A stretch of DNA of 64,000 nucleotides from Hyphomicrobiales bacterium (lineage in GTDB: Bacteria > Pseudomonadota > Alphaproteobacteria > Rhizobiales > Rhizobiaceae), in contig UCLB01000004.1 in the NCBI GenBank assembly GCA_900473205.1, positions 62,001 to 126,000 on the forward strand, written 5' to 3'. Position 1 is the first letter of the stretch. Every line of letters begins with the position of its first letter. Made by a program: the position numbers and the translations under genes. Below, one piece after another: positions 1 to 64,000 of the stretch. A model generated the notes under the pieces. That model worked only from the letters and a program-made list of their open reading frames with translations. It was not told the origin of the DNA and did no database searches.

Positions 1-414
1 CCTGCCACATGGTCGTGGGAGCAGCAGAAGGCCAAGGGCGAGGCTGGCGAAGAATGGGGCGGCGTTCGCAACTATCAGGCACGCAACAATATGCGCGCCA
101 TGAAGATTGGCGACAAAGGCTTCTTCTACCACTCCAATGAAGGGCTGGAAGTCGTCGGTATCGTTGAAGTCTGTGAGTTGTCACAGCCGGATTCGACGGC
201 TGAAGGTGATGCGCGCTGGGACTGCGTGCACATCAAGGCCGTTTGCGACATGCCCTCGCCGGTGACGCTGAAGGACGTGAAGGCCAACCCCAAGCTTGCC
301 GAGATGTCTCTCGTCACCTCCATGCGACTTTCCGTGCAGCCGGTGTTGCTGGAGGAATATCTCGAGGTTTGCCGCATGGGCAAGCTCGACAAGCCGCCGC
401 GCTCGCCGGACTGA
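1..414 (+). CDS. EVE-domain protein (5' end cut by window)
   Basis: The reading frame is open from base 1, so the N-terminus lies outside the window. The visible 137 residues include the block GVRNYQARNNMRAMKIGD followed by GFFYHSN, which is characteristic of the EVE domain (bacterial relatives of thymocyte nuclear protein 1). EVE domains are PUA-like folds thought to bind modified bases in nucleic acid; the substrate of this one is not known. The stop at 412-414 lies 5 bases before the next gene's start, so the two genes are probably co-transcribed. The family assignment is fairly sure; the biological role is not. Confidence 0.85.
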   Translation, partial: PATWSWEQQKAKGEAGEEWGGVRNYQARNNMRAMKIGDKGFFYHSNEGLEVVGIVEVCELSQPDSTAEGDARWDCVHIKAVCDMPSPVTLKDVKANPKLAEMSLVTSMRLSVQPVLLEEYLEVCRMGKLDKPPRSPD

Positions 415-419
415 GCCGA

Positions 420-1064
420 TTGAAAACCGATCCGGGCGTCTTCATTCAGGCCAACACCACCATCATGGCCCCGCCACATGTGCCGGAAATCCGGTTGCAT
501 CTGGCAAGCGAAGCGCATGATCTCTGGCTGAAAACGGAAGATGAATTGCAGGAGATCGGCCTGCCACCGCCATTCTGGGCTTTTGCCTGGGCTGGCGGCC
601 AGGGGCTTGCCCGCTATGTTCTCGACCACCCGGATGTGATTGCGGGAAAGCGTGTTGTGGATTTTGCCAGCGGTTCCGGGCTGGTTGCCATCGCCGCCGC
701 CAAGGCGGGCGCTGCAAGCGTGATCGCGGTTGACATCGATCCATGGGCAAAGACTGCGGTTTTGCTGAATGCTGCGGTCAATGATGTGCAGCTTCAGTTC
801 TCAGGCGAGAATATTGTCGGGACTGAGATAGAGGCAGATGTGCTGCTGGCGGGCGATGTGTTTTACGACCGCGCATTTGCAGAGCGCCTGATACCATGGT
901 TCTCTGCTCTGGCGGATCAGGGCGTGTGCGTTCTGGTAGGCGATCCCGGCCGCGCCTATCTGCCCAAAGAACGATTACAGTCCTGCGCCACCTATCAAGT
1001 GCCGGTAACGCGGGTGCTTGAGGACAGCGACGTCAAGAAGACCACTGTCTTGCAATTCGTCTGA
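420..1064 (+). CDS. class I SAM-dependent methyltransferase (ETFB-lysine/nicotinamide methyltransferase-like)
   Basis: This 214-residue protein has a clear SAM-binding motif I, VVDFASGSGLVAIAAA (about residues 79-94), then the acidic motif VIAVDIDPWA. The N-terminal block PPPFWAFAWAGGQGLARY matches the family that includes ETFB lysine methyltransferase and proteins often annotated as nicotinamide N-methyltransferase-like. I chose the TTG at 420 because the residues between it and the ATG at 465 (FIQANT...APPHVPEI) look like conserved family sequence; the ATG would give 199 residues. The substrate is probably a protein lysine, but this is inferred from family resemblance only. Confidence 0.8.
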   Translation: MKTDPGVFIQANTTIMAPPHVPEIRLHLASEAHDLWLKTEDELQEIGLPPPFWAFAWAGGQGLARYVLDHPDVIAGKRVVDFASGSGLVAIAAAKAGAASVIAVDIDPWAKTAVLLNAAVNDVQLQFSGENIVGTEIEADVLLAGDVFYDRAFAERLIPWFSALADQGVCVLVGDPGRAYLPKERLQSCATYQVPVTRVLEDSDVKKTTVLQFV

Positions 1065-1071
1065 GCCTTTC

Positions 1072-1437
1072 TTAAGGGCGGATGACACAAGCGCCTGCTT
1101 CATAAGAGCACTCGGCACCCGCTGTCTTCCTGTTGACGTGAATGATGCGAGGTCTCACCGGTTCACGGGTGGCTGTCCTGCCCCCGTTGCTCCAGCGGTC
1201 CATGGAAAAATAGATCCCGTTACCTCTGTCACGAATTCCGGCTATGCCCCCCGCATATGTGCCAATGCCACCGATATAGGATGGCAGTCCATCTCCGCCA
1301 TAAAAGGAGTGGTCCTGATGCCTATGACCATGTTTATGGTTTGAATATCCATAAGCATCGCCTGCCGCCGCGTTTGAAACACCCGCCACAGAGACAGTAA
1401 TTGCTGCTAGGATGACTGCGATTCGGGTCGATAACAT
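1072..1437 (-). CDS. small secreted histidine/glycine-rich protein
   Basis: I do not recognise a named family. The 121-residue product begins with a typical Sec signal peptide (about residues 1-25, cleavage near AAAGDA). It continues with a His-rich stretch (HKHGHRHQDH), a glycine-rich middle and a basic C-terminus with two cysteines (CSYEAGAC). I chose the ATG at 1435-1437 because a good ribosome site (GGAG) lies about 9 bases upstream and the signal peptide begins there; a longer frame upstream looks non-coding. It is divergent from sdhC and shares the intergenic region with it. The His-rich stretch suggests metal binding, which is a guess. It is convergent with the methyltransferase gene. 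Confidence 0.6.
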   Translation of the reverse strand: MLSTRIAVILAAITVSVAGVSNAAAGDAYGYSNHKHGHRHQDHSFYGGDGLPSYIGGIGTYAGGIAGIRDRGNGIYFSMDRWSNGGRTATREPVRPRIIHVNRKTAGAECSYEAGACVIRP

Positions 1438-1738
1438 GACGTTTATTCTCCGGATTTTATAGGCTAGCGCAACGCGTAAAGCGTCATAAATATTTACGTA
1501 AACGTAAGAAAAATTCTGCTCCAGCAATTGGAAACGCTGAATATTTTATTTTTGATCCAGAAAATTTGGAAGATTCTTCAATACACAATCGATTAAATTC
1601 GATTCGACAGTCAATTGTGCTTGTGGTGATGGCCGCGTGCGATTAAAGGTCGCGCTTGGTGCAATGCACATTCCTTCGTCATGTGCGTTGTTTGGGGGCG
1701 CCCGCAATTCGGGACGCAGGAAACGCCGTGAGGTCCAT
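1438..1738. other. divergent intergenic region upstream of sdhC
   Basis: This AT-rich gap of 301 bases separates the secreted protein gene (minus) from sdhC (plus). It holds a palindrome at 1493-1508, a near-palindrome ATCGATTAAATTCGAT at 1588-1603, and inverted repeats CACAAT (1584-1589) and ATTGTG (1614-1619) that flank it. I see no convincing gene. It must contain the sdh promoter, but I cannot fix -35/-10 boxes by eye. Confidence 0.5.
1493..1508. promoter_or_regulatory. palindromic operator candidate upstream of sdhC
   Basis: TTTACGTAAACGTAAG is an imperfect palindrome matching 15 of 16 bases of the reverse complement of the site upstream of mdh (7144-7159). The core is TTACGT..ACGTAA. 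It lies 56 bases upstream of the divergent secreted-protein start and about 230 bases upstream of sdhC, so either could be the target. It resembles the palindromes bound by some MerR-family regulators such as LiuR; that link is from memory and unproven. Confidence 0.5.
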
Positions 1739-2131
1739 ATGGCGAATACGACAAACAATCGGCCTTTGTCGCCGCATCTTCAAATCTACAAGCCTATTCC
1801 AACGATGATCGCGTCCATCGTGCATCGTGTTACCGGTGGTGCGCTGTATTTCGGCACATTGCTGGTTGCCTGGTGGCTCATTGCGACGGCATCCGGCGTC
1901 GATGCTTACAGCTGGGTCCAGTCGGCCATGAGCTCGATCATCGGAAAGCTTGTTCTGATCGGCTATACATGGGCGCTGGTCCATCACATGTTGGGTGGCC
2001 TTCGCCATTTCATGTGGGATCTGGGTCACGGCTTCGACAAGCATTTCACCACGAAGATGGCCAAGGCGTCCTTCGTGGCTTCGATCTGTCTGACCGCGCT
2101 GATCTGGGTCATCGCCCTGATCGTGCGCTGA
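1739..2131 (+). CDS. sdhC: succinate dehydrogenase cytochrome b556 subunit
   Basis: One of two membrane anchors of complex II; with SdhD it binds heme b and ubiquinone in the inner membrane. The 130-residue protein has the family hallmark SIVHRVTG (about residues 26-33), three membrane spans and the heme-ligand region LVHHMLGGLRHFMWD (about 80-94). The ATG at 1739 has a GAGG ribosome site just upstream; a longer reading frame to 1637 would add a charged, unlikely leader. It is first in the sdhCDAB operon, 12 bases before sdhD. Confidence 0.95.
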   Translation: MANTTNNRPLSPHLQIYKPIPTMIASIVHRVTGGALYFGTLLVAWWLIATASGVDAYSWVQSAMSSIIGKLVLIGYTWALVHHMLGGLRHFMWDLGHGFDKHFTTKMAKASFVASICLTALIWVIALIVR

Positions 2132-2143
2132 GGAGATATTACC

Positions 2144-2524
2144 ATGGATATGCGTACACCTCTCAATAAGGTTCGCGGTCTTGGCTCTGCCAAGGAAGGC
2201 ACGGAGCACTTCTGGCGCCAGCGCGTCACGGCGGTTGCAAACGTACCGCTGCTGATCTTCTTCGTCGTCTTCCTCGTCATGTATGGCGGTGCACCCTATG
2301 AACAGGTGACGGCTGCGCTGTCGAACCCGCTGGTTGCGGTGATCATGGTGCTTGTCGTCGTCTCCGGCATCATTCACATGAAGCTCGGCATGCAGGTCAT
2401 CATCGAAGACTATATCCATGCTGAAGTGCCAAAGCTGGTCCTTCTCATGCTCAACACCTTCTTCTCGGTGATCATGGCTGGTCTCTGTCTCTTCGCCGTT
2501 CTGAAAATCGCATTTGCAGGATAA
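2144..2524 (+). CDS. sdhD: succinate dehydrogenase hydrophobic membrane anchor subunit
   Basis: The second membrane anchor of complex II, 126 residues with three membrane spans. The conserved block [18 protein letters not shown] (about residues 75-92) carries the probable heme-ligand histidine (H78) and the Asp-Tyr pair near the quinone site. A strong GAGGAG ribosome site precedes the ATG. The gene ends 6 bases before sdhA, so the four sdh genes are tightly packed and surely co-transcribed. Confidence 0.95.
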
Positions 2525-2530
2525 TCCGTC

Positions 2531-4375
2531 ATGGCACCCAACAGTTCACCTTCTCAGAACGGCAAGGCCTATACTTACGTCGACCACTCCTATGATGTGA
2601 TCGTCGTTGGTGCCGGTGGCGCGGGTCTTCGCGCGACGCTCGGCATGGCCGAACAGGGCTTCAAGACAGCCTGCATCACCAAGGTTTTCCCGACCCGTTC
2701 GCACACCGTTGCGGCGCAGGGCGGTATTGCCGCCTCGCTCAACAACATGACGCCGGATAGCTGGCAGTGGCACCTTTACGATACCGTCAAGGGTTCCGAC
2801 TGGCTGGGCGACGTGGACGCCATGCAGTACCTCGCCATGGAAGCGCCAAAGGCGGTCTATGAGCTGGAGCATTACGGCGTGCCGTTTTCGCGTAACGCCG
2901 AAGGCAAGATTTACCAGCGCCCATTCGGCGGACACATGCAGAACTACGGTGAAGGCCCGCCGGTGCAGCGCACCTGCGCTGCCGCCGACCGTACCGGCCA
3001 CGCCATTCTGCACACGCTCTATGGCCAGTCGCTGCGCAACAACGCCGAATTCTTCATTGAATATTTCGCGCTCGACCTCATCATGTCCGATGATGGCAGC
3101 CGCTGCACGGGCGTCGTTGCCTGGAACCTCGATGATGGCACCATCCATCGCTTTACCGCCAAGATGGTCGTTCTGGCGACCGGCGGTTACGGCCGTGCCT
3201 ACTTCTCGGCCACATCGGCACATACCTGCACGGGCGATGGCGGCGGCATGGTTGCACGCGCTGGTCTTCCGCTTCAGGACATGGAATTCGTTCAGTTCCA
3301 CCCGACCGGCATCTACGGCGCAGGCTGTCTGATTACCGAGGGTGCGCGCGGTGAGGGCGGTTACCTCGTCAACTCCGAAGGCGAGCGCTTCATGGAGCGT
3401 TATGCGCCATCCGCCAAGGATCTGGCCTCGCGTGACGTCGTCTCGCGCTGCATGACCATGGAAATCCGTGAAGGCCGCGGCGTTGGCAAGAACAAGGACC
3501 ACATCTTCCTGCATCTTGATCACCTCGATCCAGCCATTTTGCACGAGCGTCTGCCGGGCATTTCCGAAAGTGCGAAGATTTTCGCAGGCGTGGACGTAAC
3601 CCGCGAGCCGATCCCGGTTCTGCCGACGGTTCACTACAATATGGGCGGCATTCCCACCAACTATTGGGGTGAAGTACTCAATGCTGATAGCGAAAACCCT
3701 GAGCGTATCCTCCCCGGCCTGATGGCTGTGGGTGAAGCCGGTTGCGCCTCCGTTCACGGTGCGAACCGTCTCGGCTCCAACTCGCTGATCGACCTTGTGG
3801 TCTTTGGCCGTGCTGCCGCTATTCGTGCAGCGGAGGTCATCGATCGTGCGAGCGCTGTTCCGGCGCTCAACGTAGCTGCTTGCGACAAGATCATGGATCG
3901 CTTCGACCGTCTGCGCAACGCCAATGGAAGCACGCCGACTGCCGTTCTGCGCGACAAGATGCAGCGCGCCATGCAGGACGATGCCGCCGTGTTCCGCACG
4001 CAGGAATCGCTGGAAAGCGGTTGCAAGCGCATTTCCGCCATTTGGAAAGAGCTGCCCGACATCAAGGTCACCGACCGCTCCATGGTCTGGAACTCTGATC
4101 TGGTGGAAACGCTGGAACTCGAAAACCTCATGGCCAACGCCATCACGACGGTCTATGGCGCGGAAGCCCGCAAGGAAAGCCGCGGCAGCCATGCTCGCGA
4201 AGACTTCGTGGACGGTCCGTTCGGCGGTCGCGACGACGTGAACTGGCGCAAGCACACGCTGGCCTGGGTCAACGAGCAGGGCGACGTGAAGCTCGATTAC
4301 CGCCCGGTTCACACCGACCTTATCGCTGAGGGCATCGATCTGCAGAAGATCGCGCCCAAAGCTCGCGTCTATTGA
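2531..4375 (+). CDS. sdhA: succinate dehydrogenase flavoprotein subunit
   Basis: The catalytic subunit of complex II; it oxidises succinate to fumarate and passes electrons from covalent FAD to SdhB. The 614-residue length is normal. Visible motifs are the dinucleotide-binding GAGGAGLRA (about residues 26-35), the FAD-histidine context [11 protein letters not shown], the substrate-site loop EFVQFHPTG and the C-terminal [19 protein letters not shown]. The start overlaps no other gene but the ribosome site (GGATAA) lies across the end of sdhD, which suggests translational coupling. Confidence 0.98.
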
Positions 4376-4392
4376 TTTGAGAGGAATTGGAC

Positions 4393-5172
4393 ATGGTTGA
4401 ACTTGCTCTTCCCAAGAACTCTCAAATGACCGAAGGTAAGGTCTGGCCAAAGCCGGCAGCCGCGAAGAATGTTCGCGAATACCGGATTTACCGCTGGAAC
4501 CCTGATGACGGCCAGAACCCGCGTATCGACACCTATTACATCGATGTCGATGATTGCGGCCCGATGGTTCTCGATGCACTTCTGTATATCAAGAACAATA
4601 TCGACCCGACGCTCACGCTGCGCCGTTCCTGCCGTGAAGGCATTTGCGGTTCCTGCGCCATGAACATCGATGGCACGAACACGCTGGCCTGCACCAAGGG
4701 CATGGAAGAAATCAACGGCACCGTTAAGGTCTACCCGCTGCCGCACATGCCTGTCGTGAAGGACCTCGTTCCCGATCTGTCGAATTTCTATGCGCAGCAT
4801 CGCTCCATCGAACCCTGGCTGAAGACGGTGTCTCCGACGCCAGCCAAGGAATGGAAGCAGAGCCATGACGACCGCCAGAAACTGGATGGTCTCTACGAGT
4901 GCATTCTGTGCGCCTGCTGCTCCACCTCCTGTCCCAGCTACTGGTGGAATGGCGACCGTTATCTCGGTCCAGCCGTTCTGCTGCAGGCCTATCGCTGGCT
5001 GATCGACAGCCGCGACGAAGCCACCGGCGAGCGTCTTGATAACCTCGAAGACCCCTTCCGTCTTTACCGCTGCCATACCATCATGAATTGTGCACAGGCA
5101 TGCCCCAAGGGTCTGAACCCAGCGAAGGCAATTGCTGAAATCAAGAAGATGATGGTCGAGCGCCGCGTGTAA
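4393..5172 (+). CDS. sdhB: succinate dehydrogenase iron-sulfur subunit
   Basis: The electron-transfer subunit, 259 residues. It carries the [2Fe-2S] motif [15 protein letters not shown]...C, the [4Fe-4S] motif [16 protein letters not shown] and the third cluster ligands in [18 protein letters not shown] chose the ATG at 4393 because GAGAGGA ends 7 bases upstream; an in-frame TTG at 4387 would sit too close to that site. It is the last gene of sdhCDAB and is followed by a hairpin. Confidence 0.97.
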
Positions 5173-5197
5173 GTGCCGGTCTCGATTGATGAAAACC

Positions 5198-5228
5198 AAC
5201 AGGCCGCGACTTCCAGTCGTGGCCTGTT
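5198..5228 (+). terminator. hairpin after sdhB
   Basis: Thirteen-base arms (AACAGGCCGCGAC and GTCGTGGCCTGTT, one G-U pair) enclose a 5-base loop 25 bases after the sdhB stop. No strong U tract follows, so this may be a 3'-end stabiliser or a weak or Rho-assisted terminator. Confidence 0.6.
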
Positions 5229-5374
5229 CGATATAAACGACCTGAAATTTTCGGTAAAATTCGACTGAAATTGCAATTATCGCGTCATCGGCTTGTGTTA
5301 GCTAATAGTTTGGTAATAATTCAGCCGTTTTGTGTAGACATGGTCTTGCCGAAGCAGAGAATCGGGAGCTTGAG

Positions 5375-5911
5375 ATGCAATTCAGATATGTGGTGACGGG
5401 TCTTGCGGTCGTAATGAGCCTTGCCGGTTGCCAGCGTACCTCTTACGATTACAACAATAGCGGCCCCAGTGGTAATCCCGGTTATACGCCGCCGCTTCAG
5501 GCCCAGCCGGTGCCCTCCGTTCAGTCCGGCGCCCTGCCGCCGCCAGGTGGTTCTGCACAGTTCCCGACAGCGCCTGCCAATGCCGCACCCGGTGGCACGA
5601 ACGTGGCGTCTGCTGCTCCGGCTGCTGCCATGGATGTCACCAAGGAAGCCATGGTTGGCAACTGGCGCGTGTCCAATGGCGGTGCAAGCTGCGACATGTT
5701 CCTGACGCTCACCAATCTGGGCAGCGGTTCACGCGGCGGTACGCGCGGTTGTGCGGGCGAACTGTCCTCCATGGGTTCATGGGAAGTGTCGAACAAGATG
5801 GTTCAGTTCAAGAACCGTGCAGGCGATACGATCGGTCGCGTCTACAAGACGGGCGACACGCGTTACGATGGCACGACCAACAGCGGTCAGCCACTCAGCC
5901 TCAGCCGATAA
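5375..5911 (+). CDS. omp19: Omp19/Inh-family outer-membrane lipoprotein (protease inhibitor-like)
   Basis: A 178-residue lipoprotein with a short signal ending at the lipobox SLAGC, so Cys19 is the probable lipidated residue. A Pro/Ala-rich linker (about 30-85) follows. The C-terminal domain (about 90-178) has the Inh/Omp19 pattern: [29 protein letters not shown] and a terminal GQPLSLSR, with two cysteines that could form the family disulfide. This matches Brucella Omp19 in layout and length; that protein inhibits host proteases. In a free-living or plant-associated host the role is more likely envelope protection. I chose the ATG at 5375 because the signal peptide and a GGGAG ribosome site fit it. 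Confidence 0.85.
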
Positions 5912-5960
5912 TTTAGTTGCGCGGGCAGCGGTCAACGTTGCTCGCGTCTGAGGCGCGTTC

Positions 5961-7124
5961 ATGAAGCCATTACCGGACTACAATCACAGCGTCGTTGAGC
6001 AACTTAACGCTTTGACCGCCTCTGGCGAGCTGAAGGCCGACGCCGCACAGATGGATGTGGCCGCCCAACTCGACCGTATTCTGACCGATCTCAAAATCCG
6101 CAAGCCCGCCAAGAAGAAGAGCGCGCTGGGCTGGATGTTCGCCAAAAAAGCCGGACCCGCTGCAACCATCAAAGGTCTCTACGTCGAGGGCAGCGTGGGG
6201 CGCGGCAAGACGATGCTGATGGATATGTTCTTTCAGCTGGCGCCCATCGAAAAGAAGCGGCGCTGCCATTTCCACGAATTCATGGCCGATGTTCACAATC
6301 GTGTGCATGCCCATCGTCAGAAATTGAAGAATGGCGAAACCAAGCAGGCGGACCCTATTCCACCGGTCGCCGCACAGTTGCTGGCCGAGGCGGAACTGCT
6401 GTGTTTCGACGAGTTTTCGGTCACCGATATTGCCGATGCGATGATCCTCGCTCGCCTGTTCACCGAGCTTTTCGCCAATGGCTGCGTGCTGGTGACGACG
6501 TCCAACGTCTTGCCCGACAATCTCTATAAGGACGGGCTCAATCGCAGCCTGTTTCTGCCCTTCGTGGATTTGCTGCAGCAACATGTGCAGGTCGTTACAC
6601 TGACCAGCCCCACCGACTATCGGATGGAAAAGATCAAAAGCCTGCCCGTCTATGTCACGCCGCTGGATGATGCTTCAGACAAGGCCATGGACATGGCATG
6701 GCGTCAGCTGACGGAAGGTCATGCCGTCGCACCGACGGAAATCGCCATGAAGGGCCGGTCGATCCATGTGCCCCGCGCGGCGGGCAGGGTCGCGCGCTTT
6801 TCCTTCTCCGACCTTTGCGAGAAGCCGCTCGGTGCATCGGATTTTCTAGCCATTGCCGACAGGTTCGATACGATCTTTATCGACCACATCCCGTTCCTCA
6901 GCGCCGATAAGCGCAACGAGACGAAGCGTTTCATCATCCTGATCGATGCGCTTTACGATCACACGACAAGACTGTTTGCTTCCGCTGCTGCCATGCCGGA
7001 AGATTTGCTGGGCAAGCGCAAGGGCACGGAAGGCTTCGAGTTTGACCGGACAGCGTCGCGCCTGTTTGAGATGCGAAGCGCAGATTATCTTGCTCTACAC
7101 AATGAGAAACGCCAGGCTGCGTGA
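5961..7124 (+). CDS. zapE: cell division protein ZapE (AFG1-family ATPase)
   Basis: A 387-residue P-loop ATPase. It has the AFG1-type Walker A GSVGRGKT (about residues 77-84), Walker B LLCFDEF (146-152, Asp150-Glu151) and the sensor region VLVTTSNVLPDNLYKDGLNRSLFLPF. In Escherichia coli, ZapE binds FtsZ and acts at the division ring; mitochondrial AFG1 relatives act in protein quality control. It lies 49 bases after the omp19 stop and is followed by a 180-base gap before mdh. In rhizobia this gene commonly sits next to mdh, as here. Confidence 0.9.
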   Translation: MKPLPDYNHSVVEQLNALTASGELKADAAQMDVAAQLDRILTDLKIRKPAKKKSALGWMFAKKAGPAATIKGLYVEGSVGRGKTMLMDMFFQLAPIEKKRRCHFHEFMADVHNRVHAHRQKLKNGETKQADPIPPVAAQLLAEAELLCFDEFSVTDIADAMILARLFTELFANGCVLVTTSNVLPDNLYKDGLNRSLFLPFVDLLQQHVQVVTLTSPTDYRMEKIKSLPVYVTPLDDASDKAMDMAWRQLTEGHAVAPTEIAMKGRSIHVPRAAGRVARFSFSDLCEKPLGASDFLAIADRFDTIFIDHIPFLSADKRNETKRFIILIDALYDHTTRLFASAAAMPEDLLGKRKGTEGFEFDRTASRLFEMRSADYLALHNEKRQAA

Positions 7125-7143
7125 CAGTTTTATAACTTAATAT

Positions 7144-7159
7144 CTTACGTTTACGTAAG
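7144..7159. promoter_or_regulatory. palindromic operator candidate upstream of mdh
   Basis: CTTACGTTTACGTAAG is a palindrome with only the two central bases unpaired. It lies 145 bases upstream of the mdh start in the zapE-mdh gap. It is nearly identical, in reverse complement, to the site upstream of sdhC. A shared regulator of the two TCA operons is the simplest reading. Confidence 0.55.
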
Positions 7160-7232
7160 AATTTTATGATCTAAACGATTGAAAAAACTGAGCTCAAAAG
7201 AATCTGTTGCCATTTCGGGCCAATAAAGCTAA

Positions 7233-8267
<1,035 letters not shown>

Positions 8268-8274
8268 TTGCCTG

Positions 8275-8373
8275 ACGCATCGGCACTGAACCGCAGTCGG
8301 TTTTGTAAGGCACGATGCGTAGATTCAATAGTTTAGAGCGTCCTTCTGCGTTTGAGGACGCGGGGCGCTCTAA
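8275..8373 (+). other. structured mdh-sucC intergenic RNA (hairpins)
   Basis: Two elements fill the gap. ACGCATCG (8275-8282) pairs perfectly with CGATGCGT (8313-8320) around a smaller AACCG/CGGTT hairpin. Downstream, TTAGAG (8333-8338) pairs with CTCTAA (8368-8373) around an inner CGTCCT/AGGACG stem (8339-8344 with 8355-8360). The second ends 24 bases before sucC. Neither has a U tract, so processing, stabilisation or translation control is more likely than termination. Confidence 0.5.
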
Positions 8374-8397
8374 GTGGCTACAAACAGGGATTAATCC

Positions 8398-9585
<1,188 letters not shown>

Positions 9586-9603
9586 TTTGAAGGACCGGAA
9601 ATA

Positions 9604-10506
9604 ATGTCTATTCTCGTAAACAAAGACACGAAGATCCTTGTTCAGGGTCTGACCGGCAAGACCGGCACGTTCCACACCGAACAGGCGCTTGCCTATTACG
9701 GCACGCAGATGGTCGGCGGTATTCACCCGAAGAAGGGTGGCGAAACCTGGACCGGTTCGAAGGGCGAAAGCCTGCCGATCTTCGCTTCCGTTGCCGAAGC
9801 CAAGGAAAAGACCGGTGCAGATGCATCCGTGATCTACGTTCCGCCAGCCGGTGCCGCAGATGCGATCATCGAAGCCATTGATGCGGAAATTCCGTTCATC
9901 ACCTGCATCACCGAAGGCATTCCTGTCATGGACATGGTTCGCGTCAAGGCTCGCCTCGACCGTTCCAGCTCGCGCCTGCTCGGCCCTAACTGCCCAGGCA
10001 TCATGACGCCGGAAGAGTGCAAGATCGGCATCATGCCGGGCTCGATCTTCCGCAAGGGTTCTGTTGGTATTGTGTCGCGCTCCGGCACGCTTACATACGA
10101 AGCTGTGTTCCAGACATCCAACGAAGGCCTCGGCCAGACGACTGCTGTCGGTATCGGCGGCGACCCGGTCAAGGGCACCGAGTTCATCGACGTGCTGGAA
10201 ATGTTCCTCGCTGACGAAGCCACGCAGTCGATCATCATGATCGGCGAAATCGGCGGCGCAGCAGAAGAGGAAGCAGCACAGTTCCTGATCGACGAAGCCA
10301 AGAAGGGCCGTAAGAAGCCAATGGCTGGCTTCATCGCAGGTCGTACCGCTCCAAAGGGCCGCACCATGGGCCACGCCGGCGCTGTTGTTTCCGGCGGTAA
10401 GGGTGATGCGGAATCCAAGATCGCGGCCATGGAAGCGGCTGGCATCAAGGTTTCGCCTTCCCCGGCACGCCTTGGCAAGACGCTGGTCGAAGTCCTCAAG
10501 GGCTGA
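9604..10506 (+). CDS. sucD: succinyl-CoA synthetase alpha subunit
   Basis: The CoA-binding subunit, 300 residues. The N-terminal CoA-binding domain has [16 protein letters not shown] and [20 protein letters not shown]. The phosphorylated active-site histidine is in [16 protein letters not shown] near residue 257. Length and motifs are canonical. It follows sucC closely and is separated from sucA by a strongly structured 174-base gap. Confidence 0.97.
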
Positions 10507-10525
10507 GCTCGCATCAATTTGGCAG

Positions 10526-10671
10526 CGGGCAGGGGTCGGAAACGGCAGCCTGCCCGAAGCCGCAAGAAGAAAGACTGACGCCTGAAGGTGAGAACACCTG
10601 AAAGCGTGAACTAAAGCGGCAGACCGGAAACGGTCATCAACGGGATTGAGGAGGCGGGCGAATACGTCCGC
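10526..10671 (+). other. structured 5' leader of sucA (four hairpins)
   Basis: Four helices lie between sucD and sucA. CGGGCAGG (10526-10533) pairs with CCTGCCCG (10549-10556). ACGC (10578-10581) pairs with GCGT (10604-10607) enclosing AGGTG-AGAA-CACCT (10586-10599). GACCG-GAAA-CGGTC (10622-10635) is a perfect tetraloop hairpin. GCGGGCG-AATA-CGTCCGC (10654-10671) has one G-U pair. The last overlaps the end of the only good Shine-Dalgarno (GAGGAGG, 10648-10654) and lies between it and the sucA ATG. The density and the tetraloops suggest a folded RNA. I do not recognise a named Rfam family. Confidence 0.55.
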
Positions 10672-10680
10672 GAAAACACA

Positions 10681-13677
10681 ATGGCAAGGCAAGAAGCCAA
10701 CGAGCAGTTTCAGATCACGTCGTTTCTAGACGGCGCGAATGCGGCCTATATCGAGCAGCTCTACGCCCGGTACGAGGAGGATCCGTCCTCCGTGTCTCCA
10801 GAATGGCAGAGCTTCTTCAAGGGGCTTTCCGACAATCCTGAAGATGTGAAGGCTGCAGCGAAAGGCGCTTCCTGGAAGCGTTCCAACTGGCCGATCGCCG
10901 CCAATGGCGATCTGATTTCGGCGTTGGATGGCAACTGGGCCACCGTCGAAAAGGCTATCGAAAAGAAGGTTCAGGCCAAGGCGGAAGCCAAGGGCGCTGA
11001 AACCGGCAAGGCCGTGAGCGAGGCAGAGGTTCTTCAGGCGACACGCGACAGCGTCCGCGCCATCATGATGATCCGCGCCTACCGCATGCGCGGCCACCTG
11101 CATGCCAAGCTCGATCCGCTCGGCATTGCCAGCGCAGTTGAGGATTACAATGAGTTGTCGCCGAAGTCCTACGGCTTCGAGGAAAGCGACTACGACCGCA
11201 AGATTTTCATCGATAACGTCCTTGGCCTCGAATATGCCAGCGTTCGCGAGATGATCGAGATTCTCGAGCGCACCTATTGTTCGACGCTCGGCGTCGAGTT
11301 CATGCATATGTCGAGCCCGGAAGAAAAGGGCTGGATCCAGGAACGCATCGAAGGCCCGGACAAGGGCGTTGCCTTCACCGCTGAAGGCAAGAAGGCGATC
11401 CTCTCCAAGCTGGTCGAAGCTGAAGGTTACGAACAGTTCCTCGACGTTCGCTTCAAGGGCACCAAGCGTTTCGGTCTCGATGGCGGTGAATCGCTGATCC
11501 CGGCACTGGAACAGATCATCAAGCGTGGTGGTCAGGACGGTCTGGAAGAAGTCGTTCTCGGCATGGCCCACCGTGGTCGTCTGAACGTTCTGACCAACGT
11601 CATGGGCAAGCCGCACCGCGCCGTGTTCCACGAGTTCAAGGGCGGTTCGTTCAAGCCTGACGACGTCGAAGGTTCTGGCGACGTGAAGTACCACCTCGGT
11701 GCGTCTTCCGACCGCGAATTCGATGGCAACAAGGTTCACCTGTCGCTGACGGCCAACCCGTCGCACCTTGAAATCGTCAACCCTGTCGTCATGGGCAAGG
11801 CCCGCGCCAAGCAGGACCAGCTTGCCAAGTCGTGGGATGGCGATACCATTCCATTGTCCGAGCGCGCGAAGGTTCTGCCGTTGCTGCTGCATGGCGATGC
11901 CGCTTTTGCCGGTCAGGGCGTGGTTGCTGAAATTCTCGGCCTGTCCGGTCTTCGCGGTCACCGCGTTGCCGGTACCATGCATTTCATCATCAACAACCAG
12001 ATCGGCTTTACGACCAATCCGGGCTTCTCGCGCTCGTCGCCTTACCCATCCGACGTTGCCAAGATGATCGAAGCGCCGATCTTCCACGTCAATGGTGACG
12101 ATCCGGAAGCGGTGGTCTATGCGGCCAAGGTTGCGACCGAATACCGTATGAAGTTCCACAAGCCTGTCGTCATCGACATGTTCTGCTATCGCCGCTTCGG
12201 CCACAATGAAGGCGACGAGCCGTCCTTCACGCAGCCGAAGATGTACAAGGTCATTCGCGCGCATAAGACCGTGGCGAATATCTATGCGGAGCGCCTGATT
12301 GCCGAAGGTCTGTTGACCGAAGGCGAATTCGAAAAGATGAAGGCCGACTGGCGCGCCAATCTGGAGCAGGAATTCGAAGCCGGCCAGAGCTATAAGCCGA
12401 ACAAGGCCGACTGGCTGGACGGTCAGTGGTCCGGTCTGCGTGCCGCCGACAATGCCGATGAGCAGCGTCGTGGCAAGACCGGCGCCCCAATGAAGCAGCT
12501 CAAGGAAATCGGCCGCAAGCTGTCGACCATTCCTGAGGGTTTCAAGGCGCACAAGACCATTCAGCGCTTCATGGAAAACCGCGCACAGATGATCGAGACC
12601 GGTGAAGGTCTGGATTGGGCGATGGCGGAAGCCATGGCATTTGGTTCGCTGGTCGTAGACGGCCATAAAATCCGCCTGTCCGGTCAGGATTGCGAACGTG
12701 GCACCTTCTCGCAGCGTCACTCGGTTCTCTACGATCAGGAGACGGAAGAGCGTTACATTCCGCTGGCCAATCTCGCGCCAACGCAGGCTCGCTACGAAGT
12801 CATCAACTCGATGCTGTCTGAAGAAGCCGTTCTTGGTTTCGAATATGGCTATTCGCTGGCCCGCCCGAATGCGCTGACGCTGTGGGAAGCCCAGTTCGGT
12901 GACTTCGCCAACGGTGCGCAGGTCGTGTTCGACCAGTTCATCTCGTCGGGTGAACGCAAGTGGCTGCGTATGTCCGGTCTCGTCTGCCTTCTGCCGCATG
13001 GATATGAAGGTCAGGGTCCAGAGCACTCGTCCGCTCGTCTGGAACGCTGGTTGCAGATGTGCGCCGAAGATAACATGCAGGTCGCCAACGTCACGACGCC
13101 GGCTAACTACTTCCACATCCTGCGCCGTCAGGTGAAGCGCGACTTCCGCAAGCCGCTCATCCTGATGACGCCGAAGTCCCTGCTGCGCCACAAGCGTGCG
13201 ACGTCTTCGCTGACGGAACTGGGTGGCGAGTCCTCCTTCCACCGTCTGCTGTGGGACGATGCCGAGGTCATCAAGGACGGTCCGATCAAGCTCCAGAAGG
13301 ATTCGAAGATCCGCCGCGTCGTGCTGTGCACCGGCAAGGTCTATTACGATCTTCTCGAAGAGCGCGAAAAGCGTGGCATCGACGACGTTTACCTGCTGCG
13401 CATCGAGCAACTCTATCCGTTCCCGGCCAAGGCGCTCATTAACGAGCTGTCCCGCTTCCGCAACGCCGAGATGGTCTGGTGCCAGGAAGAGCCGAAGAAC
13501 ATGGGTGCGTGGTCGTTCATCGACCCTTATCTGGAATGGGTTCTGGCGCATATCGATGCCAAGTACCAGAAGGTTCGTTACACGGGTCGTCCGGCTGCTG
13601 CATCGCCTGCAACGGGCCTGATGTCCAAGCACCTCGCGCAGCTCGCGGCATTCCTGGAAGACGCGCTGGGAGAGTGA
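10681..13677 (+). CDS. sucA: 2-oxoglutarate dehydrogenase E1 component
   Basis: The thiamine-diphosphate subunit (OdhA), 998 residues, which decarboxylates 2-oxoglutarate and passes the succinyl group to SucB. The N-terminal E2-binding block (FLDGANAAYIEQLYARY), the ThDP/Mg motif GDAAFAGQG...NNQIGFTT and a C-terminal transketolase-like domain ending in SKHLAQLAAFLEDALG are all seen. The ATG at 10681 gives the family N-terminus MARQEANEQF, yet the nearest good Shine-Dalgarno is 26 bases upstream with a hairpin between. The gene ends 56 bases before sucB. Confidence 0.97.
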   Translation: MARQEANEQFQITSFLDGANAAYIEQLYARYEEDPSSVSPEWQSFFKGLSDNPEDVKAAAKGASWKRSNWPIAANGDLISALDGNWATVEKAIEKKVQAKAEAKGAETGKAVSEAEVLQATRDSVRAIMMIRAYRMRGHLHAKLDPLGIASAVEDYNELSPKSYGFEESDYDRKIFIDNVLGLEYASVREMIEILERTYCSTLGVEFMHMSSPEEKGWIQERIEGPDKGVAFTAEGKKAILSKLVEAEGYEQFLDVRFKGTKRFGLDGGESLIPALEQIIKRGGQDGLEEVVLGMAHRGRLNVLTNVMGKPHRAVFHEFKGGSFKPDDVEGSGDVKYHLGASSDREFDGNKVHLSLTANPSHLEIVNPVVMGKARAKQDQLAKSWDGDTIPLSERAKVLPLLLHGDAAFAGQGVVAEILGLSGLRGHRVAGTMHFIINNQIGFTTNPGFSRSSPYPSDVAKMIEAPIFHVNGDDPEAVVYAAKVATEYRMKFHKPVVIDMFCYRRFGHNEGDEPSFTQPKMYKVIRAHKTVANIYAERLIAEGLLTEGEFEKMKADWRANLEQEFEAGQSYKPNKADWLDGQWSGLRAADNADEQRRGKTGAPMKQLKEIGRKLSTIPEGFKAHKTIQRFMENRAQMIETGEGLDWAMAEAMAFGSLVVDGHKIRLSGQDCERGTFSQRHSVLYDQETEERYIPLANLAPTQARYEVINSMLSEEAVLGFEYGYSLARPNALTLWEAQFGDFANGAQVVFDQFISSGERKWLRMSGLVCLLPHGYEGQGPEHSSARLERWLQMCAEDNMQVANVTTPANYFHILRRQVKRDFRKPLILMTPKSLLRHKRATSSLTELGGESSFHRLLWDDAEVIKDGPIKLQKDSKIRRVVLCTGKVYYDLLEEREKRGIDDVYLLRIEQLYPFPAKALINELSRFRNAEMVWCQEEPKNMGAWSFIDPYLEWVLAHIDAKYQKVRYTGRPAAASPATGLMSKHLAQLAAFLEDALGE

Positions 13678-13733
13678 AATCTCTCCCACACGCACCCTCG
13701 CAAAACAGATATCTGATGAAACGGAACTAGATC

Positions 13734-14969
13734 ATGGCCACTGAAATCCGCGTACCAACCCTCGGCGAGTCCGTCAGCGAAGCAACTGTCGGAACATGGT
13801 TCAAAAAGGTTGGCGATACCGTCAAGGCTGATGAGCCGCTGGTAGAACTGGAAACCGACAAGGTAACCGTTGAAGTTCCAGCTCCTGCCTCCGGCGTGCT
13901 GACAGAAATCGTTGCTCAGAACGGTGAAACGGTTGGTCTCGACGCGCTGCTCGGCCAGATCGCTGAAGGTGCTGCCGGTACCGCTTCGGCTGCGCCCGCC
14001 GCCGCACCGGCAAAGGCTGCCGAGCCTGCTGCTGCTCCGGTACCTGCTGTGTCCGCTGCTCCTGCTGCAAGCTCCATGCCGCCAGCACCGGCTGCCGGAA
14101 AGCTGCTTGCTGAAAACAATCTGTCTGCCGATCAGGTCGATGGTTCCGGCAAGCGTGGCCAGGTTCTGAAGGGTGACGTTCTCGCTGCTGTTGCCAAGGG
14201 TACGTCGGCTCCAGCCGCAGCCCCTGCTGCCGTTGCTGCACCTCGTCCAGTTTCTGCCGAAGGCGATGCCGTTCGCGAAGAGCGCGTGAAGATGACGCGC
14301 CTGCGCCAGACGATTGCACGTCGCCTCAAGGATGCGCAGAACACAGCCGCCATGCTGACCACTTACAATGAAGTGGACATGACGGCGGTTATGGAACTGC
14401 GCAATCGCTACAAGGACGTGTTCGAGAAGAAGCACGGTGTCAAGCTCGGCTTCATGGGCTTCTTCACCAAGGCCGTGACCCACGCGCTGAAGGAACTGCC
14501 TGCCGTTAACGCCGAGATCGACGGCAACGACATCATCTACAAGAACTATTGTCACGTCGGCATGGCTGTCGGTACCGACAAGGGTCTTGTCGTTCCTGTC
14601 ATTCGTGATGCCGACCAGCGTTCTATCGCTGGCGTTGAAAAGGAACTCGGTCGTCTGGCCAAGGCAGCCCGCGACGGTTCGCTCGGCATGGCCGACATGC
14701 AGGGCGGCACCTTCACCATCACCAATGGTGGCGTCTACGGTTCGCTGATGTCTTCGCCGATCCTGAATGCACCGCAGTCGGGTATTCTCGGCATGCACAA
14801 GATTCAGGAGCGTCCGGTCGCCATCGGCGGACAGGTCGTAATCCGTCCGATGATGTATCTGGCGCTCTCATACGATCACCGCATCGTTGACGGCAAGGAA
14901 GCTGTAACCTTCCTCGTTCGCGTCAAGGAAAGCCTTGAAGATCCTGAGCGTCTGGTTCTCGATCTCTGA
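13734..14969 (+). CDS. sucB: 2-oxoglutarate dehydrogenase E2 (dihydrolipoyl succinyltransferase)
   Basis: The 411-residue core subunit. Domain order is a lipoyl domain (about 1-78, with lipoylated Lys in [14 protein letters not shown]), an Ala/Pro-rich linker (about 79-120), an E3-binding domain ([29 protein letters not shown]), a second linker, and the catalytic domain ending in [16 protein letters not shown], which holds the active His and Asp. This is normal for a single-lipoyl succinyltransferase. The matching E3 gene (lpd) lies 2.5 kb downstream, after three unrelated genes. Confidence 0.97.
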
Positions 14970-14987
14970 TCGAACTTGCTTTTTCAG

Positions 14988-15017
14988 TCAGCGGGGTTTC
15001 AAGTGAAATCCCGCTGA
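14988..15017 (+). terminator. hairpin between sucB and the MAPEG gene
   Basis: TCAGCGGGGTTTC and GAAATCCCGCTGA form a 13-pair stem (one G-U) with an AAGT loop, 18 bases after the sucB stop. No U run follows. It may separate the sucAB message from the genes downstream or protect its 3' end. Confidence 0.55.
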
Positions 15018-15038
15018 AATTGTCTCAGGAGCTTGCTC

Positions 15039-15452
15039 GTGCAACCCACCTTCCTCGCCGCATCACCGTTTCTGCCCCTCGTAGGGGTCAGTGTGCTTAT
15101 TCTTATGGTGCATATCGCGCTGCAGGCAATGATCGCGACGAAAGAGCTCGGAAGCAGCTGGAATGCCGGTCCGCGTGACGACGGCAAAAAACCGCAGGGC
15201 AAGCTTGCTGGCCGTGCAGAGCGCGCAGCCTCGAATTTTCTCGAAACCTATGTCGCCTTTATCGCTCTGGCCTTCGGGGTCATCATGGCTGGTGATCCTG
15301 CCGGGATTGCTTTGATTGGCGCATGGATCTGGGTTGTCTGCCGCATCGTCTATATCCCGCTCTATCTGGCCGGCATCCCCTATGTCCGGACGCTGGTCTG
15401 GATCGGCTCGATGATCGGGCTTCTGCTCATGCTGTTTGTCTTGTTGTTCTGA
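15039..15452 (+). CDS. MAPEG-family membrane protein
   Basis: A 137-residue protein with four predicted membrane spans. The segment NFLETYVAFIAL and the preceding polar loop (GKLAGRAERAASN) match the MAPEG superfamily (membrane-associated proteins in eicosanoid and glutathione metabolism). Bacterial members are mostly uncharacterised; some have glutathione transferase or peroxidase activity. I chose the GTG at 15039 because AGGAG lies 7 bases upstream; a TTG at 15033 is too close. It lies 9 bases before the LysE-type gene. Confidence 0.8.
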   Translation: MQPTFLAASPFLPLVGVSVLILMVHIALQAMIATKELGSSWNAGPRDDGKKPQGKLAGRAERAASNFLETYVAFIALAFGVIMAGDPAGIALIGAWIWVVCRIVYIPLYLAGIPYVRTLVWIGSMIGLLLMLFVLLF

Positions 15453-15461
15453 GGGCAGTCG

Positions 15462-16103
15462 ATGCACCAATATCTCATTGAACTTGCATCTCTCATGGCG
15501 ATCTTCGCTTTCGCCATCGTGTCCCCAGGCGCCGATCTCGCCATGGTCATGCGCCAAGCGATGACGCACGGACGCCGTGAAGCCATCATCACTAGCTTTG
15601 GTGTCGGCACCTCGTTGATGTTCCATGTGACCTACACGATCCTCGGGCTTGGCCTGATCATCTCGCAGTCCATCTACCTCTTCAACATCGTCAAATGGCT
15701 CGGCGTCGCCTATCTCATCTATATCGGGATCAAGGCTTTGCGCGCGGGCAAGATGGAAATGCCCGAAGTCGATGGCGATGATGTCGCGCAGAAGAAACGC
15801 CAGTCCGGCTTGAAGGCCTTCACGCTGGGTTTTGCCGCCAATGCGCTCAACCCGAAACCGGTCTTCTTCTTTCTGTCGATCTTCTCGACAGTTGTGCATG
15901 CCCATACGCCGGTCCCGATCAAATTCGGCTATGGCTTCGTCATGGCAAGCTGCCTCATCCTCTGGTTCGTCGGTGTCAGCATGTTCATGACGACACCGCG
16001 CATGCGCGCAGCCTTTTCTCGCGCCAGCCAGTGGATCGACCGCACCAGCGGCGTGGTGTTCATCGCGCTGGGTATAAAACTCGCAACGGAAAAATCGGCG
16101 TGA
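15462..16103 (+). CDS. LysE/RhtB-family amino-acid exporter
   Basis: A 213-residue inner-membrane protein with about six spans and the family signature near the N-terminus (FAFAIVSPGADLAMVMRQAM) and GVGTSLMFHVTYTILGLG. Substrates of this family include lysine, homoserine and threonine; nothing here fixes the substrate. A GAGGGC ribosome site lies upstream. Its place between sucB and lpd, co-directional with both, is common in related rhizobia, but a functional link to the complex is unknown. Confidence 0.88.
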   Translation: MHQYLIELASLMAIFAFAIVSPGADLAMVMRQAMTHGRREAIITSFGVGTSLMFHVTYTILGLGLIISQSIYLFNIVKWLGVAYLIYIGIKALRAGKMEMPEVDGDDVAQKKRQSGLKAFTLGFAANALNPKPVFFFLSIFSTVVHAHTPVPIKFGYGFVMASCLILWFVGVSMFMTTPRMRAAFSRASQWIDRTSGVVFIALGIKLATEKSA

Positions 16104-16241
16104 TCCAGAGTACTGGAGAGATGGATGGTTACGATAAAAGGACCCAAACGCGCTGAAAAGATTTGTTCGTGAAATTGACGTTCAAATGCCTTGGACTAAT
16201 TCGATTGCCGGTTTGCTGGCTGTAATGATTGGACGTTTCCT

Positions 16242-17423
16242 GTGATTTTCAACGGAGTAAAATTTTTTGCTGCCGCCGGGGCGACACTTTTGTTGGCGAC
16301 AGGCTGCAAAGATGAAGAGCGATTTGATCCTGCGAAAATTTCTTCGAACCTCGGAGTTTTTACACAGGCATCCAGTTCACTCTCTGAACGTAGGTTGATA
16401 GAAGTCCCGATTGGCGAACTAACGCTGCCTGACGGGAAGTTGGTGTCGTTGGATCCGTTGGTTCAACCAGAAAAGAAGCCATTCACGCGGGTTGTAGAGC
16501 CTGGATCCTATCCCGTATCTTTCATACGAAGTGCGAGCGAACACTCTCGGCCAGCGTTTCTTGTGATCCGATTTTCGCAAGCGCAGGTCAAAAAATTTGA
16601 AATCGCTACCATTGAAGGTCAGGATGTCGCCACACTAAAGGATGACGAATTCTTCGGCATTGGCGTTGATGCGGGGATCGCTGGTTTCGCTAATGCGGGC
16701 TATGGCGCTGCGCGAGCCAAGTTCGAAGCCGCCGAACAGGAAAAGCCGGGCAGTCAGTACAGCAATTATTACGACGATGTGATTGCTAACGCGATGCCAG
16801 GTAAAGAGGCTGACGAATTTGCAGTGGACCACCCCCTAAAGGGTGAGGATGGCGCCGCTGCAATGACGCAAGCTGGTTGGGGTGATGGGTATTATCCTAC
16901 GTTCTGGGGATTGGATAAAGATAATAAGCCTGTCCTGGCTTTCATCGAGTTTTTCGTCATCACTGATGGCGATGGCCGCTCGGATGCAGAGAAAGAAGAG
17001 GCGGCAGCGCTTTCCAAAATGACAGTGGAGCAACAAGCGGACAACAAAGCGGCCTTCAAGGCCCTTGAGGCAGGTGATGATGTCGCTTTCGAGAAATTCC
17101 TTGTCGAGAAACGCATTACGCCCAAGGACTATATTTTGGGTCGGGGCGGCTCTTTCCTTCTAGAAGCTATTCGCCAGGATCGCCCTGCCGCACTGCGCGC
17201 GATGCTGGAAGCTGGTGCAGACGACGCGCCAGCACCAAGCGACCAGTTTCTAAGCAAATCATACTCAGCCTTTGCGCGGAGCATGGACGAATACGCCGCC
17301 AAGGCAAAGGCCGAGGGTAAGAGCATGCCTGCTCCCCGGTCAAAAGAACTCATGGGCGTCGTTGCGGAGCTTGAAAAGCGCCCCGGCACGTCCGATCAAT
17401 CGAAATCAAGCACTCAGGAATAG
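16242..17423 (+). CDS. lipoprotein with ankyrin-like C-terminus, unknown function
   Basis: I do not recognise a named family. The 393-residue product starts at GTG with a short signal ending LLLATGC, so Cys22 is a likely lipidation site. The middle (about 30-260) is acidic and contains FFGIGVDAGIAGFAN and a motif around YYDDVIANAMPGKEAD. The region about 265-345 has two helix pairs of ankyrin type (AFKALEAGDDVAFEKFLVEK; LLEAIRQDRPAALRAMLEAG). Base composition differs from its neighbours: 16321-16380 is 27 of 60 G+C. The position inside the sucAB-lpd series, 9 bases before lpd, suggests a later insertion. The start codon is the least certain part. Confidence 0.6.
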   Translation: MIFNGVKFFAAAGATLLLATGCKDEERFDPAKISSNLGVFTQASSSLSERRLIEVPIGELTLPDGKLVSLDPLVQPEKKPFTRVVEPGSYPVSFIRSASEHSRPAFLVIRFSQAQVKKFEIATIEGQDVATLKDDEFFGIGVDAGIAGFANAGYGAARAKFEAAEQEKPGSQYSNYYDDVIANAMPGKEADEFAVDHPLKGEDGAAAMTQAGWGDGYYPTFWGLDKDNKPVLAFIEFFVITDGDGRSDAEKEEAAALSKMTVEQQADNKAAFKALEAGDDVAFEKFLVEKRITPKDYILGRGGSFLLEAIRQDRPAALRAMLEAGADDAPAPSDQFLSKSYSAFARSMDEYAAKAKAEGKSMPAPRSKELMGVVAELEKRPGTSDQSKSSTQE

Positions 17424-17432
17424 GAAATAGCT

Positions 17433-18839
17433 ATGGCATATGATGTAGTTGTAATCGGCACCGGCCCGGGCGGATATGTTTGCGCGGTCAAGGCAGCGCA
17501 GCTTGGTTTGAAGGTTGCCGTTATCGAAAAGCGCGCGACCTATGGTGGCACCTGCTTGAACGTAGGCTGCATTCCATCCAAGGCCCTGCTGCACGCATCG
17601 GAAGTCTTTGCGCATGTCGCCCATGGCGTCGATAGCCTTGGCATCGAGGTTGCTGCTCCGACCTTGAACCTCGACAAGATGATGGCGCATAAGGATGGCG
17701 TGGTGAAGGCCAATGTCGATGGCGTTTCCTTCCTGTTCAAGAAGAACAAGATCGACACCTTCCAGGGTCTCGGCAAGGTCGTGTCTGCTGGCAAGGTTTC
17801 CGTGACCAACGATGCGGGTGAGGTTCAGGAAATCGAAGCCAAGAACATCGTCATCGCGACTGGTTCCGACGTTGCGGGCATTCCGGGCGTGCAGGTCGAC
17901 ATTGATGAGCAGGTCATCGTCTCCTCCACGGGCGGCATTGCGCTCTCCAAGGTTCCGGAAAAGATGATCGTCGTTGGCGGTGGCGTTATAGGCCTCGAGC
18001 TCGGCTCGGTCTGGTCGCGTCTGGGCGCCAAGGTTACGGTCGTCGAATATCTCGACAATATTCTCGCTGGCATGGATGGCGAGCTGTCCAAGCAGGCGCA
18101 GCGTCTGTTTGCCAAGCAGGGTATCGACTTCAAGCTGGGCGCGAAGGTCACTGCCGTTGAAAAGTCCGGCGATGGCGCCAAGGTTGTGTTCGAGCCGGTC
18201 AAGGGCGGTGCGGCTGAAACGCTAGACGCCGATGTCGTGTTGATTTCCACAGGCCGCAAGCCTTACACCGAAGGTCTTGGTCTGGCGGAAGCGGGCGTCG
18301 TTCTGGATAGCCGTGGCCGCGTTGAGATCGACGGTCACTACAAGACCAATGTCGAAGGCATCTACGCCATCGGCGACGTGGTCAAGGGCCCGATGCTGGC
18401 GCATAAGGCTGAAGATGAAGGCGTGGCTCTGGCTGAAATTCTTGCCGGTCAGCACGGCCATGTGAATTATGATGTCATCCCCGGCGTCGTCTACACCCAG
18501 CCGGAAGTTGCCTCTGTCGGCAAGACGGAAGAGGAACTGAAGGCTGCCGGTATCGAATACAAGGTCGGCAAATTCCCCTTCACCGCCAATGGCCGCGCAC
18601 GCGCCATGCAGGTTACCGACGGTTTCGTGAAAATCCTGGCTGACAAGGAAACGGATCGCGTTCTCGGCGGCCACATTCTCGGCTTCGGCGCTGGCGAGTT
18701 GATCCAGGAAATTTCCGTGCTGATGGAATTCGGCGGTTCGTCGGAAGATCTTGGCCGTACCTGCCACGCGCATCCGACCATGTCTGAAGCCGTGAAGGAA
18801 GCAGCGCTCGCGACCTTCTTCAAGCCGATCCATATGTAA
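17433..18839 (+). CDS. lpd: dihydrolipoyl dehydrogenase (E3)
   Basis: The 468-residue FAD disulfide reductase that reoxidises the lipoyl groups of SucB. It has the N-terminal FAD motif GTGPGGYVCAVKAAQLG, the redox-active disulfide GGTCLNVGCIPSKALL (about residues 40-55), the NAD motif GGGVIGLELGSVWSRLG and the C-terminal active-site HAHPTMSEAVKEA. An AGGAA ribosome site precedes the ATG. The gene is last in the series and ends before a strong terminator. Confidence 0.97.
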   Translation: MAYDVVVIGTGPGGYVCAVKAAQLGLKVAVIEKRATYGGTCLNVGCIPSKALLHASEVFAHVAHGVDSLGIEVAAPTLNLDKMMAHKDGVVKANVDGVSFLFKKNKIDTFQGLGKVVSAGKVSVTNDAGEVQEIEAKNIVIATGSDVAGIPGVQVDIDEQVIVSSTGGIALSKVPEKMIVVGGGVIGLELGSVWSRLGAKVTVVEYLDNILAGMDGELSKQAQRLFAKQGIDFKLGAKVTAVEKSGDGAKVVFEPVKGGAAETLDADVVLISTGRKPYTEGLGLAEAGVVLDSRGRVEIDGHYKTNVEGIYAIGDVVKGPMLAHKAEDEGVALAEILAGQHGHVNYDVIPGVVYTQPEVASVGKTEEELKAAGIEYKVGKFPFTANGRARAMQVTDGFVKILADKETDRVLGGHILGFGAGELIQEISVLMEFGGSSEDLGRTCHAHPTMSEAVKEAALATFFKPIHM

Positions 18840-18854
18840 TATCCGATGTCCAGC

Positions 18855-18893
18855 AAAAGGCCGCAGACCCGTTTCCGGGCTGCGGCCTTTTTG
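18855..18893. terminator. bidirectional Rho-independent terminator between lpd and betT
   Basis: AAAAGGCCGCAG pairs perfectly with CTGCGGCCTTTT, with CCC/GGG continuing towards the loop, followed by TTTTT on the plus strand and preceded by AAAA (a U run on the minus strand). It lies between two convergent stops, at 18839 and 18910, so it can serve both genes. Confidence 0.85.
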
Positions 18894-18909
18894 TGCCTGA
18901 TCGCAAGTC

Positions 18910-20904
18910 CTAAACGCGGATGGCGTGCAGGTATTGGAAGTGCCTGTCATATTGCGCCAGCACGTCCTGAATGAGCTCTTCCTTGGTAAAGCCCATCACG
19001 TCGTAGTCCTGTCCGCCGTCTGAAAGGAACACCTCGGCCCGGTAGTAATATTCGGCCCGTTTGCGGCTGGATTGGCTTTCGAAGAAGCTGTAGCCCGGCG
19101 TCTCGTAGCGGCGCATGCGGATGCCATAAATGAACTCTTCTGCTTCGCCCGGCGTGACAGTCAGTTTTAGCCTGTCGTCCTTATTGTCCAGCTGCGAGGT
19201 GAGGGATCGTTTCTCGAGTTCAAGGGCAACGGCTTCCAGCGCAGGTGTTGCAGTTTCCTGCATGAAACGGTCTGTCTCTGCCTTGCCTGGATGGTTGAGA
19301 ATGCCCTGCAACTGTCTTTGCCAGCTGGCAGACTGGCGCGGCCTCAGGCTCTGAACGAGTGCGTTCTGGCGCAGGCCCTCGCGTTGCAGACCTTTCCACA
19401 GACCCCAGCACATCAAAAGCATGACGAAAGTAAAGGGCAGGGCTCCGGCGATGGAAGCTGTCTGAAGCGCATCGAGACCGCCTGTCGACAGCAGGATCGC
19501 GCCGATGACGCCGGAGACGATGGCCCAGAAGACGCGCCGTGCTGTCGGTCCATCTTCACGACCGCCGGAGGTCAGCGTATCGATGACGAGCGCGGACGAA
19601 TCCGCACCGGTGACGAAGAAGAACACGATCAGCGCCATGGCAAACCACGACACGTAGACGCCAAGCGGAAACTGTTCGAGGAAAACGAAAAGCGCGAGTG
19701 TGACGTCGTTGGCTACAGCCTCAGAGACTGCTGTGGTCGCGCCCGTCAGGTGCATGGAAAGTGCCGTGTCACCGAACACCGTCATCCAGGCAAAGCTGAA
19801 ACCGGCTGGCACCAGCAGCACACCGGCGATGAATTCACGGATGGTGCGGCCACGGGAAATGCGCGCGATGAACATGCCGACGAAGGGCGACCATGCGATC
19901 CACCAGCCCCAATAAAACAGCGTCCAGTCACCCAGCCATTCGCTCGGTCCCTTATCGGGTGCATAGGCATACATGTAGAAGGTGCGCAGAACGAAGTGGT
20001 CGAGATAGGCACCGAGGTTCTGCACGAAGGCGCGCAAGAGGAAGGTCGTCGGGCCCATGACGAAGACGAACAGCATCAGGGCCACCGCCATCAGCATGTT
20101 CAGGTTCGACAGAAACTTGATACCCTTGTCGAGACCGGTTGCGACAGAGACGGTGGCCATGCCGGTGATGACAACGATCAGCGGCAACTGGATCCAGAAG
20201 CTGATCGGCCAGCCAAGAACGTGGTTGAAACCGGCATTGACCTGAAGCACGCCCAGCCCAAGCGATGTCGCCACACCGAACAGGGTGCCGATGACCGCAA
20301 AAATATCGACGGCATTGCCAATTGGCCCGTAGATACGGTCACCGATCAGCGGATAGAGCGCTGAGCGCATGGTGAGCGGCAGACCATGCCGGAACGAGAA
20401 ATAGGCAAGCGACAGGCCAATGACCGCATAAACGGCCCAGGCGTGCAGGCCCCAGTGGAAATAGCTGATTTCCATCGCGGTGCGCGCCGCATCGATGGTC
20501 GCTGGATCACCCGTCGGTGGTGCAGTGAAATGTTTGACTGGCTCCGCCACGCCAAAGAAGACCAAGCCGATGCCCATGCCTGCGGCAAACAGCATCGAGA
20601 ACCATGCGCCGTAACTGTAATCCGGCTCGGAATGGTTCGGGCCGAGCTTGATGCGTCCATGGCTGGAAAAGCCGAGATAGAGCATGAAGATGAGGAAGAC
20701 GGCGACCGAGAGCAGGTAGATCCAGCCCAGTTCGGTCACGATCCAAGATTGCGCAGCGCTGAAGACCGCGGCAGACCCTTGCGGTGTCACGACACCGGCG
20801 ATGACGAAAAGCAGTGTCAGTCCAACGGACCAGAAGAAGACGGGTTTGTTGACACCCTCTGTCAAACCCACGCGCTTTTGCTCTGGTGGTTGCGGTTCAG
20901 CCAT
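18910..20904 (-). CDS. betT: BCCT-family choline/betaine transporter
   Basis: A 664-residue transporter with twelve expected spans. The BCCT signature is clear: GMGIGLVFFGVAEPVKHF near residue 110, and TLFYWGWWIAWSPFVGMF with ISRGRTIREF near residue 330. BCCT proteins take up choline, glycine betaine or carnitine by proton or sodium symport for osmoprotection or catabolism. A long cytoplasmic C-terminal tail (about residues 510-664) resembles that of BetT-type choline carriers, in which the tail senses osmotic state. No bet genes are beside it, so the substrate is inferred. Confidence 0.85.
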   Translation of the reverse strand: MAEPQPPEQKRVGLTEGVNKPVFFWSVGLTLLFVIAGVVTPQGSAAVFSAAQSWIVTELGWIYLLSVAVFLIFMLYLGFSSHGRIKLGPNHSEPDYSYGAWFSMLFAAGMGIGLVFFGVAEPVKHFTAPPTGDPATIDAARTAMEISYFHWGLHAWAVYAVIGLSLAYFSFRHGLPLTMRSALYPLIGDRIYGPIGNAVDIFAVIGTLFGVATSLGLGVLQVNAGFNHVLGWPISFWIQLPLIVVITGMATVSVATGLDKGIKFLSNLNMLMAVALMLFVFVMGPTTFLLRAFVQNLGAYLDHFVLRTFYMYAYAPDKGPSEWLGDWTLFYWGWWIAWSPFVGMFIARISRGRTIREFIAGVLLVPAGFSFAWMTVFGDTALSMHLTGATTAVSEAVANDVTLALFVFLEQFPLGVYVSWFAMALIVFFFVTGADSSALVIDTLTSGGREDGPTARRVFWAIVSGVIGAILLSTGGLDALQTASIAGALPFTFVMLLMCWGLWKGLQREGLRQNALVQSLRPRQSASWQRQLQGILNHPGKAETDRFMQETATPALEAVALELEKRSLTSQLDNKDDRLKLTVTPGEAEEFIYGIRMRRYETPGYSFFESQSSRKRAEYYYRAEVFLSDGGQDYDVMGFTKEELIQDVLAQYDRHFQYLHAIRV

Positions 20905-21049
20905 GCCTTGTCCCCTCGCAATAGATGTTCAAGCACCGCTTGCGCGGCGCTATGCGAGGAATGAATGAACCGCACGCCAGTTGGTTGCATGGCGCGGCCT
21001 AATTTTTATTTAGAATAGTCTAATTTTACAGTGGGTTAGGCGATGCTGC

Positions 21050-22144
21050 CTATCGCACAGCTGTGAGCGTGAAGCCCTTTTCGCGCAGCAGTTCGATAAC
21101 GCCAACCTTGCCGGGCAGGTGCAAGGCCCCCACAGCCATGAACACATTGCCCTTTTCCAGATGCGGCGCAGCGCCATTGGCCATGACATGGTTGCGGTCA
21201 TCGATGATGCGCTGTTCGAAGGCTGCATAACCATCCTGCGTTTGTGTATCCTGATTGGGATCGATGTGCTTCATCATCGGCATGATCATGCCGACATTGC
21301 CCTCGAGATAGAGGTCGATCATCGTCGTCATGACATCATTCATCTTGTCGCCAAGCTGCAGCATGTCGATCAAAGACTGGATGTGAAAGGACATGGGCAG
21401 TTCGGAAATGGCGGTGACCTGCTCCAGCAGCGTTTCAAGACCAACCAGCTGCTTGCCTTCGCTTAGGGCGTCCTTGGCGAGTTTCATGTCCAGAAAGCTG
21501 GCGCCCTGAGCCTTGCGGGCGAATTCACAGGCCGGAAGCGCAACGAAGCTGGACAGAATCCATGGCTTCATCTTCACCACGGCGTTAAGCGGAATACCGC
21601 GCTCTTTCAGCCCGCTTTCCAGCTTTGCGATATCGTCTTTCGGCAGCATATCGGTAATGGATTTGCCATCGAGGAACATGGTGAGTTCCGGCTTTGCCAG
21701 AAGAGAGGCGGCGGCCTGCTTTTCGCTGGTGATCTCATCCGATTCGACGATGACCGTCGCCGCTTTTGCAAAGGCTTCGCTGGCACCCTTGGGCATGCCC
21801 ACCACGCGCGGATCGGAAATATGCATGGTGCCGAGAAGCCATGATGGCTCAACGCCGGCCTTCTCGATCTTCCAGAATGTGGCTTCGCCATTCGGTATCT
21901 GCTTTGCATCGGCCAGAATGGCGGCATAGCGCGCCGGATCGGTCTTCTGCATGTCGATGAGCAGATTTGAGCCTGCGCAAACGATGGGCTGCTCAGCCGC
22001 ATTGGCTTCGCTCAGCGACAGCAGGGTTAACAGTAAAACAGCAATGGCTGCGAAATGCAGCGAGGCCAGCAGCCACAACAGCGCATCGCCAAGACGGCCC
22101 ATCAGCAGCGATGTCAGGTTTTGAGGCCTGGAAAGAACGATCAT
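21050..22144 (-). CDS. TraB/GumN family protein (TIKI-like putative metallopeptidase)
   Basis: This 364-residue protein has the family's paired motifs: SWLLGTMHISD near residue 100 and MAVGALHLPG near the C-terminus. A long N-terminal membrane segment (LLWLLASLHFAAIAVLLLTL) is a signal anchor or signal peptide ending near SEANAAE. Eukaryotic TIKI relatives are membrane metalloproteases, but bacterial members are uncharacterised. I chose the ATG at 22144 because a GGGGTGA ribosome site lies close upstream; an in-frame TTG at 22168 adds eight residues. It lies 129 bases after xerC on the same strand. Confidence 0.8.
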   Translation of the reverse strand: MIVLSRPQNLTSLLMGRLGDALLWLLASLHFAAIAVLLLTLLSLSEANAAEQPIVCAGSNLLIDMQKTDPARYAAILADAKQIPNGEATFWKIEKAGVEPSWLLGTMHISDPRVVGMPKGASEAFAKAATVIVESDEITSEKQAAASLLAKPELTMFLDGKSITDMLPKDDIAKLESGLKERGIPLNAVVKMKPWILSSFVALPACEFARKAQGASFLDMKLAKDALSEGKQLVGLETLLEQVTAISELPMSFHIQSLIDMLQLGDKMNDVMTTMIDLYLEGNVGMIMPMMKHIDPNQDTQTQDGYAAFEQRIIDDRNHVMANGAAPHLEKGNVFMAVGALHLPGKVGVIELLREKGFTLTAVR

Positions 22145-22273
22145 CGAATCACCCCGGTTTTCTGCCAACGCTTATAAGGGTGCGGATTTGCACGGACGGT
22201 TAACGTCTTTGGTTAACAAGATGTTACCGGTTGTTCCTTTTTAAGCATGGGTCGAAACATCGTTGACGATGTA

Positions 22274-23248
22274 TCAGGCGCGCGGATGCGCATTGTCGTA
22301 AATCTCAAGCAATCGCGCCGTATCGACCCCGGTATAAATCTGTGTTGTGGACAGGCTGGCATGTCCCAGCAATTCCTGAATGGTGCGAAGATCACCACCG
22401 CCCGCCAGAAGATGAGTCGCAAAGGAATGGCGCAGCGCGTGCGGCGTGGCATTTTCCGGCAGGCCAAAGGCACCGCGCAGTTTTTGCATTTCCCGTTGAA
22501 TGATCGCTGGCTGAAGTTTGCCACCGCGCGCACCGAGAAATAGTGGCTCGTCCTCCGCCAGATGGTAGGGACAACGCGAGCGATAGGCCTCGACCGCTTC
22601 CAGAACGACGGGAAGCAGCGGCACCAGCCGCATCTTGTTGCCTTTGCCGGTCACGCGCAGGCTGCGCGTTCCACTGGTCAGATCGGATGCCGTCAGTCCG
22701 AGCGCTTCTGAAATACGCAATCCGCATCCGTAAAGCAGTGCAAGCACGGCGGCATTGCGCGCGGCAATCCATGGTTCTTCGGAAAGCTGTGCGTCAGCCG
22801 TCGTTATCTTCAGCGCCTGCCGGTCCGTGAGCGGTTTGGGCAGGGATTTCGGCTGCTTGGGTGATCGCATGGCGGTCGCACCCGCCGCGTTGACGAGGCC
22901 CTTCTTCTCCAGATGCCGCAGGAAAGATCGCAGACCGGCAAGATGCCGACCGAGCGACCGGGCGCCGGCACCCTCTTTTCGGCGAGACGCCAGAAAGGCA
23001 CGCAGATCGACGGGTTTCAGCTTGTTGATATCGGTGAGGCGGGTGGAATTGCCGAGATAGCCGGTCATGAACATCAGAAACTGCCGCGTGTCGCGCTCAT
23101 AGGCTTCGAGCGTATTGTCCGCCAGCCGCCTTTCGCCCTCCAGCGAAGAGAGCCATAGCTGCCGCTCTTTCAGAAGCTCCTGATCGGCAAAGGTGAGGAT
23201 GTCATCCAAGGCATATATCCCGTCGTTGATGGACGAACATAGACCCAT
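22274..23248 (-). CDS. xerC: tyrosine recombinase XerC
   Basis: A 324-residue site-specific recombinase of the XerC type, which with XerD resolves chromosome dimers at dif. An N-terminal SAM-like DNA-binding domain (about 25-110) precedes the catalytic domain. Visible catalytic positions are Arg in GCGLRISEAL, Lys in VTGKGNKMR, HALRHSFATHLL (His and Arg), His in LGHASLSTTQ and the nucleophile Tyr in IYTGVD. It is divergent from priA, as often in rhizobia. The start is not certain: GAGGG lies only 3 bases from the ATG. Confidence 0.93.
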   Translation of the reverse strand: MGLCSSINDGIYALDDILTFADQELLKERQLWLSSLEGERRLADNTLEAYERDTRQFLMFMTGYLGNSTRLTDINKLKPVDLRAFLASRRKEGAGARSLGRHLAGLRSFLRHLEKKGLVNAAGATAMRSPKQPKSLPKPLTDRQALKITTADAQLSEEPWIAARNAAVLALLYGCGLRISEALGLTASDLTSGTRSLRVTGKGNKMRLVPLLPVVLEAVEAYRSRCPYHLAEDEPLFLGARGGKLQPAIIQREMQKLRGAFGLPENATPHALRHSFATHLLAGGGDLRTIQELLGHASLSTTQIYTGVDTARLLEIYDNAHPRA

Positions 23249-23255
23249 GCCCTCT

Positions 23256-23272
23256 GCATTTGGTTAAAATGC
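23256..23272. promoter_or_regulatory. inverted repeat between xerC and priA
   Basis: GCATTT and AAATGC flank a 5-base GGTTA spacer just upstream of xerC in the divergent xerC-priA gap of 130 bases. It is short and could be an operator or chance. No dif-like recombination core was seen here. Confidence 0.3.
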
Positions 23273-23378
23273 GAGTAACGCATGGACGAATCCTGCCTGC
23301 CGAAAATCGATTTCGATTTCTGGACCGATGCGCTAAAGGTTCCCTTTCCCGTCTCCAGAGGGCATTGTCGCCAGCATC

Positions 23379-25610
23379 ATGGCAAACGATTCGACCGATT
23401 TGTTTGGGGCGCTGTTCGATCAGCGCAAGCCCGCTTCGTCCGACCCTGTCGCGGCCGTACCCGTATTGGTGCCTCTGCCCGCGCCGGGGCCATATAGCTA
23501 TGCGGTGCCAGAAGATATGGTGGTCGAGCCGGGCTCCATCGTGCAGGTGCCGTTGGGCCCGCGACAGGTCATCGGTGTGGTCTGGGACAAGAGCGATGGT
23601 AATGCCGTGGATCCGAAGAAGCTGCGGCCCATCACCAAGTCCTTCGATTGCCCGCCCATGCGCGAGGAAATGCGCCGCTTCATCGATTGGGTTGCCACCT
23701 ACACGCTCTCGCCGCCGGGGCTGGTGGCGCGCATGGCGCTGCGTGCCCCCGCCGCCTTCGATCCAGAACCGATGATCGAAGGCCTGCGCCTGACGGAAGC
23801 GCGTCCTGAACGGCTGACGCCTGCGCGCGAACGGGTGCTGGAGCTTGCCGCAGAAGGGCACGACTGGACCAAAAGTGGCCTTGCCAATGCGGCTGGCGTG
23901 TCTTCAAGCGTCATCGATGGTCTTGCCAAGCTGGGTGTTTTTGAAACCGTATTTCTACCTGCCCCTGCGGTGGTGGCGGAGCCTGACCCTGACTATGTCG
24001 AGCCACGTCTGGAAGGCCCGCAGAAACAGGCGGCGTCCGAAATTCTGGAGGACGTAAAAAAGGGTGGCTTTGCGGTTTCGCTGATCGATGGCGTGACGGG
24101 GTCCGGCAAGACCGAGGTCTATTTCGAAGCCGTTGCCGAGACCTTGCGGCAGGGCAAACAAGTGCTGATCCTGCTGCCGGAAATCGCGCTGACGGCCTCG
24201 TTTCTGGACCGTTTTCAGGATCGGTTCGGCTCCAAGCCCGCCGAATGGCATTCGGATCTCTCGCCGCGTATGCGGGAAAAGGTCTGGCGGCAAACGGTGA
24301 CGGGGGAGGTGCGTGTCGTCGCCGGTGCGCGCTCGGCACTGTTTCTACCCTTCGATAATCTCGGCCTTATCATCGTGGATGAGGAGCATGACCCCGCCTA
24401 CAAGCAGGAAGACCGAGTCTATTATAATGCCCGCGATATGGCGGTCGTGCGCGCCCGCATCGCGGATTTTCCCGTCGTGCTGGTGTCGGCAACGCCATCG
24501 GTGGAAAGTCAGGTCAACGGCACGTCAGGCCGCTACAACACCATTCACCTGCACACGCGCTTTGGCGATGCGGCCATGCCGGACCTGCATCTGGTCGATA
24601 TGCGCCGCCACCCACCGGAACGCGGCGGTTTTCTGTCGCCAGTGCTGTTGCGCGGCATAGCCAAAACCATGGAGAAGGGTGAGCAGTCGCTGCTGTTCCT
24701 GAACCGGCGTGGTTATGCCCCGCTGACCTTGTGCCGCGTGTGCGGCCACCGCTTCCAGTGCCCGCAATGTTCCAGCTGGCTGGTGGAGCATCGTTTCCGC
24801 AGTCAGCTCCAGTGCCATCAGTGCGGCCACAATCAGCCGACGCCCGACCATTGCCCGGAATGCGGCACCTTCGATCATCTGGCGGCCTGTGGCCCCGGCG
24901 TGGAGCGCATAGCCGAAGAGGTGGAAAAACACTTTCCCGAAGCGCGGACCATCGTGCTGTCTTCCGACCTGATGGGCGTCAAGCGGCTGCGGCTGGAGCT
25001 GGAGGCCATCGTCAAGGGCGAGGCGGATATCGTCATTGGCACGCAGCTGGTGGCCAAGGGTCATAACTTCCCGCTGATGACGCTGGTTGGTATTGTCGAC
25101 GCCGATATCGGTCTGGCAAATGGTGATCCGCGTGCGGCGGAGCGCACCTTCCAGCTTCTGTCGCAGGTCACAGGGCGCGCGGGCCGAACGGGCCTGAAGA
25201 GCCATGGCCTGTTGCAAACCTATCAGCCGCAGCATCCGGTCATGCAGGCCATCGTCTCTGGCGATGCCGCAGCCTTTTACGAGCGGGAAGTGATCGAGCG
25301 GGAAAAGGCCCTGCTGCCGCCGTTTGGACGGTTGGCCTCCGTCATCATTTCCGCCGATACCCGCGCGGAAGCCGAAACACATGCGCGTGGTCTGCGTGCC
25401 TCTGCGCCTCCAGCTTCCGGCATCATGCTGCTGGGCCCCGCCGAAGCGCCGCTGGCGTTGATCCGGGGGCGTTACCGCTTCCGGCTGCTGGTCCATGGCA
25501 AACGAAACTCGGACATGCAGTCCTTCATGCGCGCCATGCTGGGCAATGGGCCGAAGGAGCGCGGATCGATCCATGTGCAGGTCGATATCGATCCACAAAG
25601 TTTTCTCTGA
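23379..25610 (+). CDS. priA: primosomal protein N' (replication restart helicase PriA)
   Basis: A 743-residue superfamily 2 helicase. The N-terminal DNA-binding domain is followed by Walker A DGVTGSGKTEVYF (about residues 237-249), the DEEHD box (about 334-338), a zinc-binding insert with paired cysteines (CRVCGHRFQCPQCSSW; CHQCGHNQPTPDHCPECG, about 450-500) and the C-terminal helicase motif QVTGRAGRTG. It restarts stalled forks. The nearest purine-rich ribosome site is about 17 bases upstream, which is long, so a slightly different start cannot be excluded. Confidence 0.95.
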   Translation: MANDSTDLFGALFDQRKPASSDPVAAVPVLVPLPAPGPYSYAVPEDMVVEPGSIVQVPLGPRQVIGVVWDKSDGNAVDPKKLRPITKSFDCPPMREEMRRFIDWVATYTLSPPGLVARMALRAPAAFDPEPMIEGLRLTEARPERLTPARERVLELAAEGHDWTKSGLANAAGVSSSVIDGLAKLGVFETVFLPAPAVVAEPDPDYVEPRLEGPQKQAASEILEDVKKGGFAVSLIDGVTGSGKTEVYFEAVAETLRQGKQVLILLPEIALTASFLDRFQDRFGSKPAEWHSDLSPRMREKVWRQTVTGEVRVVAGARSALFLPFDNLGLIIVDEEHDPAYKQEDRVYYNARDMAVVRARIADFPVVLVSATPSVESQVNGTSGRYNTIHLHTRFGDAAMPDLHLVDMRRHPPERGGFLSPVLLRGIAKTMEKGEQSLLFLNRRGYAPLTLCRVCGHRFQCPQCSSWLVEHRFRSQLQCHQCGHNQPTPDHCPECGTFDHLAACGPGVERIAEEVEKHFPEARTIVLSSDLMGVKRLRLELEAIVKGEADIVIGTQLVAKGHNFPLMTLVGIVDADIGLANGDPRAAERTFQLLSQVTGRAGRTGLKSHGLLQTYQPQHPVMQAIVSGDAAAFYEREVIEREKALLPPFGRLASVIISADTRAEAETHARGLRASAPPASGIMLLGPAEAPLALIRGRYRFRLLVHGKRNSDMQSFMRAMLGNGPKERGSIHVQVDIDPQSFL

Positions 25611-25676
25611 CCTTCTTTCGATGGCCTGTCCTTCATGCCATAAGGCGGGCAGGGGAACACTGATTTGGGGACTATC

Positions 25677-26063
25677 ATGGAATTTTATTTTCCAACGGAA
25701 TTTGGCGAGCAGCTGGCCTTCGGTGCCGCAGCTGTTTCCGCCATCATCGGGCTCGTCATCATGTTTGCGCCGGGCGTGACGTTCCGCCTGTTCGGTCTTC
25801 AATATCTGGGTGAACGTCGCGACGGCCTCGTTCTTTTGCGGTCCTCTCTGGCGGGTTTCTATCTCGGTTTCGGAGCCACCGCGCTGCTTCTCGCGCAGCC
25901 CATGGTCTATCTCGCTTTCGGGGCGTCTTTTGCGCTTGCGGTCTTCGGTGCGGTTCTGTCGATTCTCTCCGACGGAGGCGCAACAATACGAAATTGCTTA
26001 CTTCTGGTTGTGCATGCCGCGCTGGCTGCCTTGCCGCTCATGTATGTTTTCGGAATGGTCTGA
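25677..26063 (+). CDS. small four-span membrane protein, unknown function
   Basis: The 128-residue product has four strong hydrophobic segments and almost no loops (for example AVSAIIGLVIMFAPG and LVVHAALAALPLMYVFGMV). I do not recognise a characterised family; it looks like the small DUF-type membrane proteins (DUF4345-like) common in Rhizobiaceae. I chose the ATG at 25677 because a run of four G lies 6 bases upstream. It lies between priA and the ATP synthase operon, co-directional with both. Confidence 0.55.
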   Translation: MEFYFPTEFGEQLAFGAAAVSAIIGLVIMFAPGVTFRLFGLQYLGERRDGLVLLRSSLAGFYLGFGATALLLAQPMVYLAFGASFALAVFGAVLSILSDGGATIRNCLLLVVHAALAALPLMYVFGMV

Positions 26064-26323
26064 GAGGGCGTTTGCGTGAATTTTGCCGCTCTTATGAGCG
26101 CCAGAGGCATAATGTCGCAAAATTTAACGTCATCCCTCTTGCCCAAACGACACTTTCCGTTACTACGCGTGTTGCGAGTCCCGGCTTCCTATGCTAGACG
26201 GACCGCGAAATCGAGATAAGGCAGGGGGGAATTCCGGCCTTTTTCGGGGAAATTGAAACGATTTCAAGAATTTGGTGGAGCTGGTCCTCAGCTTGGCTTT
26301 CTTGGACGATTAGCAGGGAAAAA
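26064..26323. other. intergenic region upstream of the atp operon
   Basis: This 260-base gap must hold the promoter of atpHAGDC. I see no gene in it and no repeat strong enough to name. The stretch is visibly more AT-rich than the flanking coding sequence. Confidence 0.4.
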
Positions 26324-26890
26324 GTGCCCGTGGCAGATACCTCCCATGGAACATCCGGTGTAGCGGAAAGGTATGCGTCGTCGCTTTTCGAGCTTGCTCT
26401 GGAAGCGGGTGTGATTGAAGCGGTCGGTGCCGACCTCGACAAGTTTCAGGCTATGCTTGATGAAAGCGCAGATCTGAAGCGTCTGGTTGCGAGCCCGGTC
26501 TTTTCTGCGGAAGAGCAGTCTAAGGCTATTTCCGCAATCGCTGAGAAGGCTGGTATCTCCGGTCTGGCTGCGAATTTTCTGAAGGTCGTTGCGGGCAACC
26601 GTCGCCTGTTTGCCGTTCCCGGCATGGTCGTTGCTTATCGTGAAATCGTTGCCGCTCATCGCGGTGAGATCACTGCCGAAGTTACTTCGGCACATGCGCT
26701 GGACGAAGCGCAGGAAACTGAACTGAAGGCGGCGCTGAAGGGCGTTACTGGCAAGGATGTGAAGGTCGTGCTGACCGTCGATCCTTCCATTCTTGGCGGT
26801 CTCATCGTCAAGGTTGGCTCGCGCCAGACCGATACGTCTCTTCGCACCAAACTTTCCACCCTTAAGCTTGCACTGAAAGAGGTTGGCTGA
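26324..26890 (+). CDS. atpH: F1F0 ATP synthase subunit delta
   Basis: The 188-residue stalk subunit that joins F1 to the F0 b subunits. The N-terminal helical domain ([19 protein letters not shown]) and the C-terminal [21 protein letters not shown] signature are clear. It starts with GTG at 26324, with GCAGGGA just upstream; a second GTG two codons later is equally possible. The stop overlaps the atpA start as TGATG, a sign of coupling. Confidence 0.95.
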
Positions 26891-28419
26891 TGGATATCCG
26901 CGCCGCGGAAATTTCCGCAATTCTAAAAGACCAGATCAAAAATTTCGGCAACGAGGCAGAAGTCTCGGAAGTCGGCCAGGTGCTTTCCGTCGGTGACGGT
27001 ATCGCCCGCGTTTACGGCCTCGACAATGTTCAGGCCGGTGAAATGGTCGAGTTCCCAGGCGGCATTCGCGGCATGGCACTCAACCTCGAAAACGACAACG
27101 TCGGTGTTGTTATTTTCGGTTCCGACCGTGACATCAAGGAAGGCGACACCGTCAAGCGGACTGGCGCTATCGTTGACGTTCCTGTCGGTCCAGAGCTTCT
27201 CGGCCGCGTGGTCGACGCTCTCGGCAACCCGATCGACGGCAAGGGCCCTATTAACGCAACACGCCGTTCGCGCGTTGACGTCAAGGCTCCCGGCATCATT
27301 CCACGCAAGTCGGTTCATGAGCCCATGTCGACCGGCCTCAAGGCCATCGATGCTCTGATCCCGGTTGGTCGTGGCCAGCGCGAGCTCGTCATCGGCGACC
27401 GCCAGACCGGCAAGACAGCTATCATTCTGGATACGATTCTGAACCAGAAGGCTATTCACGACAACGGCCCCGACAGCGAAAAGCTGTACTGCGTTTACGT
27501 CGCTATCGGCCAGAAGCGTTCGACTGTTGCCCAGTTCGTGAAGGTTCTGGAAGAGCGTGGCGCTCTCCAGTACTCGATCATCGTTGCCGCAACCGCTTCC
27601 GATCCTGCTCCAATGCAGTATCTGGCCCCGTTTGCCGGTTGCGCCATGGGCGAATACTTCCGTGACAATGGCATGCATGCGCTGATCGGTTACGACGACC
27701 TTTCCAAGCAGGCTGTTGCCTACCGTCAGATGTCGCTGCTTCTGCGTCGTCCTCCGGGCCGCGAAGCCTATCCTGGCGACGTTTTCTACCTGCACTCCCG
27801 TTTGCTCGAGCGCGCCGCCAAGATGGGTGACGATGCTGGCAACGGTTCGCTGACGGCGCTGCCTGTCATCGAAACGCAGGGTAACGACGTTTCCGCGTTC
27901 ATTCCGACCAACGTGATCTCGATCACCGACGGCCAGATCTTCCTCGAAACCGACCTGTTCTATCAGGGTATCCGTCCGGCTGTTAACGTCGGTCTGTCGG
28001 TTTCGCGCGTTGGTTCTGCTGCTCAGATCAAGGCCATGAAGCAGGTTGCCGGTTCGATCAAGGGCGAGCTTGCCCAGTATCGTGAAATGGCAGCATTTGC
28101 CCAGTTCGGTTCCGACCTCGATGCCTCCACACAGCGCCTGCTGAACCGTGGTGCACGTCTGACCGAATTGCTCAAGCAGCCACAGTTCTCCCCGCTCAAG
28201 ACGGAAGAACAGGTTGCGGTGATCTTCGCTGGTGTGAACGGTTACCTGGACAAGGTTGCTGTTGCAGACATCAGCAAGTTCGAGCAGGGTCTGCTGTCCT
28301 ACCTCCGCTCGGAAGGCAAGGACATTCTCGACACCATCCGCACGGAAAAGGCTGTTAGCGACGACACCAAGGGCAAGTTGAAGACTGCTCTTGAGAACTT
28401 CGCCAAGTCTTTCTCCTGA
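26890..28419 (+). CDS. atpA: F1 ATP synthase subunit alpha
   Basis: The 509-residue non-catalytic nucleotide-binding subunit. Walker A is GDRQTGKTA (about residues 170-178), and the region [19 protein letters not shown] is the conserved arginine-finger area. The length is normal. It overlaps atpH by 1 base and lies 28 bases before atpG. Confidence 0.98.
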
Positions 28420-28447
28420 TTAGCCTCGTGACTGGGACGGATAACGG

Positions 28448-29326
28448 ATGCCTTCACTAAAGGATCTGAAAAACCGCATTGCCTCCGTAAAGGCGACGCA
28501 GAAGATTACCAAGGCGATGAAAATGGTCGCCGCGGCGAAGCTTCGGCGCGCCCAGGAAGCTGCGGAGGCCGCCCGGCCTTACTCGCAGCGCATGGGTGCC
28601 GTGCTTGCCAATATCGCTCAGGCGGTAGAGGCAGACGTTGCTCCGGTTCTGATGACCGGTACGGGCAAGGACGACGTGCATCTGCTCGTCGTCTGCACGG
28701 CTGACCGCGGTCTTTGCGGTGGTTTCAATGCTCAGATTTCCCGCTTTGCCCGTGATCGCGCTCGCAAGCTGATCGCGCAGGGCAAGACGGTCAAGATCAT
28801 GACTGTCGGCAAAAAGGGCTACGATAGCCTGCGTCGCGAATTCTCGTCCAATATCATCGAGCGCATTGAACTGCGTGACGTGAAGCGGGTGGGTTTCGAG
28901 AACGCCGATGGTATCGCCAAGAAGATCATTGCGCGTTTCAACGCCGGTGAGTTCGACGTCTGCACGCTGATCTATTCCGAGTTCAAATCGGTCATCAGCC
29001 AGATTCCGACAGGTCTGCAGCTTATTCCTGCTGCGGCTCCTGCGGTTGAGGTCGAGCAGTCTGCAAAGACGGCGATTTACGAATACGAGCCGGATGCGGC
29101 TTCCATTCTGGAAGACCTTATTCCGCGCAACATTTCGGTTCAGGTTTTCCGGGCTCTGCTCGAAAACGTTGCTGGCGAAATGGGTGCCAAGATGAGCGCG
29201 ATGGACAATGCCACGCGCAACGCCGGTGAAATGATCAACAAGCTGACGCTTTCCTATAACCGTCAGCGTCAGGCTCAGATCACCAAGGAACTGATTGAAA
29301 TCATTTCGGGCGCGGAAGCGCTCTGA
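28448..29326 (+). CDS. atpG: F1 ATP synthase subunit gamma
   Basis: The 292-residue central rotor shaft. The N-terminus ([24 protein letters not shown]) and C-terminus ([31 protein letters not shown]) are the conserved coiled-coil helices that sit inside the alpha/beta ring. It is 24 bases before atpD, with a strong ribosome site between. Confidence 0.98.
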
Positions 29327-29332
29327 GGTTAA

Positions 29333-30808
<1,476 letters not shown>

Positions 30809-30818
30809 TAATCGTCAA

Positions 30819-30847
30819 AAAGGCGCGTGGCTTTTTCACGCGCCTTT
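30819..30847 (+). terminator. perfect hairpin between atpD and atpC
   Basis: AAAGGCGCGTG and CACGCGCCTTT form an 11-pair stem around a 7-base GCTTTTT loop, in the 72-base gap between atpD and atpC. The 3' arm is not followed by a T run, so it may lower atpC expression by partial termination or define a processed atpD 3' end. Confidence 0.6.
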
Positions 30848-30880
30848 GTCCGTCGCGCAACAAAAAAGAAGTGAATAGCC

Positions 30881-31291
30881 ATGGCCGACAGTTTCAAATT
30901 CGAACTTGTTTCTCCGGAGCGTCTGCTTGTTTCCGAAACGGTCACTGAAGTTGTCATTCCGGCCACGCTTGGCGAAATGACGGTTCTGCCGAATCATGCG
31001 CCTGTCATGACCACGATCAAGCCCGGTCTGGTGACGGTGAAGTTCGTATCCGGCGAGACACACAAATACGTTGTCTTCGGTGGTTTTGCGGATATCGTTC
31101 AGAGCGGCTGCACCTTGCTTGCCGAGTCTGCGACGCCTGCCGACGACATCAGCCCTGATGACTTGCAGAAGCGTATCGATGCCGCCCGTTCGGAAATCGA
31201 AGAAGGCAATCATCACCACGAGCATCTGACCAAGCTCGAAAAGCATCTCTACGAATTGACGAACCTGCATGAGGTTCTCGTCGCCGCTTGA
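30881..31291 (+). CDS. atpC: F1 ATP synthase subunit epsilon
   Basis: The 136-residue regulatory subunit of the rotor. The N-terminal beta-sandwich (FELVSPERLLVSETVTEV; GEMTVLPNHAPVMTTIKPG) is canonical and a C-terminal helical hairpin follows. It is last in the F1 operon. The F0 genes (atpIBEF) are not in this window, as expected for alphaproteobacteria where they form a separate operon. Confidence 0.97.
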   Translation: MADSFKFELVSPERLLVSETVTEVVIPATLGEMTVLPNHAPVMTTIKPGLVTVKFVSGETHKYVVFGGFADIVQSGCTLLAESATPADDISPDDLQKRIDAARSEIEEGNHHHEHLTKLEKHLYELTNLHEVLVAA

Positions 31292-31340
31292 AAGCACCGG
31301 GCGGGTTCGTAAGAACGACTGCCCACAAAGCGGAAACTTC

Positions 31341-31369
31341 AAGCGGCCTTCTGGCCGCTTTTTGTTTTT
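31341..31369 (+). terminator. Rho-independent terminator of the atp operon
   Basis: AAGCGGCC and GGCCGCTT form a perfect 8-pair stem around a TTCT loop, followed by TTTGTTTTTA. It begins 50 bases after the atpC stop. Confidence 0.85.
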
Positions 31370-31380
31370 AGGATGGGATG

Positions 31381-31467
31381 ATGCCGGAAATCAGCGTTGC
31401 GCCGAAGAACGTTCGAGACGCCACGCTCATGTGGCATGGTCGTGTTTGGCTCGCGGTCCCCCTCTGA
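31381..31467 (+). CDS. possible 28-residue leader ORF upstream of fdhD
   Basis: An ATG with AGGATGGG just upstream opens a 28-codon frame (starting MPEISVAPKNVRD, with two Trp) that ends 74 bases before fdhD. I recognise no homolog. It may be a leader peptide, a gene remnant or chance; it is listed only because it has a plausible ribosome site and sits in an otherwise empty 170-base gap. Confidence 0.15.
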   Translation: MPEISVAPKNVRDATLMWHGRVWLAVPL

Positions 31468-31540
31468 TTCTCGACCACCCTTGATGTCCATGCCGCCCGG
31501 CTCAACTGCTTATCCGTTTTCTACCAAGTGAGGTTTTGAT

Positions 31541-32374
31541 ATGTCGAACCCATCAGCCTATCGAGCGGTGAAGCGCATATCGCGGCGCGATGGCGTCGTT
31601 TCCCTTGGAAAGCGGGAGGCCCCGGAGGAAGTGCCGGTCGCCTTTTCCTATGGCGGCTCGACCCATGCCGTGATGATGGCATCGCCTGTCGATCTTGAAG
31701 ATTTCGCCGTTGGTTTCAGCCTGACGGAAGGCATCATCGACAATCCCTCACAGGTTGACGAGATCGAAATCCTCCAGACCGAACAGGGCTTCGACGTTCA
31801 GGTCACGCTTTTCGATGAGCAGGCGGATGCTTTGCGCATTCGCAGGCGTCACATGGCCGGGCCTGTGGGTTGCGGCCTGTGCGGGATCGAATCCATAGAG
31901 CAGGCGGTGCGACCCATTCCAGACGTCTCGCAATTGCGGCTTTCGCTGAGCGCCGATGATCTTGTCGCTGCGATGGAGGCACTCCATCAGGCACAGCCGA
32001 TCTTCCGCCAGACCCGTGCCGTGCATGGCGCTGGTTTTTACACGCCCGAGAAGGGATTGCTTGCGGCGCGGGAAGACGTGGGACGCCACAATGCGCTGGA
32101 TAAGCTGGCGGGTGCTGTTTTACGCAGCGGTCAGCATGGGGCCTCGGGTGCCGTCGTCGTCACCAGCCGCATCTCGGTCGAGATGGTGCAGAAGGCGGCC
32201 ATTCTCGGAAGCCCGATCTTGGCTGCCGTCTCTGCCCCTACGGCTCTTGCCATCGAAACCGCAGAGAAGGCGGGCATGACGCTTGTCGCACTCGTGCGTG
32301 GAGACGATCTGGAGATATTCACCCGCCCGGACCGGATCACAATCGACGGCTTTGAGGGCGAATTGCCGGGGTAA
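31541..32374 (+). CDS. fdhD: formate dehydrogenase accessory sulfurtransferase FdhD
   Basis: This 277-residue protein transfers sulfur from IscS to the molybdenum cofactor of formate dehydrogenases. The CxxC motif that does this is seen as GPVGCGLCGIESIE (Cys111 and Cys114). The conserved blocks DLEDFAVGFSLTEGII and AREDVGRHNALDKLAG are also present. A GAGG ribosome site lies upstream. No formate dehydrogenase structural gene is in the window. The neighbouring two-component pair and OFA-type transporter hint at a formate or oxalate theme, but this is inference. Confidence 0.93.
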   Translation: MSNPSAYRAVKRISRRDGVVSLGKREAPEEVPVAFSYGGSTHAVMMASPVDLEDFAVGFSLTEGIIDNPSQVDEIEILQTEQGFDVQVTLFDEQADALRIRRRHMAGPVGCGLCGIESIEQAVRPIPDVSQLRLSLSADDLVAAMEALHQAQPIFRQTRAVHGAGFYTPEKGLLAAREDVGRHNALDKLAGAVLRSGQHGASGAVVVTSRISVEMVQKAAILGSPILAAVSAPTALAIETAEKAGMTLVALVRGDDLEIFTRPDRITIDGFEGELPG

Positions 32375-32518
32375 AGGTCAGCATTCGTTTTGCTTTCCTC
32401 AAAGGCTTTGATATTCGTCAGTTCAATAATGGGCGCTGGAGTTTCCAATTCGGAAGCCGCGCATCTCCATGCAAATATCTGACGAGCCGCTCTCCTGTTG
32501 CGGTTTCGGGAGAGCCAC

Positions 32519-33904
32519 ATGCAGCATGATCTGATCTCGAAAACGCGATCCACCGCCCCGGAAACCGATTTCGGCCCCTGGCTCGCCAAGGCTTCCCTTC
32601 TCGTCATCGATGACGAGCCTGGCATGCGCAATTTTTTGATGCGGACGCTGGAAACGCGCTGTGCCTTTGTCGATGAAGCCGCCGATACGGCTGAGGCGAC
32701 GCGCAAGCTGGATGAGCGACATTTCGACATCGTCATCCTCGATAATATCATGCCGAAGAAAACCGGCCTCGAATGGCTGGCCGAACAGAGGGCAATCGGC
32801 TTTTATGCCGATGCCATCCTGATGACGGCCTATGCCGATCTCGACACGGCGATTCAGGCTATTCGTGCCGGTGCTGCCGATTTCGTGCTGAAGCCGTTCC
32901 GCTCCAATCAGATATTGAATGCAATCTCGCGGGCGCTGGATCGCTCCAATCTGCAGCGGGAAAATTCGGCGCTGAAATACCAGCTGCAGACCGCGTCGGA
33001 CCACATATTCCTGCGAGACCGTCTGGTGGGCAGCTCCGCCACCATTCAGCAGACGCGCGATATGATCAGCCGCGTGGCTCCCTTGCCGACGTCGGTTCTG
33101 CTGACCGGTGAGTCCGGCACGGGCAAAGAGGTGCTGGCGCATTCCATCCATGATCTCTCCGACCGATCCGGCAAACCCTTCGTGCCGATCAATTGTGCGG
33201 CCATCCCTGCAGATATGCTGGAAACGGAATTGTTCGGCCATGTGAAAGGTGCGTTTACGGGAGCCGAAAGCCGACGCGAGGGCCTGTTCCTGCATGCGCA
33301 GGGCGGAACGCTGTTTCTGGATGAAATCGGCGAGATGCCGATTGCCTTACAGAGCAAACTGCTGCGGGTCATCGAAGACCGCAAGGTCCGCCCGGTCGGC
33401 GCGGAGCGGGAGGTACCCATCGACATCCGCTTCATCTTCGCCACCAATGCGGATCTGGCGGCGGATGTGGAGAAGGGGCGCTTCCGGGCCGATCTCTTTT
33501 ACCGGATCAATGTCATGCAAATCTATCTCGCACCGCTGCGAGATCGTGAACATGACGTGGTAGAGCTGACGGAGCTCTTCATGCACAAGCTGTCGCAACA
33601 ACTCGGCATGCCGCCGGTTGTCATCGATGACACGGTGCGGGCCATGCTGCTTGCCTATCATTGGCCTGGCAATGTGCGCGAGCTGCGCAATTTCATCGAG
33701 CGCAGCCTGATTCTCGGTCGCTTCCCGCTGGATTTGCGCGGTGGCGCTTCTACGTCTGCGGCTTCCGGAACTCTGGAGGAAGTGGAGCGACGGCATATTC
33801 TCGCCGTCTTGAACGAGGTCGCGGGTAACAGGGATGAAGCGGCGCGGCGGCTTGGTATTTCCCGAAAGACCATAGACCGCAAGATGTCGTTCTGGCATGG
33901 CTGA
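32519..33904 (+). CDS. NtrC-family sigma-54-dependent response regulator
   Basis: A 461-residue enhancer-binding protein. The receiver domain (about 25-145) has VIDDEP, the phospho-acceptor Asp75 in DIVILDNIMP and LKPF. The AAA+ domain has Walker A GESGTGKE (about 197-204), the sigma-54-contact loop GAFTGA (244-249) and Walker B GTLFLDEIGEM. The C-terminal Fis-type helix-turn-helix ends RDEAARRLGISRKTIDRKM. I chose the ATG at 32519 because GGGAGAG lies just upstream. It overlaps its kinase gene by 8 bases, and a sigma-54 promoter with tandem palindromes follows the kinase, so the OFA transporter is its likely target. Closest in style to DctD. Confidence 0.95.
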   Translation: MQHDLISKTRSTAPETDFGPWLAKASLLVIDDEPGMRNFLMRTLETRCAFVDEAADTAEATRKLDERHFDIVILDNIMPKKTGLEWLAEQRAIGFYADAILMTAYADLDTAIQAIRAGAADFVLKPFRSNQILNAISRALDRSNLQRENSALKYQLQTASDHIFLRDRLVGSSATIQQTRDMISRVAPLPTSVLLTGESGTGKEVLAHSIHDLSDRSGKPFVPINCAAIPADMLETELFGHVKGAFTGAESRREGLFLHAQGGTLFLDEIGEMPIALQSKLLRVIEDRKVRPVGAEREVPIDIRFIFATNADLAADVEKGRFRADLFYRINVMQIYLAPLRDREHDVVELTELFMHKLSQQLGMPPVVIDDTVRAMLLAYHWPGNVRELRNFIERSLILGRFPLDLRGGASTSAASGTLEEVERRHILAVLNEVAGNRDEAARRLGISRKTIDRKMSFWHG

Positions 33905-35918
33905 AAAACCGGGCATCGCCACCTTCTTTGGGCCTTTGCGGTCGGTGCGTTTCCGGCTGCTGGCCATCGCGCTGTTGCCGACACTCGTCATCCTGCCGCT
34001 GCTGCTGGGCGTGACCATGGTGCGCTGGAGCGGCAAATTCGATGCGCTGCTGATCACCAAGGTCAACAGCGACCTAACCGTGGCCCATCAGTATCTCGCG
34101 ACCATTCTGGAAAATACCGGTGAGCGGCTGGAAGCGATCAGCAATTCCGCGCGGATTCGCGAGATCGTCAGCAAGCAAGACCAAACCCCATTAAAAAGAT
34201 TTCTGGAAGAAAACCGGGAAAAGCTCGGCCTCGATTTTCTTTTCCTCGTGGATGCCAATGGCAATGTGTCGGCAAGTGCCGGCACGGATGCGGGCAAGAC
34301 CCGTGTGGACTGGCCAGTTCGCGCCGCTGCCCTCGGCGGCAAAGCATCCTATGCGATGGATATTTTTTCGGAGCAGGATCTTGTCGCGCTATCTCCGTCA
34401 CTGGCGCAGAGAGCCCGTCTCGATCTCGTGCCGACACCCAATGCCCATCAGGAAGACCGAACCGTCGAAACGCGTGGCATGATGATCCATGCTGCGAGCC
34501 CGCTGCGCTTGCCAGGCAGCCCGGCGCTGGCATTGGTGGGTGGCAGGCTGCTCAATCAGAATCTCGATTTCATCGATACGATCAACGATCTGGTCTACAG
34601 GCAAGCCAGCCTGCCGGAAGGCAGCCAGGGCACGGCAACATTGTTTCTGGATGATGTGCGCATCAGCACCAATGTCCGCCTGTTTGAAAACCGCAGAGCG
34701 CTGGGAACCAGGGTTTCGGAGGCGGTGCATTCCGCAGTTCTTGGCGCCGGTCAGGTCTGGCTGGACAGCGCCTTCGTCGTCAATGACTGGTATATTTCCG
34801 CTTATGAGCCGCTGGTCGATAGCTATGGCAAGCGTGTCGGCATGCTCTATGTCGGCTTTCTGGAAGCACCCTTCGCGCAGGCGAAATATGAAACGCTCGG
34901 CTCCGTCATCGCGGCCTTTCTGGGTATAACGATCATCAGCATTCCCGTGTTTTTGCGCTGGGCGAGGGGCATCTTCAAACCGCTGGAGCGCATGACGCAG
35001 ACCATCTCGCAGGTCGATGACGGTGATCTCGGCGCACGCACGGGCCTGCCGCCCACGGGTGACGAAATCGGCCAGGTGGCCGTGCATCTGGACGAGTTGC
35101 TGGAGAGGCTTCAGCAGCGCGAAGGTGAGCTTCGGGCCTGGAATGAAGAGCTGAATGTGCGCGTCGAGCAGCGGACGCAGGAATTGCAGCTCGCCAATCT
35201 TCGTTTGGAAGCAACGACCAAGCAGCTCGTCATGTCGGAAAAACTGGCGACCATCGGTGAGATTACCGCAGGTGTGGCGCATGAGATCAACAATCCCATT
35301 GCCGTTATTCAGGGCAATCTGGAAGTGGCGCGCTCGATGCTCGGCAGTCAGGCAAATGTCGCAAAGACCGAATTCAATCTCATCGATGAGCAGGTGGATC
35401 GCATCAGCAGGATCGTCGGCAAGCTGCTGCAATTCGCCCGGCCGGAAGAGTTTGCCGGTTATGTCGAACGCCAAAGCCCCGAAACCGTGATTTCCGATTG
35501 CATGCCGCTGGTCAAGCATGTGCTGAACCGCGCGGGTATCGAGGTCATCAGGCAAGACGATGCGACCGGTCTTCTCGCGATGAACCGCACGGAGCTGCAA
35601 CAGGTTCTCGTCAACCTCATCGTCAATGCCGCTCATGCCATGCCGGAAGGTGGCACATTGACGCTGAGCAGCGTCGATGAAGAACGTCACGGTTCTCAAG
35701 GCGTCGCCATGACCGTGGCAGATACGGGCGTGGGCATGAGCGAGGATGTGGTGGCGCGTATCTTCGACCCTTTCTTCACGACGAAACGTCAGGAAGGTAC
35801 GGGGCTTGGCCTTTCCGTCAGTCAGATGCTGATCGCGCGCCAGGGTGGGGAGATCACCGTGGAAAGTTCGCTCGGCGCTGGAACGGCCTTCACCATCTGG
35901 CTTCCGCAAGCGCTCTAA
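33897..35918 (+). CDS. membrane sensor histidine kinase, partner of the NtrC-type regulator
   Basis: A 673-residue kinase. A membrane segment (about residues 20-45) precedes a large periplasmic domain (about 46-330, double-Cache-like), a second span (about 330-352), HAMP (to about 405), a coiled coil, and the kinase core. Phospho-His is in AGVAHEINNPIAV (about residue 462), the N box in NLIVNAAHAMPEGG, G1 DTGVGMS and G2 GTGLGLSV. It resembles DctB-type kinases that sense small carboxylates; the ligand here is unknown. Translation is coupled to the regulator gene by the overlap. Confidence 0.93.
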   Translation: MAEKPGIATFFGPLRSVRFRLLAIALLPTLVILPLLLGVTMVRWSGKFDALLITKVNSDLTVAHQYLATILENTGERLEAISNSARIREIVSKQDQTPLKRFLEENREKLGLDFLFLVDANGNVSASAGTDAGKTRVDWPVRAAALGGKASYAMDIFSEQDLVALSPSLAQRARLDLVPTPNAHQEDRTVETRGMMIHAASPLRLPGSPALALVGGRLLNQNLDFIDTINDLVYRQASLPEGSQGTATLFLDDVRISTNVRLFENRRALGTRVSEAVHSAVLGAGQVWLDSAFVVNDWYISAYEPLVDSYGKRVGMLYVGFLEAPFAQAKYETLGSVIAAFLGITIISIPVFLRWARGIFKPLERMTQTISQVDDGDLGARTGLPPTGDEIGQVAVHLDELLERLQQREGELRAWNEELNVRVEQRTQELQLANLRLEATTKQLVMSEKLATIGEITAGVAHEINNPIAVIQGNLEVARSMLGSQANVAKTEFNLIDEQVDRISRIVGKLLQFARPEEFAGYVERQSPETVISDCMPLVKHVLNRAGIEVIRQDDATGLLAMNRTELQQVLVNLIVNAAHAMPEGGTLTLSSVDEERHGSQGVAMTVADTGVGMSEDVVARIFDPFFTTKRQEGTGLGLSVSQMLIARQGGEITVESSLGAGTAFTIWLPQAL

Positions 35919-35965
35919 GCGGCATTTCAGTTCGTTAGAACATGGCGAAAAGAAAGCGGAATTGT

Positions 35966-35999
35966 GGACATTTTGTCGCGATGGGCGGGACATTTTGTC
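35966..35999. promoter_or_regulatory. tandem enhancer-binding palindromes (UAS)
   Basis: GGACATTTTGTC occurs twice, at 35966-35977 and 35988-35999, each containing the inverted repeat GACA-N3-TGTC. The spacing of 22 bases is about two helical turns, so both sites face the same side of the DNA. They lie 54-87 bases upstream of the -24 element, a normal distance for an NtrC-type activator such as the one encoded just upstream. Confidence 0.7.
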
Positions 36000-36052
36000 T
36001 CATGCGCAGATGCGGTTTTTCTTATCCTTTTGATAAATAACAATTTCCAGTC

Positions 36053-36068
36053 TGGCACATGAATTGCT
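36053..36068 (+). promoter_or_regulatory. sigma-54 (-24/-12) promoter of the OFA transporter
   Basis: TGGCAC-N5-TTGCT fits the RpoN consensus, with the invariant GG and GC exactly 10 bases apart. It directs transcription towards the OFA-family gene, leaving an untranslated leader of about 190 bases. Confidence 0.85.
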
Positions 36069-36170
36069 GGAGCGTAAGAGGCAACACATCAGGCCCCTGC
36101 GTGAGAGCGTCCCATAGAAGGAACCGCCGCGCATCTGGGCCCGTGGGCTTGGGACATTGTTTCGGACGAA

Positions 36171-36213
36171 TCAGGGCGCGGTCAGCACAGTTCAGCTGCA
36201 GGCCGCGCCCTGA
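36171..36213 (+). other. hairpin in the leader of the OFA transporter mRNA
   Basis: TCAGGGCGCGG and CCGCGCCCTGA form a perfect 11-pair stem with a 21-base loop containing CAGCTG. It is downstream of the sigma-54 promoter and 61 bases before the start codon. It could act as an attenuator or a stabiliser; no U tract follows. Confidence 0.5.
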
Positions 36214-36274
36214 AACCCGAGGCTAACAATAACATCGAAATTCACGGCTATTGCGGTGAATGGAGGGACACACA

Positions 36275-37930
36275 ATGACTGCGACCAACGAAACGCTCTC
36301 GCCAGTGGCTGCGGGTGCCGGTCTTCTGGACCGTGAAAGAATTATCGCGAAACCTGGCTTCAACCGCTGGCTGGTTCCGCCGGCAGCACTGGCCATCCAT
36401 CTTTGCATCGGCATGGCTTACGGCTTCTCGGTGTTCTGGCTGCCGCTCACCAAGGCAATCGGCATCACCTCGACCGTTGCCTGCGCCGATCTCAACCTGG
36501 CATCCGCCCTGTTCACGACGACCTGCGACTGGCGCGTCAGTGACCTTGGCTGGATCTATACGCTGTTCTTCGTGCTGCTCGGCTGCTCCGCGGCCATCTG
36601 GGGCGGCTGGCTGGAGCGCGCTGGTCCGCGCAAGGCAGGCTTCGTCTCCGCCATCTGCTGGTGCGGCGGCATGACCATTGCGGCCATCGGCATCATGACC
36701 CACCAGCTGTGGCTGATGTGGTTCGGCGCCGGTGTCATCGGCGGTATCGGCCTTGGCCTCGGTTACATTTCTCCGGTCTCCACCCTGATCAAGTGGTTCC
36801 CGGACCGTCGCGGCATGGCAACCGGCATGGCTATCATGGGCTTCGGCGGCGGCGCGATGATTGGTGCACCGCTTGCGGATGCGCTGATGCGTCACTTCCG
36901 CACCGATGTTTCCATCGGCGTCTGGGAAACCTTCCTCGTCATGGCGGCAATCTACTTCGTGTTCATGATGGCTGGTGCTTTCGGCTATCGCATTCCGCCA
37001 GCAGGCTGGAAGCCAGAGGGCTGGACCGCACCTGCGGCGAAGAACTCGATGATCACCACCCGCCACGTTCACCTCAACAATGCGCACAAGACCAAGCAGT
37101 TCTGGATGATCTGGCTGGTTCTGTGCCTTAACGTTTCGGCTGGTATCGGCGTTCTCGGCATGGCTTCGCCTATGCTTCAGGAAATCTTCGCCGGTTCTCT
37201 GATCGGTCTTCCCGATGTGAAGTTTGCTGACCTGACGCCTGAACAGCTGGCTCAGATTGCAGCCATTGCCGCCGGTTTCACCGGTCTGCTCTCGGTCTTC
37301 AACATTGCCGGTCGCTTCTTCTGGGCGTCGCTCTCCGACCGTATCGGCCGCAAGGCCACGTACTTCACCTTCTTTGCACTCGGCATCGTGCTTTACGCGT
37401 CGGCTCCGTGGGCGGCAGGTCTTGGCAACAAGGCGCTGTTCGTCGGCATGCTCTGCATCATCGTTTCGATGTATGGCGGTGGTTTCGCAACCATCCCGGC
37501 TTACCTCGCAGATATTTTCGGCACCCAGTTCGTCGGCGCGATCCATGGTCGTCTGCTAACGGCTTGGGCAACGGCTGGCATCATCGGTCCGGTCGTGGTC
37601 AACTACATCCGCGAAGCCCAGATCGCTGCGGGAATTCCGCGCGCGCAGGTCTATGACTTCACGATGTATATTCTGGCCGGCATGCTGGTTCTCGGCCTCA
37701 TCGCCAACCTCATGGTCAAGCCGCTTGCAGAAAAGTGGTACATGTCTGATGAGGAAGTGGCAGCACTTCAGGCCAAGACGTCTGCCGCCAGCAGCGGTCC
37801 AACAGGCTCCTTCGGCATCGGCAAGGGCGGCTTCGACGCCAAGGCTGCGATTGCCTGGGCTGTCGTCGGTATCCCGATCGTCTGGGGTATCTGGATCACC
37901 CTGCAGAAGACATTCGTCCTGTTCACCTGA
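36275..37930 (+). CDS. OFA-family (oxalate/formate antiporter family) MFS transporter
   Basis: A 551-residue MFS carrier. The OFA-type pattern is seen in IHLCIGMAYGFSVFWLPLTKA, LGLGYISPVSTLIKWFPDRRGMATGMAIMGFG and GRFFWASLSDRIGRK. It is longer than the classic 418-residue oxalate/formate antiporter: it has an insert with two Cys after the first span (VACADLNLASALFTTTCDW) and a C-terminal extra span. OFA proteins carry oxalate, formate, pyruvate or other small carboxylates; the substrate here is unknown. I chose the ATG at 36275 for its GGAGGG site. Control by the adjacent two-component pair and RpoN is likely. Confidence 0.88.
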   Translation: MTATNETLSPVAAGAGLLDRERIIAKPGFNRWLVPPAALAIHLCIGMAYGFSVFWLPLTKAIGITSTVACADLNLASALFTTTCDWRVSDLGWIYTLFFVLLGCSAAIWGGWLERAGPRKAGFVSAICWCGGMTIAAIGIMTHQLWLMWFGAGVIGGIGLGLGYISPVSTLIKWFPDRRGMATGMAIMGFGGGAMIGAPLADALMRHFRTDVSIGVWETFLVMAAIYFVFMMAGAFGYRIPPAGWKPEGWTAPAAKNSMITTRHVHLNNAHKTKQFWMIWLVLCLNVSAGIGVLGMASPMLQEIFAGSLIGLPDVKFADLTPEQLAQIAAIAAGFTGLLSVFNIAGRFFWASLSDRIGRKATYFTFFALGIVLYASAPWAAGLGNKALFVGMLCIIVSMYGGGFATIPAYLADIFGTQFVGAIHGRLLTAWATAGIIGPVVVNYIREAQIAAGIPRAQVYDFTMYILAGMLVLGLIANLMVKPLAEKWYMSDEEVAALQAKTSAASSGPTGSFGIGKGGFDAKAAIAWAVVGIPIVWGIWITLQKTFVLFT

Positions 37931-37948
37931 TAGGATGTTTCCATAAAG

Positions 37949-37976
37949 ATAGGCCCGCCGGACTGGCGGGCTTATC
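37949..37976 (+). terminator. terminator after the OFA transporter
   Basis: GATAGGCCCGCC pairs with GGCGGGCTTATC (12 pairs, one G-U) with a 4-base loop, 18 bases after the stop. The T run is weak. Confidence 0.65.
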
Positions 37977-37984
37977 GAAAGACG

Positions 37985-38007
37985 AAAAGCCGCTTCATGC
38001 GGCCTTT
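37985..38007 (-). terminator. dxr terminator overlapping its stop codon
   Basis: Read on the minus strand, GCCGC-ATGAA-GCGGC followed by TTTT makes a short intrinsic terminator. The dxr TGA stop lies in its loop, so the 3' arm starts immediately after the gene. Confidence 0.55.
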
Positions 38008-39194
38008 TGCTTTTGCAGAATGATTTCCTGCGCATAAGTGCGCGCCTGCTGATCGGCGGCAAGAACGTCTTCAATCGTCTGCGCCGAGCGCCCGTCATTC
38101 ATGCGGTCCATGACGATCTCAACGATATCAGCCATATCGAGAAAACCGATCTGCCCGTCTACGAAAGCGTGAAACGCACTTTCATCAGCCGCATTCAGCA
38201 CCGCACCCTGCGCACCGCCGCGTTCCAGCGCGGTTCTGGCCAGCCTCAGTGCCGGGAAGCGCGTCTCATCGGGCGCCTCGAAATCCAGCCGTGCGAGCTT
38301 GGCAAAGTCCAGCCGCTCGACATCGATCTCGCCACGGGCGGGATAGGTCAGCGCATAGGCGATGGCTGTGCGCATATCCGGGCAGCCCAGCTGCGCGATG
38401 ACCGATCCATCCGTATAAGCCACCATGGAATGAATGATGGACTGCGGATGAATGATGACCTCGATCTGGTCAGGTGTCAGATCGAAGAGATATTTCGCCT
38501 CGATCATTTCCAGCGCCTTGTTGAACATCGAGGCGCTGCCGATGGAGACCTTCAGGCCCATCGACCAGTTGGGGTGGGCGCGGGCGATATCTGCCGTCAC
38601 GCCCGCCATCTGCTCGCGCGTGAATGTGCGGAAGGGACCGCCGGACGCTGTCAGAACGATGCGTTCGACATTCGTCTTGTTGGCGGGTTCCAGGCACTGG
38701 AAAATGGCGCTGTGTTCGCTATCGACCGGGATCAGCTGACCGCCGCCCTGAGCCACGGTGCGAATGAAAACGTCACCGGCGGAAACGAGGCATTCCTTGT
38801 TGGCAAGCGCAATGTTTGCTCCACGGCTGGCCGCCGTCAGCGTTGGCTCCAGACCCGGTGTTCCGGCAATGGCTGCCATCACCCAGTCGGCCTCCATGCC
38901 TGCGGCTTCTTGCAAGCCGCTTTGGCCTGCTGCAACGGAAATATCGCTGCCCGCCAATGCGTCTTTCAGGGCCTGGTAATTGCTGTCTTCCGAAGTCACG
39001 GCAAGGCGGGCACCGACGGCGCGCGCCTGTTCGGCCAATAGCGCGATATTGCCCGCACCGGTCAGCGCCATGACATCGAACCGCTCCCGCCCGCCAAGCT
39101 GGCTTATGACGTCCAGCGTGCTGGTGCCGATGGAGCCGGTGGAGCCCAGCACGGTCAGTTTTTCGGGTGAATTCGGGCCCTGCGGGTGCGTCAT
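37995..39194 (-). CDS. dxr: 1-deoxy-D-xylulose 5-phosphate reductoisomerase
   Basis: The 399-residue second enzyme of the MEP isoprenoid pathway; it makes 2-C-methyl-D-erythritol 4-phosphate with NADPH. The N-terminal NADPH motif LTVLGSTGSIGTSTLDVI and the catalytic/metal region LIPVDSEHSAIFQCL are clear, as is TASGGPFRTF. I chose the ATG at 39194 (MTHPQGPN) because the Rossmann motif begins soon after it; an upstream extension of 41 residues is non-conserved. It is divergent from the PAP2 gene. Confidence 0.95.
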   Translation of the reverse strand: MTHPQGPNSPEKLTVLGSTGSIGTSTLDVISQLGGRERFDVMALTGAGNIALLAEQARAVGARLAVTSEDSNYQALKDALAGSDISVAAGQSGLQEAAGMEADWVMAAIAGTPGLEPTLTAASRGANIALANKECLVSAGDVFIRTVAQGGGQLIPVDSEHSAIFQCLEPANKTNVERIVLTASGGPFRTFTREQMAGVTADIARAHPNWSMGLKVSIGSASMFNKALEMIEAKYLFDLTPDQIEVIIHPQSIIHSMVAYTDGSVIAQLGCPDMRTAIAYALTYPARGEIDVERLDFAKLARLDFEAPDETRFPALRLARTALERGGAQGAVLNAADESAFHAFVDGQIGFLDMADIVEIVMDRMNDGRSAQTIEDVLAADQQARTYAQEIILQKQKAA

Positions 39195-39326
39195 ATCGAT
39201 CCGGTTCTTCTCAATGAGGTCATCGAAGCGTTTACAAGTCAAAGATGAGCATAACAAGGAGAAAGCCGCACTTGTGTTTGCCTTCCTGCGCCCACATATT
39301 TCAAGCAGTTGAGGCACAGGAACGGT

Positions 39327-40019
39327 ATGCGGCGCTTTTTTGTTTCCAGCGGTTGGATTTTCGCAGCCACCTTCGTTCTGGTGCTGGTCTTCATTCCTTT
39401 TGATCCGCTGATTTCACAGCGCGCCCAGGCGCTTCCCGGCCCGATTGTCGGCTTCAACAATGCGATCACCGATTTCGGCACGTTTCGCTGGATGCTCTAC
39501 AGCACCAGTCTTCTGGCAATCATTGCCTATATCGCGGCGCGGGTGCTGGCGAGCAGTTCCTACGGCAGCCGGATAAGAACGGCGTGGCGGCTTTTGCTGT
39601 ATTTCTTTCTGACGATTGGCACCGCCAGCATTCTCGTGCATCTGCTCAAATTCGTCATCGGTCGCGCGCGGCCTGAATTGCTGATGCAAATGGGTGCCTA
39701 TAGCCTTACACCTTTCACCGGCGACAATCTCTATGAAAGCTTTCCATCCGGCCATTCTGCGGCGGCGGGCGCGTTCTTTGGCGCATTCCTGATGCTGGTG
39801 CCGCGCTTCCGCTTCGTTTTCATCGCTCTCGCCCTGGTCATCGGCGTATCGCGGGTGATCGTTGGCGCACATTATCCAAGCGACGTGGCAGCGGGGCTTC
39901 TTTTGGGAACATGGACGGCAATGGCCTTCGCCTTCATCTTCGCGCGCTCCGAGTGGCTGTTCCGCTTCGATGAACATGGCTGGCCGCATCCGAAAAACGC
40001 ACCACGCCCCGCCCTTTGA
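39327..40019 (+). CDS. PAP2-family membrane phosphatase
   Basis: A 230-residue integral membrane phosphatase with the three-part acid phosphatase signature: KFVIGRARP, SFPSGHSAAA and SRVIVGAHYPSD. Likely substrates are lipid phosphates such as undecaprenyl diphosphate or phosphatidylglycerol phosphate, or lipid A phosphate; the sequence does not decide. The ATG at 39327 has AGGAACGG upstream; a TTG at 39309 is a weaker choice. It lies 21 bases before the monooxygenase gene. Confidence 0.88.
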   Translation: MRRFFVSSGWIFAATFVLVLVFIPFDPLISQRAQALPGPIVGFNNAITDFGTFRWMLYSTSLLAIIAYIAARVLASSSYGSRIRTAWRLLLYFFLTIGTASILVHLLKFVIGRARPELLMQMGAYSLTPFTGDNLYESFPSGHSAAAGAFFGAFLMLVPRFRFVFIALALVIGVSRVIVGAHYPSDVAAGLLLGTWTAMAFAFIFARSEWLFRFDEHGWPHPKNAPRPAL

Positions 40020-40040
40020 GCGGTCGCAGGAGGATCGCCG

Positions 40041-41273
40041 ATGGAAAATAGGGACATGGAAGCGGTGCGGTCGATCAAAACGACCGTCGTGATCGCAGGC
40101 GGCGGGCCTGCCGGGATGATGCTTGGGCTACTTCTGGCGCGGGCCAATGTGGATGTGACAGTCATCGAAAAACACAGCGATTTTCTTCGGGATTTCCGTG
40201 GCGATACCATCCATCCCTCGACACTAGAGATCATCGAGCAGCTGGGCTTCATCAAGGAGTTTCTGGCGCTTCCCCATACCGAAGCAAGGCAGCTGCATGC
40301 GGAGATCGGGGATCAGAAGGTGACGATTGCCGATTTCTCGTGGCTGCCGGTCAAGAACCGCTTCATCGCCTTTATGCCGCAATGGGATTTCCTCAATTTC
40401 GTCGCCGGGAAGGCCGGGCAATATGAGAATTTCCGATTGCTGATGAGCGCGCCGGTCACGGACCTGCTTCAAACAGGCGGCAGGGTTCACGGGCTCAAGG
40501 TCGAGACGCCGGATGGTCCGCTCACCATCGAAGCGGATCTGGTGGTTGGCGCGGATGGGCGCAATTCCGTCATCCGGGACAAAGCAGGGCTGGAGATTGA
40601 GCGTTTTGGCGTGCCGACCGAAGTGCTGTGGATGCGCCTGTCGAAACAGCCGGGTGATCCGACCGAAACCATGGGCCATGCCGGGCCGCAACAGGGTTTC
40701 GTGCTGATAGACCGTGGCGATTACTGGCAGTGCGGTTATGTGGTGCGCAAAGGCTTTTTCGCGGACATCAAAACCAAGGGGCTGGAGGCCTTTCGGGAGC
40801 GGGTTGCCGAAGTCTGCCCGCTGCCACGTGAACGCCTGTCGGAGATAAAGAGTTGGGATGACGCCCAGCTTTTGACGGTGCGCATCGACCGCTTGAAACA
40901 GTGGTGGAAGCCGGGGGTGATCTGCATTGGCGATGCTGCCCACGCCATGTCGCCGATTGGCGGTGTGGGCGTCAATTTGGCCATTCAGGATGCGGTGGCA
41001 ACAGCGAATGTTCTGGTCCCGGTTCTATCGTCCGGGCGGTCCATCACCGATGTCGATCTGGCCGCCATCGAGAAACGCCGCTCCTTCCCCACCAAAGCCA
41101 CGCAGCGCCTGCAATTGATGATGCGCAGCAAGAACAAGAAAGATCAGGCGGATGCAAAACGGGCAAAGGGGCCGCCCGCCTTCGTCCTCGCCATCATGCG
41201 TTTTCCGCTGCTCGCCCATTTGGCAGGCAGGCTGATCGGGCTCGGCTTCCGACGGGAAAAGCTCAAATATTGA
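40041..41273 (+). CDS. FAD-dependent aromatic-ring hydroxylase-type monooxygenase
   Basis: A 410-residue group A flavoprotein. It has the FAD motif VVIAGGGPAGMMLGLLLA (about residues 16-33), the NAD(P)H/FAD motif LVVGADGRNSVIR (DG motif) and ICIGDAAHAMSPIGGVGVNLAI (GD motif). Relatives are UbiH-like and para-hydroxybenzoate hydroxylase-like enzymes; the substrate cannot be read from the sequence. A strong AGGAGG site precedes the ATG. It is convergent with the glycosyltransferase operon. Confidence 0.85.
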   Translation: MENRDMEAVRSIKTTVVIAGGGPAGMMLGLLLARANVDVTVIEKHSDFLRDFRGDTIHPSTLEIIEQLGFIKEFLALPHTEARQLHAEIGDQKVTIADFSWLPVKNRFIAFMPQWDFLNFVAGKAGQYENFRLLMSAPVTDLLQTGGRVHGLKVETPDGPLTIEADLVVGADGRNSVIRDKAGLEIERFGVPTEVLWMRLSKQPGDPTETMGHAGPQQGFVLIDRGDYWQCGYVVRKGFFADIKTKGLEAFRERVAEVCPLPRERLSEIKSWDDAQLLTVRIDRLKQWWKPGVICIGDAAHAMSPIGGVGVNLAIQDAVATANVLVPVLSSGRSITDVDLAAIEKRRSFPTKATQRLQLMMRSKNKKDQADAKRAKGPPAFVLAIMRFPLLAHLAGRLIGLGFRREKLKY

Positions 41274-41283
41274 TGCTACGGAA

Positions 41284-42450
41284 TCACCGCTCGTCGTAGA
41301 GGCGGCGCAATATTCTGGCGGTCCCAGCTGCGCCATCCAGATCGAGATCGATCTTGCCCGGCTCCGGCAGTTTCAATGCCTCGTCAATGGCCTTTGCCAT
41401 GGATTGCGGTGATATGGCGCTTTCTTCCAGCACATGGGCGAGGCCCAGTTTCGCCAAGCGGGACGCGCGTGCGCCCTGCTCCGTCTCTCCGCCTGCCGCA
41501 AAGGGAATGAGCAGCGAGCGGCATTTCGCCTGCAGGATATCGCAGACCGTGTTGTAACCCGCCTGTGAGATCGACAGTTTCGCGCCCGAGAGAAGGCTGG
41601 CAAAATCCTTGCGGAACCGGAAGACCGATATTCCATTGCCAGCCTGCGCCGAAATCGCCTCGAAATCCGCCTGCGGCATGTTGGGCCCGGTGATGAGGCA
41701 CCAGCTTTTGACCTGGTCGATCATGGGGGCGGCGTCGAGTGCGGCGCGGATCAGCGTCGCTCCAACCGCTCCGCCACCTGCTGAAACCACGACATCGAAA
41801 CGCTCCTTCGGCGGTTCTGGCTTGGAAGGGGCGACGAGCCCAGTATAGACGATGCGCTGGCTGATCTGGTCGGCCAGCGGAAAGGTGTCTTCCAGCCGCA
41901 CGAAGTTCGGGTCGCCATGCACGAGAACGGTGTCGAAATGCGTTTTGACGAGCGCAATGGTTTCTTCGTCGCGGCCGGGCTTGGCACGTTCCTGCAGGAT
42001 ATCGCGCAGGGATGTCATCACCAGCGGACGCTCCAGGCTGTGTTCGATGGCACTCAAAAGCGGCATGAGTTCGAAACGCACCTGTCTGCGGCCAAAGGGA
42101 AAGGCTTCGATGATGACGATATCGGGCCGTGCTCCGCGATAGGCACCCAGCAGCATGCTCGTACGATCATCCTTGAAGGCATCATCCACCGGCTTGCCTG
42201 TCGCATCCACCAGCCCGGAAAAGCTGCCATCGCTGACGGCAATCGGCGGCAGTTCGATGTGGCGGATGCCTTCGCCCGGGAAGCCGGGAACAGGCGTGCC
42301 GCCAGTGACCAGTGTCACGTCGAAACCATCCGCTACGAGCGCGCGCGCCACCCTGCTTGCACGGGCGATGTGGCCGATGCCGAGAAGGTGCTGAACGTAG
42401 AAAAAAACGCGAGGCGCGGATTGTGCGAGGGTCAAACGGCTTTCTCCCAT
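41284..42450 (-). CDS. MurG-like glycosyltransferase
   Basis: A 388-residue GT-B-fold protein. The N-terminus has VFFYVQHLLGIGHIARASRVARAL, with the glycine loop of MurG/GT28-like enzymes, and the C-terminal donor site has SISQAGYNTVCDILQ. It is a paralog of the 402-residue transferase two genes upstream (GYNTVCEIL there). It overlaps the preceding gene by 19 bases, so translation is coupled. The sugar and acceptor are unknown. Probably the last gene of the ABC-glycosyltransferase operon. Confidence 0.8.
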   Translation of the reverse strand: MGESRLTLAQSAPRVFFYVQHLLGIGHIARASRVARALVADGFDVTLVTGGTPVPGFPGEGIRHIELPPIAVSDGSFSGLVDATGKPVDDAFKDDRTSMLLGAYRGARPDIVIIEAFPFGRRQVRFELMPLLSAIEHSLERPLVMTSLRDILQERAKPGRDEETIALVKTHFDTVLVHGDPNFVRLEDTFPLADQISQRIVYTGLVAPSKPEPPKERFDVVVSAGGGAVGATLIRAALDAAPMIDQVKSWCLITGPNMPQADFEAISAQAGNGISVFRFRKDFASLLSGAKLSISQAGYNTVCDILQAKCRSLLIPFAAGGETEQGARASRLAKLGLAHVLEESAISPQSMAKAIDEALKLPEPGKIDLDLDGAAGTARILRRLYDER

Positions 42451-43679
42451 TCCTGCTCGAACAGAGCCTTCAGTTCGGAAATGCTGTTGCGGTGATCGAA
42501 CGAGGTGCGCACGCGGTTTTCCGCAGCCGCTCCAAGACGTGCCCGAAGGCTGGGATCGGTGATCGCCGCTTGCAAAGCCTGCGAAAAAGCAGTCGCATCT
42601 TCCGGCTCCGTCAGCAATCCGTTTTCCCCATCTATGAAAAATTCGGGAATGCCTGAGATGTTGGTGGAAATGCAGGCAAGGTTCTGGCTGGCGGCTTCCA
42701 CCAGGACATTCGGGAGCCCATCACGATCGCCATCGCTGGTAATGCGGCAGGCAAGTGCGAAGAGATCGGCTTGCCGATAGTGTTCCAGCACCTGTTTCTG
42801 ATCCATGGCACCCGTCCAGACAATACGGTCGGAAAGGCCAAGTTCGTCTGCCAGCGCTTTCAAAGTGCCCAACTCGTCACCGCCGCCGATATGGGTGAAG
42901 CGCCAATGCAGCGACGCGGGCAAAGCGGCGAGGGCACGCAACAGAATGTCGATTCCCTTTTTCTTCACGGCGCGACCAACGCTGAGAATGCGCACCGGAT
43001 CATTGGGATCGGAGCCATCGCGCGGGGCACGCGGGCCTTCGAAATGGGGAAAGCGTGTGAGATCGAGGCCGTGATAGCTGAGGTGCACCGTTTCCTTGTC
43101 GCTTGCGAGATTTTGCAAATGCCTGAAACCGCTCGCGGTGCAGGTTACAGCCCAGCGGGCGCTATCGAGCTTGCTGGCGAGATCGCGGTCGCTGGAGGTC
43201 CAGATATCCTTGGCATGCGCCGAGATCGTCCAGGGAATGCCGGTGATCAGATGTGTATAGGCGGCAACCGAGGCGGGGGTGTGGATGAAGTGAACATGCA
43301 GCCAGCCTGCATCGGTTGGCCACTCATGCGCCAGCACGGCAGCCTGTCCAAAGCGGCGAAAGCGGTTGCGGGTAAAGTCATGGCGCAGATCGTGGAGAAA
43401 ACGACGAAACGCCAAGCCGAATCCAGGCTTGCGGCGACAGGCCCAGAGCGCTTTCAGCACCCGCAACGGCTCCTCATGCAGATATTCCGGCAGGTAGGTC
43501 ACGTTGGCACGGATTTCATCATGCACGGGGTGACGTTTTTTATCCGTCGGGCGGCGCATGGAAACGAGTTCCAGCTCCAGCCCTGCCTTTTCGAGGCCCA
43601 GAAGTTCCTGCGCGATGAAGGTTTCCGAAAGGCGCGGATATCCTTTCAGAAGAACCATGATTTTCTTTTTGACGGTCAC
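42432..43679 (-). CDS. GT4-family glycosyltransferase
   Basis: A 415-residue GT-B transferase. The N-terminal domain has KGYPRLSETFIAQELLGLEKAG and the C-terminal donor site has RILSVGRAVKKKGIDILLRAL and DGLPNVLVEAASQNLACISTNISGIPEF, a GT4 pattern with the EX7E-like block. I chose the GTG at 43679 because it follows the upstream stop by 23 bases; an ATG seven codons later is a good alternative. It lies between two MurG-like paralogs in one operon. Confidence 0.85.
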   Translation of the reverse strand: MTVKKKIMVLLKGYPRLSETFIAQELLGLEKAGLELELVSMRRPTDKKRHPVHDEIRANVTYLPEYLHEEPLRVLKALWACRRKPGFGLAFRRFLHDLRHDFTRNRFRRFGQAAVLAHEWPTDAGWLHVHFIHTPASVAAYTHLITGIPWTISAHAKDIWTSSDRDLASKLDSARWAVTCTASGFRHLQNLASDKETVHLSYHGLDLTRFPHFEGPRAPRDGSDPNDPVRILSVGRAVKKKGIDILLRALAALPASLHWRFTHIGGGDELGTLKALADELGLSDRIVWTGAMDQKQVLEHYRQADLFALACRITSDGDRDGLPNVLVEAASQNLACISTNISGIPEFFIDGENGLLTEPEDATAFSQALQAAITDPSLRARLGAAAENRVRTSFDHRNSISELKALFEQEWEKAV

Positions 43680-43702
43680 GATATCCGCGTCTCTTTCTGA
43701 AA

Positions 43703-44911
43703 TCAGGCAGTAGCGGGAAGAACTTTGACAGCATCTTCCGGCTGAAGCCACTCGGCGATGCGTCTGGAAATATTTTCCAGCCCGTCGAGCTTGAGGTCTT
43801 TGCCATTGGCCGAAGGTGGGGCGCGGTGGAGCAAACCCTTAAGCGCCTGCGCCATCTTCTTCGGGTCTTCCGCTTCCTCGGGTAGCAGCATGTCGAACAA
43901 CCCGAGTTCCGACGCACGGCTTGCCCGGATCAACTGCTCTTCACGCGGCACGATGCGCGGTACGATGAGGGCTGGCTTGTCGAAGGAGAGGATTTCGCAA
44001 ACCGTATTGTAGCCGCCCATGGACACGACCGCCTTGGCGCCCGCAACGATATCTTCCATGCGATTATCGAATTCGATGATCTCGATATAGGGAATATCGG
44101 AGGTGTTCTGCATGAAGCGCTGGCGCTGTTCGCCCGGCATATAGGGGCCGAGCACGATGAGCGCCTTTTGCGTCAGTTCCGGGTCGGCCTTATAGGCATT
44201 GATGACATCGTCGATCAATTCGCTGCCATCGCCGCCGCCGCCGGTGGTCACCAGAATATAGTCGCCATCTGTGCGCTGAGACGGGTTTTCGGACTGCGTC
44301 TTCGAGCGTTGCAGAAAGCCGACGAAATCCATCTTGTCGCGCACCTTGGACGGCACATCCAGACCCATCAGCGGATCATGAAAATCAGGCGGACCATAGA
44401 CCCAGACGTGATCGTAATAACGCTCGATCTTGCTCAGGACATCATTGCGCTTCCACTCGGCTTCCAGAAGCTGCGGCGCGTCCATCACGTCGCGAAGACC
44501 AATGACGAGCTTGGTGCCTTTTTCCTTGAGATAAGTCAGCGTTTCCTCCACCTCGCCGCGCAGGCCCATCGGCTCCTTGTCGACGATGAAGATATCCGGC
44601 TGGAAGCTTTCGGCTGTGTGGTAAATGATCGAGCGGCGCATCTTCAGCGTTTCCTGAAGATCGATATGCCTGTCGAGCGACGTATATTCACCGTTTCTGA
44701 GCTTGATGACGCTGGGGATTTTGACGAAATCGACCCGGGCGCGATAGTCGAAAGCGCCGGCGATGGTGGCGCCAGAGATGATAAGGACGTTGAGACCGCG
44801 ATAATCCTCCACCAGTGCATGGGCGATGGTGCGGCAGCGGCGCAGGTGCCCAAGCCCGAAACTATCATGGCTATACATGAGAATACGGACATCGTTCAGA
44901 CGGGTACTCAC
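43703..44911 (-). CDS. MurG-like glycosyltransferase
   Basis: A 402-residue GT-B protein. Near the N-terminus, LMYSHDSFGLGHLRRCRTIAHAL is the acceptor-side glycine motif, and AVVSMGGYNTVCEILSFDKPAL is the donor site. I chose the GTG at 44911 (VSTRLNDVRI) because AAGAGGTG lies about 6 bases upstream; a longer frame would overlap the permease gene. The 70-base gap from the permease is the largest in this operon, so a separate promoter is possible. Paralogous to the 388-residue transferase downstream. Confidence 0.8.
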   Translation of the reverse strand: MSTRLNDVRILMYSHDSFGLGHLRRCRTIAHALVEDYRGLNVLIISGATIAGAFDYRARVDFVKIPSVIKLRNGEYTSLDRHIDLQETLKMRRSIIYHTAESFQPDIFIVDKEPMGLRGEVEETLTYLKEKGTKLVIGLRDVMDAPQLLEAEWKRNDVLSKIERYYDHVWVYGPPDFHDPLMGLDVPSKVRDKMDFVGFLQRSKTQSENPSQRTDGDYILVTTGGGGDGSELIDDVINAYKADPELTQKALIVLGPYMPGEQRQRFMQNTSDIPYIEIIEFDNRMEDIVAGAKAVVSMGGYNTVCEILSFDKPALIVPRIVPREEQLIRASRASELGLFDMLLPEEAEDPKKMAQALKGLLHRAPPSANGKDLKLDGLENISRRIAEWLQPEDAVKVLPATA

Positions 44912-44981
44912 GGGCGGCACCTCTTGTCCAGGCTCTGATAGCGTGTCGTATAGGGTCGATATGTCACTGGACGGTCCGTGG

Positions 44982-46157
44982 TTATTTAAAGGGATCTGCC
45001 GCATCACGTAGTCCATCGCCAAAGAAATTAAAGGCCAAGATGACGAGCACCACCGGCACGGTGGGCAGAAGAAGCCATGGATATAGGGCAATCACGCTCA
45101 CACTTCTCGCTTCTGTGAGCAGAATACCCCAACTTGTGATCGGCGGGCGAAGGCCAAGACCAAGGAAGCTGAGTGCCGTTTCGCCCAGGATCATGCCCGG
45201 AATGGTCAGCGTTGCGGAGGCAATGAGATGCGACATGAAGCCGGGAATTAGATGCCGCCCGATGATACGCGGGGTACTGGCTCCCATCAATTGGGCGGCC
45301 AGAACATAATCTTCCTCACGCAGCGCCAGCAGTTTGGAGCGCACCGCGCGCGCAAGGCCGGTCCAGTCCAGAAGGCCAAGAATGAGGGTGATGCCGAGAT
45401 AGACAAGAATGGGGCTCCAGGTCACCGGCATGATGGCGGCAAGCGCCAGCCATAGTGGGATGCTGGGGATCGATTGCAGCACCTCGATGATGCGCTGGAC
45501 GATAAGGTCGAAGACGCCGCCGCGATAACCGGCGAGACCACCGATCACGATGCCGAGAACGAAGCTCATGGCGACACCGAAGAGGCCGATTGTCAGCGAA
45601 ATGCGGGCGCCATAGATGATGCGCGAGAGAACGTCGCGACCCAGACGGTCTGTGCCCAGAAGATACATCTGGCCACCTTCAGCCGGGCAGACCAGATGCA
45701 CATTGCTGTCGAACAGGCCCCAGAAGGTATAGTTATCGCCGCGGCAGAAGAAGCGGATTTTCTGCACATCCGTCGGCACGTCGGTGTAGACGCGCCGCAG
45801 GTTTTCCATGTCGAGGCTCATGCTTCGTCCGTAAACGAAGGGACCGACGAACTGGCCATCATGGAAGAGATGGATGGCCTGCGGCGGCGCATAGATGTTT
45901 TCGACGTTGCGCGTGTGCAGATTGTAGGGTGCCAGAAATTCGCAGATCAGGATCGATAGATAAACGAACAGCAGAAACGCGCCGGAATAAACCGCCAGCT
46001 TGTGCTGCCGAAACTGCCACCACATCAGCTTGAACTGTGATGCCTTGCTGAAGGCCGCAGCACCAGAGGTCGTTGGCTCCACCAGATTGGGATCGAAAGG
46101 CGCAGTCGATACATAGTGCGGCAAGGGTTCGCCGGGCTTTGGAATGGAGGAGGTCAT
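44982..46157 (-). CDS. ABC transporter permease (DppC/OppC/YejE type)
   Basis: The second permease of an oligopeptide-type importer, 391 residues. It has an N-terminal span, an unusually long periplasmic stretch (about residues 70-165, with two Cys), then five spans. The ATPase-contact loop is LREEDYVLAAQLMGASTPRIIGRHLIPG. It overlaps the other permease by 4 bases (ATGA). The extended loop before the core resembles YejE-type permeases. Confidence 0.88.
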   Translation of the reverse strand: MTSSIPKPGEPLPHYVSTAPFDPNLVEPTTSGAAAFSKASQFKLMWWQFRQHKLAVYSGAFLLFVYLSILICEFLAPYNLHTRNVENIYAPPQAIHLFHDGQFVGPFVYGRSMSLDMENLRRVYTDVPTDVQKIRFFCRGDNYTFWGLFDSNVHLVCPAEGGQMYLLGTDRLGRDVLSRIIYGARISLTIGLFGVAMSFVLGIVIGGLAGYRGGVFDLIVQRIIEVLQSIPSIPLWLALAAIMPVTWSPILVYLGITLILGLLDWTGLARAVRSKLLALREEDYVLAAQLMGASTPRIIGRHLIPGFMSHLIASATLTIPGMILGETALSFLGLGLRPPITSWGILLTEARSVSVIALYPWLLLPTVPVVLVILAFNFFGDGLRDAADPFK

Positions 46158-47152
46158 TTTATGTTACCACCCCCAAAGCGGATGCGCGGATCGAGAATGG
46201 CAAGCGCAATATCGGAGATAAGCACGCCGATCACCGTCAAAAATGCGAGGAACATCAGGAAGGAACCGGCCAGATACATGTCCTGACTTTGCAGCGCGCG
46301 GATCAGCATCGGGCCGGTCGTTTCCAGCGATAGAACGACGGCGGTGATTTCTGCGCCGGAGATGATGGCTGGCAGAATGGAGCCGATATCCGAGATGAAG
46401 AAGTTGAGCGCCATGCGCAGCGGATATTTCGTCAGAACCTTGAACGGATGCAGGCCTTTGGCGCGTGCCGTCACCACATATTGTTTCTGCAACTCATCCA
46501 GCAGGTTGGCCCGCAAACGGCGGATCATGCCTGCGGTTCCCGCTGTGCCGATGATGAGAACCGGTATCCAGAGATGTTCCAGAATGGACTTGAACTTGGC
46601 CCAGCTCATTGCCTGGTTCAGATACTCACGGTCCATGAGGTGGCCGATGGAGGTGCCGAACCAGATATTGGCAAAATACATCAGTATCAGCGCCAGCATG
46701 AAGTTGGGAATGGCGATGCCCAAAAGCCCGAGGAATGTCAGGCCATAATCGCCCCAGCTGTATTTATGTGTGGCGGAATAGATGCCGATCGGGAAAGCCA
46801 GCACCCATGTCACGATGATGGTGACGAAGGAGACCAGCATGGTCAGCCACAGACGGTCGCCGACGACCTCGTTGACGGGCAGCTGGTATTCGAAGGAGAA
46901 GCCGAAGTCACCCACCAGCATGCCGGTTGCCCAGCGGAAATAGCGGATCGGTGCCGGTTGATCGAAACCATAGCGGGCGCGCAGTTCCTCGATTTCGGCC
47001 AGATTGGCGGTTTCGCCCATGGCCCGCATCTCTGCGACATAGCTCTCGAAATAATCCCCCGGTGGCAATTCGATGATGGTGAACACCAGCATCGAAATCA
47101 GGATGAGAGTGGGGATCATCACGAGCAGGCGCCCTAGAATATATCTGAGCAT
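46154..47152 (-). CDS. ABC transporter permease (DppB/OppB/YejB type)
   Basis: The first permease, 332 residues with six spans (first: MLRYILGRLLVMIPTLILIS). The coupling loop is YVVTARAKGLHPFKVLTKYPLRMAL. I chose the ATG at 47152 because that is where the family N-terminus begins. It follows the binding-protein stop with a 1-base gap, so expression is tightly coupled. Confidence 0.9.
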   Translation of the reverse strand: MLRYILGRLLVMIPTLILISMLVFTIIELPPGDYFESYVAEMRAMGETANLAEIEELRARYGFDQPAPIRYFRWATGMLVGDFGFSFEYQLPVNEVVGDRLWLTMLVSFVTIIVTWVLAFPIGIYSATHKYSWGDYGLTFLGLLGIAIPNFMLALILMYFANIWFGTSIGHLMDREYLNQAMSWAKFKSILEHLWIPVLIIGTAGTAGMIRRLRANLLDELQKQYVVTARAKGLHPFKVLTKYPLRMALNFFISDIGSILPAIISGAEITAVVLSLETTGPMLIRALQSQDMYLAGSFLMFLAFLTVIGVLISDIALAILDPRIRFGGGNIK

Positions 47153-47153
47153 G

Positions 47154-49055
47154 TCATGCGTCTCCGTCGTACCAGAACGCGTCTGGCATATAGACACCGA
47201 GATAGGAGGTGGGTTCGAAACCGTAGAGCGCCTTTTCCGGCACGTTGCGCATCTTCGTCACATGCACGATGGGCTGCAGCGCGCTGTTGACGATGCCGAT
47301 GGAAAAGACCTGCTGGGAATAGATGCTCAGCATTTCCAGCCAGATATCGCGGCGCTCTTCTTCCGTCACGCTGCGACGCCATTGTTTCAAAAGCGCGAGC
47401 AGATGTGCGGCTTCCGGCAGATCCGGTTCCTTGCCTTCACGCCCGCCCGAGAGGTAATGCACACCCCAGACCGGCCATTGAAGCTGGTCGTCACCCGTGG
47501 GGGCAAGGCCAGCAGGCAGCATATCCGGTGTCGGCACGGCATTGTCCATGCCGAACCAGACCGACATCATGACTTCGCCGCCCATCGCGCGCTTGCGGAA
47601 GACATCGCGCTGGGTTGGTCTGCTGGACAGCGAGATGCCGATTTTGCGCCAGTGGTCGGTTACCAGTTCCAGCACATCCGTCTCCAGCGTGCTTTCGCCT
47701 GCGGTTTCAACGATGATATGGGCCGCGCGTCCATCTGGCAGCAGGCGAATGCCTCGGTCGTTGCGGGCCGTCAGACCCAGTTCGTCCAGCAGCGCATTTG
47801 CCATGGTGGGATTGAAGTCCGACCATGCCTTGGCAAATTCCGGGCGATACAGCGAACTTTCCGGCAGAACCGTATCGGCGCTTTCCTTGGCCAGACCATA
47901 GAAGCAGACCATATTGATCTCATGCCGGTCGATGCCAATAGACAGGGCGCGGCGCATGCGCACGTCGCGGAACAGATTGCGCCAGACATCGTCGCCGCAA
48001 TTCAGGTTCGGCAGCAGACAGACACGCGAACCCTGGCTGCGTGTCCACAGATTGACCTTCAGCGGGTAGCGATCTTCCGCATCCTTCAGGAAGGTATAAT
48101 CGTTGAAATCGAGCCCCATGAACTGCAGGTCGCTATCCCCGGACGCCGTCTTGGCAGCAATGATTTCCGATGAGGTGACATTCAGCAGGAAGCGGTCGAG
48201 ATAGGGCAGTTGCAGGCCGTTTTCATCGACGCGGTGGTAATAGGGATTACGCTCGAAAATGAACTGTTCGGCAGGCGGCGCGGTGATGTTGCGCCATGCG
48301 TCGAGCGTTGGAAGATCGGGGTTTTCCGGGCGAAGCTGCCGCGACATCTTGATGTGCAGGCTGCTCCAGTCATCCACCTTGTTCTTCTTGATCAGCTTGG
48401 CGAGCTTTTCCGGAGTCTGATATTTGATGTGGAACTGCTTCATATAGGCAGCAGGCAGAAACAGGCGCGCGGGCGAGGCACCGGCAAGCTTGGCCAGAAA
48501 ATCCGGGTTCGGCCCTTCCCATGTGTAGCGAACGCTCAGGCGGTCAACGACCTCCACTTTTGGAGGTTTTTCATAGACCAACAGCTCGATTGGCGGGCCG
48601 CCCTTGTGGATTTCTAGGTTGAGCGCCACGTCCTCCCAGAAATAGCGGAAGTCCTCGGTCGTGAAGTCGCTGCCATCTGACCATTTGTGGCCATCGCGCA
48701 GTTTCAGCGTGAATATCCGCTCCTCATCGACCGTATAGCTTTCCAGAATATCCGGTTGGAATTCGAACTTCTCGTCGTAACCGACAAGGCGTGCATAGCT
48801 GTTGATCGGCATCAGGCGGATATCGCGCTGGCCACCAATTAGCATACGCACGGAGCCACCGTGTTTCCCAGGCTCACGTCCAAGGTTTTTCAGGTTCATC
48901 ACGCGGGGATTTTTCGGCAGGCGCTGATCGACGGGTGGAAGATCGCCTTTCTCGCGTTTTTCCTTGAGGAAATCGGACTCCGTATAGGCCGCCAGCGCTT
49001 TCCAGGGAGCGAAGACGGAGGCAAGAAGGGCAAGTGTCGTTCTGCGCGTGATCAC
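47154..49055 (-). CDS. ABC transporter substrate-binding protein, family 5
   Basis: A 633-residue periplasmic binding protein of the peptide/nickel family. The N-terminus [23 protein letters not shown] is a signal peptide with a possible Tat-type RR. The body has the family pattern [24 protein letters not shown] and, near the C-terminus, the ligand-release region. Family members bind peptides, nickel, sugars or opines; the cluster's glycosyltransferases make an oligosaccharide or glycopeptide worth considering. The start overlaps the ATPase stop by 4 bases. Confidence 0.88.
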
Positions 49056-50944
49056 GAGCGTAACTCCGCAACATCCACATTTCCATTGGCCAGCACGAGG
49101 TGACCGCCACCGAGATCGGCGGTGATGAGCCCGCTCTCATCGCTGTCGCGGAACTGCTTGCCCCAGTCGAACTTTCCGGTGGCGCTGATCTTGGCGATTG
49201 TGCTGAAATCGAGTGGCCTGTCCAGATCCGGGAAGGGAACGGCGGCCAGCAGGGATTTGGTATAGGGGTGGACGGGGTTGCGCATCAGTGTCTCGCGCGG
49301 TGCCAGTTCAACGATCTTGCCTTCGCACATCACCGCCACACGGTCGGCCATATAATCCACCACGGCCAGATTGTGCGAGATGAAGAGATAGGTAAGGCCG
49401 AGGTCTTTCTGCAAATCCTTCAGCAGATTGAGAATCTGCGCCTGCACCGAAACGTCGAGCGCCGAGACGGGCTCATCGCAGATCAGCAGTTCAGGCCCGA
49501 GCGCCAAGGCTCTGGCGATGCCGATACGCTGGCGCTGGCCACCGGAGAAACTATGCGGGTACCGGTTGAGCGCGCTGTCTCCCAGGCCGATGGCTCTCAG
49601 CAGCCCACGCACTTTTTCGGCGCGGTATTTCGCGTCGCCGCGACCATGGATTTGCAGGGGTTCGCTCAGAATATTGCTGACGGTCATGCGCGGCGAAAGC
49701 GAGGAGATCGGGTCCTGAAACACCATCTGTATCTTCGTGCGCAATTCACGCAGATCACCATCTCTGGCATTCATCACGTCGATATCGCCATTGCGGCTGT
49801 GGAATGTGATGGAGCCTTCATCCGGGCGCACGGCGCGCATCAGGATTTTGCTGACGGTGGTTTTGCCGCTGCCGCTTTCGCCGACAAGACCCAGACATTC
49901 GCCGCGACGAATCTCGAAGCTCACGCCATCGACGGCTTTGGTCGTGCTTGACTTGCCTGAGGTAAACCAGCTGGATTTGCGGGTGGTGAAGGTTTTGCTG
50001 ACATTGTTGACGCTCAGGAGAACACCATCTGCCTTGTCCACATGTGTAGATTTCTTGCCGATTAGGCTTTCCTTGTCGACCACCACTTCGCGAAGCGCCT
50101 TCAGCCTTTCGCCGGGCTTCATGTCGAAATGCGGCACGGCGGCCATCAGGCCCTTGAGGTAGGGATGGGCCGGGGCACGGAAGATTTCATCGACCGGTCC
50201 TGCCTCCATGATTTCGCCCTGGTAGATGACGGCGACCTCATCGGCAATATTGGCAACAACGCCAAGATCATGGGTGATCAGCAGCATGCTCATGTTGAGC
50301 CTGCTTTGCAGGTCGCGCAGCAGCTTGAGGATTTGTGCTTGTATCGTCACATCGAGTGCGGTCGTCGGCTCATCGGCAATCAGAAGTGCCGGGCGGCAGA
50401 TGAGCGCCATCGCAATCATCGCGCGCTGCCGCATGCCGCCGGACAGTTCGAACGGATACATGTTACAAATCTTGGCCGGATTGGAAAAGCCGACGAGATC
50501 AAGCGTTTCTTCAAGCTTCTCCTGCCGCTCCTTCGGCGTCAGAACCGAATGAATTCGCAAGGCTTCATCGATCTGGTTGCCGATGGTGTGCAGCGGCGAA
50601 AAGGACGTCATAGGCTCCTGAAAAATCAGGCCGATGCGGTTTCCGCGAATGGCCCGCATGGGCTTGCCATCTGGCTCCAGCTGCAGCAGATCGACCGCTC
50701 CGCGTTCCGGACGTGCCGGGTCGGAAAACAGGATGCGGCCGCTGACCTTTGCGGTGCGCGGCTGAATGCCCATGATGGTCTGGCCGATGACGGATTTACC
50801 AGAGCCGGATTCGCCTACCAAGGCGGTGACTTTGCCCGGCAAAATACGAAGGCTGGTGTTTCTGACGGCATCGATTTTACCGCCCATCAAGGAAAAAGAA
50901 ACTTGAAGGTTTTCGATACGAAGCAAATCGGCGCCTGAACTCAT
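49052..50944 (-). CDS. ABC transporter fused ATP-binding protein (DppD-DppF type)
   Basis: A 630-residue protein carrying two ATPase domains. Both have Walker A ([11 protein letters not shown] at about 43; [11 protein letters not shown] at about 360) and signature motifs ([11 protein letters not shown] and [11 protein letters not shown]) and Walker B with D-E ([24 protein letters not shown]), so both are intact. Fused pairs of this kind serve oligopeptide-type importers. It is first in the minus-strand operon that continues through the binding protein, two permeases and three glycosyltransferases. Confidence 0.92.
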
Positions 50945-51143
50945 GCCAAGGGTGTCCTCACCGTTTCTTATTTTGCCTAGGGCAGTTATTTAAGGGCCAT
51001 GTACATCACGTTATCGCAGGCCTGTAGTTCTGTCTATGCTCCTGAAACATCGAAAACTTCAGGATGTTCCGAATGTCGCAGGCTTGCGTGAAAACATGTA
51101 TTTGGAAGATGTGTCCGAGTTATTAAACCCAGAGGAAGCCACC

Positions 51144-52103
51144 ATGCCAGACAAGGCTTATTTCGATGGAAAACTGGCTGAGGCGCGGCAATTGCTGGCG
51201 AATAAAAATTTCAGCGACGCGCGCGATATTCTCGATCAGCTTTCGCGGGAGAGCGACCGGCATCTGATGGGCGAGACGACTGTGCTTGGACTGCCGCGCA
51301 GGCTTCATTCCGCTTTTCTCCGGCTTGCCAAAGCTGAAGGCAATGCGGTCAGCCGCACCGGATATCAATATCTGCTGGTGCCCCCACCGGACGTCTTTGC
51401 GCCCTATGGCCGTTTTTCGACGGAAGAGCGTCGGTTGATTGCAGCGAAGAACCGCCAAGCCGTGCCGAAATGCATTCACCAGATATGGATCGGCGACAAG
51501 CCGGTGCCGGTATCGACGGGTGCATGGGCGGACCATGCGAAGACGAACGGGCTGGACTATATCCTGTGGCGGGAAGCCGATCTCGAGCGGGAGGGGATAA
51601 GCTCAAACCCGATCTTCGCGAGAATGCTGGCGGATGGAGACTATCCCGGTGCGGTGGATGTGGCGCGCTACATCATTCTGGCGAAATTCGGCGGCATTTA
51701 TCTGGATTGTGATTTTTACCCGGCGCGCGACGATCTCAGCTTTTTCGACGTCTTGCCGATGATCGGGCTCACGGCCTTTGGCGAAGATGTGCCGCGCAAG
51801 ACGGGGCAGGGCACCCTGCTTCTGGCCAATTCCTTTATCGCCGCCCCGCCCGGCCACCCTGTCTTTAGCCGGATGCTGGATGCGTTTCCGGAAATCCTGA
51901 CAACGCTGCCGAAGGCGCCGGCATGGTGGGCAACCGGTCCCCTGATTTTCACCGTGGTGGCGAGGGCGGGCTCGGTGTCTCTGGCCGCGGCGCATTTCGT
52001 TGCGGCTCTCTTGCCGGACCGGGCACCTTTCAGTGACGTTGAAGCGGCGCGCGCCCGCGCGGATGCTGACGACGGTCTGCTGATTGCCTGGAAATCATGG
52101 TGA
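51144..52103 (+). CDS. GT32-like (DXD) glycosyltransferase
   Basis: A 319-residue transferase. CIHQIWIGDKPVP (about residues 111-123) and VARYIILAKFGGIYLDCDF, with the metal-binding DxD at Asp188-Asp190, are the signature of the glycosyltransferase sugar-binding DXD family (GT32 and bacterial mannosyl/galactosyltransferase relatives). The N-terminal 100 residues are helical. I chose the ATG at 51144 because GAGGAAG lies close upstream; a longer frame reaches 51036. Its end overlaps the convergent deacetylase gene by 9 bases. Confidence 0.83.
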   Translation: MPDKAYFDGKLAEARQLLANKNFSDARDILDQLSRESDRHLMGETTVLGLPRRLHSAFLRLAKAEGNAVSRTGYQYLLVPPPDVFAPYGRFSTEERRLIAAKNRQAVPKCIHQIWIGDKPVPVSTGAWADHAKTNGLDYILWREADLEREGISSNPIFARMLADGDYPGAVDVARYIILAKFGGIYLDCDFYPARDDLSFFDVLPMIGLTAFGEDVPRKTGQGTLLLANSFIAAPPGHPVFSRMLDAFPEILTTLPKAPAWWATGPLIFTVVARAGSVSLAAAHFVAALLPDRAPFSDVEAARARADADDGLLIAWKSW

Positions 52104-52829
52104 CAGCCATTGGCGCGAAGATCGCCAGCGGCAACCGGGGTGACTGGCGGTGAGTGTGAAGAGCGAGCGCAGAAAGGCCCAGACACTTTCATCGTGATCG
52201 AGATGGTGGGTGAGTATCCCCGTCATACCGCCGGTTTCATGTGCCTGTCGCATACGTTCTGCCGTTTCCGCAAACAGCAGATCATGGTCTTTGCCACCGC
52301 GTGTGCCGCGCCAGTCTATGACATCGACATGGGTGTTGAGGAGCGGAAGACTGTTCGCAGCTTCGGGGCCATAGACGGAGAGGGCCTTGTAGCCCAGTTG
52401 CGGCAAGTGCTCGATCACCGCCTGATCGATGCGGTTCCATGGTGGCACCAGCATCGGGACGAAACATGAGCCGTACAGGGATTGCAGTTTGGTCAGTCCT
52501 TGCTGCAATTCTCCAAGCACTGTCTCGAGCGGCCTGTGTAATGCAAGCTCGCGCTTTTTCTCGTAAGGTCCGGCATGGTTCTGGTGCGCCCAGCCGTGGA
52601 CGGCAACATCAATTGCAGTCGTCTGCGCAAGCCGCTTTGCCAGCGCCTCGCCGGTTGGCTCTGGAATGACGGCCAGCGTCATGGGGATCGCGAACTGCTC
52701 GGAAAGATCGAGCAATCGGTCCAGCGCTGGGCGCGGCGCTGTCGCGTCGTCATCCCGCAACCAGAAATCCGCGACGATGTTTCTGCTGGCGAAATTATCC
52801 AGCGTTTCCAGAAGCAGTTTTTCACTCAT
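52095..52829 (-). CDS. polysaccharide deacetylase-family protein
   Basis: A 244-residue NodB-like protein. The metal-binding pattern is seen as LRDDDAT (Asp26-28 region) and HGWAH (His78, His82). The C-terminus keeps LTHHLDHDESVW. It has no signal peptide, so it acts in the cytoplasm if translated as read, or on a lipid-linked or nucleotide-linked sugar. It overlaps the upstream GT4 gene by 4 bases (ATGA), which ties the two together. Confidence 0.78.
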   Translation of the reverse strand: MSEKLLLETLDNFASRNIVADFWLRDDDATAPRPALDRLLDLSEQFAIPMTLAVIPEPTGEALAKRLAQTTAIDVAVHGWAHQNHAGPYEKKRELALHRPLETVLGELQQGLTKLQSLYGSCFVPMLVPPWNRIDQAVIEHLPQLGYKALSVYGPEAANSLPLLNTHVDVIDWRGTRGGKDHDLLFAETAERMRQAHETGGMTGILTHHLDHDESVWAFLRSLFTLTASHPGCRWRSSRQWLSP

Positions 52830-53923
52830 GATGTCTGCTCCGGCAGGTTTTGGATAATGGCGCTCAGTGTGACCGCTGCGTTTTCAAGCGAGCGTTGGAC
52901 AGTCGCGAAATGGCGGGCATTTGCTGCCATCGACTGACGCAGATCGTCATCTCTCATCAGCCTCGCCAATGCGTCGGCATAGGCTTCGATATTGCCGGGT
53001 TCGGTCAGAATGCCGGTTTCACCATCCATCACGACCTCCGGCACACCTGCGATTCGTTCGGCAATGACAGGCAGGCCCGCCGCCTGTGCCTCGAGATATG
53101 CAAGCCCATAGGCTTCACCATGCCCCGGCCAGACATAGATGGAAGAGCGGGAGAGAATGCCGGCAATCGCTTCGGGAGTCTGCTCGCCATGCCAGATGAT
53201 GCGGCTATCATCGAATGTGGCGAACAGGCCTTTGACCGTCCCACCTTCCGGTCCATCTCCGATGATGTCCAAGGTCCATGGCAAATCATGCGGCAGTTGT
53301 TTCAACGCCTCGGCCAAAGCCCGGTAGCTGCTGAGCTTGTCGCCCGCTCGCATCATGGCAACGGTTGCTAGGCGATAGCGGGTGGGGGAGGGAGCGGTTT
53401 TCGTAAACGCCGATGTATCGATGAAGGGTGGTAGCATGGCGCGACGGATATTCGCCTCCGCCTTTGACAGCCCGTCCCGGTCTCGCTTCGTGAAGCAGAT
53501 ATTGACGGCAGCGAAACGCAGATCGGCAAGGAGTGCCGCCTGTATCTCGCCCCAGCCCATGGCATTTCGCTTTGGTGAATAGGAAGCCTCGGCGGTGACA
53601 TAGGCGATGTTGAAGCGTTGGCAAAGCTCCGGTCCCAGAAGGTCTCTCGCCTTGTAATAGGGATGGTAGCAGAACCAGATATCAGGCTTGCCTTCGCGGT
53701 CCCATGCGGTGGCGATGCGTTCGCGCTCCGTCTCCGCTGCCTGTACCAGTTCGCGGTGTTCTTCCCCGTCCAGGTCGCGCATGAAACTACGGAGCTCCGA
53801 CACGACTGCCACCTCATGCCCGCCCATCTGCATCGCCTTCATCAACTGGCGTGCCATCAGCCGGTCACCGGAGGGGACGGGATGGTTGGGAGATTTCAGC
53901 GGGGAGTAGAAGGCGATTTTCAT
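52826..53923 (-). CDS. GT4-family glycosyltransferase
   Basis: A 365-residue GT-B transferase. The N-terminus KIAFYSPLKSPNHPVPSGDRLMARQLMKAMQMGGHEV and the donor-site block SSIYVWPGHGEAYGLAYLEAQAAGLPVIAERIAGVPEV are clear. It is co-translated with the deacetylase and divergent from the UDP-sugar dehydrogenase. The sugar is unknown. Confidence 0.87.
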   Translation of the reverse strand: MKIAFYSPLKSPNHPVPSGDRLMARQLMKAMQMGGHEVAVVSELRSFMRDLDGEEHRELVQAAETERERIATAWDREGKPDIWFCYHPYYKARDLLGPELCQRFNIAYVTAEASYSPKRNAMGWGEIQAALLADLRFAAVNICFTKRDRDGLSKAEANIRRAMLPPFIDTSAFTKTAPSPTRYRLATVAMMRAGDKLSSYRALAEALKQLPHDLPWTLDIIGDGPEGGTVKGLFATFDDSRIIWHGEQTPEAIAGILSRSSIYVWPGHGEAYGLAYLEAQAAGLPVIAERIAGVPEVVMDGETGILTEPGNIEAYADALARLMRDDDLRQSMAANARHFATVQRSLENAAVTLSAIIQNLPEQTS

Positions 53924-54027
53924 CTGTCCGTTTTGCTTTGTCGCTCAAGGCTTCGTCAATGGGAATTTGCGGTGGCCAAACCTTGACACTGTGGCTGTTC
54001 TCGCCCAACTGATGGGCATCTCTTTCC

Positions 54028-55389
54028 ATGCGCGGGGCGCAATCAGCTTTGACTTCCTCTTCAAACGCACAGCAACTTTTAGAGCTTATCCGGTCGAAAA
54101 AGGCCAAAGCAGGCGTCATCGGCCTCGGTTATGTCGGTCTGCCGCTGGCTATGACCATTGCCCATTCCGGCTTCAAAGTCGTCGGCTTTGACATCGACCC
54201 CGGCAAGATTACCGCCATCGACGCCGGTGAAAGCTACATCGAAGCGGTCTCACACGATGTTTTGAACGACGCGCGACAGGATGGCGGCTTCGTCGCAACC
54301 TGCGATTTCGCGCAGCTTGCCGATTGCGATGTCATCGCCATCTGCGTGCCCACACCGCTGACGAAGTATCGCGATCCCGATCTTTCCTATGTGGAAAACA
54401 CCTGCCGGGAAATTGCCAAGACGCTGCGCCCCGGCCAACTCGTGGTGCTGGAATCCACCACCTACCCCGGCACCACGGATGGTGTGGTGAAAACCATTCT
54501 AGAAAAGACCGGCCTCAAATCGGGCTCGGATTTCTTCCTCGGCTTCTCGCCTGAGCGTGAAGATCCCGGTAATCGCGATTTCCAGACCTCGACCATTCCC
54601 AAAGTCGTATCCGGCGATGGTGCGGATGCGGCAGAGATGATGGTGGCTTTTTATGGCGCTGTCGTCAAAACCGTCGTTCCCGTCTCTACCAATGCGACGG
54701 CTGAAGCGGTGAAGATTACCGAAAACGTCTTTCGCGCCGTCAACATCGCCCTCGTCAATGAATTGAAGGTCGTTTACGAGGCCATGGGCATCGATATCTG
54801 GGAAGTCATCGATGCGGCCAAGACCAAGCCGTTTGGCTACATGCCCTTTTATCCGGGCCCGGGTCTCGGCGGTCATTGCATCCCGATCGACCCATTCTAT
54901 CTGACGTGGAAGTCGCGCGAGTATGATCTTCCCACCCGCTTCATCGAGCTTGCAGGCCAGATCAATACCGGCATGCCGCGCCACATCGTCAGCCGTTTGG
55001 CAGAAGCGCTGGATATTCATCGCGGCAAGGCGCTCAGCCGATCGAAGGTTTTGATTGTGGGCCTGGCCTATAAGAAAAACGTGCCGGATATTCGCGAAAG
55101 CCCTTCGCTGAAGCTGATCGAACTCATCATCGAGCGCAGCGGTGAGCCGTCCTATTTCGACCCCTATGTCTCTGAAATTCCGAAGACCCGCGAATATGGC
55201 GATCTCTTGGGGATGAAGTCTGTCGCATGGGACAAGCAGACGATCAGCGCTTTCGACGCGGTGCTGGTCGCGACGGATCACGACAATATCGACTACCAAA
55301 GCCTGAGCGAGTGGTCGCCGCTGATCATCGATACGCGCAATGCCTTTGCAAAGCGTGGCATCGTCGCAAGCCACATCATCAAAGCCTGA
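54028..55389 (+). CDS. nucleotide sugar dehydrogenase (UDP-GlcNAc/GalNAc 6-dehydrogenase type)
   Basis: A 453-residue enzyme that oxidises a UDP-hexose or UDP-N-acetylhexosamine to the uronate, twice using NAD. The N-terminal Rossmann motif is GVIGLGYVGLPLAMTIA (about 29-45). The catalytic Cys is in GLGGHCIPIDPFYLTWKS (Cys284). It resembles WecC/VipA-type (UDP-GlcNAc) more than Ugd-type enzymes in length and in the sequence around the catalytic Cys; the exact substrate is an inference. It precedes a small methyltransferase by 13 bases. Confidence 0.88.
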   Translation: MRGAQSALTSSSNAQQLLELIRSKKAKAGVIGLGYVGLPLAMTIAHSGFKVVGFDIDPGKITAIDAGESYIEAVSHDVLNDARQDGGFVATCDFAQLADCDVIAICVPTPLTKYRDPDLSYVENTCREIAKTLRPGQLVVLESTTYPGTTDGVVKTILEKTGLKSGSDFFLGFSPEREDPGNRDFQTSTIPKVVSGDGADAAEMMVAFYGAVVKTVVPVSTNATAEAVKITENVFRAVNIALVNELKVVYEAMGIDIWEVIDAAKTKPFGYMPFYPGPGLGGHCIPIDPFYLTWKSREYDLPTRFIELAGQINTGMPRHIVSRLAEALDIHRGKALSRSKVLIVGLAYKKNVPDIRESPSLKLIELIIERSGEPSYFDPYVSEIPKTREYGDLLGMKSVAWDKQTISAFDAVLVATDHDNIDYQSLSEWSPLIIDTRNAFAKRGIVASHIIKA

Positions 55390-55402
55390 TGGAAGAGAAG
55401 AG

Positions 55403-55885
55403 ATGAGCAGACTGGACAGCTTCATTCGCCGCCTGACGGCGCAGCGGGACATTCTCAACCATGTCCATGCCGATCTGAACCTCCCAGCGGGCAATCCCGT
55501 CATGGAAATCGGGCTTGGTAATGGGCGCACCTTCAATCATCTGCGCGAGCTTTTCCCGGATCGTCGTATCGTCGCTTTCGACAGGGCCATGGGTGCGCAC
55601 GCCTCTTCGGTGCCTGATGACAATGATCTGGTAATCGGTGAAATCGCCGAGACGGCGCAGGCCTATGTCGGCGTTGAAGCGGGCCTCGTGCATGCCGATA
55701 TTGGTACCGGCTATCCTGAGAAGGATGCCATCACACTCACATGGCTGCCGCAGCTTGTGGCGGGAATGTTGGCCAAGGGCGGTGTCGCCGTCAGCGGTCT
55801 TCCATTGGAGGAGAAAAGCCTCAACCCGCTGCCTATCCCGGCCTCTGTTCCCGAAGATCGGTACTTCCTCTACCGGAAAATCTAG
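55403..55885 (+). CDS. small class I SAM-dependent methyltransferase
   Basis: A 160-residue protein with a SAM motif I variant, VMEIGLGNGRTFNHL (about residues 33-47), and the following acidic residue in VAFDRAM. I chose the ATG at 55403 because GGAAGAGAAG lies just upstream. Its final codon and stop (TAG, 55883-55885) lie in the left terminal repeat of the palindromic element. The small size suggests a small-molecule or sugar substrate; unproven. Confidence 0.75.
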   Translation: MSRLDSFIRRLTAQRDILNHVHADLNLPAGNPVMEIGLGNGRTFNHLRELFPDRRIVAFDRAMGAHASSVPDDNDLVIGEIAETAQAYVGVEAGLVHADIGTGYPEKDAITLTWLPQLVAGMLAKGGVAVSGLPLEEKSLNPLPIPASVPEDRYFLYRKI

Positions 55886-56156
55886 AGCGCTTCCTTGTTA
55901 AATGGAGACAGTTCTGTTGGTTCAAACGGGATCGACTGCTTGTCCGGACGGCGCGTGCCGTAGCCTTAGCATACGGCCAAGCCGTCCGGGCAAGCAGACG
56001 GCCCGTTTCAACCAACCCGAAGGGCCGGGCATATTTCCGCCAGGGCTAAGGCGATCGGCTCGACCGTACCTTTGGGTATGCCCTTCGCCGATCGCCTTAG
56101 CCCTGACGAAAATCTGCTCCGGCAGAACGTTTCCATTTAACAAGGAAGCGCTCTAG
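55882..56156. repeat. 275-bp nested palindromic element (MITE/RIME-like)
   Basis: Perfect 25-base terminal inverted repeats (55882-55906 and 56132-56156; ends CTAGAGCGCTTCC... and ...GGAAGCGCTCTAG) enclose two large hairpins. Hairpin 1 (55917-56015) has a 14-base outer stem with one mismatch, a 17-base middle stem with one G-U and a 6-base tip. Hairpin 2 (56041-56105) has a perfect 19-base stem. The single strand can fold as a three-way junction. It resembles rhizobial intergenic mosaic elements (RIME) or a MITE; I cannot assign a family. It ends both convergent genes. Confidence 0.85.
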
Positions 56157-57817
56157 GCTGGTAGAAAAATCTGGCTTTCGGTCTCTGAGATCAGAAAGAT
56201 TTTCATCTGCGAGCTTTTGCCGCGAATGGGAATCGTGCGGCTTTGCAGCGTTTTGACGTCATGGCCGGATTGCCGCAGCACGGGTTCTGAAACGACGATG
56301 GCCGTGTCGAATTCCTTGGCCGCACTTTCCAGCCTGCTGGCAACGTTGACGGTGTCGCCAATCGCCGTGAGGTTCTTCGCGCCGCCATAACCCATGACGC
56401 CGACGATCGAAGGGCCTGCGTGAATGCCGATGACGATGCGCAGCTTCACCGCAAACTGATTTTCCAGCTCTTCGTTGAGCGTTTCTATGTTGCGCAGAAT
56501 GAGCGCTGCGGCTTTCAGTGCATCGCGGCTTGCCGTTTCCTTGTTGCCCTCAAGGCCGAACAGCGCCATGGCGCCATCGCCAATGAATTTATCCAGCCGT
56601 CCGCCCGCCTGCTCCACGGCTTGCCCCACCACGGTGAAATAGCGGTTGAGCAGAAACACCATATCATAGGGCAGGCGCGCTTCTGACAGAGCCGTAAAAT
56701 TGCGAAGATCGCAAAACAGGACGGCGATTTCTTCCTCGCGGCCGGGGCGGATCGGTTCGCCGCTGGCTGGAATGTCGCTTTGCTGTTTGGACGCCAGCAG
56801 CAAGGCCACGTTGAGATTATGCTTCGGACGAAGCTGGCAGGCGAGCCGCACGTCGGAATCGGCATGGATACGCTGAAGCGTCGCGCGCTCCATCGAGGAT
56901 GGTTCCGGCAGAGGCCCCTGCGTCTCGATGATCCGCACCCGGCAGGTGGAACAGCGTCCCTTGCCGCCACAAGCCGAAAAATGGGCAACATTGCCGGAGC
57001 GACTGGCTTCCAGCACGCTGAGCCCCGCAGGCGCACGCACCATCGCGCCGTGATCATAGCGAATTTCGATGGAGTTTGATCTTTGCCGCAGACTGCGTAC
57101 ACCACGCAGAACGAAGACCAGCAGAACCGCTCCGCCGAAGGTGGCCTTTGCGGTTCTTGTAAAGGTGTCTATGGCTGCTTCAAGCTCGGCCTGATTGGCA
57201 TGCACAACACGCGGCGGCGGGGGATTGTACTCCATCTCCCGGCCCGCATCGCTGAAGCCTAGAAGAGCAAGGATTGGCATCAGCACGGCCACCGTCAGCA
57301 GATAGGGCGAAATGCGCTTGTACCAGTCCCGGTAGCGCAGCCAGAAGAATATTCCCAAACATCCGTGCAGCCATATCAGCACCAAGGCTACGCTTTGGCG
57401 CAGACCGAGGAGAGGGTTACGGATCCAGAAATTGTAAATGACGGTCTCATAACCGACATCGATGCCATAGAGCATGCGCGACAGTCGTATGCCGCTGGCA
57501 TGGTCGATGATGAGATAGGGTATGATGAGCCCGATGAAGATTTGCAGCGCTTCGCGCACCGGCATTTTCAGCGTGCGGCGGACATAGATGGAGCGCAGGA
57601 CCAGTAGGATATGGGTCAGAACCGCGCCATAAAGAATGAGGCTGCTGAGAGGATTGAGCCAGAGAAGGCTAAACCACATGCGCCCATATTCGGCGGTTTC
57701 TATCGAGACCAGCGCCAGAGCGTGGTTCGACAGATGCGTGAAGACGAAAGATAGCATGATGAGGCCGGACAGCAATCGTGCACGCCTGAGCGACGTTTCC
57801 GACACGATATGAGCCAT
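56153..57817 (-). CDS. cyaC: membrane/ferredoxin/adenylate cyclase fusion (CyaC-like)
   Basis: A 554-residue fusion. An N-terminal six-helix membrane part (about 10-240) has His in THLSNHALAL, TH in the third span, DHAS and WLHG, as in fumarate-reductase-type diheme cytochromes. A 2Fe-2S ferredoxin domain follows with ACGGKGRCSTC and a last Cys in RLACQL (about 284-327). The C-terminal class III cyclase has VLFCDLRNFTALSE (about 369), GDGAMALFG and GDTVNVASRLE. This is the Sinorhizobium CyaC architecture, where quinone redox state controls cAMP output. I chose the ATG at 57817 over an in-frame TTG at 57856 because of the ribosome site. The stop is supplied by the palindromic element. Confidence 0.85.
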   Translation of the reverse strand: MAHIVSETSLRRARLLSGLIMLSFVFTHLSNHALALVSIETAEYGRMWFSLLWLNPLSSLILYGAVLTHILLVLRSIYVRRTLKMPVREALQIFIGLIIPYLIIDHASGIRLSRMLYGIDVGYETVIYNFWIRNPLLGLRQSVALVLIWLHGCLGIFFWLRYRDWYKRISPYLLTVAVLMPILALLGFSDAGREMEYNPPPPRVVHANQAELEAAIDTFTRTAKATFGGAVLLVFVLRGVRSLRQRSNSIEIRYDHGAMVRAPAGLSVLEASRSGNVAHFSACGGKGRCSTCRVRIIETQGPLPEPSSMERATLQRIHADSDVRLACQLRPKHNLNVALLLASKQQSDIPASGEPIRPGREEEIAVLFCDLRNFTALSEARLPYDMVFLLNRYFTVVGQAVEQAGGRLDKFIGDGAMALFGLEGNKETASRDALKAAALILRNIETLNEELENQFAVKLRIVIGIHAGPSIVGVMGYGGAKNLTAIGDTVNVASRLESAAKEFDTAIVVSEPVLRQSGHDVKTLQSRTIPIRGKSSQMKIFLISETESQIFLPA

Positions 57818-57987
57818 GCTTCCTGTCTCCGGTTGGCTATGTTCACCATGGGGCAATGTGCCAGGGGAGACGTCCCTGCAGAAAGCCGCTCGCTGCTATA
57901 CTCTAATGCTTTGAGAAGCAGAATAGATCAATGATCACGTCATCGGCATTTTGAAACGCGTGCGACCGCTGGGCCCGACGCGTCTCT

Positions 57988-58848
57988 TCAAAGCTCTATG
58001 GTCTGGCCGTCCCATGCGGCGAAGGCACCGGCGAATTCCTTTTTCGCATCCGCTTCGATGATTTCAAGCTCGCCGTCCGTGCGGAAAGGCGCGTGATGGA
58101 TGAGGCCGACGCTTTTGGCATTGGCGTGCTTGGCCAGAAGAACGGCCTGCTGCCATGAGGAGTGGCCGTAACCGCGATAGGTTTCCATCTCGGCATCGGT
58201 GAAACATGCGTCGTAGAGAAACAGGTCCACATTGTCGATCAGCTTCAAAACCGACTTGTCCAGCTTTCCGGTCTCGTGCTCCGTATCGGTGATGATGGCG
58301 AAGCTGCGGCCCTGCCAGTCGATGCGGTAGCCGATGGCATTGCCGGGATGGTTCAGCATGCCTGTGGTGATGTTCAGTTCGGGGTGAACCGGCAACACGT
58401 CACCCGCCTTGAAATCCTTGGTGATGATCTGGGCGCAGCAGATGTCTAGGGGAGCGGGGAACCAGGGCGGGCTCATGAATTCGGCCAGCATTTCCCGCGT
58501 GGTTTTCTGCCCGGCAAGATGGCCGGACCATATGCGCACATCGTTCTCACGATTGAAGAAGGGTTTGAAATAGGGGAAGCCGACGATGTGATCGTAGTGG
58601 CAATGGGAGAAGAACATGTTGACATCACCGATGCCCTCAGCCTTCAGCGCCTGACCGGCGGGCAAGAGGCCCGAGCCCGCATCGAACAGCAAGACGTGGT
58701 CTCCGCACCTCACTTCGATGCAGATCGTGTTGCCACCATATTTTTGGAATTTTTCTCCTGAGACGGGAAGCGTTCCTCTTGCTCCCCAGATCTTGACCCG
58801 AAATTCCTGTTTATTGTCCCGACGATGATCGTCGGAATGCAACGCCAT
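57988..58848 (-). CDS. metallo-beta-lactamase-fold hydrolase
   Basis: A 286-residue MBL-fold protein with the metal motif SHCHYDHIVG (HxHxDH), a further His in MLNHPGNAIGYR, Asp in ITDTEH and a C-terminal HHAPFRTDG. It belongs to the lactamase_B_2-like group that includes phosphodiesterases. I chose the ATG at 58848 (MALHSDDHR) because GGGGTG lies just upstream. It lies between a cyclic-nucleotide-binding gene and the cyclase, so cyclic nucleotide hydrolysis is a reasonable hypothesis; no residue in the sequence proves it. Confidence 0.82.
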   Translation of the reverse strand: MALHSDDHRRDNKQEFRVKIWGARGTLPVSGEKFQKYGGNTICIEVRCGDHVLLFDAGSGLLPAGQALKAEGIGDVNMFFSHCHYDHIVGFPYFKPFFNRENDVRIWSGHLAGQKTTREMLAEFMSPPWFPAPLDICCAQIITKDFKAGDVLPVHPELNITTGMLNHPGNAIGYRIDWQGRSFAIITDTEHETGKLDKSVLKLIDNVDLFLYDACFTDAEMETYRGYGHSSWQQAVLLAKHANAKSVGLIHHAPFRTDGELEIIEADAKKEFAGAFAAWDGQTIEL

Positions 58849-59040
58849 GATACACCCCAATTTACCACGAGCGCCCCAAGCTCCTCCTATGGGCACCGTG
58901 CTATCTTTCCTGTCTTTGCCCCAGCCTTCCGGGAGACAGCTTATGTCTCCGCCATTAGTACGCCCAGCATTTCAGTTTTATTACAATAGCACCACTTTTA
59001 TTTTTCTTTCGAATAATGGCGCTGGAGAATGGTGTTTCTT

Positions 59041-59532
59041 TTAAGCGTTGGATCCCGACCGCGCTTTGCTGAGTTCCGACGTCGTCTGTGTCAGACGTTC
59101 GGCCAGCACACGCATCACCTTGATCGTTACATCGGGGAAATCGGACATCAGCTTGAAGAATTGCTCCTTGCCGATCCGCAGTGCTTCCACGGACGTCGAG
59201 GCGCGCACGGTTGCGGTTCTGACGCTGTCGCAGAGAATGGCGATTTCACCGACGATGGCGTTGCCGCTCATTTCGGTCAACTTTATCTGGCCGGACGGCG
59301 AGTCTATCAGCACATCCACCTTGCCTGTCAGCAGTACATAGGCAGCATCGCCAAGATCACCCTGGCGGAACAACTCGTCCCCGGCATGGTAGGAAACCCG
59401 ATCAGATGCAAATGCCAGCAACTTCAGCTTGGAAGGTTCCATTTCGCTGAAGAAGGGAACGCGTTTCAGCATCTGAATTTCGTCTTTGAAAAGCATTGCC
59501 TTTTCCTGTCCGTGTTCCAGTTCGATCGCCAT
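59041..59532 (-). CDS. cyclic-nucleotide-binding domain protein
   Basis: A 163-residue protein made of one CNB domain, with the phosphate-binding cassette VGEIAILCDSVRTATVRA (Gly95, Glu96, Arg105, Thr106), the residues that usually contact cAMP or cGMP. It has no DNA-binding helix-turn-helix, so it is not a CRP-type regulator. It starts 3 bases after the ABC-protein stop. An internal ATG at 59496 (MLFKDEIQ) has a better ribosome site (AGGAAAAGG) and may be the real start, giving 151 residues. Confidence 0.88.
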   Translation of the reverse strand: MAIELEHGQEKAMLFKDEIQMLKRVPFFSEMEPSKLKLLAFASDRVSYHAGDELFRQGDLGDAAYVLLTGKVDVLIDSPSGQIKLTEMSGNAIVGEIAILCDSVRTATVRASTSVEALRIGKEQFFKLMSDFPDVTIKVMRVLAERLTQTTSELSKARSGSNA

Positions 59533-59535
59533 ACA

Positions 59536-62253
59536 CTACGCTGCGATCATTTCTTTGAATGTACCGTTTTCTTCCGAAAGAGTCTCGTATGTTCCATCTG
59601 CGACCACCGACCCATGGTTGATGACGATAACACGATCGAACATTTTTGACAGTGACGGGTTTGAGAGCACCCATAGCACGCCGGGATTTGCACCGTCGCT
59701 CTTCAGGAAAGCCATGACATTATCGACGATCTCCTGTTGCAGGCGATGGTCGAGACCGGGAAGCGGGCGATTGAGGACGTAATAGTCCGATTTTCTGATC
59801 AGCGCGCGCGCCAGATTGAGCTTCTGCCGCTGCAACGGCCCCAGTCGCTTGCCGCCTGCGCCAAGGTTGAATTCAAGGCCGACGGCCAGCACCTTGTCAT
59901 AAAGGCCCTGCTTCTTCATCGCATCGGCAACGATTTTCGTGATGCGGCGGGACGCATCGGCATAGCGATGGCTGATCTTGCCGAACAGGATGTTGTCGAG
60001 AAGGCTGGTCGATGTCGCATATTTTTCCGGATCATAGGGCTCGATCCAGCTGCGCAGGTCATCCGGCAGTTTTTCGTGGAACATGTGGCGCACTTCCACG
60101 ATCTTATCCATAACCTCCTGCGTCAAAAGGCCGAAACGCTGGCGCGGTTCGATGTAGAAGAAGCTGAGCCGCAACATGGCGCGCCGCTCCGCCTCTGTCG
60201 CATCCTTGTATCCCTTGCCCTGAAGGCGCTGCAGCATCTGCTGATAGCCGGGAATATCGTCCGCCGTCATGAAGGTGAGCTGCTGGAAGAAGGGGTGGTC
60301 GGGCGGCAGGTCGCTGAAGATTTCAACGACGTTTTCGGCAATCGTATAACCCATGGCGAACAGGGTTTCGGACAGGCCGGTGCCGCGCATCAAAGAGCGG
60401 AAATAGTCGCTGTTGATGATCATGCTACTGCCGGTCGCGGAATCGCGCATCGTGCCGAACATGATGTTTTCGCCGACCGTCGCCTCGGCATTGTAGCTGT
60501 TGGGCTCAAACGGCACGATCAGGCCACTGAGATTTTCCTTTTCTAGCTCCACGCGCAGCGCCTGACGCAATTCCACGATCCGCGCTGCCAGATGCAGCTC
60601 GGTCAGGGGGTCAATGGATGAGCGCAGCGCAAAATCGAGAACATCCTGCGAGAGCTGAACCGTATCGAGGACCGACAGCATGGCTTTCAGGAATTTTCCC
60701 TCTTCATCGCTTCCGGCGGGGCTGGATCCATAATCGATCCAGTCGCTGTTGATATCGATATCGGGATTTTGAGCGAGTTTGGCTTCGCGGATCTCCCATT
60801 TGCGATGTTCGAGTTCGGCACCTTCATACTCACGCGGCTTCAAAGGGGCGTGTTTCAGGCCGTAAACGAGGTTTTCCTTGAGGCTGTCATGGAAGAAATA
60901 GGTGTCGGCAGATACATAGGAGATGCGCCGTCCGGTGACGGATTCCGGCAATTCGTGAAGGTCAGTATCCCCGAACGTTATCTTGCCTGAGGTTGGCCAC
61001 AGGGTTCTGCCCAGTGCATCTGCCAGCGCTTCTGCCCCCGAGCCGCCGACGATTGCGATGCTTTCACCCGGATTGATGGTCATGGACGCCTGATCGAGAA
61101 GACGCGTGCCGCTATCGTCGTCCAGCGACAGCCCGGCGACAACGATAGGGCCGGTAATGGCCGCTGCCGCTTCCGGCGAAAGGGCCTGAATTTTCGAGTC
61201 GATCATGGTGGGTGAATCGAACTGCTCGAAAACCTGCTCGTATTTGACCTGAACGTCCTGACGGGCCTGATCCCAGTCGATCAGTTCCTTCAGCGGGCCG
61301 GGAAGTTCTTTGTAAGCGTTGATCACGGCCACCAGCTGACCGACATCGAGGCTGCCGCGCAGCGTCAGATAACCGCCCAGCGCGTAGAAGAAGAAGGGTG
61401 TCAGCTGCGCCAGAAAGTTATTGATGAATTTGACGATGAACTTCCACTGGTAGAGATCGTAGCGAATCTTGAAGATTTCGCCGAGCCGGTGGGCAGCATC
61501 CGCTCTTTCGTAATTGGATGTGTCATAGGCGTGGATCGTGCCGATGCCATCGACCATTTCACCGATACGGCCTGCCAGTTGCCGGGCGCTCAGCTGGCGC
61601 TGTCTGCCGAGTTCGATCAGGCGACGGCGCATTTTGGGGATGATGCCGACCTGAATGGCGGCCATGAAGGCGGCAATCAGGCCAAGCCAGAAATTCTGCA
61701 CGAGAATGAAGAAAAGCGCCGACAGCGCCTGTCCGCCCAGAAGGGCGGGCTGGACGAAGGCGTCACCGGTAAAACCACCCAGCGGCTCGACCTCATCCTT
61801 GATCATGCTGGAGATTTCCGCGCCTTTCACACGTTTGAAGTGGGACGGGGGAAACAGCAGAATACGGTCGATCAGCTGGAAGCGAATGCGGCGCAGGAGA
61901 CGCTCGCCGAGGCGGCCCTTATAGGTGTTGATGTAGTATTTGAAGAGACCGTTGATGATGACGAGTGCCAGAAACGTCAGGCTCAGCCCCATCAACATGC
62001 CAAGGCGGGTCAGTTCGATGCCCGGAAACAGCGTGATCTTCCCCATATAGGGCAGATCGAGCGTCAGATGCATGAAGAGCTGCGTGGAGTTCACGCCCTC
62101 GAAACCATCCCCCTGTATCGGGCCGTTGACGATCTGTTTGGGCAGGTCAAAGGCGAGGAAGTATGGGATCATCGAAAACGCGACGATCAGCAGAATGAAA
62201 AGCTGCTGCCGCCGTGTGTGATTCCAGATATAGCGGGTTAAACTTTTTTCCAT
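59536..62253 (-). CDS. ABC-exporter-like protein with degenerate nucleotide-binding domain
   Basis: A 905-residue protein. The N-terminal half (about 1-330) is a six-span exporter domain (RRQQLFILLIVAFSMIPYFL; LGERLLRRIRFQLIDRI). The C-terminal half is NBD-like but abnormal. The Walker A is GGSGAEAL (about 402), without the invariant Lys. The signature is LGPLQRQK where LSGGQ is expected (about 806). Walker B is YYVLNRPLPGLD, without the catalytic D-E. The segment between holds three copies of an ENxxxG-type element (ENLVYG, ENIMFG, DNILFG, about 461, 596 and 752). An insert of about 350 residues fills the space. It is probably not an ordinary ATPase. Confidence 0.85.
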   Translation of the reverse strand: MEKSLTRYIWNHTRRQQLFILLIVAFSMIPYFLAFDLPKQIVNGPIQGDGFEGVNSTQLFMHLTLDLPYMGKITLFPGIELTRLGMLMGLSLTFLALVIINGLFKYYINTYKGRLGERLLRRIRFQLIDRILLFPPSHFKRVKGAEISSMIKDEVEPLGGFTGDAFVQPALLGGQALSALFFILVQNFWLGLIAAFMAAIQVGIIPKMRRRLIELGRQRQLSARQLAGRIGEMVDGIGTIHAYDTSNYERADAAHRLGEIFKIRYDLYQWKFIVKFINNFLAQLTPFFFYALGGYLTLRGSLDVGQLVAVINAYKELPGPLKELIDWDQARQDVQVKYEQVFEQFDSPTMIDSKIQALSPEAAAAITGPIVVAGLSLDDDSGTRLLDQASMTINPGESIAIVGGSGAEALADALGRTLWPTSGKITFGDTDLHELPESVTGRRISYVSADTYFFHDSLKENLVYGLKHAPLKPREYEGAELEHRKWEIREAKLAQNPDIDINSDWIDYGSSPAGSDEEGKFLKAMLSVLDTVQLSQDVLDFALRSSIDPLTELHLAARIVELRQALRVELEKENLSGLIVPFEPNSYNAEATVGENIMFGTMRDSATGSSMIINSDYFRSLMRGTGLSETLFAMGYTIAENVVEIFSDLPPDHPFFQQLTFMTADDIPGYQQMLQRLQGKGYKDATEAERRAMLRLSFFYIEPRQRFGLLTQEVMDKIVEVRHMFHEKLPDDLRSWIEPYDPEKYATSTSLLDNILFGKISHRYADASRRITKIVADAMKKQGLYDKVLAVGLEFNLGAGGKRLGPLQRQKLNLARALIRKSDYYVLNRPLPGLDHRLQQEIVDNVMAFLKSDGANPGVLWVLSNPSLSKMFDRVIVINHGSVVADGTYETLSEENGTFKEMIAA

Positions 62254-62456
62254 GTAGGACTTCTGTGCCTTGCCAGACTGGAAGGTAATTGATGTTTTCG
62301 ATTGCGTCAAAGCCGCTCTTGAATGCAGGCAGATGTCGTTTCGAAAATGGAGAGAGTATGCGTGCTGCGGTGAACGAAACGGAACATGACGCCCAGGATC
62401 GGCGTGGTCCATTTAGTCACGAATTCGGCTGAATACGAGCCTTATAGCGCATTTCT

Positions 62457-64000
62457 TCAGAAACGAAATACACGGCTGCTGCCAAGCGCGCGAATTTCGC
62501 CCTTCGGCGCATCTGCTGACTGCTGGTCCAGGGGTATCAGTTCTATGCGGCGGCCCTCATCGGGGGGCAAGTGGAACCAGTCCTCAGCTGGCCGAAAGCT
62601 TTCCGCCGCAATGTGCACGGACTGTGCAAAACGATCGGTGGTGAGATGCGCGATCCACCGATCGCCCTCGCGCGTCACTTCGGCCTGAAGCGTGGCGGAA
62701 TGCATGGCTGTCTTGCGGCCAGTCGGAAAATGAAACGCGTCTGCCAGAAGCGCGCCGGTTTGCTGGTCGATCAGCCGCGCAACCGTCACATCGTGAGAGG
62801 GTGGGCCGAAACGATAGGTATAGGTGGTATCGAAGAACGCGCCGAACAAATCCGTGGCGGCGATCTTCTGTTTCCCGCGTGAAGCCAGGTTTAGGGCGCG
62901 CCTGCCGGTCACGACAGGCTGGAGACCATCCCGCAGGCAGGTGATCTCGACGACGGCGTCCACATCATCAGGGCTTTCATTGATGAGATGGATATCGAGG
63001 CCGTTCGTACCTTCATCCAGAAGCGTGATCTGTAGCGGGCGGAAGGCACGCTTCAGCCCGTAATAGGCGGCCTTCGGTTCTCCCGTCGCATCGATCACGC
63101 CCCAGCCGGGGCCGGGCAACAGATCCTGCAAAGTCCAGACCAGAGCGCCCTGACAGGACGAACCGATGCGACGCCATTCCGCGAATGTCGCTTCCATGAC
63201 TTCAGCGCTGACAGCGCGCGAAAGGTCGAGATATCGCTCACCATCCTCTCGGCGCAGGGTGGATGGCTCCACCTCGTAGAGCAGCTTGAGATAGTGATCT
63301 CGTACATCCTCGAAATCCCACGACGCACCGCGATCTCGAGGCACGTGGGCTTTCCATTGCGGATCGTGCACCGGCTTTGCGGGCAAGTGCTTGTCCAGCG
63401 TGCGTTGCTGCGGGACATTTGCGAAGGCGAGGCATTCTCCGGCAAAGCGCAGATCGGCGCGGCGCGCATCCTCCAGCGGTCGGCAATAGGCGCCGACACC
63501 GTAATAATGCCCGACTTTCTCGTTCGGAACGAATGGCAGGGCTCCACCAAAAGGGGAGTTGGGGACATAGGCGATATCAGGCCGCAACCGCCGGACGTGG
63601 GCGGGCAGGATTTCTTCCGTCAGCGGACCTTTCCAGAACTGTTCGGTTAGCCCTAGCATCGCCCCCTGCTGGTACATTTCGCTACCGCCGCACAGCACGG
63701 TCAGCGATGGGGAGAGTGCCGTATTCTTGAGAAGCTGCCAGATTTCCGCTTCGATATGGGCAAGGAATGCCTCATCCTTAGCCGGATAATCGAAATTCGC
63801 CAGCATCATGTCCTGCCAGACCATCAGGCCCAACTGGTCGCAAAGCCTGAAAAAGTCTGGCGTCTCGTAAGCCATCGTGCCGCCAATGCGGATCATATTC
63901 ATGCCAGCCTCGGCGGCCAGTCGAAGCCAGGGCTTATAATCGTCGGCGGTGCCGGGCAGCCGCACGATATCGGCATTGGTCCAGACCGCACCCCGGCAGA
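62457..64000 (-). CDS. GH2-family beta-mannosidase-like glycosidase (N-terminus beyond window)
   Basis: The frame runs off the window end, so only the C-terminal 514 residues are seen. It begins CRGAVWTNADIV, the start of the GH2 catalytic barrel, and continues with GMNMIRIGGTMAYETPDFFRLCDQLGLMVWQDMMLAN. The acid/base region is CGGSEMYQQG, with Ser before Glu where Asn is usual in clan GH-A, and a second Glu in RFAGECLAF is a candidate nucleophile. The C-terminal half has beta-sandwich domains. Relatives are beta-mannosidases; the substrate may be a surface glycan. Confidence 0.85.
   Translation of the reverse strand, partial: CRGAVWTNADIVRLPGTADDYKPWLRLAAEAGMNMIRIGGTMAYETPDFFRLCDQLGLMVWQDMMLANFDYPAKDEAFLAHIEAEIWQLLKNTALSPSLTVLCGGSEMYQQGAMLGLTEQFWKGPLTEEILPAHVRRLRPDIAYVPNSPFGGALPFVPNEKVGHYYGVGAYCRPLEDARRADLRFAGECLAFANVPQQRTLDKHLPAKPVHDPQWKAHVPRDRGASWDFEDVRDHYLKLLYEVEPSTLRREDGERYLDLSRAVSAEVMEATFAEWRRIGSSCQGALVWTLQDLLPGPGWGVIDATGEPKAAYYGLKRAFRPLQITLLDEGTNGLDIHLINESPDDVDAVVEITCLRDGLQPVVTGRRALNLASRGKQKIAATDLFGAFFDTTYTYRFGPPSHDVTVARLIDQQTGALLADAFHFPTGRKTAMHSATLQAEVTREGDRWIAHLTTDRFAQSVHIAAESFRPAEDWFHLPPDEGRRIELIPLDQQSADAPKGEIRALGSSRVFRF

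Follow-up and report, generated by a model that had tools for sequence, protein, structure and literature searches.

How do two genes that face each other come to take their stop codons from the two ends of one palindrome? The question is raised by a 64,000-nucleotide stretch of Rhizobiaceae DNA (the window), in which a SAM-dependent methyltransferase gene (PF12692; 55340-55885, plus strand) converges on a cyclase gene with Fer2 and Guanylate_cyc domains (56153-57856, minus strand). The methyltransferase open reading frame ends at 55885 with the TAG at 55883-55885, and the cyclase frame, on the minus strand, ends at 56153 with a TAG that is the complement of 56153-56155. These ends confirm the claim of a preliminary description of this DNA that the hairpin-rich element between the genes supplies both convergent TAG stops. 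On the minus strand of 56153-59532, the Fer2-cyclase protein adjoins metallo-beta-lactamase-fold and cyclic-nucleotide-binding proteins, and the group is possibly a redox-sensing cyclase with its effector.

The element is bounded by terminal inverted repeats at 55882-55906 (plus strand) and 56132-56156 (minus strand), which are perfect over 25 nt and 96% identical over 28 nt. Between them lie a left inner hairpin, H1 (55916-56016), and a right inner hairpin, H2 (56024-56123), whose stem joins 56041-56059 to 56087-56105 in 19 perfect pairs. Both the 25-bp repeats and the two hairpins with stems of up to 19 pairs are therefore present as first described. Folding, which had been proposed as a check, gave a minimum free energy of -193.6 kcal/mol, whereas 200 shuffles gave -93.5 +/- 5.0 (z -20); because none of the 200 was as good, the fold goes beyond chance. 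An end scan that did not ask for TA found this dinucleotide outside GAGCG at most ends of the family, mostly preceded by C or T. Since TA recurs next to GAGCG across the family, we take the unit to be 269 bp plus a TA duplication. The mobile core (55885-56153, GAGCG...CGCTC) lies between TAs at 55883-55884 and 56154-56155; the left TA forms the methyltransferase stop with G55885, and the right TA forms the cyclase stop on the minus strand with C56153. C55882 and G56156 are target bases outside the core, and the left terminal repeat consists of the target C, the TA duplication and 22 nt of element. The hairpin-rich element originally described is thus real, but its proposed length of 275 bp included the TA copies and the outer C and G of the target.

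The recurring ends and a size class of 269-275 bp across the family support this core, which has room for at most 89 codons and is too short for a transposase gene. The other main size classes are 29, 144-181 and 335-365 bp. A 335-bp element with TTAGAGCACTTCC-type ends lies at 1503-1837 of a locus (L023) from another family of the order (G048), and in 351-bp (L027, L050-L052) and 365-bp (L053) copies of one genome (G010) the halves of the element stand apart, with about 83 additional bases between them. Of 60 kept copies, 21 (including L037 1522-1550 and L006 1502-1530) are solitary 29-bp palindromes with a TA on either side. This form equals the product of a deletion between the GGAAACG[CT]TC repeats found at either end of the larger form, and it is therefore probably a scar of the larger element.

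A lone copy would count against the mobility that had been suggested for the element. The window genome carries a second full copy, 98% (98.1%) identical, on another contig, together with partial copies and two 29-bp forms, and more copies occur in other genomes. Within the window genus, 14 of 37 genomes contained a match, as did 2 of 24 genomes from other families of the order (16 of 61 relatives in all). Family-wide, 25 of 199 genomes and 18 of 109 genera matched at E <= 0.001, some of them through short matches to the ends alone. A strict search with the 25-mer alone hit 3 of the 199 family genomes, as if the element belonged to one genus; the full-length search found the wider spread. Within a second genus, probably Rhizobium, 36 of 60 genomes matched, with up to 53 matches each. 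Plasmids gave 157 matches among 72,556, of which 114 covered at least 80% of the query and 146 are named Rhizobium; a search of phages returned no match. In four annotated plasmid regions that we inspected, LysR and Lrp/AsnC genes terminate within the final four bases of a copy, the end of a dienelactone hydrolase gene falls 20 nt into a copy, and one region has a copy without a listed gene at either end.

We then compared orthologous loci for empty sites, as the preliminary description had proposed. The methyltransferase is present in 38 of 39 genus genomes, and the element is absent from the 127 nt after its stop in 28 of 30 orthologous loci. In all 30, the protein ends one residue after YRK. 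The empty site of Rhizobium skierniewicense DSM 26438 (G021) reads aagataTAGGCTGACTAAACG, compared with aaaatcTAGGCTGGTAG for the rejoined window. The rejoined flanks contain a single CTAG, in which the methyltransferase reads ATC TAG and the cyclase reads GCC TAG (...CTA CCA GCC TAG, by hand). The idea that the element was kept to supply stop codons is not supported by these comparisons: the rejoined site already stops both genes, and in the 28 element-free relatives the methyltransferase terminates at this very codon. The cyclase protein is two residues shorter in five relatives (G002, G009, G016, G021 and G027; by hand), so that earlier stop was lost in the window lineage, before or after the insertion. 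As far as the sequences tell, the cyclase stop may have been located elsewhere before the element arrived.

In one other genome, that of Agrobacterium rubi (G002:C41:33871-34145; L010 / L082), this stop codon is interrupted at the identical TA by the element in the opposite orientation. This copy shares 94.8% identity with the window copy, whereas the methyltransferase genes agree at 61% of their third codon positions; the window copy, for its part, is closer to its sister in its own genome (98.1%). The simplest reading is that the window and A. rubi insertions would have been independent. An inversion followed by homogenisation could also have produced the A. rubi copy, and tree support among these copies is low. 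The tree also places 11 copies of R. skierniewicense in one clade, indicating a burst.

The ends of the element point to the transposase family that may have moved it. Insertion of IS630-family elements at TA with duplication is established according to a study on ISY100 (PMC2170065), which also cites work on preferential transposition to the TA in CTAG. TA flanks both ends of 59 of 69 second-genus copies, which were chosen regardless of TA, and of 54 of 79 candidates in a catalogue that allowed at most one wrong base a side; C or T precedes the TA at 141 of the 158 junctions in this catalogue. One genome of the window genus (G005) holds the IS630-family element whose ends match best, 1052 bp long with TAGAGCGTTTCC at both ends; a stop lies within its transposase frame, and no copy of the 269-bp element was found in that genome. 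Another (G016) has seven IS630 copies, six of them paired at 1051 bp, in which one end matches TAGAGCGTTTCC exactly and the opposite end deviates from it by one or two bases, and G010 carries a decayed 673-bp IS630 with TAGAGCGTTTCC at both ends. The window copy ends in TAGAGCGCTTCC, one base off TAGAGCGTTTCC, and the IS630 match to the element spans only about 12 bp, TA included. In the second genus, Y-TA-GAG stands at both ends of 17 of 30 IS630 loci, 1038-1072 bp apart, as found by a script that sought TA[GA]AG and left only the Y and the spacing unforced. Relatives of the IS630 transposase were detected in 15 of the 39 genus genomes. None was found in the window genome, and R. skierniewicense, the genome with the copy burst, gave two weak DDE_3 matches without such ends and no IS630 transposase relative in a second search.

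Together, the second copy, the copies in other genomes, the 28 empty sites among 30 loci and the TA duplication uphold the earlier suggestion of a non-autonomous mobile element in a stop codon. We conclude that the element is very probably a MITE of IS630 (Tc1/mariner) type that occurs in many Rhizobiaceae genomes, was inserted here at a CTAG stop and survives mainly at gene 3' ends. An IS630-family transposase, presumably acting in trans, would have inserted the element at the TA of this CTAG, which was the methyltransferase stop and, in the rejoined sequence, the cyclase stop on the other strand. Insertion duplicated the TA. Either end of the element starts with G, so that, as read from the sequence, each TA became TAG again and neither gene was damaged. 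A simple insertion event could explain this striking convergent gene arrangement.

We asked how often copies interrupt stop codons, using a codon-usage gene caller and rebuilt empty sites. Longest-open-frame counts were replaced by this caller because the simpler method mistakes ORFs in the wrong frame for genes; two codon-usage runs placed 18 and then 20 of 60 copies in stop codons. Of the 57 non-genic copies in the window-genus set, nearly all of which come from that genus, 20 lie within a pre-existing stop codon, compared with 71 of 578 non-genic YTAR control sites (odds ratio 3.9, p 3e-5). The second genus gave 25 of 61 non-genic copies and 50 of 383 controls (odds ratio 4.6, p 1e-6). The stop lies on both strands in 4 of the 20 copies, the window copy among them, and in 3 of the 25. 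Thus, as controlled comparisons in both genera show, more than one-third of the non-genic copies of this widespread rhizobial MITE lie within a stop codon that they rebuild.

These counts depend on which copies were admitted. To reach 60 copies, 19 of 79 candidates were omitted: sixteen 29-bp calls that were not flanked by TA at both ends or that represented the inner edge of a larger copy, two with both TAs damaged, and a decayed IS630 in L117. Three full copies missed by the filter or the end search (L026, L047 and L048) were added back, giving 20/57 instead of 20/54, and L023 from the other family was kept (20/56 without it). The sites are YTAR, like the controls, in 49 of 60 cases, and YTAR copies alone (of the 63) gave 18/46. 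For the second genus, 2 of 69 copies were skipped and the orthologous-looking pairs L352/L372, L375/L376 and L353/L380 were each counted once, giving 25/61 instead of 26/64. Controls came from 20 stretches of 20 kb from four genomes, and for the second genus from 20 stretches from seven genomes.

Copies are rare inside genes (6/60 versus 276/854 controls; 3/67 versus 140/523 in the second genus) and frequent between convergent neighbours (27/57 non-genic copies versus 82/578 control sites; 25/61 versus 80/383 in the second genus, p 0.001). Stop codons showed no preference over the next 1-40 nt downstream in either the window-genus set (20:19 versus 71:35, p 0.12) or the second genus (26:19 versus 50:46, p 0.59); survival would account for the pattern without targeting. 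Copies cluster at gene 3' ends, and stop codons belong to that zone. They would persist there because insertion at such sites is presumably harmless.

Could the hairpins nevertheless serve the two genes? It is possible, though unlikely, that the element has become a co-opted bidirectional 3'-end module, kept since its hairpins end or protect both convergent mRNAs. The convergent-gene enrichment in both genera and the very stable fold agree with such a role, as does covariation: both partners changed in 32 of 116 pairs, compared with 19.5 in shuffles and at most 10 in slid controls, and these changes span the terminal stem and both hairpins across 35 copies. However, selection against insertion in genes and promoters yields the same convergent bias, and 28 of 30 loci manage without the element. 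A search of 55600-56500 for a G+C-rich stem followed by a T run found one site, with 1.2 expected by chance. G.U and A.C are tolerated to a similar degree in the terminal stem, as would be expected of a DNA palindrome: there are 7 versus 8 columns in 35 copies, 7 versus 12 in 69 copies, and no strand preference. The inner hairpins of the 35 copies had G.U versus A.C columns of 21 to 5 in H1 and 5 to 13 in H2. This asymmetry, expected of an RNA hairpin on the transcript's entry side, was set as a prediction after the 35 copies and failed on 69, two of which (L335 and L336) were already among the 35 (27 to 18 for low-frequency columns, p 0.23; 35 to 21 for all columns, p 0.08). Folding energy favours the plus strand for H1 in 33 of 35 copies and the minus strand for H2 in 35 of 35 (alignment A1), and the same asymmetry appears in 68/69 and 69/69 second-genus copies, where it rests on few inherited positions.

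Palindrome repair and the upkeep of transposase sites can yield the same covariation as RNA selection. The paired changes that would keep the two arms complementary fit such maintenance at the DNA level as well as they fit RNA, and strong covariation in a repeat need not signal a selected RNA. The stems may also be under selection as RNA. The bidirectional terminator or RNA role put forward in the preliminary description thus gained no support from terminator sites, which did not exceed chance, or from the strand-specific RNA prediction, which failed; the convergent-gene enrichment is still compatible with the terminator idea. The family offers many natural insertions for asking whether such hairpins alter mRNA 3' ends.

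It is quite unlikely that the element is a Rhizobium-specific intergenic mosaic element (RIME), even though the two are alike as palindromic intergenic repeats of the Rhizobiaceae. RIMEs, reportedly described by Osteras in 1995, are said to carry two large palindromes, as this element does. RIME1 and RIME2 of that work are said to measure 108 and 109 bp, compared with a 269-bp unit here (other classes 29, 144-181 and 335-365 bp), and this difference in size sets the element apart. A RIME copy reportedly sits between chvI and chvG. The element was absent from 17 pckA-chvI-chvG regions (13 shown to contain both genes; none identifiable as a RIME strain), and 30 pckA loci plus these 17 regions gave only 20 to 37 nt matches. 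Among the 157 matching plasmids, just 9 carry the name Sinorhizobium; two reports (PMC2573895, PMC2245857) name RIMEs as annotated intergenic repeats of Sinorhizobium meliloti.

We consider it quite unlikely that this is a selfish unit tuned to gene ends, whose G-initial ends would rebuild TAG in any TA-containing stop on both strands and whose inner hairpins would each be kept as RNA for the transcript entering from its side, making a ready-made two-way gene end. A long-conserved structural RNA or regulatory element belonging to this gene pair is hardly credible, despite the strong fold and covariation, since it is contradicted by the 28 of 30 loci that lack the element after the methyltransferase and by its occurrence at dozens of unrelated sites. 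Rfam contained no match at gathering score, and at E up to 1 gave six sub-threshold matches, five of them to microRNA families. The hairpins and matched terminal repeats are features of the element itself, and any benefit to the host is probably small.

The element belongs to a known kind, the IS630-related MITEs, and forms a broad family within it, whose habit of occupying stop codons is quantified here. A literature search in which most subscription papers lay outside the scope found no description of this element. It resembles RUP of Streptococcus pneumoniae (PMC2229807) and the IS630 family (ISY100, PMC2170065) in being short and non-coding with IS630-like terminal repeats, TA target duplication and many intergenic copies. 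RUP is 107 bp in that account, compared with 269 bp here, and, unlike RUP as described there, the element contains a pair of nested inner hairpins, comes in size classes that range from 29 to 365 bp, and has a large proportion of its copies in stop codons. Repeat ends that supply TAG stops have already been published for GTAG REPs, according to PMC3733652. These are palindromes of 20-40 bp with GTAG at one end, and a 269-bp element with GAGCG ends is not one of them; here the TAG consists of the duplicated target TA and the first G of an IS630-type end. MITEPsy1 of Pseudomonas syringae (PMC3189936) is likewise a MITE that inserts at CTAG or YTAA, but it differs in its 4-bp duplication, its length of 100 bp and its repeats, which are related to those of ISPsy2 (IS5 family).
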